This document shows positions 1-38,356 of a DNA stretch of 38,356 bases, one piece after another; the stretch's first letter is position 1; every line of letters starts with the position of its first letter. The translations under genes and the position numbers were made by a program. The notes under the pieces were generated by a model. That model searched no databases and was not told the origin of the DNA. It saw only the letters and a list, made by a program, of their open reading frames with translations. The stretch comes from Candidatus Nomurabacteria bacterium GW2011_GWA1_36_15. Lineage in GTDB: Bacteria > Patescibacteriota > Minisyncoccia > Phycocordibacterales > UBA9973. The DNA lies in assembly GCA_000991415.1 (NCBI GenBank), contig LBRM01000011.1:1-38356 (forward strand). The letters run 5' to 3'.

Positions 1-44
1 ACCAGACACGGAAGGCCAAGGCCAAACATGATCAAAGCTCCCAT
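1..44 (-). CDS. possible start of a membrane protein, cut by the window edge
   Basis: An ATG at 44-42 opens a frame that runs off the window after 14 codons and encodes MGALIMFGLGLPCL, a hydrophobic stretch that could begin a membrane segment or signal peptide. A promoter-like pair lies 45-70 bases upstream. No ribosome binding site is visible, and 14 codons are too few to assign a family. Confidence 0.25.
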   Translation of the reverse strand, partial: MGALIMFGLGLPCL

Positions 45-86
45 AAAATAGTGTTCTAGGTAATAACCGGAAATAACCCTATTGAA

Positions 87-114
87 AGTATAACAAAGGG
101 CAAGAGGTAAGCAA
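87..114 (-). promoter_or_regulatory. promoter-like sequence
   Basis: On the minus strand TTGCTT (109-114) is followed after 16 bases by TATACT (87-92). It would start transcription near base 80, just after ndk and toward the partial frame at the window edge. The call rests on consensus matching only. Confidence 0.35.
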
Positions 115-143
115 CTAGACGAGGTCGGCTTTTTGTTTTTAAA

Positions 144-728
144 TTATTCTTCCTCGCCGAAACGTTTATATTTATGAACTATAGCATTATTAAACCAATG
201 TTTAATCTCATGTTCTGCCTCTTCCGGCGTTTCAGAGCAATGTATAATATTCATAACTGCTCGTTTCTCTTTATTAGCTAGAGCGGGAGAATCTATCGAA
301 AAATCTCCACGAATAGTGCCCATATCCGCCTTATAAGGCATGGTATCACCAGCAATTTTACGAACTACGTCCACCGCATGTACACCCTGTACAATCATTT
401 TCACCAGAGGAGCACTCATCATATAATCAACTAACCATTTACGGATGTCCGGACCAATCTTATGGGGCTCTATGGTCCCAAAATCTGCCATCGCATCATA
501 ACCGTATTTTTCATAAGTATTCATTGTCTTCTGACCAAGTCTGGTAATCCATTCCTCGTTTTTGGGATAGTGATTATCTATTTCATGGTAGGTCGGTTGG
601 AACATTTCAAGGGCTACAATTTTCAAATCTCTCTGTTCAAAACGACGAATAATTTCGCCAACAAGACCTTTTCTGACTCCGTCCGGCTTTATCATTACAT
701 ATGTTTGTTCTTCTTTTGGGTGTTTCAT
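144..728 (-). CDS. ndk: nucleoside diphosphate kinase
   Basis: Transfers the gamma phosphate of ATP to nucleoside diphosphates through a phospho-histidine, balancing the NTP and dNTP pools in the cytoplasm. The N-terminus (YVMIKPDGVRKGLVGEIIRRFE) is the family signature, GTIRGDFS follows near residue 138, and the catalytic histidine lies in NIIHCSET. The usual motif there is NxxHGSD, so glycine is replaced by cysteine next to the catalytic residue. At 194 residues the protein is about 50 longer than the common bacterial form; the extra length is a middle segment (around residues 55-100) and a longer C-terminal helix. It is a single gene, downstream of the conjugation ATPase on the same strand. 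Folded function is likely. Confidence 0.93.
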   Translation of the reverse strand: MKHPKEEQTYVMIKPDGVRKGLVGEIIRRFEQRDLKIVALEMFQPTYHEIDNHYPKNEEWITRLGQKTMNTYEKYGYDAMADFGTIEPHKIGPDIRKWLVDYMMSAPLVKMIVQGVHAVDVVRKIAGDTMPYKADMGTIRGDFSIDSPALANKEKRAVMNIIHCSETPEEAEHEIKHWFNNAIVHKYKRFGEEE

Positions 729-795
729 AAACTTTTTAATTAAAAAAATAAACTATAATGAATCCATCTTAGCAAATTTTTTAAAATTATTCAAA

Positions 796-3555
796 CTATT
801 GCATGGAAGTATATCTGGCCATAATTTCTTTCTCTACTTCTTCACGATCACGTCCATATTTCATATAAGAAAGCTGTTTCAAATCATCTATAATTTCTCT
901 ATCTCCTCGCTCTGGTGCTATGGTTTTTATGTTGAATGGTTTTGTTGGCTGACCATTTATTAACATACTCATATAAGCATTATAATTATCTAATTTCGTT
1001 ATATCCTGCGCGTTGAATATCGGTTTAAATTTCGGTTCTAAAAAATTCGCGTCTTCAGTGCCAACCCGAAATACTGCCATTGAACCGACGTTGCCAAAAA
1101 CCGCATTTTTTATATTTTCTTCTAATTGATTAATATATTGATGGGCTATATTTAAGGACAACCTATATTTTCTGGCCTCGGATAAAATAGAAGCAATGGA
1201 ATCTGTAGTCACATTTTGAAATTCATCTATATAAAGATAAAAGTCATTTATCGGCTTGCCAAACATATCCACTCGAGAAAGGGCCGCCATTTGAATCTTT
1301 CCTACCAGCACCAATCCAATCAAATTTGCATTGATATCTCCCAATCTTCCCTTAGAAAGATTCACCAAAAGAATTTTTTTCTCGTCCATAATTTTTCTAA
1401 AATTAAAAACTGAATTTTGTTGGAGCACCACCGGACGCATAATGTCATTGGATATAAAATTATCAAATTTTGATGAAATATAAGGCACAAAATTTGCCAA
1501 GGATTGATCACCAGAAGTTTGTTCAGCTGAAACCCAGAACTGCTTAATAATAGGATTTTTGCATTTAGCAAGTTTCATGTCACGAAACTGTTTATCAGCT
1601 AAGACTCTAGTAATCTCTAATAAAGTTGAACCTGATTCAGGGTCCTCCATCACCAAAAAGGCGCTATTGCGAAAATATTGTTCAAACATCGCTCCACCTC
1701 CAATTTTCATATCAAAAAGCTTGTTAAAAATTCCCATCATTTCATTTACTACAAAAGTTTTTTGTTCTGGATATTTCGGGTCAAATTCCAACATGTTTAA
1801 TCCCATCGGCCGCATAGTATAAGCCGGATCAAAATAAATAACGTCATTTATCCTTTCTTTGGGAATACGAGACAAGATAGTTTGAATATCTGTCCCGTGA
1901 GGATCGATATAACAGCAACCATCACCATTTTTTATATCCTGGGTAATCATATTAAGCATAATATTCGTTTTCCCCGTTCCTGTCTGGCCAATAGCATAAA
2001 AATGCCTCATGCGATCTTCGCGGGACATATAGATGGTAGTGTCTTTACCCCTATAACTATTTATTCCTAAAATAATTCCATCTTGTCCCATTTCCAGCGG
2101 TGCTGGGGCAATACCGGCCTTTGCTTCTTTAAGTTGTGGCTGACTGCCTATGCCTATAGGAAAGTGAAACACGGAGGAAAGCTCTTTTAGATTCATGGGT
2201 AAAATTTTATCATCTGAAAACATACGGTAAGAAAAGTCATGAAAAAGTTTCTTCAAATCACTGCCATAAACTTTTTCAAAAATGAAGGAGTTGCTAGTTG
2301 ACTCGGTAAATTGATTAAAGGAAGATTCTATCTCTTGAAGAATAGCATCCGCTCTTTCTTTTGTCGGGGCAGAAGTAATAACACGAATATTTGTTTTCAT
2401 AATGGTGCTTTTTGTTTTGTTTCCTATTTTTTCTATGGCATCTTCATCCACCACCCGTTTTCCCGCCATATATTTTTCTTTTGTTTCCTCTTTCTTCTTC
2501 ACACCGAAAAGCAAATCTTTTGAAACTTTTAAAAATGCTTTATTAAATTTATAAAAATTATCCGCTGCATGTTTGACCGACATACCATTTTTAACATCGT
2601 CTAAAATTAAATGAAATTCATTGATAAATTTCGTACCAGCGGGAGCAATAACGAGCTGAATGGCTGCGCCTTCTCCCTCTGTTTTTAATTTGGAAAAAAC
2701 ATTAAGTATTACATTCATCGGATCATGCTCTATCTGGTCATAGGTTTTTATAGGAAGTACGGAACGTTCAGAAAAACTAGCATAAGCGCCAGCCGACCCG
2801 CCTTTTTCATTAAAAATATTATAATCGTCTGTTATTTCATGGATTTTTGCATCATGATAAAAAGAAAGTATCTGTTTTTCAAAAAGCGAGAGATATTTAT
2901 GAGGTACAGCAGCATAAATAATTACCTCATCAGAATTGTTGCTAAGTGCCACTTCTAAAGTAAAATAATTTTCTTTTTCATTATTTTTCCCCTCTGATAT
3001 AGACTGCATACCGGCATAAAACTGTTCCATAGCACCAATAAATTCTTTAAAACTTTTTTGTTTATCAGCTTCGTCTTTTGGTGAAGGAAGGGTTATTTCA
3101 AAAAGTGTCATATTGAGAGATTTATAAAGAGGCGTTCCCTCTTTTAAACCAAGCACTTTGCCGGTTTTTAAATATTGGACTAATATTCGGTGAAAATCAT
3201 CATCAATATGGGGATTAGCCATCATTTCTACTACGGATATTGCATTCCGAATTCCTTTAGTTACCACAATTCCCAAAAGTTCTTCCATTACCGTATCGTG
3301 AAGTTCGGGTTTAAGTGCCAGTACTATCTTCTCTGCTTCATTTTTACTTATTATGTTATTTTTATGTACAACTTTTTCTAAAGGTTTTTCTTTATATTCT
3401 CTCACAATTTCTCTAACAGCATTTTCATTTGCGTTTTTAAAATGTCCCTTATCTATAAGTTCTTGTTCCCGTTTAGCAACATGGACGCGCAAATAATCAA
3501 GCTCTTCTTCTGGAGTCTTAAATTTTGGCATTTCACTTAAAAATGTTCCTTCCAT
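796..3555 (-). CDS. VirB4/VirD4-like type IV secretion or conjugation ATPase
   Basis: A 919-residue ATPase of the HerA/TraG/VirD4 group. The first half (about 1-480) has no motif I recognise and is mixed alpha/beta. The second half is the motor: Walker A GQTGTGKTN near residue 520, Walker B LYIDEFQNV near 776 and a following SEARKYRLSLNIAHQY segment typical of the DNA-pump family. No transmembrane segment is obvious, so it probably docks on a membrane partner. Such proteins power DNA or protein transfer, and in CPR genomes they often lie near type IV pilus genes; no other secretion genes are present here. It follows map on the same strand, separated by the long hairpin at 3582-3680, so it is probably transcribed separately. 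The start at 3555 is the first AUG and the only reasonable one. Confidence 0.82.
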   Translation of the reverse strand: MEGTFLSEMPKFKTPEEELDYLRVHVAKREQELIDKGHFKNANENAVREIVREYKEKPLEKVVHKNNIISKNEAEKIVLALKPELHDTVMEELLGIVVTKGIRNAISVVEMMANPHIDDDFHRILVQYLKTGKVLGLKEGTPLYKSLNMTLFEITLPSPKDEADKQKSFKEFIGAMEQFYAGMQSISEGKNNEKENYFTLEVALSNNSDEVIIYAAVPHKYLSLFEKQILSFYHDAKIHEITDDYNIFNEKGGSAGAYASFSERSVLPIKTYDQIEHDPMNVILNVFSKLKTEGEGAAIQLVIAPAGTKFINEFHLILDDVKNGMSVKHAADNFYKFNKAFLKVSKDLLFGVKKKEETKEKYMAGKRVVDEDAIEKIGNKTKSTIMKTNIRVITSAPTKERADAILQEIESSFNQFTESTSNSFIFEKVYGSDLKKLFHDFSYRMFSDDKILPMNLKELSSVFHFPIGIGSQPQLKEAKAGIAPAPLEMGQDGIILGINSYRGKDTTIYMSREDRMRHFYAIGQTGTGKTNIMLNMITQDIKNGDGCCYIDPHGTDIQTILSRIPKERINDVIYFDPAYTMRPMGLNMLEFDPKYPEQKTFVVNEMMGIFNKLFDMKIGGGAMFEQYFRNSAFLVMEDPESGSTLLEITRVLADKQFRDMKLAKCKNPIIKQFWVSAEQTSGDQSLANFVPYISSKFDNFISNDIMRPVVLQQNSVFNFRKIMDEKKILLVNLSKGRLGDINANLIGLVLVGKIQMAALSRVDMFGKPINDFYLYIDEFQNVTTDSIASILSEARKYRLSLNIAHQYINQLEENIKNAVFGNVGSMAVFRVGTEDANFLEPKFKPIFNAQDITKLDNYNAYMSMLINGQPTKPFNIKTIAPERGDREIIDDLKQLSYMKYGRDREEVEKEIMARYTSMQ

Positions 3556-3581
3556 AAATATATTATATCACAAGCTGTTTT

Positions 3582-3680
3582 AAAAAAAATTTGAAAACAA
3601 AAATTTTAAGAGTCGTGGGTTCCCTGTCCTTATGACTCCGAGGGCGAAGGCTCAGAAATTTTTCGTTTTCAAATTTTTTT
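3582..3680 (-). repeat. long-stem hairpin repeat, copy 1 (49-base conserved core)
   Basis: The arms at 3582-3606 and 3656-3680 pair over about 24 bp with one extra base in the right arm. The 49-base core between them (3607-3655, containing GTCGTGGGT and CTCCGAGGGCGAAGGCTCAG) recurs at 37658-37706 with only three differences, yet the arms of the two copies are unrelated. On the minus strand it begins inside the map stop codon and ends in a run of U, so it probably also ends map transcription. Function and mode of spread are unknown. Confidence 0.8.
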
Positions 3681-4449
3681 AAATTTTAGTCAAAATTTCT
3701 GGTTCGCTTTCGGTAATTAAAATCGTATGTTCAAAATGAGCGCTTTTTTTGCCGTCAGCAGTATGAAAAGTATATCCATCTTTATCTAAAATCACATTTT
3801 TTGTCTCATTATTTAACATCGGTTCTATGGCTATGACCATGCCAGGTACAAGTTTTGCCCCAGTATTAGCCTTACCAAAATTCGGCACATAAGGATCTTC
3901 GTGTATGGATTTTCCGACACCATGCCCAGACAAAACTTCTACAATCCCATATCTATATGGTCGGACAAAACTTTCTATGGCATGACTAATGTCTCCCACT
4001 TTATTTCCTGCCTGTGCCATATCAATACCCACCTGCAAAGCTTCTTCTGTTACTTCTATGAGTTTTTTTGAAGCAGAACTAATTTTCCCCACTGGCACGG
4101 TAAGGGCCATATCTGTATAAAGTCCCCTATGCTTAAGACCCAAATCAAGAGAAACAATATCTCCTTCTCGTAATATTTTTTTTGCGCTCGGAATACCATG
4201 TACTACCTCATTGTTTACCGAAACGCAAAGTGAAGCAGGATAAGCAAAATCTACCCCTTCTGGACGGTAATTTAAAAATGCAGGTTCGTCACCCATTTCT
4301 TTGATTAATTTAAAAGCATAATCATCTAAATCTTTAGTAGAGATATCAGGTTTTACTATTTCCTTAATTTTATACAAAACAGTAGCCAGTCTTTTCCCGC
4401 CTTCTCTTAATATTTCAATTTCTTCTTTGGTTTTTATTATAATTGACAT
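3679..4449 (-). CDS. map: methionine aminopeptidase, type I
   Basis: Removes the N-terminal methionine from new proteins. All five metal ligands of the M24 fold are visible in order: the two aspartates in SLDLGLKHRGLYTDMA, the histidine in GHGVGKSIHEDP, glutamate in AIEPML and glutamate in HFEHTILI. The 256-residue length is normal and there is no N-terminal zinc-finger extension. It is the last gene of the spc block, four bases after pyrH, in the classical secY-adk-map neighbourhood. Bacteria usually continue with infA, rpmJ, rpsM, rpsK and rpoA; here the block stops at the hairpin repeat that starts in the stop codon. Confidence 0.96.
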   Translation of the reverse strand: MSIIIKTKEEIEILREGGKRLATVLYKIKEIVKPDISTKDLDDYAFKLIKEMGDEPAFLNYRPEGVDFAYPASLCVSVNNEVVHGIPSAKKILREGDIVSLDLGLKHRGLYTDMALTVPVGKISSASKKLIEVTEEALQVGIDMAQAGNKVGDISHAIESFVRPYRYGIVEVLSGHGVGKSIHEDPYVPNFGKANTGAKLVPGMVIAIEPMLNNETKNVILDKDGYTFHTADGKKSAHFEHTILITESEPEILTKI

Positions 4450-4453
4450 AAAC

Positions 4454-5137
4454 TTATTTTATCACTGTTCCTAAAAATTCTTCTCCATTTAAATATTTCT
4501 CCAAATTATCTATCGGTTTGCCGTTCATTATTATTACTTCCATTCCCTCTTTTTGGGCCATCTCTGAAGCGATAGGATCAAATGGAGAATTAAGACCTGG
4601 ATTCCATTCTTTGGGAATTAATTTTCTATATTCTGACCAAGAAATTTTCTCAATTTTTTTGACATTTGGATTTGTTTTAGGATCAGAATCATATACATAA
4701 TCAGTATTGGACAAATTAATTATTTTTTTGGCATCGACTGTTTTTGCTCCTAAAACTGCATCAAAATCAGTACTCTGTCCTGGTTTATAAGCTGCGCCAA
4801 TTACAATAGGTTTTTCAAAAGAAAAATTATTTGAAAGGTTAGAAATTATCTCATCATGAGCGTATTCACCAAAAATCACACGCAACAATTCCGCATTCAA
4901 TTTTAAGGAGGCTATACCTATCCAATCTAAATCTTCAGGAGAAGAATTAGAAATTCCTTTAGCCACTGCTTGATATTTCCTGCAAATTCTTCCCCCGCCT
5001 GTTATAATCACAAATTTTTTGCCTTTTTTTATTTGAGAAAGAATCAATTCTTTAAAATCTTTCAAAAAATCTATATCAATATCATCAGGTATGATCAGAG
5101 AACCACCTAATGAAATGATAAAAATTTCTTCTTTCAT
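4454..5137 (-). CDS. pyrH: uridylate kinase-like amino acid kinase family protein
   Basis: A 227-residue amino-acid-kinase fold protein that phosphorylates UMP to UDP. The N-terminal SLGGSLIIPDDID loop, the ITGGGRICRKYQ phosphate-binding loop near residue 46, and the FDAVLGAKTVDAKKIINLSNTDYVYDSDP region support UMP kinase. The overall pattern (an initial GGS, then GGGRICRKY) resembles the archaeal-type PyrH subfamily more than the usual bacterial one. It starts one base after the adk stop and ends four bases before map, so the three are surely co-transcribed. Bacterial pyrH normally sits with tsf and frr; its place here between adk and map is unusual but makes a nucleotide-kinase pair. Confidence 0.85.
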   Translation of the reverse strand: MKEEIFIISLGGSLIIPDDIDIDFLKDFKELILSQIKKGKKFVIITGGGRICRKYQAVAKGISNSSPEDLDWIGIASLKLNAELLRVIFGEYAHDEIISNLSNNFSFEKPIVIGAAYKPGQSTDFDAVLGAKTVDAKKIINLSNTDYVYDSDPKTNPNVKKIEKISWSEYRKLIPKEWNPGLNSPFDPIASEMAQKEGMEVIIMNGKPIDNLEKYLNGEEFLGTVIK

Positions 5138-5138
5138 C

Positions 5139-5723
5139 TTAGAAATTCAAGGCCTTAATAATATCGTTGTGAACTTCTTCTACCGTCTGCTCTCCATTTA
5201 TCTCAATAAAATTATATTTTGATTTATTTTTAAAATATTCAATAGATGGCAATACATCTCTCTCATACCAACTAAGTCGATTCTGTATTTTTTCTGGAGT
5301 GTCATCAGCTCGCTTTCTTTCCATCATTCTTGTATAAGACCATTCTTTTGAAACATTCATCAAAATGATATTTAATTTTTCAATTTCATAAAAATCAAAG
5401 GCAGAATCAAGGGCCACTGCTTCTTCCAATCTTCGGCAAACACCATCTAAAACAATATCTTCTTCGCCGGAAAAATTTTTAATCATAAAACCAGTCCATA
5501 TCCAAATAGGAAGAAAAACCGGAATCAGATGTCCATCTTTCAAAATATTTTGGATATTCTTGCTAGTTAAATTTTCTTCTTTTATGAGTTCTCGAAAAGC
5601 ATTGCCTGTTTCCACATATAAAACATCTCTTCCTTTTTTCTCCAAATAGTCCGTTAATAACTGGGCCTGAGTCCCTTTTCCGCACCCTGACCTGCCAAAA
5701 AAAACAATAGCTTTTGAATCCAT
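5139..5723 (-). CDS. adk: adenylate kinase family nucleoside monophosphate kinase
   Basis: Catalyses AMP + ATP to 2 ADP. The P-loop GRSGCGKGTQAQLL lies at residues 10-23, followed by ETGNAFRELI (NMP-binding) and IVLDGVCRRLEEA. At 194 residues it is a short form. The segment WSYTRMMERKRADDTPEKIQNRL replaces the usual LID and contains no zinc-binding cysteines. Position directly after secY is the standard one for adk, although a terminator-like hairpin at 5768-5785 lies between them. The start at 5723 is the only AUG before the P-loop. Confidence 0.85.
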   Translation of the reverse strand: MDSKAIVFFGRSGCGKGTQAQLLTDYLEKKGRDVLYVETGNAFRELIKEENLTSKNIQNILKDGHLIPVFLPIWIWTGFMIKNFSGEEDIVLDGVCRRLEEAVALDSAFDFYEIEKLNIILMNVSKEWSYTRMMERKRADDTPEKIQNRLSWYERDVLPSIEYFKNKSKYNFIEINGEQTVEEVHNDIIKALNF

Positions 5724-5767
5724 ATAGAAAGATTACACAATTTTAATCAAATAATCAAATTAAAAAA

Positions 5768-5794
5768 TCCCCCTGACAAGGGGGACTTAGGGGG
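5768..5794 (-). terminator. terminator-like C5/G5 repeat between secY and adk
   Basis: On the minus strand CCCCC-TTGTCA-GGGGG is followed by ATTTTTT, a good intrinsic terminator eight bases after the secY stop. A second CCCCC block lies just upstream and could pair with the same G block instead, so the element offers two exclusive stems. The plain C5/G5 pattern also occurs as an intergenic repeat in other bacteria. Confidence 0.6.
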
Positions 5795-5801
5795 TTGTAT
5801 T

Positions 5802-7073
5802 TTAATACTCTCGCATAGAAATTTGAGCATCTATTTTTTTGATCAGGTCGAGAACCACAGAAACAACGATTAAAAGGGCTGTACCACCGAGAGCAATAGC
5901 GGTAATACCAGTGAGAGATCTTATAATAAGAGGTAAAACTGCAATAAACCCCAGGAACACCGCACCAAGCAAAGTAATACGACTTAAAACTTTAGAAATA
6001 TACTGAGAGGTGGATACTCCCGGACGAATACCTGGAATAAATGCACCATTTTTTTGTAGATTGGTAGCCAACGCTTCAGGGTCAAAAGTAACCGCCGTAT
6101 AAAAGTAAGTGAATAGAAATACCAGAATGAAGTAAAGTACAGCGTAAAGTACGCTGGTTTGTGAAAACGAAACAAGTATTTTAGAAATAGACAATAAAAT
6201 TGAGTTGGAAGAATTTGCCAAAAAATTACCGATCATCTGTGGAAAAAGCAGAAGAGAAAGGGCAAAAATTATTGGAATAACTCCAGCTTGATTCACTCGA
6301 AGAGGTAAATAAGTTGAACCTCCGCCGTACATTTTCATTCCCCTCACACGTTTAGCATAAGTCACCGGAATAGGACGCTCCGCTTCCGTGACAATTACTA
6401 CTCCGGCAATAACCAAAGCACCCGCTACTATAAATACCAAGAAGAGAGGAATTTGAGACACATCAAAAGTGAAAAGGAGTTGGCTTATTTCTGATGGAAG
6501 TTGAGCTACAATGCCCGCAAAGATTAGTAAGGAAACCCCGTTGCCTATGCCAAACTCGGATATTAATTCGCCAAGCCACATTAATAATATTGAACCGGCA
6601 ACAACAATTATTATGTTTGAAATACGATCAAAGGCCGTCAAATTTACCAAAATCTTCTGACTCTCTAAAATAGCTAAAAGACTGAAACCTTGAATAGCTG
6701 CTAAGGGGACGGTTAACAATCTAGAATATTGAGTAAATTTTTTTCTACCAGCTTCACCTTCTTCATGGTAAATTCTTTTCAGAGCAGGAACCATAATAGT
6801 CAAAAGCTGCATGATAATTGAACTGGTAATATAAGGCCCTACTCCAAGCATTATTATGGAAAGATTAGAAAGTCCTCCTCCGGAAAAGATATTCAAAATA
6901 CCAAAAAACTGATTATTGGCAAGAAAACGGTTAAGTTCCAGGGTGTCTATACCCGGTATAGGAATGGCAGAAAGCAATCTAAAAACCACCAAAGCAAAAA
7001 GTACAAACAAAACTCTTTTCCGTAAACCAACATCAGTCCAAATCAATTTTATTTTATTCCAAAAATTTTGCAT
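5802..7073 (-). CDS. secY: protein translocase subunit SecY
   Basis: The pore-forming subunit of the Sec translocon in the cytoplasmic membrane. The 423-residue protein has the ten-segment pattern, with the plug-region signature LNIFSGGGLSNLSIIMLGVGP near residues 60-80, ITSSIIMQLL (segment 2), EFGIGNGVSLLIFAGI (segment 5) and AVTFDPEALATNLQKNGAFIPGIRPG (segments 8 to 9 loop). The start codon overlaps the uL15 stop by one base (TAATG), so translation is probably coupled. SecE is in this window at 32277-32462. Confidence 0.97.
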   Translation of the reverse strand: MQNFWNKIKLIWTDVGLRKRVLFVLFALVVFRLLSAIPIPGIDTLELNRFLANNQFFGILNIFSGGGLSNLSIIMLGVGPYITSSIIMQLLTIMVPALKRIYHEEGEAGRKKFTQYSRLLTVPLAAIQGFSLLAILESQKILVNLTAFDRISNIIIVVAGSILLMWLGELISEFGIGNGVSLLIFAGIVAQLPSEISQLLFTFDVSQIPLFLVFIVAGALVIAGVVIVTEAERPIPVTYAKRVRGMKMYGGGSTYLPLRVNQAGVIPIIFALSLLLFPQMIGNFLANSSNSILLSISKILVSFSQTSVLYAVLYFILVFLFTYFYTAVTFDPEALATNLQKNGAFIPGIRPGVSTSQYISKVLSRITLLGAVFLGFIAVLPLIIRSLTGITAIALGGTALLIVVSVVLDLIKKIDAQISMREY

Positions 7074-7387
7074 TATTTTTTAATTATAATTTTACCACCT
7101 TTGATACCGAGACGTTTTCGAAGAGAAGAAAAAGTTTCAATTTTACCTTCTACAGAAAATACTTTATCTATCTTTACCACCAAAGGCTTACGAATAGATT
7201 TAAACTGGTAACCACGATTCTTCGGTAATTTCTTAATAATATCGCGAAGTTCTGGGCGACGTTTGTTGCCTGCTCGAGCTGTTTGACCTTTGCCTCCACG
7301 ACCAGAGGTTTTAGCATGTTTGCCTCCACGACCGACCAAGCGGTCTTTTTTATTTTTATGCTGTCTTTTTAAATTATGTATTTGCAT
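7073..7387 (-). CDS. rplO: 50S ribosomal protein uL15, short form
   Basis: The N-terminal half is standard: the basic arm KDRLVGRGGKHAKTSGRGGKGQTARAG, then GYQFKSIRKP. The usual protein has 140-150 residues; this one stops at 104, after LGIKGGKIIIKK, so the C-terminal region that normally ends in an AKEAIEKAGG-like helix is missing. No frameshift can restore it, because the stop codon overlaps the start of an intact secY. No rpmD (uL30) gene lies between rpsE and rplO, as expected for CPR bacteria. Confidence 0.9.
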   Translation of the reverse strand: MQIHNLKRQHKNKKDRLVGRGGKHAKTSGRGGKGQTARAGNKRRPELRDIIKKLPKNRGYQFKSIRKPLVVKIDKVFSVEGKIETFSSLRKRLGIKGGKIIIKK

Positions 7388-7399
7388 AAAGTTTTAAAA

Positions 7400-7993
7400 T
7401 TATTTTAAGTCTTTTTTTTCCTTACCTTCTTCTAAATTCATAAATGGGGCAATTTCTTTCTCACTAATGATAACATTCTCAACCACTTTCTTCGAGTATT
7501 TTGAAGAAATTTGAGAAAGTGCGACCATGACCGCTTTAGCATTATTCAGTTTATTTTTACTGCCAGACAAAATTTTCCCCGTAACATCTTTCATCCCGGC
7601 TAATTTAGTAATATCACGAACCACTGTTCCCGCTACTAACCCACGGCCTTTATTCGGCATAAGCATGACATATGAACCTGAGAATTTGGCAGAAACTTCA
7701 TGAGGAAGAGACATAGTTTTCGTAAGTTTTAATCTAATCATGTTTTTCTTGGCATTTCTTATTGCTTTGTTTATAGCTAAAGAAGTATCTCCTGCTTTTC
7801 CTAATCCCAAACCAACAGAACCTTTTTTGTCTCCCGCCACTAGGGCAACACTAAAAGAAAATCTGCGTCCCCCAGCCACAACACGAGTCACCCGACGAAT
7901 ACTCAGAATTTTTTGATCAAATTCCGGTTTTGGCCGACCAAAGGATGAAGATCGACGATTATTATTCTTTTTTCTATTTTCTTCTTCTGCCAT
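7400..7993 (-). CDS. rpsE: 30S ribosomal protein uS5
   Basis: Binds 16S rRNA near the decoding site and helps keep translation accurate. The signature RRVTRVVAGGRRFSFSVALVAGDKKGSVGLGLGKA begins near residue 32, and GRGLVAGTVVRDITKLAG is present. The 197 residues include a longer N-terminal tail rich in Asn and Arg and a charged C-terminal tail. rplR precedes it and rplO follows 12 bases later, with no rpmD. Confidence 0.96.
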   Translation of the reverse strand: MAEEENRKKNNNRRSSSFGRPKPEFDQKILSIRRVTRVVAGGRRFSFSVALVAGDKKGSVGLGLGKAGDTSLAINKAIRNAKKNMIRLKLTKTMSLPHEVSAKFSGSYVMLMPNKGRGLVAGTVVRDITKLAGMKDVTGKILSGSKNKLNNAKAVMVALSQISSKYSKKVVENVIISEKEIAPFMNLEEGKEKKDLK

Positions 7994-8033
7994 CCCATTA
8001 TAAATTTTAACTAATAATTTTTATTCATTATAC

Positions 8034-8059
8034 TCCCGTTCGTTGAATTTATAACGGGA
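8034..8059. repeat. short hairpin TCCCGTT...AACGGGA
   Basis: A 7-bp perfect stem (8034-8040 with 8053-8059) around a 12-base loop, between rplR and rpsE. On the minus strand it is preceded by CTTG, as is the hairpin at 38125-38155, which has a different loop. It is probably one of the scattered palindromic repeats of this genome; there is no U-run, so it is not a clear terminator. Confidence 0.5.
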
Positions 8060-8069
8060 CAAGTATATT

Positions 8070-8411
8070 TTAAAACTTCAGACCAGCAACCCGCGCCTCA
8101 TCGGCCACTAATTTTATGCGCCCAGTATATTTAAATCCATTCCGATCAAAAACAACTTCATCAACTTTTATTTTTTTGCAAGCTTCTGCAATCATTCGAC
8201 CTACTTGTTTAGCTCTTTCGGTTTTCGTGCCCTTTGTTATTTTTATATCATTTACTTGTACTAAGGTTTTTCCTTTTTGATCATCAATAATCTGTGCATA
8301 AATAAACTTATTGGAACGGAAGACGGATAGACGGGGACGCATTTTAGTACCCAGAATCTTCGCCCGAATTTTTGCTTTTAATCTTATTCTTTTTTCATCT
8401 TTCTTTTTCAT
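8070..8411 (-). CDS. rplR: 50S ribosomal protein uL18
   Basis: Binds 5S rRNA with uL5 in the central protuberance. The signature RPRLSVFRSNKFIYAQIIDDQKGKTLV and the C-terminal FDRNGFKYTGRIKLVADEARVAGLKF are both present; 113 residues is close to the usual 117. It stands in the normal order rplF-rplR-rpsE. Confidence 0.97.
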   Translation of the reverse strand: MKKKDEKRIRLKAKIRAKILGTKMRPRLSVFRSNKFIYAQIIDDQKGKTLVQVNDIKITKGTKTERAKQVGRMIAEACKKIKVDEVVFDRNGFKYTGRIKLVADEARVAGLKF

Positions 8412-8449
8412 GTTCTTTATGCTTTATAAACTTTATAACTTTCTACTAC

Positions 8450-8983
8450 TTAGGCTGTTTTCTTACCTTGTTTTCGCCTGATAACTTCATCTACATAGCG
8501 CATTCCTTTGCCTTTATACGGTTCTGGCTTTTTTAATGCACGCAAGTTCGCAGTAAAACTTCCAACCAGTTCCTTATCAATTCCAGTAATAGTGATGTTG
8601 TTCTTTTCAGCGGTAACGGTAATACTTTCTGGTATAGGAACAATAACTGGATGGGAGAATCCTAAAGCAAGATTGAGTTCTTTTCCCTTTATTTCGGACT
8701 TGAATCCAACTCCTTCCAAAATTAATTTTTTTTGATACGGCGTTTCCACCCCCTTGATCATATTTTTTATGTGTGAAGCATAAGTACCCCAGAGGGCTTT
8801 GGAAAATTTATCGTTCCTTTTTACGTTTAAAGTCACCAAGTCGTTCGCAATGTTTATAATAATGTCATCACGAAAAATCTTCGTCAGAGTTCCTTTCGGG
8901 CCTATAACTTTCAAAACATTACCGCTTTTCGCGATTTCAACTCCTTTCGGTATTTGTATTTCCTGTTTGCCGATTCTTGACAT
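8450..8983 (-). CDS. rplF: 50S ribosomal protein uL6
   Basis: A 177-residue uL6 with MSRIGKQEIQIPKGVEI at the start and the C-terminal signature PEPYKGKGMRYVDEVIRRKQGKK. The open frame continues upstream to 9076, but that part overlaps rpsH and has no family similarity, so the AUG at 8983, five bases after the rpsH stop, is the start. It binds 23S rRNA near the factor-binding site. Confidence 0.97.
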   Translation of the reverse strand: MSRIGKQEIQIPKGVEIAKSGNVLKVIGPKGTLTKIFRDDIIINIANDLVTLNVKRNDKFSKALWGTYASHIKNMIKGVETPYQKKLILEGVGFKSEIKGKELNLALGFSHPVIVPIPESITVTAEKNNITITGIDKELVGSFTANLRALKKPEPYKGKGMRYVDEVIRRKQGKKTA

Positions 8984-8987
8984 AATT

Positions 8988-9374
8988 TTAATAAACTTTA
9001 AAAAGCGCTTCCCCTCCAACCTGTTCTTTTCTTGCTTCTTTCCCCGATAAAATTCCTTTCGGGGTAGAAAGAACAAGCAGTCCAGAACCGTTTCTAACCG
9101 AATGAATATCTTTCATTTTAAAATAAACACGTCGAGATTGTTTAGAGATTCTTTCTACTTCTATAATTTTAGGCTTTTTATTTGTATAAATTAATCCAAT
9201 CTCCAATATGGGAAGATCTTTTTTAACTTTCTTTGAAATTTTACTCACATATCCTTCTTTTTTTAAACATTCTGCAATAGCATTTTTCATTTTAGAATAC
9301 GGAAAAGAAACGGATTCCTTGCCGGCAAGACTTGCGTTCTTCAACATTATTATCATGTTTGAAATTGAATCCAT
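8988..9374 (-). CDS. rpsH: 30S ribosomal protein uS8
   Basis: A 128-residue uS8: DSISNMIIMLKNASLAGKESV at the N-terminus, and a C-terminal half (SVRNGSGLLVLSTPKGILSG) in place of the usual GxGxxxxSTxxG signature. The frame extends 16 codons further upstream, but AUG 9374, eight bases after rpsN, gives the family's normal start. In E. coli this protein represses the spc operon by binding its mRNA; no matching site was recognised here. Confidence 0.96.
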   Translation of the reverse strand: MDSISNMIIMLKNASLAGKESVSFPYSKMKNAIAECLKKEGYVSKISKKVKKDLPILEIGLIYTNKKPKIIEVERISKQSRRVYFKMKDIHSVRNGSGLLVLSTPKGILSGKEARKEQVGGEALFKVY

Positions 9375-9381
9375 TTTTATT

Positions 9382-9567
9382 TTACCAAGAAGACTTCCTA
9401 ACTCCTGGAAGCATCCCTTCATTAGCTAATTCTCTAAAACAGATGCGACATATGCCAAAATCTCTCATAAAACCGTTACCTCGTCCACAGCGAAAACATC
9501 GATTTTTCTGTCGGGTAGAAAATTTTGGTTTTTTTAAAGCTCTAGCTTTTACTGATGTTTTAGCCAT
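9382..9567 (-). CDS. rpsN: 30S ribosomal protein uS14, zinc-binding type
   Basis: Exactly 61 residues, the length of the zinc-binding (type Z) form. The zinc ligands C24, C27, C40 and C43 are all present and the protein ends in the expected LPGVRKSSW. It is the first ribosomal gene after the two-gene insertion and has its own promoter-like sequence at 9674-9702. Confidence 0.97.
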   Translation of the reverse strand: MAKTSVKARALKKPKFSTRQKNRCFRCGRGNGFMRDFGICRICFRELANEGMLPGVRKSSW

Positions 9568-9673
9568 ATGTAAAATATAGTCTATTTATAGGTGATATCT
9601 TGTGTTTTTTCTTAAAATTTAATGAAAATCTTAAGGAGAAACGCAGATCGAACCTAACTCTCTAGACCTCTCT

Positions 9674-9702
9674 ATACTATCAAAATAACCCCAAAGAGTC
9701 AA
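9674..9702 (-). promoter_or_regulatory. promoter-like sequence ahead of rpsN
   Basis: On the minus strand TTGACT (9697-9702) and TAGTAT (9674-9679) are 17 bases apart. This lies after the pilin stop and would give rpsN and the rest of the spc block a fresh start, with a leader of about 100 bases. The remaining gene-free bases here (9568-9673) hold no other clear signal. Confidence 0.5.
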
Positions 9703-9718
9703 ACATAATTTGAAAACC

Positions 9719-10351
9719 CTAAAACTGATTACAGATTATATAATCAAACGAGTCTTTAAACATATTGGGTAAATCTTTCCAAAGACAATCACATCCAGAA
9801 CCACTTACATACGGGGGTCCAGACGAAAATGTTTCTAGATCTGTAGCACCTATCATGTAGGTTCCTAAATTTAAAATACAACTTCCTCCTTGATAATTAT
9901 AGCCTGCTGGAACATTAAAGTAAAAATAACGAGCACCAGCAAAATTAGGGAAACCGTTGTGTCCCGCTGGAGTATTTTGAGGATCAATAGGAGACTTAGA
10001 AAAAATACCATCTGTAACCAAAAAACTTAGAAACCCTGCCCCAGCAGTATTAGTAGACAAATCCCACCATCCATCCCACCATCCAGGTGATACATTACTT
10101 CTCCCATAATCGATCGGCACTGGTAAAGATCCATATGTGTTTATATAAAGTTCTAAACCTTTTTGTATTTGTTTAATTTCTGATATTCGTTTTGCGTCTC
10201 TAGCTTTTGCCCTGGCACTATTTAAGGATGCGAAGACAACAGAAGAAAGTAAACTAATAATTGCAATAACTACCAACAATTCAATCAAGGTGAATCCTAA
10301 AGATAAGTGACGGTGATTTCTTGTTTGTCTAAGCATATTCTTTAAAAACAT
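9719..10351 (-). CDS. type IV pilin-like protein with prepilin leader
   Basis: Residues 1-18 form a short basic leader ending in glycine, followed by the class III prepilin signature FTLIELLVVIAIISLLSSVV, with glutamate at mature position 5. Cleavage by prepilin peptidase between G19 and F20 is predicted. The hydrophobic helix continues into ASLNSARAKARDAKRISEIKQIQKGLELYINTYG, the typical N-terminal helix of pilins and pseudopilins. The globular part has three cysteines and a Trp/Gly-rich loop (WWDGWWDLST). The gene starts five bases after the small membrane-protein gene and sits between rplE and rpsN, an unusual place. It could be a major or minor pilin; the sequence does not tell which. Confidence 0.88.
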   Translation of the reverse strand: MFLKNMLRQTRNHRHLSLGFTLIELLVVIAIISLLSSVVFASLNSARAKARDAKRISEIKQIQKGLELYINTYGSLPVPIDYGRSNVSPGWWDGWWDLSTNTAGAGFLSFLVTDGIFSKSPIDPQNTPAGHNGFPNFAGARYFYFNVPAGYNYQGGSCILNLGTYMIGATDLETFSSGPPYVSGSGCDCLWKDLPNMFKDSFDYIICNQF

Positions 10352-10356
10352 TAAGA

Positions 10357-10689
10357 TTATGGCAACTCGCTGGGCGCTCCGACCATACCTTCTGGGTTCA
10401 TTAAAATCGGACGTGTATTAGTATTTTTCGACTTGCTTCCACCGAAAAAAAGATATAGAGAAATGCTTATCATTATTATAACTAGCCCTAAAAGAACGTA
10501 CTGTGCCTGTCTTTCGTTTTTAACAGAACCACCAGAATATTTTATCACCACTTGGATCATCTTTGGGATTTCAGTATTTTGAGAAACCAAAGGAGTTTGA
10601 GTCGTTTGTTCAGCTTGGGATTTTATTTCAAATTCCTTAAGTGCTTTTTCTATTTCTATGTTTTTACTAAGATCAAGATCTCCATCCAT
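10357..10689 (-). CDS. small single-pass membrane protein, unknown function
   Basis: A 110-residue protein: acidic N-terminal half (residues 1-60, with KNIEIEKALKEFEIKSQAE), then VLLGLVIIMISISLYLFFGG as one clear transmembrane segment near residue 75, and a short proline/asparagine tail. I do not recognise the family. The frame continues upstream into rplE, but AUG 10689, seven bases after the rplE stop, is the sensible start. The stop is five bases before the pilin start, so the pair is likely a unit and may serve the same pilus or surface process. Confidence 0.65.
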   Translation of the reverse strand: MDGDLDLSKNIEIEKALKEFEIKSQAEQTTQTPLVSQNTEIPKMIQVVIKYSGGSVKNERQAQYVLLGLVIIMISISLYLFFGGSKSKNTNTRPILMNPEGMVGAPSELP

Positions 10690-10696
10690 AAGAATA

Positions 10697-11248
10697 TTAT
10701 AACTCTTTCTTAAATGGTATGCCAAGAAGTTCAAAAAAAGTTTTACCTTCCTTTTTATTCTTGGCGGTAGAAACAAGAGTAATAGCAAGCCCAAAAACAT
10801 CTTTTATATCTTCATCTGCTGTTTCTGGAAAAATTGTGTGCTCTTTAATTCCCAAAGTGAGATTACCAACATTATCTACTGCCCCAGGGTTAATACCACG
10901 AAAATCTTTAGTACGAGGTAGAGCAATATTTATAAGTTTTTCCAGAAAGGCATACATCCTTTTCCCGCGTAATGTTATAATGATTCCGATTGGATCACCT
11001 TGACGAACTTTAAAAGAAGCAATTGATTGTTTGGCGCCTCTTAAAGCTCCTTTCTGGCCGGTAATTTTTGCTAAACGTTCTCCTATCGCGTCGTTTTTAT
11101 TTTTGTCTTTTTTTACAGCTGTTCCTGTACCAACATTCAATACCATTTTCACCATTTTAGGCGCAGCCATATTATTTTTGTAATGAAAAGTATCTTTCAT
11201 TTTATCAAAAATTCCCTCTTCTTTTTCTTTTACGGTTAAATGTTTCAT
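10697..11248 (-). CDS. rplE: 50S ribosomal protein uL5
   Basis: Binds 5S rRNA and contacts the P-site tRNA. Recognised by KMVLNVGTGTAVKKDKN, TGQKGALRGAKQSIASFKVRQGDPIG and NLTLGIKEHTIFPE. The 183 residues are the normal length. The usual rpsN neighbour is displaced by about 1.1 kb by the two inserted genes, which are probably read through from this gene. Confidence 0.97.
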   Translation of the reverse strand: MKHLTVKEKEEGIFDKMKDTFHYKNNMAAPKMVKMVLNVGTGTAVKKDKNKNDAIGERLAKITGQKGALRGAKQSIASFKVRQGDPIGIIITLRGKRMYAFLEKLINIALPRTKDFRGINPGAVDNVGNLTLGIKEHTIFPETADEDIKDVFGLAITLVSTAKNKKEGKTFFELLGIPFKKEL

Positions 11249-11252
11249 AATT

Positions 11253-11471
11253 TTAATTTATTTTTTTAACATTGGAAGCATGTATCGGCATTGGAATATC
11301 TATTTTTGTACCTTTTTCTCCGGATTTTTTCGGACGTTGATGTTTCTTCATCATATTTATACCTTCTACTATAACTTTATTTTCAGCAATTAAAACAGTG
11401 ACAATCTTACCTTTTTTGCCTTTGTCTTTCCCAGTTATTACAATAACATTATCATTTTTTCTTAACTTCAT
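11253..11471 (-). CDS. rplX: 50S ribosomal protein uL24, short form
   Basis: The KOW motif (KNDNVIVITGKDKGKKGKIV) occupies the first 25 residues and PMPIHASNVKKIN ends the protein. At 72 residues it lacks the 25-30 residue C-terminal tail of most bacteria; short forms are common in CPR genomes. It helps start 50S assembly. It lies four bases ahead of rplE. Confidence 0.95.
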   Translation of the reverse strand: MKLRKNDNVIVITGKDKGKKGKIVTVLIAENKVIVEGINMMKKHQRPKKSGEKGTKIDIPMPIHASNVKKIN

Positions 11472-11499
11472 ATAATTAATTTTGATTATTACATTACTT

Positions 11500-11533
11500 A
11501 CCCTGTAGCAAGTTCTGCTCTGCTTCGGGGTCG
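11500..11533. repeat. short palindromic repeat between rplN and rplX
   Basis: Around ACCCTGTAGCAAG and CTGCTTCGGGGT the arms pair imperfectly over about 11 bp with a 7-base loop. The layout (CCC stem, TAGC/GCTA-like inner part, AGAGC in the loop on the minus strand) resembles the hairpin at 38125-38155, so both may belong to one repeat family. Confidence 0.45.
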
Positions 11534-11539
11534 ACTTTT

Positions 11540-11911
11540 TTATATTACTTCCGGCGCGAGAGAAATTATCTTCTGAAATCCTTTTTCAGCGAGCTCTCTC
11601 GGAATCGGCCCAAAAATACGTCCAGCTTTTGGATCAAGTTTTTCTTTTTCTAATAAAATTACCGCATTGTCATCGAAACGGATATAAGATCCATCTTTTC
11701 TTCTATGGGCACTTCTTGTGCGCGCTACTACTGCTTGGTGTACATCTTTTTTCTTTACTCCTTTTCTGGGACTTGCAACTTTTACGGAAATAATGACTAA
11801 ATCACCCAAAGAAGCATACCTTTTTTGGGAACTGCCTAAAATTTTAAACACCTTTCCTATAGTGCCTCCTGCATTATCTGTTATTTTTACTAATGTTCCT
11901 GTTTGAATCAT
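11540..11911 (-). CDS. rplN: 50S ribosomal protein uL14
   Basis: A 123-residue uL14 with MIQTGTLVKITDNAGG, the signature VVARTRSAHRRKDGSYIRFDDNAVIL and the C-terminal GPIPRELAEKGFQKIISLAPEVI. It forms an intersubunit bridge next to bL19. The length is the family's normal one. Confidence 0.97.
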   Translation of the reverse strand: MIQTGTLVKITDNAGGTIGKVFKILGSSQKRYASLGDLVIISVKVASPRKGVKKKDVHQAVVARTRSAHRRKDGSYIRFDDNAVILLEKEKLDPKAGRIFGPIPRELAEKGFQKIISLAPEVI

Positions 11912-11934
11912 ATTTATCCGTTTTTGGCGAGAAG

Positions 11935-12216
11935 TTATTTATAAACTACTTTAAATTTTTTATCTTTTGAAACAGGTCTGGTTTCTATTATTTCTACCTT
12001 ATCTCCTGTTTTATATTTATTTTGTTCGTCGTGTGCTTTATATTTTTTATTTATCTTATAAAATTTTCCATATTTAAGATGTTTAACAAATCGTGAAACA
12101 GACACCACCACAGTTTTATTCATTTTGTCTGAAACAACAACACCTTTCAAAATATTATCTGTTTGTGTATTCAAATTATTATTTGCTATATTTTCTTTTT
12201 TCGCTTTTGTTTTCAT
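11935..12216 (-). CDS. rpsQ: 30S ribosomal protein uS17
   Basis: Recognised by [29 protein letters not shown] and [22 protein letters not shown] lysine/asparagine-rich extension of about 23 residues precedes the core, making 93 residues. It binds the 5' domain of 16S rRNA in early 30S assembly. Confidence 0.96.
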
Positions 12217-12239
12217 AACTATTTATTATTCCTATTTAC

Positions 12240-12434
12240 TTATTCTTTGACATAGTTTATTTCCGTTAAAACCCTAGCTATTTGTTTCCTCAAGGTTGCA
12301 AATTCTTTAACATTTTTTGATTTTGAACCTTGTGCTTTGAACCGTAAAATTCTCATGCTCTCTTCTAGGTCAAGAAGCTTTTTTTTAAGTTCATCCATTT
12401 TCATTCCTTTTAAATTTTCTTCTTTTTTCGCCAT
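12240..12434 (-). CDS. rpmC: 50S ribosomal protein uL29
   Basis: A 64-residue two-helix protein with MKMDELKKKLLDLEESMRILRFKAQGSK and the C-terminal LRKQIARVLTEIN. It lies near the polypeptide exit tunnel next to uL23. It sits in the standard place between rplP and rpsQ. Confidence 0.94.
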   Translation of the reverse strand: MAKKEENLKGMKMDELKKKLLDLEESMRILRFKAQGSKSKNVKEFATLRKQIARVLTEINYVKE

Positions 12435-12477
12435 TTTTTTATTCCTAAAGCCTAGCGCCTAATGCCTAGAGCCTATA

Positions 12478-12906
12478 TTATATGTTATGAACTCTCGAAA
12501 CGATTCTGGTCTTGACCGGAAGTTTTGTACCGGCTTTTCTCAATGCTTCATGGGCTACCGCTTCTTCCGCTCCATCTACTTCAAATATAATACGTCCAGG
12601 ATAAACATCAAAACAATATCCTTGCGGATCTCCTTTCCCTTTTCCCATTCCCATTTCTGCGGCTTTAGAAGTAAAAGGTCTGTCTGGAAAAATGCGAACC
12701 CAATATTTACCGGTCTTGGTTAGAGTGCGAGATATCACTTTTCTGGCCGATTCAATTTGATTTGATTTGATGCGTGCTTGAGTCAGAGCCTTCAGGCCAT
12801 AAGAACCGAAAGAAAGTTTAATACCGCGAGTTTCCGGTGAATCCGCCTTTGGATTACTGCGCTGGGTTTGCCATTTTCTAAATTTTACTTTTTTAGGGAA
12901 TAACAT
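12478..12906 (-). CDS. rplP: 50S ribosomal protein uL16
   Basis: Binds near the A-site tRNA elbow and completes the peptidyl transferase centre. Begins MLFPKKVKFRKWQ and carries the signatures FGSYGLKALTQARI and KGKGDPQGYCFDVYPGRIIFEV. The 142 residues match the family. The short gap to rpmC contains a CCTAGCGCCTAATGCCTAGAG direct-repeat-like stretch (12448-12473). Confidence 0.97.
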   Translation of the reverse strand: MLFPKKVKFRKWQTQRSNPKADSPETRGIKLSFGSYGLKALTQARIKSNQIESARKVISRTLTKTGKYWVRIFPDRPFTSKAAEMGMGKGKGDPQGYCFDVYPGRIIFEVDGAEEAVAHEALRKAGTKLPVKTRIVSRVHNI

Positions 12907-12925
12907 AATATTTTAATTAATTTTT

Positions 12926-13585
12926 TTATTTCTTGGCAAAGATCTTACCGCGATAAATCCAAACTTTTATGCCTATGACACCATACGACAATGTTGCTCG
13001 TTCGCGTCTGAAATCAATATCCGCGCGGAAAGTCTGAAGAGGAATAGATCCGCGTTTCAGCTCTTCCGTGCGAGCAATTTCAGCCCCACCCAATCTGCCA
13101 GAAAGTACCACTCTCACGCCTTCTACCCCATGAGCCATCATAACCTTCTCCACTATTTGCTTGATAACTCGACGATACGGCATTCTTTTTTCTAGCCCCT
13201 CTGCGATCATATAGGCAATAATCGCGGCGTCTGCTTCTGGATTTGAAACCTCGACAATTTCAATTTTAAAATCTTCTAACTTCGTAAGTTTTAATTTGTG
13301 AATTTTTTTCAAAACATCTTCTTTCAACTTTGTCACACCCTCACCGTTTCGGCCGATAATGAGACCGGGACGGGAAGTGCGAATAATAAAACGAGTTGTT
13401 TTTTGGTTTCTATCAATTTCAATTGAAGAAACATACATACTGCGTAATTTTTTTTCCAAATATTCGCGTATCAAAACGTCTCCTTTTAAATAATCACAAT
13501 ATTTTTTAGGATCAGCAAACCAATGGGATTTCCAATCTCTTAATGTTATCAACCTATGCGCATATGGATGGACTATTTTTGACAT
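12926..13585 (-). CDS. rpsC: 30S ribosomal protein uS3
   Basis: A 219-residue uS3. The KH-domain GxxG loop is GRNGEG within PGLIIGRNGEGVTKLKED near residue 75, and the C-terminal domain has GVRVVLSGRLGGAEIARTE and IDFRRERATLSYGVIGIKVWIYRG. It forms part of the mRNA entry channel. Starts two bases after rplV ends, so the two are probably coupled. Confidence 0.97.
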   Translation of the reverse strand: MSKIVHPYAHRLITLRDWKSHWFADPKKYCDYLKGDVLIREYLEKKLRSMYVSSIEIDRNQKTTRFIIRTSRPGLIIGRNGEGVTKLKEDVLKKIHKLKLTKLEDFKIEIVEVSNPEADAAIIAYMIAEGLEKRMPYRRVIKQIVEKVMMAHGVEGVRVVLSGRLGGAEIARTEELKRGSIPLQTFRADIDFRRERATLSYGVIGIKVWIYRGKIFAKK

Positions 13586-13587
13586 AT

Positions 13588-14019
13588 TTATTTCTTCTTT
13601 GTTCCAATTTTTTTGATTGAAACTTTTTTAACTTCCCTGTCTGCATCGCTATGCAAAGCATTGCGGGCAGGTTTTTTCCCTTTTTCTTTTTTTACAACTT
13701 TTTCACCCAGAACAAGAGCCAAATGACTGGTGCGCCTATTTATCCTATGCCCTGTGCCCATAGCCGCTGGCATCATTCTTTTCATTACTATGCCTTTGTC
13801 CACTTTCAATTCTTTGATAAATAAATTTTCTTTTTCTATGCCCATTTGAGCAGCATTGGCTACAGCTGAAAGTAAAAGTTTCTTAATCGGAAGTCTCGCG
13901 CGCTTAGCTAAAAAATTTAGCAAGACGACAGCTTCTTCTACGTTTTTTCCTCTAATCAGTCCCGCCACCAAACGAACTTTTCTCGGAGCTTGTCTATAAT
14001 TTTTTAAAAAGGCTTTCAT
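13588..14019 (-). CDS. rplV: 50S ribosomal protein uL22 with a repeat-derived C-terminal tail
   Basis: The core (residues 1-110) is normal: YRQAPRKVRLVAGLIRGKNVEEA and the tunnel-lining hairpin ending MPAAMGTGHRINRRTSHLALVLGE. About 33 residues of basic tail follow the core. Within the tail, the stretch KKPARNALHSDADREVKK is encoded by a palindromic repeat at 13636-13671 that resembles one in the rpsJ N-terminus. The tail would lie at the ribosome surface. Confidence 0.96.
   Translation of the reverse strand: MKAFLKNYRQAPRKVRLVAGLIRGKNVEEAVVLLNFLAKRARLPIKKLLLSAVANAAQMGIEKENLFIKELKVDKGIVMKRMMPAAMGTGHRINRRTSHLALVLGEKVVKKEKGKKPARNALHSDADREVKKVSIKKIGTKKK
13636..13671 (-). repeat. in-frame palindromic insert in rplV
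   Basis: 36 bases (12 codons) running from CCTGTCTGCA to TGCGGGCAGG; the ends pair over 10 positions with two mismatches, and the inner part GCATCGCTATGC can pair too. The half AGCATTGCGGGCAGG recurs with one change in rpsJ at 17433-17447. It encodes part of the uL22 tail. Confidence 0.65.
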
Positions 14020-14047
14020 ATGATTTTCGTGATATCGAAGTTGATAG

Positions 14048-14392
14048 TTATTTTTTAGCGTCAGCTGTAGCTTCTGTGGCAGATTTAGCCTGCGTTATTT
14101 CAGCTTCTTTTTTCTTTTGTTCAAGCTCTTTCTGCATTTTTCCGCCATGCTTCATAAATTTCTTGGTCGGAGAAAATTCTCCTAATCTATGTCCGACCAT
14201 ATCCTCGGTCACGAGAACTTCAATGTGTGTCTTGCCGTTATACACGCCAAAAGTAAAACCGATCATTTCAGGTGAAATCTGACAAGCCCTTTTCCAGGTC
14301 TTGATCATTGGAGTCTGAAGCGGATTTTTGCCGGCTATTTTTTCTAAAAGCCTTTCATCAATATTTAAACCTTTTTTTATTGATCTTGTCAT
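14048..14392 (-). CDS. rpsS: 30S ribosomal protein uS19, in frame with uL2
   Basis: MTRSIKKGLNIDERLLEKI starts the family, and FTFGVYNGKTHIEVLVTEDMVGHRLGEFSPTKKF is its conserved core. A charged, alanine-rich tail of about 30 residues (QKELEQKKKEAEITQAKS) is added. There is no stop codon between uL2 and this gene: the frame runs unbroken from 15244. Either uS19 is made from the AUG at 14392, or a 398-residue L2-S19 fusion is made. The only Shine-Dalgarno-like AGGAG lies about 17 bases upstream of this AUG, inside the hairpin, which is far from ideal. Confidence 0.9.
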   Translation of the reverse strand: MTRSIKKGLNIDERLLEKIAGKNPLQTPMIKTWKRACQISPEMIGFTFGVYNGKTHIEVLVTEDMVGHRLGEFSPTKKFMKHGGKMQKELEQKKKEAEITQAKSATEATADAKK

Positions 14393-15244
14393 ATATACTA
14401 AACAAAAAGCTCCTAACGAGCTTGTTTTTATAATAGCAAAATACAAAATAAAATATTTCTTTGGGCCACGGGTTTTGCGTCCGCCGGTTACTTTACCCCA
14501 CATAGTCTTTGGACGTTTGGTCCCACGACCCTGCCTGCCTTCCCCACCTCCGTATGGATGATCCACAGGATTCATAGCAGTACCTCGGACAGTTGGTCTG
14601 ATCCCTTTCCAACGACTGCGTCCTGCTTTGCCATAATTTTCTAAATGATGTTCTTCGTTTGAAACAGTGCCAACAGATGCCCAACAATTTTCATCTATTT
14701 TTCGAACTTCAGATGAAGGCATTTTTAAATTTGTATAGCCATCGGCATTGGCTACTACCTGTGCAAAAATCCCCGCAGAACGACTGATTTTTGCGCCACC
14801 TCTAGGTTTAATTTCAACATTATAAACAAAAGTCCCGACTGGAATATTTTTAAGTGGTAGTCTGTTGCCAACTGTAAGTTCTGCTTTTTCTGAAACCACA
14901 AAAGACATTCCTGGTTTTACAGATTTTGGAATTATTACATATCTCTTTTCTCCATCTTTATAAATAGCAAGACCAATGAAAGCACTACGATTTGGATCAT
15001 ATTCAATAGATTTTATTTTCGCCGGAACATTTTTTTTATTATATAAAAAATCAACATCGCGATACAGGCGTTTATGTCCTGCGCCCTTGTGTCGCATAGT
15101 GATACGTCCTGCGCTATTTCTGCCGACGGAACGTCTAAACCCGTAAGTCAGAGATTTTGTCGGTTTAGATTCGGTCAAAAATTCCCGATAATTGATATTG
15201 GTCATCTGACGCCTTGATTTACTTGTAGGTTTGTATGATTTCAT
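14048..15244 (-). CDS. rplB: 50S ribosomal protein uL2, reading on into uS19
   Basis: uL2 is essential for peptidyl transferase activity. Residues 1-263 are a normal L2: KSYKPTSKSRRQMTNINYREF, KSLTYGFRRSVGRNSAGRIT, and the signature GGRKTRGPKKY after the conserved AMNPVDHPYGGGEGR. Bacterial L2 should then end in a short basic tail of the FIIRRR kind. Instead FILYFAIIKTSSLGAFCLVY, a translated intergenic hairpin, leads directly into the methionine of uS19. The conserved core region around H-P-Y-G-G-G-E-G is intact, so uL2 itself looks functional. Whether the product is a true fusion or is read separately cannot be told from sequence. Confidence 0.92.
   Translation of the reverse strand: MKSYKPTSKSRRQMTNINYREFLTESKPTKSLTYGFRRSVGRNSAGRITMRHKGAGHKRLYRDVDFLYNKKNVPAKIKSIEYDPNRSAFIGLAIYKDGEKRYVIIPKSVKPGMSFVVSEKAELTVGNRLPLKNIPVGTFVYNVEIKPRGGAKISRSAGIFAQVVANADGYTNLKMPSSEVRKIDENCWASVGTVSNEEHHLENYGKAGRSRWKGIRPTVRGTAMNPVDHPYGGGEGRQGRGTKRPKTMWGKVTGGRKTRGPKKYFILYFAIIKTSSLGAFCLVYMTRSIKKGLNIDERLLEKIAGKNPLQTPMIKTWKRACQISPEMIGFTFGVYNGKTHIEVLVTEDMVGHRLGEFSPTKKFMKHGGKMQKELEQKKKEAEITQAKSATEATADAKK
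14402..14430. repeat. hairpin between uL2 and uS19
   Basis: The arms AAAAAGCTC and GAGCTTGTTTTT surround CTAAC, giving a stem flanked by A/T runs on both strands. It looks like an intrinsic terminator, but it lies in an open frame in the middle of the S10 block, where termination would be harmful. It may be a repeat insertion that removed the uL2 stop codon. Confidence 0.6.
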
Positions 15245-15246
15245 AT

Positions 15247-15528
15247 TTAAATAAATTCTATCTTATCTTCTTTCTTCAAAAAAACAACGGCCTTTTTGCC
15301 TCCTCCTCTTGTTCCTTTTTTGCCTTTAGAAGTAATGTTTTTATGAGGTATCGAAAGTATGTTTATTTTCACAGGTTTTACTTTATAAAGTGAAAAAACA
15401 GCTTTTTCAACTTCTTTTTTGTTCGCTGATACTGCTATATTAAAAGTATAAACATTCTGTGCGGATGCATTACTTACTTTTTCAGTTACTCTCGGATTCT
15501 TTATTGTTTTTAATATTATATCTGACAT
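15247..15528 (-). CDS. rplW: 50S ribosomal protein uL23
   Basis: A 93-residue exit-tunnel protein and docking site for signal recognition particle. Core seen in LKTIKNPRVTEKVSNASAQNVYTFNIAVSANKKEVEKAV and VKPVKINILSIPHKNITSKGKKGTRGG. The frame stays open upstream to 15648 across a palindrome, but AUG 15528 gives the family start (MSDIILKTIKNPRVTEK). Confidence 0.96.
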   Translation of the reverse strand: MSDIILKTIKNPRVTEKVSNASAQNVYTFNIAVSANKKEVEKAVFSLYKVKPVKINILSIPHKNITSKGKKGTRGGGKKAVVFLKKEDKIEFI

Positions 15529-15537
15529 AATTATTTT

Positions 15538-15577
15538 AAGGGGAACCCTTGAGGAAACTCTCTTAAGGGTTCCCCTT
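15538..15577 (-). repeat. 13-bp perfect palindrome between rplD and rplW
   Basis: AAGGGGAACCCTT (15538-15550) and AAGGGTTCCCCTT (15565-15577) are exact inverted copies around 14 bases. It sits between the rplD stop and the rplW start. The minus-strand stem is followed by A/T-rich sequence, without a clean U-run. It is probably a palindromic repeat; attenuation within the operon is possible. Confidence 0.7.
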
Positions 15578-15584
15578 TTAAAAA

Positions 15585-16244
15585 TTACCCTCTTGATTCT
15601 AAAAATTTTATACTTTCTTTTGGATTTTCTATTAAAAGATATTGACATTTTAAAACATCCAGCGGATTTAAGTTTTTAAGAAATATTATCTGAAGCTGTG
15701 GTAGATTTCTGAAACTTTTTTCTGTTTTTTCATTTCGTTCATATAAAGCGGTTAAAACTCTGGGTTTCTTTGAACTTGCAAGCGGTTTAAAACCAGAAGC
15801 TTTCGAAAGATTTTTCATAACTTCTACTGCTTTCTTAGTTTTCACTTCAGGTAATGAGAGCGAATCAACAAAAAGTATTTCACTATCTTTCATTTTTTTA
15901 GAAAGAACAGAAAATAAAGCTTGGACACGCATTTTTTTTGAAATTTTTCTCTTATAGTTTTTTTCAGAAAGCGGACCATGGGTGACTCCTCCGCCAACCC
16001 AGATAGGACTTCTGGACGACCCATGACGAGCACGTCCTGTTCCCTTTTGTTTCCATGGTTTTTTACCTCCACCCCTTACTTCTCCACGATCTTTTGTGTC
16101 GGCGGTGCCTGCACGTTTATTGGAACGCATTCCTTCTATCACTTGATGCACTAAATCCGCGCGCCACTTAGCGGCAAAAATCTTGGGAGGCAAAGTGATC
16201 GTCCCCGCTGAAATTCCTTTTTGGTTGTATATTTTTGCTTCCAT
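15585..16244 (-). CDS. rplD: 50S ribosomal protein uL4
   Basis: A 219-residue uL4: KWRADLVHQVIEGMRSNKRAGTADTKDRGEVRGGGKKPWKQKGTGRARHGSSRSPIWVGGGVTHGP contains the long tunnel loop typical of the family. In E. coli this protein also represses the S10 operon through its leader. Here a 14-bp inverted repeat overlaps its own start codon (16243-16256 with 16311-16324). The start is AUG 16244. Confidence 0.97.
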   Translation of the reverse strand: MEAKIYNQKGISAGTITLPPKIFAAKWRADLVHQVIEGMRSNKRAGTADTKDRGEVRGGGKKPWKQKGTGRARHGSSRSPIWVGGGVTHGPLSEKNYKRKISKKMRVQALFSVLSKKMKDSEILFVDSLSLPEVKTKKAVEVMKNLSKASGFKPLASSKKPRVLTALYERNEKTEKSFRNLPQLQIIFLKNLNPLDVLKCQYLLIENPKESIKFLESRG

Positions 16245-16324
16245 CCCGTTAGAAATCTATTTTATTAATGTTAACTTCATATTTTTTAACCCGTTTGTCA
16301 ATTTTTTTTAATTTCTAACGGGAT
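16243..16324 (-). promoter_or_regulatory. 14-bp inverted repeat over the rplD start
   Basis: ATTTCTAACGGGAT (minus strand, 16256-16243) is the exact reverse complement of the sequence at 16324-16311, with a 54-base loop between. In mRNA the stem would bury the rplD start codon and the bases just before it. Candidate translation switch; a repeat-derived palindrome is the alternative. Confidence 0.6.
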
Positions 16325-16329
16325 CCATA

Positions 16330-16944
16330 TTATCTGCTGATTATTTCAACTAAACTTCCACGTTTCCCCGCTATTGCTCCTTTTACAAGCATCAAATTAT
16401 TTTCTTTGTCTATAAAAATAACCTTCAGATTTTTCTGGGTAATGCGATCTCCACCTGTTCTGCCTGCCATTCTCATTCCTTTTGGCACATGAGTACGCAA
16501 ACCCCCGCCAATGGAACCAGGTTCTCTTTCAGAATGTTTCTGACCATGAGAACGTGGACCCCCGTGAAAACCGTGGCGCTTTACAACACCTTGGAAACCT
16601 TTGCCTTTAGAGACGCTTGAAACTTGAAGTTTGTCACCTAAAGAAAAAACCGAAACATCAATAATGTCTCCTTCCTTAATATTATTTGTATCTGTAGATT
16701 TTAATCTAAATTCTTTAAGAGTTCTATAGAAACCACCTTTCATGGTTCCTGCCCTAGGTTTTGTAATTCTCTGTTTTTTTTGAACACCAAAACCTATTTG
16801 CACAGCATCATAACCATCTTTAGATTTTTCAAAAACTTTGGTAACAGTTACTGGTCCTGCTAAAACAGCAGTTACTGGAAAAACCTGCCCTTCGGGAGAA
16901 AAATACTCGGTCATATTCTCTTTTTTACCCAATATAAACTTCAT
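16330..16944 (-). CDS. rplC: 50S ribosomal protein uL3
   Basis: A 204-residue uL3 recognised by FQGVVKRHGFHGGPRSHGQKHSEREPGSIGGG and THVPKGMRMAGRTGGDRITQKNLKV. It binds near the 3' end of 23S rRNA and reaches the peptidyl transferase centre. Note the extended N-terminus (MKFILGKKENMTEYFSPEG), in which M11 is a possible second start. Confidence 0.97.
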   Translation of the reverse strand: MKFILGKKENMTEYFSPEGQVFPVTAVLAGPVTVTKVFEKSKDGYDAVQIGFGVQKKQRITKPRAGTMKGGFYRTLKEFRLKSTDTNNIKEGDIIDVSVFSLGDKLQVSSVSKGKGFQGVVKRHGFHGGPRSHGQKHSEREPGSIGGGLRTHVPKGMRMAGRTGGDRITQKNLKVIFIDKENNLMLVKGAIAGKRGSLVEIISR

Positions 16945-16958
16945 AATTTTACTATAAG

Positions 16959-16973
16959 TCCGCCAAGGGCGGA
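16959..16973. repeat. TCCGCC-GGCGGA hairpin
   Basis: TCCGCC and GGCGGA flank AAG between rpsJ and rplC. The same 6-bp arms around AACC occur upstream of tuf at 18686-18701, and no other obvious copies were seen. Confidence 0.55.
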
Positions 16974-16977
16974 TTTT

Positions 16978-17007
16978 GAAAATACAGTCGCTTTGCTCCT
17001 TATTTTC
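16978..17007. repeat. conserved-loop hairpin repeat, copy A
   Basis: GAAAATA (16978-16984) pairs with TATTTTC (17001-17007) around the 16-base loop CAGTCGCTTTGCTCCT. The loop matches the one at 22045-22060 at 14 of 16 positions. The minus-strand end coincides with the rpsJ stop codon (17007-17009). Confidence 0.7.
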
Positions 17008-17477
17008 TACAACATTTTTACGTCTATATCAACTCCAGAAGGGAGAGACAAATTAGTGAGAGCCTCAACTGTCTTCGCATTTGGATTTATAATATCAATT
17101 AATCTTTTATGCACTCTTATCTCAAATTGTTCTCGAGTATTTTTATAGATGAAAGATGCGCGATTAACTGTATATTTTTTAATTTCAGTCGGCAATGGCA
17201 CTGGTCCAACAATTTCTGCATCATAACGCATAGCTGTATCGATAATCTGTTTAACTGAGCTGTCAAGAATTTTACTTTCATACGCTCGTATACGTATGCG
17301 AAGCACTACCTTATCCTCTTCCCCGCTTGGGCGAGCAGGCTTTTTTTCTTTTTTAGGAGAAATAACTCTCTTAACTTTTTTTGCCTCTTTTTTCTTAGTT
17401 AAGATTTTTGACTTACCTGTAACACTATGTATAGCACTGCGGGCAGGCTTTTTTGTTTTTGTCTCTGATGTTGTCAT
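17007..17477 (-). CDS. rpsJ: 30S ribosomal protein uS10 with N-terminal extension
   Basis: The core begins near residue 53 (DKVVLRIRIRAYESKILDSSVKQIIDTA) and contains the signature DAEIVGPVPLPTEIKKYTVNRASFIYKNTREQFEIRVHKRLIDI. The protein also acts with NusB in antitermination. The extra 52 N-terminal residues are lysine-rich and contain KKPARSAIHSVTGK and KKPARPSGEEDK, partly encoded by a palindromic repeat at 17416-17447. The usual protein has about 102 residues, against 156 here. A start at a later AUG is not available inside the core, so the extension is probably real. Confidence 0.94.
   Translation of the reverse strand: MTTSETKTKKPARSAIHSVTGKSKILTKKKEAKKVKRVISPKKEKKPARPSGEEDKVVLRIRIRAYESKILDSSVKQIIDTAMRYDAEIVGPVPLPTEIKKYTVNRASFIYKNTREQFEIRVHKRLIDIINPNAKTVEALTNLSLPSGVDIDVKML
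17416..17447 (-). repeat. in-frame palindromic insert in rpsJ
   Basis: Runs from CCTGTAACACTATGT to AGCACTGCGGGCAGG. It shares the half-sequence with the rplV insert (13636-13671). Together with the GCGAGCAGG stretch at 17331-17339, which encodes a second KKPAR, it builds the lysine-rich uS10 extension. Confidence 0.6.
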
Positions 17478-17482
17478 AAATG

Positions 17483-18676
17483 TTAACCAAGAATTTTTGT
17501 GACTACTCCAGCCCCAACAGTTTTACCTCCTTCACGAATAGCAAATTTTTGTGTTTCTTCTAATGCTACCGGAGTAACTAATTTAACTGTGATTTTTACT
17601 GTATCTCCAGGCATAACCATTTCTACTCCTTCAGCTAAAGTAACATCACCGGTGACATCCGTTGTACGAATATAAAATTGAGGTTTATAGCCTTTGAAAA
17701 ATGGAGTATGGCGTCCGCCTTCTTCTTTTTTCAAAACATATATCTCGCAAGTAAAACTGTCATGAGGGGTAACCGTACCTGGTTTTGCCAGAACTTGTCC
17801 GCGAGTAATGTCTTCTTTTTTGAGACCACGAAGCAATACTCCTGCATTGTCTCCAGCCATACCTTCTTGAAGATTTTTGTTAAACATTTCAATACCTGTA
17901 ACAGTTGATTTTTGAGTGGGTTTAATCCCAACGATTTCTACTTCTTCACCAACTTTCACTACTCCTCTTTCAATCTTTCCGGTGACAACGGTACCACGAC
18001 CCTCAATCGAAAATATATCTTCAACAGGCATAAGGAAGGGTTTAGAAGTGTCTCTTACCGGAATTGGAATGTAAGTATCAAGAGCATCTGTAAGTTCAAG
18101 AATCTTCTTTGCCCATTCATCATTCAGATCTTTAGCTTCAAGCGCTTTGAGGGCAGAACCTCGAATAATTGGAGCATTTGCGCCATCAAAACCTTGTTTT
18201 GTTAGAAGTTCACGAACTTCTTCTTCCACTAAATTAAGCATCTCTTTATCATCAACCATATCGCATTTGTTCAAAAATACAATCATTTTAGGCACGCCTA
18301 CTTGTTTTGCAAGAAGAACATGCTCACGAGTCTGAGGCATAGCGCCATCAGTAGCCGCAACCACCAGAATAGCACCATCCATTTGAGCGGCGCCGGTAAT
18401 CATATTTTTTATATAATCGGCGTGTCCGGGAGCATCAATATGCGCATAGTGACGAGCGTCTGTAGCATATTCATTATGAGAAATATTAATAGTAATCCCA
18501 CGAGCTTTTTCTTCAGGAGCATTGTCAATCTGGTCGACGCCGCGAAGTCTGACTGTTTTGCCAGCCATATTAAGCACGTGAAGTATTGCCGCAGTTAAAG
18601 TAGTCTTACCATGGTCGACGTGACCAATAGTACCAACATTTATATGAGGCCTATCTCTTTTAAATTCTTCTGTCAT
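17483..18676 (-). CDS. tuf: elongation factor Tu
   Basis: Delivers aminoacyl-tRNA to the ribosome as a GTP complex. All G-motifs are present: GHVDHGKTT near residue 19, [13 protein letters not shown] near 81, NKCD near 136 and GSALKAL near 174. Domains 2 and 3 follow, with the [23 protein letters not shown] end. The 397 residues are normal. It is the first gene after a 177-base gap with its own promoters and leads into rpsJ after five bases. Confidence 0.98.
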
Positions 18677-18685
18677 ATATTTTCC

Positions 18686-18701
18686 GCCAACCGGCGGATT
18701 A
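18686..18701. repeat. TCCGCC-GGCGGA hairpin upstream of tuf
   Basis: Six-base arms TCCGCC and GGCGGA around AACC, ten bases ahead of the tuf start. In the mRNA the stem would lie just before the start codon and could slow initiation. A second copy lies at 16959-16973. Confidence 0.55.
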
Positions 18702-18778
18702 ACAATTAAAACTTAACATACGAGAGCCAGTTGTTAAGGCTTAACTACTAATTAAATTAAACTTATAATAAAATTGCA

Positions 18779-18806
18779 ACATAAAAACTGCCAAAGTGCA
18801 GTTGCT
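18779..18806 (-). terminator. hairpin in the fusA-tuf gap
   Basis: On the minus strand AACTGC-ACTTTG-GCAGTT is followed by TTTATG, a short stem with a weak U-run. It may end fusA transcription or attenuate transcripts starting at the promoter just upstream. Confidence 0.45.
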
Positions 18807-18809
18807 ACT

Positions 18810-18837
18810 ATAATAGCAAATTAATAAATAATGTCAA
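18810..18837 (-). promoter_or_regulatory. strong promoter-like sequence for tuf
   Basis: Perfect TTGACA (18832-18837) and TATTAT (18810-18815) 16 bases apart. Start would be near 18803, in front of the small hairpin. A weaker pair TTGCAA-17-TTTAAT lies a little downstream (18749-18777), so tuf may have two starts. The rest of the gap to 18676 contains only the repeat hairpin. Confidence 0.6.
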
Positions 18838-18853
18838 ATCAAAATTAAAAATT

Positions 18854-21022
18854 TTATTTCCTGGCTACAATGATTGTTTCAGCAACGCTATTAGGGACTA
18901 TATCATATCGCAGAAATTCCATAGTGAAAGAAGCGCGACCTTCAGTCATTGAACGAAGTCCAGTCATATATCCGAACATTTCAGAAAGAGGCACTACTGC
19001 GCGAAGTGCTTTATTCATTCCGCGGTCTTCCATTCCTTCTATAATTCCACGCTTGGAAGAAAGATTACCAGTAATATCCCCCATAAATTTTTCCGGAGTA
19101 ACTACTTCTACCTTCATCATCGGTTCCAGAATCATCGGTTTTGCTCGTTTGCAAGCATCTTGAATAGCCATAGAAGCTGCAATTTTGAAAGCCATTTCAT
19201 TTGAGTCAACTTCATGATAACTTCCGTCCCAAAGTTCTACAGAAACATTTACTATTTTGAACCCCGCTACTACTCCGCGATCCAAGCCCTCTTTAAATCC
19301 TTTCTCGCAAGGCGCAATATATTCCTGTGGAATAACACCTCCTTTAATAGTATTGATAAATTCAAACCCATTTGCCCTTTTGGTATTTTTAGGCAAATCT
19401 TCTATCTCCTCTTTGGAAAATATGGTCATTGGTTTAACTTTAATTTTAACATGGCCGTAATTTCCGCGTCCGCCGGATTGCTTGATGTATTTGCCTTCTG
19501 CTTCTGCATTGCTGGTAATAGTTTCACGATAAGCTACTTGTGGTTTGCCAACATTCGCTTCAACGGTAAATTCTCTTTTCATACGATCTACAATAATTTC
19601 AAGATGTAATTCTCCCATGCCGGCAATAATGGTCTCCCCGGTTTCTTGATCGGTAGAAACTTTAAAGGTGGGATCTTCTTGAGCCAGACGATTGAGAGCC
19701 ATACCCATTTTTTCTTGGTCCGCTTTGGTTTTTGGTTCGATACGCAGTTGAATAACCGGTTCAGGAAAAATTATTCTATCCAATTCTATCGGATGTTCCT
19801 CGTCGCAAATAGTATCAGAAGTGATAGTGTCTTTTAAGCCCACAGCGGCAGCAATTTCTCCGGCAAAAACTTTTTTCATTTCCTCTCTATCGTTAGCATG
19901 CATACGCAAAATTCTGCCGATGCGTTCTTTGTTTCTAGTGCGGGGATTATAAATATAAGAACCGGCAGTCAGAGTTCCGGAATAAACCCTGAAGAAAATG
20001 AGTTGGCCAACAAAAGGATCAGTAGCTACTTTAAAGGCCAGAGCGGAAAAAGGTTCATCGTCGGAAGCATGTCTAAAAATAAGTTCGTCATTATGGTCTG
20101 GGTCTGTTCCTTCTACCGGTGGAATATCAAGTGGTGAAGGAAGATAATCTACCACTCCGTCCAATACCAATTGCACACCTTTATTTTTTAAAGCAGATCC
20201 GGCATAAACTGGAAAAATCTCATTGGCGATAACTCCTTTTCTTAAAAGTTTTTTCAATACATTCATATCCGGAATTTTCCCTTCCAAATATTCATTCATC
20301 ACTGCGTCATCTTGTTCTACAATTTTTTCAATCAATTCGTGATGATATTTTTCGGCTTCGGTTTTTAAATTTCCCGGAATTCCTGCCTGCACAGACAGGT
20401 CTTTTTCAACAACTTTATTCCCCATTTCTCCTTCAAAATAAAATGCTTTCATGGTAAGTAAATCTATTACCCCTTCATGTTTTTCTTCCAGCCCGATAGG
20501 AATTTGCATACGCACCGCTTTTTTTGTCAGACGGTCTAAAATAGTGGCATATGAATGTTCAAAAGATGCGCCGGTGCGATCTAATTTATTAATAAAACAA
20601 ATGCGAGGAACTTTGGCTTCATCGGCATAACGCCAATTTGTTTCTGACTGAGGTTCCACGCCCGCTACCCCGTCAAAAACAACAACCGCTCCGTCAAGCA
20701 CGCGTAGAGATCTTTTTACTTCAACTGTAAAATCAATGTGCCCTGGGGTATCAATAATGTTAAAACGATGTTTCTTGTTTTTATCATTTCCGGCATAGGT
20801 CGGAGTCCAAAAACAAGTAACCGCAGCCGAGGTAATGGTAATTCCACGTTCTCTTTCCTGTTCCATCCAGTCAGTGACAGTTTCTCCATCATGTACTTCA
20901 CCTATTTTGTGGGACACCCCAGTATAAAATAGCACTCGCTCGGTGGTGGTTGTTTTGCCGGCATCAATGTGCGCGATAATTCCAATATTCCTGACTTTTT
21001 CTAGTGGGTAATCTCTTTCCAT
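18854..21022 (-). CDS. fusA: elongation factor G
   Basis: Drives translocation on the ribosome with GTP hydrolysis. G-motifs: [13 protein letters not shown] near residue 17, [17 protein letters not shown] near 95, [10 protein letters not shown] near 149 and GSALKNKGV near 276. Domain IV contains [11 protein letters not shown]. The 722 residues are slightly more than usual. Part of the excess, [10 protein letters not shown] near residue 210, is encoded by a CCTG/CAGG palindrome at 20382-20399. The start is nine bases after the rpsG stop. Confidence 0.98.
20382..20399 (-). repeat. small in-frame palindrome in fusA
   Basis: CCTGCCTGCACAGACAGG is an imperfect palindrome that encodes LSVQAG in the G' region of EF-G, where the family does not have this segment. 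Its CCTGYCTG arm is shared with the rplV insert. Confidence 0.5.
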
Positions 21023-21031
21023 ATATTTAAA

Positions 21032-21502
21032 TTACCAAGCAAAATGGGCAAAAGCTTTATTGGCTTCAGCCATTTTATGAGTGTCTTCTTTCTTTTTTAT
21101 AGCAGAACCCTCATTCTTTGAAGCAGCAATTAATTCCTCGGCAAGTTTCAAATGCATCGGGCGTCCTTTGCCTTTTCGAGCGGCGTCGCGTATCCATCTC
21201 ATAGCTAAGGCTAAGCGACGTTCCGGTCTGACTTCTCTTGGCACCTGATAGTTTGCGCCTCCGATTCTTTTTGATCGAACTTCTGTAAGCGGACCAGCGT
21301 TTTTCATTGCCAAATCAAAAATTTCAAGCGGGTTCGGATTGCCTGTTTTTTCTTTAATTATATCGAAGGCTTTATATATTATTTTTCTGGCAGTTTCTTT
21401 TTTGCCATTCCACATAATATAATTAATAAACTTCTCCAATTTTTGAGAATTGTAAATAAAATCAGGCTGAACTATGCTTCTATTTTTAATTTTTCTTCTC
21501 AT
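21032..21502 (-). CDS. rpsG: 30S ribosomal protein uS7
   Basis: A 156-residue uS7: NRSIVQPDFIYNSQKLEKFINYIMWNGKKETARKI and the signature AMKNAGPLTEVRSKRIGGANYQVPREVRPERRLALAMRWI. It organises the 3' domain of 16S rRNA and touches tRNA in the E site. It follows rpsL after 14 bases. Confidence 0.98.
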   Translation of the reverse strand: MRRKIKNRSIVQPDFIYNSQKLEKFINYIMWNGKKETARKIIYKAFDIIKEKTGNPNPLEIFDLAMKNAGPLTEVRSKRIGGANYQVPREVRPERRLALAMRWIRDAARKGKGRPMHLKLAEELIAASKNEGSAIKKKEDTHKMAEANKAFAHFAW

Positions 21503-21516
21503 TTCTTTATGACTTT

Positions 21517-21939
21517 TTATTTTTTATTTTCTTTAGGTTTTTTGTTGCCATATAAGGATCTACCCTGTTTGCGTTTTTCAACTCCTTGGGTATCCAAAAC
21601 TCCACGTACAATATGATATCTAACTCCAATCAAATCTTTTACTCGTCCTCCACGAAGCATAACCACCGAGTGTTCTTGTAAATTATGTCCCTCTCCAGGA
21701 ATATAAGCAGTTACTTCCATGCCATTAGTCAAGCGCACTCTGGCAATTTTTCGAAGCGCTGAGTTTGGTTTTTTGGGAGTAGTGGTTGAAACTTTTGTGC
21801 AAACACCACGCTTAAAAGGAGAGGCAGAAAAGACTGGCCTATTTTTTAAAACATTGAACCCTCGTGCTAAGGCAACTGTTTTTGATTTAGGATGGGCCTT
21901 AACTCTATTTTTTTTAATTAATTGATTGATTGTTGGCAT
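21517..21939 (-). CDS. rpsL: 30S ribosomal protein uS12
   Basis: A decoding-centre protein. [18 protein letters not shown] carries the streptomycin-site lysine, followed by [32 protein letters not shown]. In most bacteria the latter reads KDLPGVRYH; here proline is replaced by isoleucine. Length 140 with a lysine-rich end. It is the first gene of the str operon, with promoter-like sequences upstream at 22041-22127. Confidence 0.97.
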
Positions 21940-21978
21940 GGTTGATTTTTAACAAACGTAGAGAGTATAAAAATCACC

Positions 21979-22033
21979 ACCCTGTTAAATGCCTTTGGGC
22001 AATTTTTGCCAAGCAAAAATTATTTAACAGGGT
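21979..22033. repeat. nested inverted repeat in the rpsL leader
   Basis: ACCCTGTTAAAT (21979-21990) is exactly inverted as ATTTAACAGGGT (22022-22033). Inside lies a second perfect stem, AATTTTTGC (22001-22009) and GCAAAAATT (22013-22021). Together they can form one long interrupted hairpin in the mRNA leader about 40 bases before rpsL. Confidence 0.75.
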
Positions 22034-22036
22034 TTA

Positions 22037-22068
22037 GAAAATTATAGTCGCTATGCTCCTTAATTTTC
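22037..22068 (-). repeat. conserved-loop hairpin repeat, copy B
   Basis: GAAAATTA (22037-22044) pairs with TAATTTTC (22061-22068) around TAGTCGCTATGCTCCT. Copy A is at 16978-17007. This copy overlaps the promoter-like pair at 22041-22070. Confidence 0.75.
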
Positions 22069-22070
22069 AA
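22041..22070 (-). promoter_or_regulatory. promoter-like sequence for the str operon, inside a repeat
   Basis: TTGAAA (22065-22070) and a perfect TATAAT (22041-22046) with an 18-base spacer. The spacer is largely the conserved loop of the repeat. Start near 22034 would place the nested hairpin right at the 5' end of the rpsL mRNA. Confidence 0.55.
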
Positions 22071-22072
22071 AA

Positions 22073-22094
22073 CAAAAGAGTCCGAAGACTCTAG
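22073..22094 (-). terminator. intrinsic terminator after the site-2 protease gene
   Basis: On the minus strand AGAGTC-TTCG-GACTCT is followed by TTTTGTTTT: a stable UUCG-capped stem with a U-run, about 37 bases beyond the stop at 22131. It separates the protease gene from the str operon. Confidence 0.75.
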
Positions 22095-22098
22095 CAAT

Positions 22099-22127
22099 AA
22101 TATAATATAAACTAAAGAAAATTGCAA
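22099..22127 (-). promoter_or_regulatory. promoter-like sequence just upstream of the terminator
   Basis: TTGCAA (22122-22127) and TATATT (22099-22104) with a 17-base spacer. It would start transcription directly into the UUCG terminator, so it is either silent, attenuated, or chance in AT-rich DNA. The pair at 22041-22070 is the better str promoter. Confidence 0.35.
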
Positions 22128-22130
22128 ATA

Positions 22131-22742
22131 TTATAAAGATAGACCAGTAATAAGATAATATAAATAAGCTAGTATTGGATATAAATAATTAGCGAAAAAA
22201 ACAATAAAAATAAGAATCAAAACAAGCGAATATTGTTCTAGGAAAGAAATGACAAAATAGAAAGAATTTGGTAAGAGTGAAAAAAGTATTTTGGAACCAT
22301 CCAGAGGAGGGATAGGTACCAAATTAAATATGGCCAATCCTAAATTAATCAGAACAATTGAAGAAATTATAGAAACAAAATCAACTGACACTACGCTATT
22401 CAGAGAAAAACGTAAAATAAGCCCAAAAAAAACGGCCAGAGAAAGATTTGCCAAAATTCCAGCTGAGGCTACAGCAATGGTTCCCCATTTTCTGTTGGTA
22501 AGATTATTTGGATTATAAGGTACTGGTTTTGCCCAGCCAAACAAAAAAGAAGAATGCGTCAACACTAAAAATATAGGCAAAATAATAGAACCAAACATAT
22601 CCAAGTGCTTAAGCGGATTTAGAGTAAGACGTCCTGCATACAGGGCAGTTCTGTCACCAAAACGCAAGGCAATAAAACCATGAGAAACTTCATGAATCAC
22701 CACAGACATAATAAGTATAGCTATAAAAAAAATCGTATCCAT
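22131..22742 (-). CDS. site-2 protease family (M50) membrane metalloprotease
   Basis: A 203-residue intramembrane zinc protease. The HExxH motif is HEVSHGF near residue 18, then RLTLNPLKHLDMFGS and the third-ligand motif FNLVPIPPLDGSKIL near residue 143. It has about five hydrophobic segments and no PDZ domain, placing it among the short M50 proteins of unknown substrate rather than full RseP. Transcription starts from a region that is also upstream of bL28 on the other strand, and a terminator follows the stop. Confidence 0.9.
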   Translation of the reverse strand: MDTIFFIAILIMSVVIHEVSHGFIALRFGDRTALYAGRLTLNPLKHLDMFGSIILPIFLVLTHSSFLFGWAKPVPYNPNNLTNRKWGTIAVASAGILANLSLAVFFGLILRFSLNSVVSVDFVSIISSIVLINLGLAIFNLVPIPPLDGSKILFSLLPNSFYFVISFLEQYSLVLILIFIVFFANYLYPILAYLYYLITGLSL

Positions 22743-22753
22743 TTTTGTTTAGT

Positions 22754-22841
22754 TAAAAGTTTATAAAGTTTGTAAAGTATAAAGTATTTGAATTTTATTT
22801 ACCTTTTACTTTATAACTTTCTACTTGATAAACTACTTTAT
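22754..22841. repeat. imperfect AT-rich inverted repeat
   Basis: Arms built from AAAGTTTATAAAGT-like words (22754-22787) and their inverse (22805-22841) face each other in the gap between the divergent protease and bL28 genes. A similar ACTTTATAACTTTCTAC word occurs before rplR at 8427-8443. These words contain several TATAAA-like stretches, so exact promoters here cannot be assigned. Confidence 0.5.
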
Positions 22842-22862
22842 CTATGATAGCATGAAAAAATC

Positions 22863-23114
22863 ATGGTGAAAATATGTGCTATATCAAAAAAGAGCGGAAT
22901 GATAGGAGGTGGATACTCAAATAGAACTCGTGCCACCAAATTCAATCCAACCGGTAGGGTCCGAAAATATCCAAATCTGCAAAAGAAGAAAATTTTCGTG
23001 CCAGAATTAAACAAATCAATTAATATTGAAGTTTCAACTCGCGGTATGCGTACCATTAAAAAAAATGGCATCTACAAAACTCTCCTCAAGGCAGGATTGG
23101 TAAAAGCAAAATAA
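22863..23114 (+). CDS. rpmB: 50S ribosomal protein bL28
   Basis: An 83-residue bL28: CAISKKSGMIGGGYSNRTRATKFNPTGRVRKYPNLQ and the C-terminal STRGMRTIKKNGIYKTLLKAG are typical. It is one of the few plus-strand genes, alone between two minus-strand ones and closed by its own terminator. No Shine-Dalgarno sequence is visible. An AUG at 22852 is out of frame. Confidence 0.94.
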   Translation: MVKICAISKKSGMIGGGYSNRTRATKFNPTGRVRKYPNLQKKKIFVPELNKSINIEVSTRGMRTIKKNGIYKTLLKAGLVKAK

Positions 23115-23119
23115 AATAA

Positions 23120-23152
23120 AAAAAACCTCTGTGCATAATAGAGGTTTTTTTT
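23120..23152 (+). terminator. intrinsic terminator of rpmB
   Basis: AAAAAACCTCT and AGAGGTTTTTT around GTGCATAAT; an A-run before and U-run after allow it to work on both strands, serving rpmB and the minus-strand gene ending at 23157. Confidence 0.85.
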
Positions 23153-23156
23153 ATTT

Positions 23157-23579
23157 TTATTCTTCCGAAACAAATTCACGCCAATTTGTGGAAATCTCAA
23201 TTTCGTGTTTTAAAGGAACATTTAATTCCCATAGAAAACCTGCTGTCACATAACCATCCATCCAGGCTTTATCTAAATTTCCTATTCTTTTTAAAATATC
23301 TACTTCCTCTTTTGAAAGAAAATCAAGATAATTCTTAATTTTTTGGTGATCAGAAAGCCCTGCACTTCGTGGATCCTCCTCATAATATTTTATATCCGTG
23401 TTATCAAGAACTGGAACTTCTTTATATACAAAACTAACTTTATGATCTCCAGTATCTGGAAACGACCAATTAGAATTATCTTTTAATTTTAATAGTTCCC
23501 TTACACCTTCTTTTATTTTCTCTTCTTCAATTTTTTTAACTTCATTTTTATTAGAAATATCATTTAATCCTTCATTCAT
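23157..23579 (-). CDS. hypothetical soluble protein
   Basis: A 140-residue acidic protein that I do not recognise. It has a lysine/glutamate-rich N-terminus (residues 8-32, likely a helix), then a segment with WSFPDTGDHKVSFVYKEVPV, and a helical C-terminal half (NYLDFLSKEEVDILKRIGNLDKAWMDGY). There is no signal peptide, membrane segment or clear metal site. It may be cargo of, or simply next to, the transposase gene. Codon use looks like its neighbours. Confidence 0.6.
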   Translation of the reverse strand: MNEGLNDISNKNEVKKIEEEKIKEGVRELLKLKDNSNWSFPDTGDHKVSFVYKEVPVLDNTDIKYYEEDPRSAGLSDHQKIKNYLDFLSKEEVDILKRIGNLDKAWMDGYVTAGFLWELNVPLKHEIEISTNWREFVSEE

Positions 23580-23635
23580 GTTCTTATTTTAAATTATTAA
23601 TAAATTTGCTCACGACTTTTATACCCATAAGTCTA

Positions 23636-23645
23636 CCCCCCCCCC
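23636..23645. repeat. run of ten C
   Basis: A C10 homopolymer in non-coding DNA between the hypothetical gene and the transposase. It is striking in such AT-rich sequence and prone to slippage or assembly error. The rest of 23580-23675 shows nothing recognisable. Confidence 0.9.
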
Positions 23646-23675
23646 GACATACTTTGTCAACAATATCTAAGTTCG

Positions 23676-23698
23676 TGTCAAACACCCGATGTTTGACA
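23676..23698. repeat. REP-like palindrome, copy 1
   Basis: TGTCAAACA and TGTTTGACA flank CCCGA: a perfect 9-bp stem eight bases beyond the transposase stop codon. Copies 2 and 3 are inside and upstream of the same gene. Confidence 0.85.
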
Positions 23699-23706
23699 GA
23701 TTGTGT

Positions 23707-24369
23707 TTAATCTAAAATAAGTTCCTCTTCCATTTCTTTAGCTCCACTAGTTTCAACAAAATTTTTATATTCTTTTTTATCTTTAAACTGTTCTAAAACA
23801 ATTTCAGTTTTTAAAACTTTATCCCAGCGATTTTCTTCAATATAGTCTTGATAACTTGACCAAGGGAAAAGATCTTCTTTTTTATACCATTCACTTAATT
23901 CTCTTGGATTTAAATGTATATAAGCAGAAAGATACAAGAGTTGTTTATCATCTTCAACATGGACTGCCTTATAAGGACCTCCAAAAAGATGTCCAGAAAT
24001 ATCATAACGAGTATTAAAATATTTTGTATAAGAATTTAGAACACGTTGCATGTATTTACCCATTCCTCCCTCTTTGATTTCTTTTACTATAAGATGAAAA
24101 TGGTTAGGCATTAAAACAAAACCAGTTAATTCTACAAATCTTTCTTCAGTTATTTGATTTTTTATATCATTATCAATGTTAAACACCCGATGTTTGACAT
24201 AAAAGAAAATAATCCTAGAAATTTGAGGAAAATTATTTTCTGCTTGAAAATATAAAATAAGAAAAAGAAATCTAATTCTATCTCTATCATCTTTAAAAAT
24301 TATTTTTTTACCAACTCCTCTATTGTAAATATGGTAATATTCTCCAACTGAAATATTTTCTCTATTCAT
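23707..24369 (-). CDS. REP-associated tyrosine transposase (RAYT, Y1/HUH family)
   Basis: A 220-residue single-strand transposase of the IS200/IS605-related RAYT group. YYHIYNRGVGKKIIF at the start, the HUH motif MPNHFHLIV near residue 90, and catalytic tyrosine in RVLNSYTKYFN near 115 are visible; SAYIHLNPREL follows. Such enzymes nick and join DNA at REP palindromes. Three copies of one 23-base palindrome mark this locus: outside each end and inside the gene, where it encodes VKHRVFNI near residue 62. Whether the enzyme with this insert is active is unknown, but all catalytic residues remain. Neighbours on both sides show no family link. Confidence 0.9.
   Translation of the reverse strand: MNRENISVGEYYHIYNRGVGKKIIFKDDRDRIRFLFLILYFQAENNFPQISRIIFFYVKHRVFNIDNDIKNQITEERFVELTGFVLMPNHFHLIVKEIKEGGMGKYMQRVLNSYTKYFNTRYDISGHLFGGPYKAVHVEDDKQLLYLSAYIHLNPRELSEWYKKEDLFPWSSYQDYIEENRWDKVLKTEIVLEQFKDKKEYKNFVETSGAKEMEEELILD
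24177..24199. repeat. REP-like palindrome, copy 2, inside the transposase gene
   Basis: TGTTAAACACCCGATGTTTGACA, one change from copy 1 (which becomes a G-T pair). It is read in frame as part of KHRVFN in the protein. Confidence 0.85.
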
Positions 24370-24400
24370 AACGAATATTATATTCCTCTTTAATTAAAAC

Positions 24401-24423
24401 TGTCAAACACTCGATATTTGACA
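24401..24423. repeat. REP-like palindrome, copy 3
   Basis: TGTCAAACACTCGATATTTGACA, extended by flanking AAC/GTT to a 12-bp stem. It lies between the transposase start and the end of the helicase gene, 12 bases beyond the helicase stop, where it could also end helicase transcription. Confidence 0.85.
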
Positions 24424-24435
24424 GTTAATTTTTAT

Positions 24436-25641
24436 TTACACAAACGTTAGAGCTATTCCCTTTTTACCGGAACGGCCCGTGCGACCAATACGATGCACGT
24501 AAGTATTGTAAGTTTGCGGAATATCATAGTTGATGACGTGAGTCACATCTGGGATATCAAGCCCTCGAGCTGCCACATCTGTCGCTATCAAAATACTAAT
24601 ATGATTTTTTTTAAATAAATCCAAAGTACGAATGCGTTCGCGACTTCTTTTATCGCCGTGAATACAACCAACTTTAAATCCCATATGAGTAAGGTCTTTA
24701 GTGAGAGAATCTACACTGTGTTTCATTTCTCGAAAAATTAAAACTTTATTTGAACCTTCCTTTTTTAAAACTTCGTGCAGTCTTTCTAACTTTTCTTCTT
24801 TGTTTCTAGTACGAATAATATCTTGATCAATATTTTTTGCTGTTTCGCCAGAGATGACAGAAATAAAAACCGGGTCTTTAAGAAATTCTGCCGTTAATTT
24901 TTTTACTTCTGCTGAAAGGGTGGCCGAAAAGAAAAGGGTCTGACGTTCCTTAGAAACTTTTCCAAGAATAAAAACCATATCATCTCTAAACCCCATATCG
25001 AGCATTCTATCTGCTTCATCAAGCACTATTTTATGGCAAGTAGATAAATCTAAAACTTTTCTTTCAATAAGATCACGCATTCGCCCTGGCGTACCTATAA
25101 CAAATGACACTCCTCTTCGTAATTCTGCAATTTGTCTCATAATAGGAAGTCCACCGACACAAGCTACTGAAAAAATTCCTAAGCCAAAAGCAAGCATACG
25201 AAAATCAGAATCTATTTGTAGGGCAAGTTCTCTAGTGGGAGCCATAATCAAAACTTTTTCTCTTTTGTGTTTTGAAATATGCTCTATCAGAGGCAAAAGA
25301 AAGGCTGCAGTTTTTCCTGTACCGGTATTGGCCATACCAAAAACATCTTTTCCAGCAAAGATAGGAAGGATAACTTGATCTTGAATTGGTCTTGGATGAA
25401 TAAAACCAGTTCTGGCTATATTCTTATGAATTTGCGGATGAAAAGGAAAATCAATAAAAGTATGTTTTGAAACATAAGGTTTTTCTTCTATGTGTTGACC
25501 TTTTTTAATAAAACGAGAAAAATCTATGCGCTCAGAAAAACTTCTTTTCTTAGAAAGATGGTTCTTGTTTCTTTTTCTGTTGTTGTTTCCAAAACGAGAA
25601 GGAGAATTTTTATTGAATTTTCTGAAAGTCTTAATTATGAT
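24436..25641 (-). CDS. DEAD-box RNA helicase without an AUG start
   Basis: Unwinds structured RNA with ATP. Motifs in order: Q-motif region RPIQDQVILPIFAGKDV, motif I ANTGTGKT, PTRELALQI, GTPGRMRDLI, motif II VLDEADRMLD, SATL, ATDVAARGLDIPD, HRIGRTGRSG. The protein ends eight residues after the last motif. The first in-frame AUG (25335) lies three codons before motif I and would lose the Q motif. Further upstream the frame is open to a stop at 25642-25644 without any AUG, GUG, UUG or CUG; it begins with AUC, AUA, AUU codons after which a basic Asn/Lys/Arg-rich leader and the Q motif follow. A promoter at 25645-25673 would start the mRNA right at those codons. Start and end of the coding frame are therefore uncertain, possibly due to a one-base sequence error. 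Confidence 0.85.
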   Translation of the reverse strand: MIIKTFRKFNKNSPSRFGNNNRKRNKNHLSKKRSFSERIDFSRFIKKGQHIEEKPYVSKHTFIDFPFHPQIHKNIARTGFIHPRPIQDQVILPIFAGKDVFGMANTGTGKTAAFLLPLIEHISKHKREKVLIMAPTRELALQIDSDFRMLAFGLGIFSVACVGGLPIMRQIAELRRGVSFVIGTPGRMRDLIERKVLDLSTCHKIVLDEADRMLDMGFRDDMVFILGKVSKERQTLFFSATLSAEVKKLTAEFLKDPVFISVISGETAKNIDQDIIRTRNKEEKLERLHEVLKKEGSNKVLIFREMKHSVDSLTKDLTHMGFKVGCIHGDKRSRERIRTLDLFKKNHISILIATDVAARGLDIPDVTHVINYDIPQTYNTYVHRIGRTGRSGKKGIALTFV

Positions 25642-25644
25642 TTA

Positions 25645-25673
25645 AATATAGCATTTTCTCAATATTTTGTCAA
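25645..25673 (-). promoter_or_regulatory. promoter for the DEAD-box gene
   Basis: Perfect TTGACA (25668-25673), 17 bases, TATATT (25645-25650). The predicted start near 25638 falls on the AUA/AUU codons that open the helicase frame. Confidence 0.65.
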
Positions 25674-25698
25674 TGATTTATTAATCAAAATAAAAAGT

Positions 25699-25704
25699 TA
25701 TAAT
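25699..25704 (+). promoter_or_regulatory. -10 element placing the thyA start at the AUG
   Basis: A perfect TATAAT ends seven bases before the thyA AUG, so transcription would begin at or next to the first base of the start codon, giving a leaderless mRNA. No convincing -35 hexamer is seen at the right distance. Confidence 0.5.
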
Positions 25705-25710
25705 GAAAAC

Positions 25711-26583
25711 ATGAAAGCTTATTTAGATATCGTAAAAAATGTTTTAGAAAACGGAGAGAAAGTTGACACCCGACAAGGTGTTCCCGCTTACACTATTGCC
25801 GGAGCCATTTTTGAACATGATATGTCAAAAGGTTTTCCATTACTTACTACGAAAAAAATATCGCTGCGTTTGATTGCAACTGAATTAGAATTTTTTATAA
25901 ATGGTATAACAGATAAAAAATGGTTGCAAAATAAAAACAATCATATTTGGGATGAGTGGGCTAAACCTCAAAAGGCTCCCTACGGGCACGATGATACTTC
26001 AAAAAAGAAAATGCTGGAAGAAAGAGACCTCGGTCCAATTTATGGTTTTCAATGGCGACATTTTAATGCGCCTTATTCAAATTATGACTCGGATTATACT
26101 GGGCAAGGAATCGATCAATTAAAAAAAGTAGTTGAAACTTTAAAAACAAATCCGCGCGATAGAAGAATGATAGTGAACGCTTGGAATCCATTGCAATTTA
26201 ATGAAATGGCACTTCCTCCTTGCCATTATTCTTTCCAGGTTACCACCATTGGTAATAAACTCAATTTAATGTGGAATCAACGTTCAGTTGATACCATGTT
26301 GGGTCTTCCATTTAATATTGCCAGTTATGCTTTATTACTCCATCTTCTGGCTAAAGAAACCGGATTTAAAGAAGGTAAACTTGTGGGATTCTTAGGAGAT
26401 GTCCATGTTTTTGAAAATCATATAGATGGAGCTGAAGAACAACTCTCTCGTAATCCAGAAGAATATCCATTACCAAAAGTAGAAACAGAAAACTGGGAAT
26501 CCATCTTTGATTGGAAATCTGAAGATACAAAACTTTTAGATTATCAAAGTTATGACCGAATCCCATTTGAAATAGCAGTTTAA
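25711..26583 (+). CDS. thyA: thymidylate synthase
   Basis: Converts dUMP to dTMP with methylene-tetrahydrofolate, releasing dihydrofolate. The nucleophilic cysteine is in ALPPCHYSFQ near residue 169, followed by MWNQRSVDTMLGLPFNIASYALL and the C-terminal DYQSYDRIPFEIAV. The frame is open from 25492, but the true family start MKAYLDIVKNVLENG is AUG 25711, 290 residues. dfrA follows after 35 bases and recycles the folate. It diverges from the helicase gene. Confidence 0.97.
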   Translation: MKAYLDIVKNVLENGEKVDTRQGVPAYTIAGAIFEHDMSKGFPLLTTKKISLRLIATELEFFINGITDKKWLQNKNNHIWDEWAKPQKAPYGHDDTSKKKMLEERDLGPIYGFQWRHFNAPYSNYDSDYTGQGIDQLKKVVETLKTNPRDRRMIVNAWNPLQFNEMALPPCHYSFQVTTIGNKLNLMWNQRSVDTMLGLPFNIASYALLLHLLAKETGFKEGKLVGFLGDVHVFENHIDGAEEQLSRNPEEYPLPKVETENWESIFDWKSEDTKLLDYQSYDRIPFEIAV

Positions 26584-26591
26584 ATAAAATT

Positions 26592-26608
26592 TCAAGGTCG
26601 AACCTTGA
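26592..26608. repeat. short palindrome between thyA and dfrA
   Basis: TCAAGGT-CGA-ACCTTGA, a perfect 7-bp stem. On the minus strand it reads TGTCAAGG...CCTTGA, sharing the TGTCAA/TTGA ends with the REP palindromes near the transposase, so it may be a diverged copy. Confidence 0.5.
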
Positions 26609-26618
26609 CACTAACATC

Positions 26619-27164
26619 ATGATTTCAATCATTTCGGCCATCGGCAAAAATAATGAAATTGGAAAAAAGAATGAACTTCTTTGGAATTTGCCTGCTGATA
26701 TGAAACATTTTAGAGAAGTAACTTCTGAACATACGGTCATAATGGGCCAAAAAACTTTTGAAAGTATTGGGCGACCACTTCCAAATCGAAGGAATATTGT
26801 AATCACTCTTGATAAAAACTATCTACGCCATGGCGTAGATATAGTTTATTCAGTAGAAGAGTTAGATACTTTATTAAAAAAAGAAAACGATGAATCCATT
26901 CGACAAGCTCAGGGCGAGGAAATTTTTGTTATTGGTGGCGGACAGATATATAAACTATTTATAGAAAAAGCAGACAAACTTTATATCACACATGTTGATG
27001 CAGAGTTTCCTGATGCTGATACTTTCTTCCCTGAAATTGATAAAAATAAATGGGAAAAAATAAAAAGTGAAAAACACTTAAAAGATGACTTATGTTCGTG
27101 TAGACTTTCTATGGTGCCCTCATTTACAATCATAAAATCAGCACGAGCTATTGGACCAGCTTGA
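26619..27164 (+). CDS. folA: dihydrofolate reductase with a replaced C-terminus
   Basis: Reduces dihydrofolate with NADPH. MISIISAIGKNNEIGKKNELLWNLPADMKHF contains the active-site W and D, then MGQKTFESIGRPLPNRRNIVIT and IFVIGGGQIY (NADPH site). Residues up to about W146-L157 follow the family, but the last 20-25 residues (SCRLSMVPSFTIIKSARAIGPA) are the antisense of the neighbouring kinase gene and replace the final beta strand. SIRQAQGE near residue 95 is another unusual insert, encoded by a CGACAAGCTCAGG word found as a repeat in many genomes. Whether the shortened enzyme is stable is unclear. It is downstream of thyA and convergent with the kinase gene. Confidence 0.9.
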   Translation: MISIISAIGKNNEIGKKNELLWNLPADMKHFREVTSEHTVIMGQKTFESIGRPLPNRRNIVITLDKNYLRHGVDIVYSVEELDTLLKKENDESIRQAQGEEIFVIGGGQIYKLFIEKADKLYITHVDAEFPDADTFFPEIDKNKWEKIKSEKHLKDDLCSCRLSMVPSFTIIKSARAIGPA

Positions 27165-27613
27165 TGAAGATTTTCTATTTGTGCATAATCACGAGAAATC
27201 ATTTCTTCTTTTGTAAGCGGACGATGGGGACGATTTTTAAGTCTTTCTGTTCTTATCTCTGGGGAAGAAAAAGTTGCTAAAACTTTAAAGACGTCCCCAA
27301 ATTCTTTTTTCATTTCTAAATATTCTTCCCAACTATAAAGACTCTCAACAATAACACTAGACTCTTCATATAATTCTTTAATTTTAGGAATACTTAAAAT
27401 AGCATATGAACCCATTCCTAATCTTGCTCTAATTTCTTCTCTAGTTTTTCTTTCATTTGTTTCATTTATTTCCAATCCAACTTTTTTCATCTCATCAAAA
27501 GTAACATCACCAAAATAAACTTTGGGCCAATTCATTTTCTTCATTAAATATTCAGTAACTTCATTTTTGCCAGCTCCCGGCAAACCAACTATTGCTAAAA
27601 TTATTTTATTCAT
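26981..27613 (-). CDS. UPF0200-like P-loop nucleotide kinase, C-terminus replaced
   Basis: AIVGLPGAGKNEVTEYL near residue 8 is a P-loop; YFGDVTFDEMKKVGLE, the RKTREEIRARLGMGSYA segment, VIVESLYSWEEYLEMKKEFG and QAGPIARADFMIVNEG match the archaeal UPF0200 / dephospho-CoA-kinase-like group. After IESLHEH (about residue 175) the remaining 35 residues are hydrophobic and serine-rich and come from the antisense of dfrA. The two convergent genes therefore overlap by 184 bases, each borrowing the other's DNA. The likely substrate is a nucleotide, given the dCMP deaminase gene two bases upstream, but no specific substrate can be read. Confidence 0.72.
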   Translation of the reverse strand: MNKIILAIVGLPGAGKNEVTEYLMKKMNWPKVYFGDVTFDEMKKVGLEINETNERKTREEIRARLGMGSYAILSIPKIKELYEESSVIVESLYSWEEYLEMKKEFGDVFKVLATFSSPEIRTERLKNRPHRPLTKEEMISRDYAQIENLHQAGPIARADFMIVNEGTIESLHEHKSSFKCFSLFIFSHLFLSISGKKVSASGNSASTCVI

Positions 27614-27615
27614 AA

Positions 27616-28122
27616 TTACATATCTTTATAAGTCTGTATTTTTTTACTCAACAACTCGTATTTTACTTTTGCTTCTTTAAATAATTTTTTACTTCTGCCA
27701 CCCGCATGGTAATCCAAATTACAAATTACTCTTTTAATACCTCCATTTATAATCATTTTTGCGCAAACGTAACATGGTGTCATGTGACAATATAAAGTAG
27801 CTCCATCCAATGCGATGCCAAAGCGTGCTGCATTAACTATAGCATTTTGTTCTGCGTGAGCTGTTCTAATACAGTGTCTGCTTTGAATACCATCTTCTTG
27901 TATTACTGTATGCATTTCATGTCCAGCCTCATCGCAATGCACTGTGCCCATTGGTGAACCAATATAGCCGGTACTTAAAACTCTTTTATCTTTTACAATA
28001 ACACAACCGGATTTTCCTCTGTCACAAGTGCTCCTAGTGCCAACTAATTCAACCATACTCGAAAAATATTCATCCCAACTAGGCCTTTTGTGTTTTATTA
28101 CCTTTTTGGTCTCTTTTTTCAT
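27616..28122 (-). CDS. dCMP deaminase (ComE/Dcd-like zinc deaminase)
   Basis: Deaminates dCMP to dUMP, feeding thymidylate synthase. The zinc site is HAEQNAIV plus MTPCYVCAK, and extra cysteine/histidine residues upstream (STCDRGKSGC, HCDEAGHEMH) match the dCMP deaminase type with a second metal site. The frame opens at 28161, but AUG 28122 (MKKETKKVIKHKRPSWDEYF) is the better start, 168 residues. It is two bases ahead of the kinase gene, so the pair is an operon. Confidence 0.93.
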   Translation of the reverse strand: MKKETKKVIKHKRPSWDEYFSSMVELVGTRSTCDRGKSGCVIVKDKRVLSTGYIGSPMGTVHCDEAGHEMHTVIQEDGIQSRHCIRTAHAEQNAIVNAARFGIALDGATLYCHMTPCYVCAKMIINGGIKRVICNLDYHAGGRSKKLFKEAKVKYELLSKKIQTYKDM

Positions 28123-28154
28123 ATTATAAATATACCTCGAAAAAATTAAAAAAT

Positions 28155-28180
28155 AAAGCATCTCAAAATTGAGATGCTTT
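28155..28180 (-). terminator. intrinsic terminator after the ATP-grasp gene
   Basis: AAAGCATCTC and GAGATGCTTT around AAAATT, followed on the minus strand by ATTTTTTAATTTTT. It ends the ATP-grasp transcript and separates it from the deaminase gene. Confidence 0.85.
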
Positions 28181-28198
28181 TATAAAATAAACAAAAAA

Positions 28199-29215
28199 TT
28201 ATTTCTTTCCCATTGCTTTAAACACCTTAGTGTACAAAGATTCAACAATATTCCGTTGTTTCTTTCCCAAAGATGTATAATGATCTAATCCCGGAGCAGA
28301 ATTAATTTCAATTACATACCATTTTTTTGTAGGTAAAGTAGAAATATCACCATCAATAATTAAATCAACCCCACATAATCGTAGTCCCATATGTTTAGTT
28401 AATTTAATTGCAACATCTTTAAAAAACGGATGGATTTTTTCTGTAACATCAATAGATGTTCCTCCTGTTGATAAATTCGCATTATCGAGCAACCTCAAAG
28501 ATTCATTTTTTAGAAGTATAGAATTGAAGGTTACTTTTTTTCTAAAAAGAATCATCTTTAATCTTTTGTCGTTGATATTGAATGTTCTATCACGACCAGA
28601 TTTTTTAAAGTCACTTTGTTTCTTTTTAAGTAATGCCCTAATAGTTGATTTATTATCACCAACAATAGTCAAAGGTATCCGTTCATAAGCAGAAATGATC
28701 TTTTTGTCTAAAACAACAACTCGATAATCTTTACCAATAACTGGTTGTTCAACTAAAATAACATTATCAATGTAACTAATTTCTTTAAATACCTTAAAAA
28801 AATCAGTTTTAGTATAAACTTTTGTGACTCCAGTCCCTTGGCTTTTACTGTTCGGTTTAAGAAATACTGGTAATCCCATTTTTTTCCCAAACTTCCATGC
28901 TCTTTCAATAGTTTGTTTAGATTTAATTTTGGCAGCAAAAGAAATACTATAAAATTTCTTCCAAGGAATAACGGGGTACCCCATTTCTCTCATAAAGATT
29001 TTTGAATAATCTTTATCACGAGCTATTTCCGAAGAACCCATCGTATTTATGTCCAATGTTGTTCCACGAAAATATCTATTAATGCCGTTTGAATATGATA
29101 TCTTTCCAACAACACCATATTCTTCTTCAATAAAAACCTTTACATTAAGCTTCTTGCCGATTTTTAAAAACAAAGAAGCAAGTAATGGTTGGCCTAGAAT
29201 TGTTTTAACTTTCAT
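28199..29215 (-). CDS. ATP-grasp ligase (RimK/cyanophycin-synthetase-like)
   Basis: A 338-residue ATP-grasp protein that should join an amino acid to a carboxylate using ATP. It has GLPVFLKPNSKSQGTGVTKVY near residue 115 (ATP-binding lysine and glycine loop), VILVEQPVIGKDYRVVVLDKKIISAYERIPLTIVGDN and the Mg-binding end LCGVDLIIDGD...WYVIEINSAPGLDHY. This arrangement resembles cyanophycin synthetase, glutathione-synthase-like and CofF/RimK-type glutamate ligases, but the extra domains of full cyanophycin synthetase are absent. It is 97 bases downstream of the CofE-like gene on the same strand. The substrate is not known; a glutamate ligase is the natural guess. Confidence 0.82.
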   Translation of the reverse strand: MKVKTILGQPLLASLFLKIGKKLNVKVFIEEEYGVVGKISYSNGINRYFRGTTLDINTMGSSEIARDKDYSKIFMREMGYPVIPWKKFYSISFAAKIKSKQTIERAWKFGKKMGLPVFLKPNSKSQGTGVTKVYTKTDFFKVFKEISYIDNVILVEQPVIGKDYRVVVLDKKIISAYERIPLTIVGDNKSTIRALLKKKQSDFKKSGRDRTFNINDKRLKMILFRKKVTFNSILLKNESLRLLDNANLSTGGTSIDVTEKIHPFFKDVAIKLTKHMGLRLCGVDLIIDGDISTLPTKKWYVIEINSAPGLDHYTSLGKKQRNIVESLYTKVFKAMGKK

Positions 29216-29311
29216 AATTTTACTTTTCTTTTATTATAAAATTGACAAATATATTTATTATAACAATACCATTGAAAACAGAAAAAGTAAAGTGCTATCG
29301 GGTTTTTGTTT

Positions 29312-30034
29312 TTAAAATTTGATTCTTTTTATATTCTCAAAAAAAGGTCTATATAAATCTTCACGTGGGTCAATATAGAGTTCTTTTTTATTAATTCTCT
29401 CAGTGAAAATTACTGGGGCGTCTGTTATTAGAGCAAGTGGCTGTTGTTCTTTTCCTTCCCCCATACAAAGCACAGCAGAAGTTGCCAAACTGTCTGCAAT
29501 ATCTGTGCGAGAAAATTTTAAAGTACGTCCAAAGATATCTTTCTTGCCAATATAATTTCTAATTCCTTTAAATCCAGCATAACCAAGAGCAATACCCACG
29601 ACTCCGGCACGTAAGGGAAATAATCGACTATCTGTAATCAAAATACCCAAATTTTTTATTTTAAATTTTTTACAAAGTTCTTTACGAATAAATAAAGCCG
29701 ATTTAAAACTATCTTTTGGTAATAAAACCATTTTCCCATCTGCATTTGACTCATCTACCCCAGCCGAAGCCATGACCACACCATCTTTTATGGTAAGCCA
29801 AGTATGTTTCGTACGAAGCATAAAATCACTTTCAGATTCAATAATCTTTTCATGCATTTTGTTATGCGAAATTGTCCTATCAATCAAGACAGTTCTCCCT
29901 TCTGAAAGAGCTAATATTTTTGAAGTTACAACCAATATAGAATTTTCTGGAATCTTTTTAACATATCTAAAAACAAATTTAAGTAAGTCTTCTTTCTCCC
30001 TAAAAATACTGGTTTTAATGGTTTTAATTTGCAT
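29312..30034 (-). CDS. CofE-like gamma-glutamyl ligase (F420:L-glutamate ligase family)
   Basis: The family adds glutamate, with GTP, to coenzyme F420-0, and related proteins have been proposed to replace folylpolyglutamate synthase in organisms such as Chlamydia. Seen here: NSILVVTSKILALSEGRTV, VVMASAGVDESNADGKMVLLPKDSFKSA, ILITDSRLFPLRAGVVGIALGYAGFKGIRNYIGKKDIFGRTLKFSRTDIADSLATSAVLCMGEG, typical of the CofE core. The 240 residues match the single-domain form. No F420 biosynthesis gene (CofC, CofD, CofG, CofH) is present in the window. The gene overlaps the RibD-type reductase by 11 bases. Confidence 0.9.
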   Translation of the reverse strand: MQIKTIKTSIFREKEDLLKFVFRYVKKIPENSILVVTSKILALSEGRTVLIDRTISHNKMHEKIIESESDFMLRTKHTWLTIKDGVVMASAGVDESNADGKMVLLPKDSFKSALFIRKELCKKFKIKNLGILITDSRLFPLRAGVVGIALGYAGFKGIRNYIGKKDIFGRTLKFSRTDIADSLATSAVLCMGEGKEQQPLALITDAPVIFTERINKKELYIDPREDLYRPFFENIKRIKF

Positions 30035-30566
30035 ATTTATATTTTAGCAAAAGAGTTCCTTTTTTATTAAGTTTTTTTACTGATTCTAGAACAAAATTAT
30101 ATTTCTTGAATTTGTTGCTGGAAAACATCGGTATACCAACTGTAAAAACATAAGGCTCAATTGTGACAAAGAGCTTATCTAGCATTTTATTCTCAAGGCA
30201 AAAGTTATAAACCTTCGGACCACCGACTATGGCTACATTTTTATATTTTCTAGCTTGCAAAAATTTCTTCAGGTTGGATTTATTTGGGTTAAAGAAAATT
30301 ATACTATCCTTTGTTATGGGTTTTTGAACTTTTGAAGTTAACACTATTGCGTTTCTTTTTTTCAGACGAGCTCTAGCTAATTTATAAGTATTGTGTCCAA
30401 CAATGACAGCATCTATTTTTTCTAGAGATTTTTGAAAAAAATTCCAGTCTTCTATACTTGTCCAATCTGTACCAGAGTGACAATCTTTTGCTATCCGACC
30501 ATCAATGCTTGCAGCAATGTAAGCAACATAGTATATTTTATGGGTTAGTTTGTGTATTTGACTCAT
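30024..30566 (-). CDS. RibD C-terminal-domain / DHFR-fold reductase
   Basis: A 180-residue reductase of the riboflavin-biosynthesis RibD C-terminal family, an NADPH-dependent fold shared with dihydrofolate reductase. YYVAYIAASIDGRIAKDCHSGTDW and DAVIVGHNTYKLARARL, then VAIVGGPKVYNFCLE are the family motifs. There is no deaminase domain, so it is not a full RibD. The frame extends to a UUG at 30599, but AUG 30566 is more likely. It overlaps the membrane-protein gene by 29 bases and the CofE-like gene by 11, which suggests coupled translation and a common pathway. It could reduce a pterin, folate or flavin precursor. Confidence 0.85.
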   Translation of the reverse strand: MSQIHKLTHKIYYVAYIAASIDGRIAKDCHSGTDWTSIEDWNFFQKSLEKIDAVIVGHNTYKLARARLKKRNAIVLTSKVQKPITKDSIIFFNPNKSNLKKFLQARKYKNVAIVGGPKVYNFCLENKMLDKLFVTIEPYVFTVGIPMFSSNKFKKYNFVLESVKKLNKKGTLLLKYKYAN

Positions 30567-31257
30567 GGTAAAGTGCACCCAAGAGATATTTACCCTCAAT
30601 ATTGAAACCGAGATTTAAGATGTGTTTCTTCTGCAAAAAGGCTAGGAGATTATTGACTAAAACAAAAGAAACAGAAATTCCAATTGCGAATAGAGCGCGC
30701 TCCAGGACTACAACTGGAATAAGAGAAATCCAAATCGACGCGGGTAAGGCGAAAACCCAGATCCACAAAGCACCACCAACTGCATGAGCGGTGAAAGTAG
30801 CCCCCAATGATCTGGCAAGCAGAAAACGATCTCGAAAAAAATAGGCAATAATAGGGATAGTCCAGAAAAGAGAAAAATACCAAACGGTTCTTCCAATAGG
30901 ATGGGCGATGAATGCAAGAATCGCGATTATCGGAATAACTAAATTAAATTTCCCTTTTTTGGCAAAATACAATACCGCAAAAAGCATTGGCAAAAATCGG
31001 ATAATTGTTCCGGCATCCTCAATCACTGCTCCGTGAACCAAGAAATTAATAAATTGCATAAAAAACACAGCCAATACTCCAGGCAAGCTACCAATAAAAG
31101 TTCCGGCAATAGGTGCAAAGGCGTCATAAAGCATAAATTTTGTTTTTGATCCTTCCAGTTGTGCTACGGGAATTTGCAAGGCGATGAAACCCAAGACTGT
31201 AAAAATGACAACAAACAAAAGATTTTTCTTAGTTAAATATTTTTGAACGTTTTGCAT
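30538..31257 (-). CDS. six-span membrane protein resembling an ECF transporter S component
   Basis: About six transmembrane segments and few charges between them. LYDAFAPIAGTFIGSLPGVLAVFFMQFINFL near residue 45 recalls the first re-entrant segments of ECF-type vitamin-uptake S components, and TFTAHAVGGALWIWVFALP follows. The frame continues upstream to a UUG at 31275, but AUG 31257 (MQNVQKYLTKKN) is the better start, 26 bases beyond the rplK stop. No EcfA or EcfT gene lies in the window. It overlaps the RibD-type gene. The uptake role is an inference from topology and neighbours. Confidence 0.6.
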   Translation of the reverse strand: MQNVQKYLTKKNLLFVVIFTVLGFIALQIPVAQLEGSKTKFMLYDAFAPIAGTFIGSLPGVLAVFFMQFINFLVHGAVIEDAGTIIRFLPMLFAVLYFAKKGKFNLVIPIIAILAFIAHPIGRTVWYFSLFWTIPIIAYFFRDRFLLARSLGATFTAHAVGGALWIWVFALPASIWISLIPVVVLERALFAIGISVSFVLVNNLLAFLQKKHILNLGFNIEGKYLLGALYHESNTQTNP

Positions 31258-31283
31258 ATTAATATAATAGCACAATTAAAACG

Positions 31284-31706
31284 TTAGTTCATTACTTCAA
31301 CTCCCATCGATCGTGCGGAGCCGGCAATGATTCTGATGGCTCCTTCTGTGTCTTTAGCATTCAAATCCTTCATTTTCTTTTTAGCTATTTCTCCGGCTTG
31401 GGTCTTAGTGATTGTTCCAGCTTTAGTAGCGACATTTTTGCCCGACCCTTTTTCCACTCCGGCTGCTTTCAAAATAAGACCCGAAACTGGAGGAGTTTTT
31501 ATGATAAAATCATAACTTCTGTCTTCATAAACTGTAATAACGACAGAAACCTTATCTCCTGCCATTTTAGCAGTGGTAGCATTAAACTTAGTGACAAAAT
31601 CCCCTATGTTGATACCCGCTTGCCCTAATGCAGGCCCTAATGGAGGTGCCGGTGTAGCTTTAGCAGCTTCTATTTGGAGTTTTATTTTTTTTGTTATCTT
31701 TTTCAT
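31284..31706 (-). CDS. rplK: 50S ribosomal protein uL11
   Basis: The 140-residue stalk-base protein: [34 protein letters not shown] and the proline-rich N-terminus are typical; C-terminal [15 protein letters not shown] completes it. It follows nusG. The usual next gene rplA (uL1) is absent here, as are rplJ and rplL; CPR lineages lacking uL1 are known, but the gene could lie elsewhere. Confidence 0.97.
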
Positions 31707-31727
31707 ATATTTTGCTTCGTTAATTTT

Positions 31728-32270
31728 TTAAACCTTCTTAACTTGCAAGAAATCAAGTTCTACAGGCGTCTCGCGACCGAACATTGAGACAAGTACTTTT
31801 ATTTTTCCACGCTCCTCATCAACAGCATTTACCTTACCTTCGAGATCTTTAAAGGGACCATCAATTATCAAAACTGTTTCATCTATAGCGATATCAATAT
31901 TGTGTTTAGCCATACCTGTATCCATCTTTTTGAAAAGGTATTCCACTTCTTCGTTTTTCAGAGGAACAGGGTTTACTCCAGCACCGACGAAACCCGTGAC
32001 CCGAGGAGTATTGCGAACAACATACCAAGAATCATCTGTAACTATCATATCCACTAAAACATAACCCGGGTAGATTTTTTCCTCTACTTTTACACGTTTG
32101 CCTGCTTTTATTTTTATTTTTTTTTCAACCGGCACGATGACATTAAAAATTTTATCATTCATACTTAAGGAATCAATACGTTGCTTTAAATTGCGGAGAA
32201 CAACATTTTCATATCCAGCATATGTGTGAATAGCATACCAATTTCTAGTACCTTGCGTTTCTTGTTTCAT
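31728..32270 (-). CDS. nusG: transcription antitermination factor NusG
   Basis: A 180-residue NusG: WYAIHTYAGYENVVLRNLKQR, the SWYVVRNTPRVTGFVGAG stretch and the C-terminal KOW domain (DGPFKDLEGKVNAVDEERGKIKVLVSMFGRETPVELDFLQV). It links RNA polymerase to the ribosome. It starts six bases after secE. Confidence 0.97.
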   Translation of the reverse strand: MKQETQGTRNWYAIHTYAGYENVVLRNLKQRIDSLSMNDKIFNVIVPVEKKIKIKAGKRVKVEEKIYPGYVLVDMIVTDDSWYVVRNTPRVTGFVGAGVNPVPLKNEEVEYLFKKMDTGMAKHNIDIAIDETVLIIDGPFKDLEGKVNAVDEERGKIKVLVSMFGRETPVELDFLQVKKV

Positions 32271-32276
32271 GGTAAT

Positions 32277-32462
32277 TTAGAAAGAAATTATCTTCTGTAA
32301 GCCTTGTAAGAAAACAAAATCAAAAACACCGAGCAGATAGGCTATTAAAATAGATAAAACGATTACAATCAAGCTATAAAAGATGGTCTGTTGTTTATTA
32401 GGCCAAATTACATGCTTTAATTCTGTCTTTGTTTCTTTAAAATATTCGGTAATTTTTGACAT
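32277..32462 (-). CDS. secE: preprotein translocase subunit SecE
   Basis: A 61-residue single-span SecE: FKETKTELKHVIWPNKQQTIFYSLIVIVLSILIAYLLGVFDFVF. The TKxELxxVxWP motif is the family signature. It is first in a secE-nusG-rplK operon. A palindrome ends two bases ahead of its AUG. Confidence 0.93.
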   Translation of the reverse strand: MSKITEYFKETKTELKHVIWPNKQQTIFYSLIVIVLSILIAYLLGVFDFVFLQGLQKIISF

Positions 32463-32464
32463 AT

Positions 32465-32496
32465 TTAGAAAAGCCCCCTTTCAAGGGCTTTTCTAA
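32465..32496. repeat. 12-bp perfect palindrome upstream of secE
   Basis: TTAGAAAAGCCC (32465-32476) and GGGCTTTTCTAA (32485-32496) are exact inverses around eight bases. It may serve as terminator for the SIMPL gene ending at 32547; the U-run is weak. It ends two bases before the secE start codon. Confidence 0.7.
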
Positions 32497-32523
32497 TGCT
32501 ACTCTTTTTCAAAAAATAGTCAA
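32496..32523 (-). promoter_or_regulatory. promoter-like sequence for secE
   Basis: TTGACT (32518-32523) and TAGCAT (32496-32501) 16 bases apart. A start near 32489 would fall inside the palindrome, so the mRNA would begin with its second arm. Confidence 0.4.
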
Positions 32524-32546
32524 CCTATCTTAGAAAACAAATAGTT

Positions 32547-33350
32547 TTACCATATTTCATAAGTGATGGTAACATCCGAATTTATGGTATTCTCTCCTTT
32601 TGGTATTTCGGCTGGGGTAAAATCATTAGAAACACCCTCAGCCATCATAGTTTTAGCATACATCGGCATAGGATAATCACCGGATTCATTAAAAGAAGTA
32701 ATTTTTCCCAATCTAACACCCAAATCTTTTGCTAATACTCTCGCTTTTTCTTTCGCATCATCAATAGCCTTTTTTCTTGCTTCTGCTTTTAACCCATCCT
32801 CATTATCTATGGAAAAATTTGGGCCGCTTAAATCGGAGACACCTAATGTTCCAAGTCCTTGCATAATTTTACCTACATCATCTGTATTTCTAATTTTTAC
32901 AGTTATAGATTCTGAAGCAACATATCCAACAATAACACTCCTACTATTTGGCGGACAGCTGTATTGCGTACAAGGAATCATTATTTTCGTATCATATCTG
33001 TATTCATATTTCGGAGAAAAGGAGGCATCCGAAGTTTTGATATCCTTTTCCAGAACATTATTCTCTTTTAAAAAGTCCAGGGATTTCTTTTCGACTTCAG
33101 CTACAAGGGTTTGTGCTTCTTTTACTGTTTTTGATTCTTTACTGATAGTAAAATAAATACTTGCAATATCAGGGACAGCAAAAACTTCACCGTGTCCGGA
33201 TAATGTAACGGTACTTATTTCCTTACTTCCTATCATACTGTAAGATTTAAATTCAGATAAAAATCTAACAGCAAAATAAAGAGAGAGAATAATTAAAAAA
33301 ACAAGTGATACACGATATATATTTTTTTTATATTCATTTAATATTTCCAT
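32547..33350 (-). CDS. SIMPL domain (DUF541) membrane-anchored protein
   Basis: A 267-residue protein with an N-terminal anchor (residues 11-32, IYRVSLVFLIILSLYFAVRFL) and an outer SIMPL domain: VTLSGHGEVFAVPDIASIYFTISKESKTVKEAQ, then DIKTSDASFSPKYEYR and GVSDLSGPNFSIDNEDGLKAEARKKAIDDAKEKARVLAKDLGV. Such proteins lie at the cell surface; their role is not well defined. Two cysteines near residues 129 and 134 (CTQYSCPP) could form a disulfide. Confidence 0.87.
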   Translation of the reverse strand: MEILNEYKKNIYRVSLVFLIILSLYFAVRFLSEFKSYSMIGSKEISTVTLSGHGEVFAVPDIASIYFTISKESKTVKEAQTLVAEVEKKSLDFLKENNVLEKDIKTSDASFSPKYEYRYDTKIMIPCTQYSCPPNSRSVIVGYVASESITVKIRNTDDVGKIMQGLGTLGVSDLSGPNFSIDNEDGLKAEARKKAIDDAKEKARVLAKDLGVRLGKITSFNESGDYPMPMYAKTMMAEGVSNDFTPAEIPKGENTINSDVTITYEIW

Positions 33351-33379
33351 ACATTAATTATGTTATTCAGCAGAATAAA

Positions 33380-33868
33380 TTATTTTTCAATTTGTAAAAG
33401 TTCAACTTCAAAACTGATCGTCGCATTCGGAGGTATTACTCCTCCCGCACCAGCTTCGCCATAAGCATAATCTGGATTAATTTCAAGTATTCTTCCCTCT
33501 CCCACTTTCATCCCGGCAATTCCTACATCCCAGCCTCTAATGACTTGACCTGCTCCTATAGTAAAAACAAAGGGTTGCACATGATTAAATTTTGGATCTA
33601 CGTTTGAATCAAAAATTGTACCATCTGCCAGTTTCCCTGTGTAATTCATGGCTACTGTATCACCTGATTTAGCTATATCTCCATTGCCTTCCTTCAGAAT
33701 TATAATTTTTACACCCTCAATTTGTTGTGCATTTTGCATATTATTTTGTTCTTCACCTGCAATTTTGGAGTTAGAATAATCTACTCTTTTACTATTAATA
33801 GTAATAAAAACTAAAATTCCCACGACAACGATTACTATTAAAAACCACCAAACCATATTTTTTTTCAT
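33380..33868 (-). CDS. FKBP-type peptidyl-prolyl cis-trans isomerase, membrane-anchored
   Basis: A 162-residue protein with a membrane anchor at residues 4-25 and an FKBP domain: GDTVAMNYTGKLADGTIFDSN, FVFTIGAGQVIRGWDVGIAGMKVGEGR, and YAYGEAGAGGVIPPNATISFEVELL. The active-site residues Y, F, D, W and I are in the usual places. It catalyses proline isomerisation in exported proteins. It lies between murB and the SIMPL gene on the same strand. Confidence 0.94.
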   Translation of the reverse strand: MKKNMVWWFLIVIVVVGILVFITINSKRVDYSNSKIAGEEQNNMQNAQQIEGVKIIILKEGNGDIAKSGDTVAMNYTGKLADGTIFDSNVDPKFNHVQPFVFTIGAGQVIRGWDVGIAGMKVGEGRILEINPDYAYGEAGAGGVIPPNATISFEVELLQIEK

Positions 33869-33920
33869 ATTTTTTTACTTATTAAACTTTATAATATATC
33901 AATTATACACAAAAATATTG

Positions 33921-35027
33921 TCAAATCAAATTCACTTCTCTTTCAAGCGTCAAATTGAATTTGGAAAAGACTGAAGTAATTATTTGTTCGGATAAATTTT
34001 TTATTTCTTCTCCCGTAGCTCCGCCGTAATTTACGAGGACTAACGCCTGTTTTTCATGTACGCCAGCATTTCCTATTCTTTTTCCCTTCCAGCCACATTT
34101 TTCAATAAGCCAAGCAGCGGAAACTTTAATATTCCCTTCCTTGCCCGACATAGCCTTAGCGTCGGCGGGTTCTTCAAAATAGGGCATTTCAGGGTAAACT
34201 TCTAACAAAACTTTCATTTTTTGTTTTTCCAAAAAAACATTTTTAAAAAAACTCCCAGCATTACCTATTAATAATGGGTCGGGTAATTTACTTTTACGGA
34301 TAGCTATGACTGCGTCACTAATAATTCTAGGAGAAATAATTTCCCTCGGTCGTAGACCTATGGGTGAGACAATTTTATTCCCGCCCGACTGGACGATGTC
34401 AGCCGTTCGGGCGGGTTTTTCCAAATATTCCTGCAATATTTTATAATCCGTATTTCCTTTTCCCGCTTTATTCAACTTTAAAGTTATGGCCGTAATAAAA
34501 TATTTGCCTTTTAATCTACCTTTAAAAACACTGTAACGATAGTCAAATTCACATTCTTCTTTTTTAAAAATATTTTTTTTTCCTGTCTTTATTTCATATG
34601 CTTCAACATTCTCCAAAGTATCTTTGAGTTCTACTCCATATGCTCCGATATTCTGTACGGGCGCAGCACCGACAGTACCTGGTATAAGTGATAAATTTTC
34701 TATACCCCAATATCCATGATTGACCGTAAACATCACCAAATCATGCCATATTTCTCCACCCATAGACCTTATAAAAACACTCTCGGAATTTTCCTCTAGT
34801 ATTTTAATCCCCTTTAATCTATTTAAAATAACAATACCATCAAAATCTTTCGTAAATAATATATTACTCCCTCCACCTAAAAATAATTTTTCATTATTCT
34901 TAAATTCCGGAGAAATAAAAAGCTTCTTTAAACTAAATTCATCATTTAATTCAACAAAAAATTTCGCGCGGACGGATATTCCGAAAGTATTTAATTTAGT
35001 CAAATCATAATTTTTAATAATCTCCAT
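33921..35027 (-). CDS. murB: UDP-N-acetylenolpyruvoylglucosamine reductase
   Basis: Makes UDP-N-acetylmuramate for peptidoglycan, with FAD and NADPH. LFLGGGSNILFTKDFDGIVI near residue 50, SLIPGTVGAAPVQNIGAYGVELKDTL near 115, YRYSVFKG, the GNAGSFFKN loop near 256 and the C-terminal LVNYGGATGEEI are the family signatures. At 368 residues it is larger than most type II MurB. Two of the extra segments, ARTADIVQSGG and EEPADAKAMSGKEG, are encoded by palindromic repeats at 34380-34415 and 34143-34169, so the enzyme tolerates two repeat insertions. The first AUG at 35027 is used. Confidence 0.95.
   Translation of the reverse strand: MEIIKNYDLTKLNTFGISVRAKFFVELNDEFSLKKLFISPEFKNNEKLFLGGGSNILFTKDFDGIVILNRLKGIKILEENSESVFIRSMGGEIWHDLVMFTVNHGYWGIENLSLIPGTVGAAPVQNIGAYGVELKDTLENVEAYEIKTGKKNIFKKEECEFDYRYSVFKGRLKGKYFITAITLKLNKAGKGNTDYKILQEYLEKPARTADIVQSGGNKIVSPIGLRPREIISPRIISDAVIAIRKSKLPDPLLIGNAGSFFKNVFLEKQKMKVLLEVYPEMPYFEEPADAKAMSGKEGNIKVSAAWLIEKCGWKGKRIGNAGVHEKQALVLVNYGGATGEEIKNLSEQIITSVFSKFNLTLEREVNLI
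34143..34169 (-). repeat. in-frame palindromic insert 1 in murB
   Basis: 27 bases (nine codons): GCCCGAC...GTCGGCGGG. Arms CCGAC/GTCGG pair. It encodes the PADAKAMSG segment. GC content is far above that of the surrounding gene. Confidence 0.7.
34380..34415 (-). repeat. in-frame palindromic insert 2 in murB
   Basis: 36 bases (12 codons): CCCGCCCGA (34380-34388) and TCGGGCGGG (34407-34415), a perfect 9-bp GC stem around 18 bases. It encodes PARTADIVQSGG. Its length divisible by three keeps the frame. Confidence 0.85.
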
Positions 35028-35034
35028 AAAAATA

Positions 35035-36405
35035 TTACCTCAAAATAAAAATAACGGCGGTTAGGCTGACTGCAAACAATAATCCAACAGTTAGCCAGCC
35101 TATGATATTAGTCAGTCTCTTATTTTTAAAATCCCCCATTATTTTTTCACTGGCACTGATCTGTACAATAAAGAATAAAATGACAGGTGAAATGATGCCA
35201 TTCAAAACAGCTGAATAAATAAGGGTTTTTATAGGATCAAGCCCTATGAAATTTAAAACAATTCCCAAAATCATAGCTATAATAATAACTCCATAAAAAG
35301 CTGTAGCTTGTTTTAATTTTCTGTAAAGTCCTTCTTTCCAATTAAAAGCTTCAGACATTGCATAAGAAACTGAACCTGCTAGTATTGGAATGGCTAAAAG
35401 TCCTACTCCTACAATTCCAATAGCAAATAAAGTAAAAGCGAAATTACCGGCGAAAGGTTTTAAGGCCAAAGCTGCATCAGCCGCTGTTGCTATGTTTGTG
35501 ATACCGCTTCCAAACAAGACCGCTGCACTAGTGGCAATTATAAAGAACATAATAAGATTAGAAAAAAACATACCTGACCAAACATCTATTCTCATTTTGT
35601 GAATATTTTCATTCGTATTAAGAGTACGTCGTGCTTTTTCTGTTTCTTCCCCTTTTAATATTTGTTCTTCTACTTCTTGGGATGTTTGCCAGAAAAATAA
35701 ATAAGGCGAAATAGTAGTACCAAAAGCTGCACAAATTAGAATAATTTCATCCTTTGAAAAAGAAATTATTGGAACAACCAAATGCTTAAATACTTCTCCC
35801 CAATTAGTTACAACCGAAAAGGCTGAAAATACATAAGCAAAAAGGACTAAGGCTAAATACTTTAGATATTTTGAGTATTTTTTATAAGGAATAAAAATCT
35901 GAAGGCCAAGACTCAGAGCAGCAAAACCCAAAACCAAAAAGGCGAATTCTATCCCAGGGAAAATAAGTTGAGCGCCTTTTGCCATAGCTCCCAGATCTGC
36001 TCCGATATTAAAAACATTTGCAAAAAGAAGAAGCAAGGTGCAAATATAAAGAATTTTTTTTGAAAAATGTCTTTTTATATTAGTAGCAAGCCCCACTCCA
36101 GTAGTAAGTCCAATACGAGCGCACATTTCTTGAATGGCACCCATTAAAGGAAAAGAAAAAAGCGAAAGCCAAATCAAATCAAAACCGCGAGACGCTCCCA
36201 TTTGTGAATAAGTGGCAATACCTGATGGATCATCGTCAGCCGCTCCTGTGGTAAGTCCGGGGCCTAAAGTTTTCCAATACTCCTTTACCTCCTTAACCGG
36301 TTTTTCATTTTCTAAATCATCCCTTATTTCTCGCTCTAATTCCACGCTTTTTTTCAATACCCTATTCGGCGTATTAAATATTTTTCCCAAAATACTTCCC
36401 CTCAT
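35035..36405 (-). CDS. Nramp-related divalent metal transporter
   Basis: A 456-residue, 11-span transporter. Segment 1 carries DDDPSGIATYSQMG where canonical Nramp has DPGN, and segment 6 has GTTISPYLFFWQTSQE in place of the MPHN-type motif. Both metal-site motifs are therefore changed, which places it with Nramp-related proteins of the kind that includes Mg or other divalent-ion carriers, rather than a standard Mn/Fe importer. A cytosolic N-terminal segment of about 45 charged residues precedes segment 1. Substrate cannot be stated. It ends eight bases before murB. Confidence 0.88.
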   Translation of the reverse strand: MRGSILGKIFNTPNRVLKKSVELEREIRDDLENEKPVKEVKEYWKTLGPGLTTGAADDDPSGIATYSQMGASRGFDLIWLSLFSFPLMGAIQEMCARIGLTTGVGLATNIKRHFSKKILYICTLLLLFANVFNIGADLGAMAKGAQLIFPGIEFAFLVLGFAALSLGLQIFIPYKKYSKYLKYLALVLFAYVFSAFSVVTNWGEVFKHLVVPIISFSKDEIILICAAFGTTISPYLFFWQTSQEVEEQILKGEETEKARRTLNTNENIHKMRIDVWSGMFFSNLIMFFIIATSAAVLFGSGITNIATAADAALALKPFAGNFAFTLFAIGIVGVGLLAIPILAGSVSYAMSEAFNWKEGLYRKLKQATAFYGVIIIAMILGIVLNFIGLDPIKTLIYSAVLNGIISPVILFFIVQISASEKIMGDFKNKRLTNIIGWLTVGLLFAVSLTAVIFILR

Positions 36406-36426
36406 TTTTTAATTATGACATAAAGA

Positions 36427-36499
36427 GGGCGAGCATGAAAGTTTTTGTAGCAAGCAACTGGATTCTTTTTTGCTTGCAAGAAAATTTACATGCTCGCCC
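36427..36499 (-). repeat. nested hairpin at the 3' end of the Sua5 gene
   Basis: GGGCGAGCATG (36427-36437) and CATGCTCGCCC (36489-36499) pair perfectly. Inside, GCAAGCAA (36450-36457) pairs with TTGCTTGC (36470-36477). One outer arm codes for the last residues of Sua5 (RASM), so the repeat has become the end of the gene. It should also act as terminator-like structure. Confidence 0.75.
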
Positions 36500-37490
36500 G
36501 ATCTAGGCGATCCATAATGGCTACGCCTAAACCTTCTTTTGGAAAACTTTCACACAAAATAATATCAACGGGATGGGTATCAAAAAATCGCAGAGCATCA
36601 TAAAGTTTTTGCGATATTTCTTCTAAATTATTTCTATCACCCAATACAAAAACATTAGGTTTGTACTTTTCAAAAGAATCTTTATTCTGCTTTGTGGTTA
36701 TAATGCCGATTCTTAATTTTTTTTCTTTTAAAACTTCCGCTCGCTTTTCCATTTTTTCAGAAATAATTTCTAATTTTGCTTTAGGCGCATAATGTCTATA
36801 TTTTGTACCGGGAGAAAATTGTAGTTCCCTTCTATCCTTCGCAAAAATAACCGCCAATGGAAATAAAATTTTTTCTAACATTTCTTTAGTAATCGCCCCT
36901 GGACGAAGAATCAGGACTTGCTCGTTATTTATTCTTAGAACTGTCGATTCAACGCCAATATCCGAAAAACCGGCATCAATAATCATATCAACCTTGCCTG
37001 TTAGCTCATCATAAATATGTTCTCCCGTGGTTCCACTTGGACGACCCGATATATTAGCCGACGGTGCGGCAATAGGTACGCCAGCCAAATAAATAAGTTC
37101 ATGAGCTATAGGATTTGATGGCATACGAACCGCAATAGTTGGAAGCCCGCCGGAAACAATATCTGAAATTTCTTTTTTCTTTTCAAAAACAATAGTCAGT
37201 GGCCCCGGCCAAAATGCATTTATTAATTTTTTTTGTTGTTCTGAGACAGTATCAACTAATTCTTTTAACTGATCTTCATCACTAATGTGAACAATAATAG
37301 GATTATCGCTAGGCCTGCCTTTGGCAGAAAAAATTTTTGCCAAAGCTTTTTCATCAAAAACATTCGCCCCTAATCCATAAACAGTTTCTGTTGGAAAAAC
37401 AACCAAACCACCACTTTTAATAATATTTGCAGCTTTTTCTAAAACTTCTTTTTTGTTTTCATCTGTAATTTTAACAATTTTCGTTTGCAT
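36486..37490 (-). CDS. threonylcarbamoyl-AMP synthase (Sua5 type)
   Basis: Makes threonylcarbamoyl-AMP from threonine, bicarbonate and ATP for the t6A37 modification of tRNA. YrdC domain: VFPTETVYGLGANVFDEKALAKIFSAKGRPSDNPIIVHI, then PIAAPSANISGRPSGTT. The linker SPGTKYRHYAPKAKL and a C-terminal Sua5 domain (to residue 334) follow, so it is the long Sua5 type. The frame stays open upstream through tRNA-His to 37553, but AUG 37490 (MQTKIVKITDENKK) is right. The final four residues come from a hairpin repeat. Confidence 0.95.
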   Translation of the reverse strand: MQTKIVKITDENKKEVLEKAANIIKSGGLVVFPTETVYGLGANVFDEKALAKIFSAKGRPSDNPIIVHISDEDQLKELVDTVSEQQKKLINAFWPGPLTIVFEKKKEISDIVSGGLPTIAVRMPSNPIAHELIYLAGVPIAAPSANISGRPSGTTGEHIYDELTGKVDMIIDAGFSDIGVESTVLRINNEQVLILRPGAITKEMLEKILFPLAVIFAKDRRELQFSPGTKYRHYAPKAKLEIISEKMEKRAEVLKEKKLRIGIITTKQNKDSFEKYKPNVFVLGDRNNLEEISQKLYDALRFFDTHPVDIILCESFPKEGLGVAIMDRLDRASM

Positions 37491-37514
37491 ATTAAAAAAG
37501 ACAAACCTAAATTG

Positions 37515-37587
37515 GGTGCCTATCGAGATTTGAACTCGAACTGAGGGTTCCACAAACCCTAGTGCTAACCATTACACTATAGGCACC
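37515..37587 (-). tRNA. tRNA-His (GUG)
   Basis: Cloverleaf folds: acceptor GTGCCTA with TAGGCAC, anticodon stem AGGGT/ACCCT around TTGTGGA (anticodon GTG), T stem TCGAG/CTCGA around TTCAAAT. The extra G at -1 and C at 73, the identity pair of tRNA-His, are present. The 3' CCA is not fully encoded. It lies just upstream of sua5. Confidence 0.95.
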
Positions 37588-37632
37588 ATGTAGCGCTATT
37601 TATAGCAAAAAATATAGATAAATGCTACTTTC

Positions 37633-37732
37633 AAAAATTATAAAAATTAAAAGATTTTAAGAGTCGTGGGTCCCCTGTCTTTATGGCTCCGAGGGCGAAG
37701 GCTCAGAAATCTTTTGAATTTTTATAATTTTT
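37633..37732 (-). repeat. long-stem hairpin repeat, copy 2 (49-base conserved core)
   Basis: Arms 37633-37657 and 37707-37732 pair over 25 bp with one extra base on the right, as in copy 1. The core 37658-37706 matches the copy-1 core at 46 of 49 positions, while the arms share nothing with copy 1 beyond AT-richness. The right arm ends in the stop codon of the broken adenosyltransferase gene. The stretch 37588-37632 shows nothing else. Confidence 0.8.
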
Positions 37733-38110
37733 TATTTGTAATCCGGGCTTTGTTCTGTTATGCCGGCTCTATAATTAGATAATCTGGCAAAAGCGTATAG
37801 CACACTTGAAAGACGATTAAGATATGCTTTAGTGAAAGGTTTGATTTCTATTTTGCTTTCGTCTGCGACCACAATGACCCTCCTCTCTGCTCTACGAGAA
37901 ATAGTACGAGCTATATCAAAAATGGAAGCAAGTTCTGTTCCACCGGAAATAAAAAAGGTTTTTATGGGTAGAAGTTCTTTTTCTATGGAATCAATAATTT
38001 TTTCTAATTCTTTTATTTTTTCTTCGCCGATAGACATTGATGCTAGAAATACGTTGATCGCATCCGAAAGTTTTAGTTGTTCCATTGTCTCCTTTCCTTG
38101 TGTAAAGCAT
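37732..38110 (-). pseudogene. PduO-type cob(I)alamin adenosyltransferase, internally deleted and frameshifted
   Basis: Two pieces of one family are read in different frames. From AUG 38110 the first frame gives LYTRKGDNGTTKTFGCDQRIS, the ATP-binding start of PduO-type adenosyltransferases, then runs into a stop at 37991. From about 38060 another frame gives EEKIKELEKIIDSIEKE, ISGGTELASIFDIARTISRRAERRVIV and LNRLSSVLYAFARLSNY, the C-terminal four-helix part. Normally about 60 more residues lie between these pieces, so a deletion with loss of frame is implied. The apparent start at 38085 with AAAGGAG in front is inside the N-terminal codons (Lys-Gly-Asp), not a ribosome binding site. A functional 117-residue remnant from 38085 cannot be ruled out. 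Confidence 0.75.
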
Positions 38111-38124
38111 ATTTTTTAAACTTG

Positions 38125-38155
38125 TCCCGTACTGAACTTCGCTCTAGTATCGGGA
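38125..38155. repeat. short hairpin TCCCGTACT...AGTATCGGGA
   Basis: Arms pair over nine bases with one bulge; loop GAACTTCGCTCT. It sits right at the stop codon of the dehydrogenase gene. It shares CTTGTCCCG with the minus-strand flank of the hairpin at 8034-8059 and loop features with that at 11500-11533. Confidence 0.55.
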
Positions 38156-38356
38156 TTAACGTTTTATAATTAATTCTTCATCTGGTTTGTCTTTTTTAAG
38201 ATTTTCTATAATTTTATCAGCAACAAAATCTGGATCCATAAAACTATCAAAGTCATCCGGTCTATTTTCTCCAAAAATATCCGTTTTTATACCACTTGGA
38301 TATATCGAAAATATAGAAATATTTTTATTTTCTTCTCGAACTGATTTAGTAAAACC
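38156..38356 (-). CDS. C-terminal end of a short-chain dehydrogenase/reductase
   Basis: The last 66 codons of a gene that enters from beyond the window: GFTKSVREENKNISIFSIYPSGIKTDIF, then MDPDFVADKIIENLKKD. The pattern SIYPSGIKTD, in the usual PGxVxT position of classical SDR enzymes, and the following DPDFVADKI helix support the family. Substrate cannot be told. Its stop overlaps the border of a hairpin repeat. Confidence 0.75.
   Translation of the reverse strand, partial: GFTKSVREENKNISIFSIYPSGIKTDIFGENRPDDFDSFMDPDFVADKIIENLKKDKPDEELIIKR

Follow-up and report, generated by a model that had tools for sequence, protein, structure and literature searches.

A palindromic repeat with a near-invariant core and copy-specific stems in Candidatus Nomurabacteria

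How can a repeat keep its centre nearly constant when the arms around this centre differ from copy to copy and still pair with each other? The question is raised by two copies of a hairpin element in the window, i.e., the whole analyzed stretch of 38,356 nucleotides from Candidatus Nomurabacteria bacterium GW2011_GWA1_36_15. Copy 1 (3583..3680, minus strand), a whole hairpin of ~98 bp, lies directly 3′ of map (methionine aminopeptidase). Its constant core (3610..3653, minus strand) reads GAGCCTTCGCCCTCGGAGTCATAAGGACAGGGAACCCACGACTC on the minus strand, and the core and its surroundings were matched by the covariance model at 3597-3665 with an E-value of 1.9e-22. In gene orientation, the left arm of this copy (3654..3680, minus strand) overlaps the map stop codon and consists of ~9 conserved inner bp and a private outer part, and the right arm (3583..3609, minus strand) is followed by T-rich sequence. 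Copy 2 (37633..37732, minus strand) lies directly 3′ of a cobalamin adenosyltransferase gene. Its core is located at 37661..37704, its left arm at 37705..37732, with an unpaired C at the junction of inner and outer stem, and its right arm at 37633..37660 (all minus strand, arms in gene orientation). The first-pass annotation had described two copies of a shared block with three differences, flanked by arms that pair within each copy and are unrelated between the copies, with one extra base in the right arm and a start inside the stop codon of the gene upstream. All of these features were found in both copies; the extra base is in the plus-strand right arm, and the overlapped stop codon belongs to a gene on the minus strand. 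A 16-base piece of the core, searched with up to three mismatches, recovered the two copies and one weak match against 0.04 matches expected. The window repeat is not a chance match.

The architecture of the element was determined from 123 unique copies, a family set assembled from one Nomurabacteria genus. The element is a hairpin with a median length of 96 bp (5–95% range, 84–119 bp). At its tip lies a near-invariant core of 44 nt. The stem totals ~24 bp, of which the inner ~9 bp are conserved, whereas the outer arms of a copy pair with each other and not with those of other copies. In both window copies, read on the minus strand in the direction of the upstream gene, the order is outer arm, inner arm (of the AAAAATTT or AAAAGATTT type), GAG, CCTTCGCCCTCGGAG-n6-GGACAGGGRACCCACGA, CTC, inner arm, and outer arm, with GCG/CGC and GAAA/TTTC as alternatives to the core-closing GAG/CTC pairs. 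In the 123 copies, the arm pairing score was 14.7 for a copy's own arms vs 4.4 for arms swapped between copies, and 8.0 vs 1.4 for the pairing past the first 14 nt. The constant centre with private, pairing arms, initially proposed from two copies, is thus a property of the family. Identity between copies was 34% for the left outer arms and 91% for the start of the core, and the Watson-Crick share of the outer stems was ~90%. Three copies in a single genome (L019, L127, and L128 in G033) even have identical cores, with the outer arms of L019 just 11–21% identical to those of L127 and L128. In about half of the intergenic copies, a C or G of the left arm is unpaired, 8–10 bp out, at the junction of the conserved inner and the private outer stem. 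No constant base was seen outside the stem. In one copy of genome G021 (L166), a palindrome of ~20 bp (CTGCCTACCGACAGGCAGG) is nested inside the constant core, which indicates that other palindromic repeats land in the element.

In its own genome (617,508 bases, 22 contigs), exactly 18 copies were detected by BLAST, by pattern search, and by the covariance model. All 18 were full length, with no split or half copies, and the sole isolated 5′ half core among the 182 core hits of all loci was an unrelated near-match. The element was present in 18 of 36 same-genus genomes, with 1 to about 21 copies each in a patchy distribution, and was absent from 24 other genera in the sample of the order. The covariance model was also run on further genera, ~150 from the order and ~208 from the sample of the phylum, and matched none of them. 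When 84,980 species genomes were scanned with the exact core pattern, 73 stretches were obtained, nearly all of them from Candidatus Nomurabacteria or the Parcubacteria group; the few remaining ones belonged to records that are unnamed or probably mis-binned. The core search that the first-pass annotation had suggested therefore yielded 18 copies in the genome and many more in related CPR genomes. The viral contigs scanned for the core gave no match. The one match in an Rfam scan of the window was a tRNA, and the additional hits at permissive E-values came mainly from microRNA and snoRNA models, each of them far below its gathering score. In the open-access literature, as distinct from subscription literature and preprints, no description of the element in Nomurabacteria was found. 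A Y1_Tnp domain was detected in 15 of 18 core-positive vs 13 of 18 core-negative genomes of the genus, and this co-occurrence showed no clear association that would link a Y1 transposase to the element. The window itself encodes a 220-aa protein with a Y1 (IS200-like) transposase domain, RAYT-like in size (23707-24369, minus strand); five Y1 hits were found in the genome, and 40 of 60 relatives were positive.

Empty sites in relatives were compared with the occupied ones, as the first-pass annotation had proposed, and the whole hairpin was found to be absent as one unit. At flank identities of 74–93%, the core and both arms were missing and the empty sites were clean. Judged by these alignments, which are all between species and none between near-identical strains, the core and both arms (~96 bp) are shown to have been inserted as a single unit. 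For example, the empty site of copy 2 (locus L130 in G033) reads AAGTAA directly followed by AAAGTGGC, and the window reads AAATAA, the hairpin of ~100 bp, and AAAGTAGC. Conversely, the window has no copy upstream of map, where G003 carries one between a stop and a start codon. The empty site of copy 2 showed no evident target-site duplication. The AAATTT of the inner arm was also considered as a source of such a duplication and was rejected, as the AAAAGATTT/AAATCTTTT class occurs only inverted and never direct. The usual landing place is just after a stop codon. The intergenic copies lie ~30–45 nt from stop codon to core, mostly in sense orientation, and are intact. Some copies are located between divergent genes, and some orthologous sites are kept across species.

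The site 3′ of map is occupied differently in different species: by the core of the element itself (core A), by one of at least four other cores, or by nothing. Every cored copy at this site has its own long complementary arms. Own and swapped arm scores were 15.5 and 5.3 for core F, 19.8 and 8.9 for core B, 18.9 and 11.1 for core H, and 19.8 and 7.2 for core D. Four further cores in the genus thus share the private-stem design. Core B partly resembles core A, whereas F, H, and D do not, as judged by eye. The core F copies 3′ of map (L177, L180, L184, and L194; CAGGTCCTCGG..CCAGACCATT) have a variable inner hairpin in addition to variable outer arms, so that a constant internal loop is flanked by two private helices. 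Another inverted repeat of the window (16243-16324), with 14-bp arms (ATCCCGTTAGAAAT..ATTTCTAACGGGAT), lies in the intergenic gap between 16244 and 16330.

Within long ORFs, 36 of the 123 copies were found, all in frame and 34 of them in sense orientation, with the same core as the intergenic ones. The intragenic copies of the window's genome are in aspS and in the gene for an FAD-linked oxidase. The 28 element codons of aspS are missing from most orthologous genes. The AspRS with the insert retains the residues that are invariant among its relatives, and the AspRS of T. thermophilus has a short loop at the position of the insert. In the AlphaFold model, residues 54–81, which correspond to the insert, have pLDDT values <50, and the encoded peptide is predicted to form a disordered loop. 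A different in-frame insert, encoding a peptide of approximately VPTEGRGSSA (AAAGTCCCGACYGAARGTCGYGGATCCTCGGCA), occupies the same aspS loop in L056 and L064. The FAD gene has two hotspots, each of which, depending on the species, is empty or contains core A, reversed core A, another core, or a coreless palindrome. In-frame coreless palindromes, e.g., GGAGTCAGGATGTGAAGAATTCTTCACATCCTGACTCC, are present at site 1 in L107 and in L077 of the window's genome, where relatives have core B with homologous arms. Moreover, a different in-frame palindromic repeat (CTCCCC...GGGGAG / CCTCTCCTTTACAAGGAGAGGGTCGGGGTGAGG) is found at the hotspots in L078, L079, L096, L100, L102, L103, L105, and L126.

The pairing of the arms is maintained during divergence. 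Among the stem columns of 22 orthologous comparisons, 51 had changed on one side; of those changed on both sides, 20 were still paired and 3 were unpaired. Under independent change, ~1.7 compensated columns would be expected, although some of the compared pairs are phylogenetically dependent. Four compensated pairs separate G033 from G006 at FAD site 1, which lies within a reading frame. In the core and the inner stem, 50 double-change cells were counted vs 13.4 in shuffled alignments and no more than 9 in slid controls. Compensated changes in orthologous arms and covariation above controls thus bear out the maintenance of pairing suspected in the first-pass annotation. The mismatches also provide information on the folded strand. 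On the gene-sense strand, isolated mismatches of the inner stem were A.C in 33 cases and G.T in 1 case, a count that includes inherited classes, so it overstates independence and represents several events rather than 33. The outer stem had 37 A.C and 22 G.T mismatches (p=0.07). The calculated folding energy was better for the antisense strand in 116 of the 123 copies. Because an A.C mismatch in the sense strand is a G.T or G.U wobble in the other strand, and this other strand folds better, it is the antisense strand that appears to fold. The folded strand is therefore probably opposite to the mRNA of the upstream gene, either as DNA or as antisense RNA.

We then considered where arms and cores come from. 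The outer arms of orthologous copies with near-identical cores were 77% alike on average, compared to 47% for copies at other loci with equally similar cores and a background of 42–44%. This difference points either to a renewal of the arms during movement of the element or to a homogenization of cores between old hairpins. The orthologous pair L231/L150, with 96% identical arms and an 83% identical core, has the pattern expected from core exchange, and homologous arms at FAD site 1 occur both with and without core B. Similar arms were also found at different loci, namely in the L148 pair (neighboring copies of G003) and in the CCAGAAATC group, so arms may sometimes travel. The best candidate for a wholesale duplication of a hairpin within a genome, L258/L240, was in fact a segmental duplication.

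On balance, we lean towards palindromic insertion elements that form a dispersed family restricted to this genus. The whole hairpin is what is inserted at a new site, mostly behind a stop codon or in frame in a protein loop. The core and the inner stem are conserved in sequence, and the outer stem in self-complementarity alone. A putative factor acting in trans may recognize the single-stranded hairpin by its core, inner stem, and junction bulge. If this folded form is under selection or is repaired by template switching, the pairing could be preserved while the sequence of the arms drifts, and exchange or gene conversion between sites may keep the cores alike. More tentatively, the element might be a mobile hairpin of single-stranded DNA in which the core is the recognition site and selection on the stem acts solely on its pairing on one strand, with each new copy gaining or evolving its own stem. 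Several cores would then rely on common machinery and insert at a common set of sites, namely stop codons and protein loops.

The strong placement, orientation, and intactness of the intergenic copies also fit a host function. The element could be a functional structured RNA of 3′ UTRs (for protection of mRNA ends, processing, or protein binding) that is spread and kept by host selection, which we consider rather unlikely. Structured RNAs typically combine conserved loops with covarying helices, and in the element the unpaired blocks are conserved and the helices covary. The intact, mostly sense copies right after stop codons and the persistence of some orthologous sites across species agree with such an RNA. 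However, ~29% of the copies are in ORFs with the same core, the mismatches and the folding energy favor the antisense strand over the mRNA, no Rfam family matched, and the occurrence of the element in half of the genus is patchy. Intrinsic terminators, whose stems would have arisen separately around a shared tip, are the least probable reading. This reading was raised in the first-pass annotation, which saw a U-run at the end of both copies. Some T's do follow the two window copies, and the position after stop codons would suit terminators, but at least five T's in the next 8 bases were present in just 12 of the 123 copies, which argues that the family does not consist of terminators. Neither window copy coincides with a terminator-like site, other copies are located in ORFs or between divergent genes, and entire hairpins come and go as units.

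As also raised in the first-pass annotation, the insertion might copy the flanking DNA in inverted form; snap-back or template switching at an inserted core would then make new arms at each site. This would predict that copies in one genome can have identical cores but unrelated arms, as seen, and template switching can both generate and repair hairpins (PMC8794818). At FAD site 2, the conserved FDL codons at the right of L225 recur in inverted form as its left arm (GATCAAAATTC); such extension of an arm into conserved target codons may occur occasionally. With this possible exception, the evidence spoke against inverted copying, and we regard it as improbable. Neither arm was found in the flanks of the empty sites, matches of the outer arms to other local DNA numbered 3 vs 1.3 expected and did not exceed chance, and the one GC-rich arm that was tested had no second occurrence anywhere in the genome. 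In addition, fixed positions of bulges and mismatches persist, although copying of arms should erase them. This persistence likewise speaks against old hairpins at fixed sites that no longer move, with arms kept identical by template-switch conversion (concerted evolution) and cores homogenized by gene conversion. Such a mechanism is known (PMC8794818, PMC6649704), and the compensated changes at the coding FAD site 1 and the core variants shared within genomes are consistent with it. However, the patchy presence with clean empty sites requires insertion or loss, as does the fact that the same hotspots have repeatedly been taken by different cores, and we regard fixed old hairpins as quite improbable.

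The design of the element bears on how such repeats are detected. Most repeat families are recognized via a sequence common to the entire unit. Since only the tip is shared here and the stems are private, repeat finders catch short fragments of the element and miss the whole unit. If the pairing is selected, the insertion element would be encoded by its structure, and it would supply essential enzymes with additional peptides in genomes streamlined to 0.6 Mb. The spread of small palindromes in and between genes, a long-open question, would then become testable, as would the question of whether compensated changes in stems reflect selection or template switching.

Among the known systems, a classical MITE or transposon derivative was rejected, as the outer ends differ in every copy and the empty site of copy 2 gives no sign of a duplication. 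The attC sites of integrons are single-strand hairpins after genes and are recognized by their structure with extrahelical bases. Their basal boxes are conserved and their tip is variable; the element is the reverse, with a constant tip and a variable base. Similar to REP sequences with their RAYTs, the element is a short imperfect palindrome that is sometimes intragenic, and a Y1 transposase gene is present in the window and in many relatives. However, GTAG- or CGTC-tagged REPs have stems of 5–13 bp with family-level sequence and a terminal tetranucleotide tag (PMC3733652), whereas the stem of the element is ~24 bp long and private, with no GTAG or CGTC tag outside. The coding palindromes of nematomorph mitochondria occur in conserved coding regions, where both arms encode conserved protein (PMC6649704). 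They resemble the element in being in frame with arms that remain complementary, but the element has a shared core and is a dispersed insert unit. The closest kind, according to their descriptions, are the Rickettsia palindromic elements (RPE). These are dispersed palindromes of ~100–150 bp, some of them in frame in ORFs at surface positions, and different element types hold the same positions in different species (PMC3767692). As with RPE and the Wolbachia palindromic elements, our element is a dispersed palindrome of similar size and repeated within the genome, and as with RPE, it is inserted in frame into ORFs with the gene intact, as exemplified by the invariant residues kept in AspRS. The host phylum is different. 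Moreover, the arms of RPE are reported to lose identity over time (as summarized in PMC6649704), whereas the arms of the element stay paired, with compensated changes, and the outer sequence is private to each copy. In our preferred reading, the element works in the manner of an RPE, except that selection acts on the core sequence together with the pairing of the stem. Because of this difference in the behavior of the arms, we did not file the element as an RPE. The preservation of pairing while the stem sequence itself is not preserved is unusual for a mobile-looking element.
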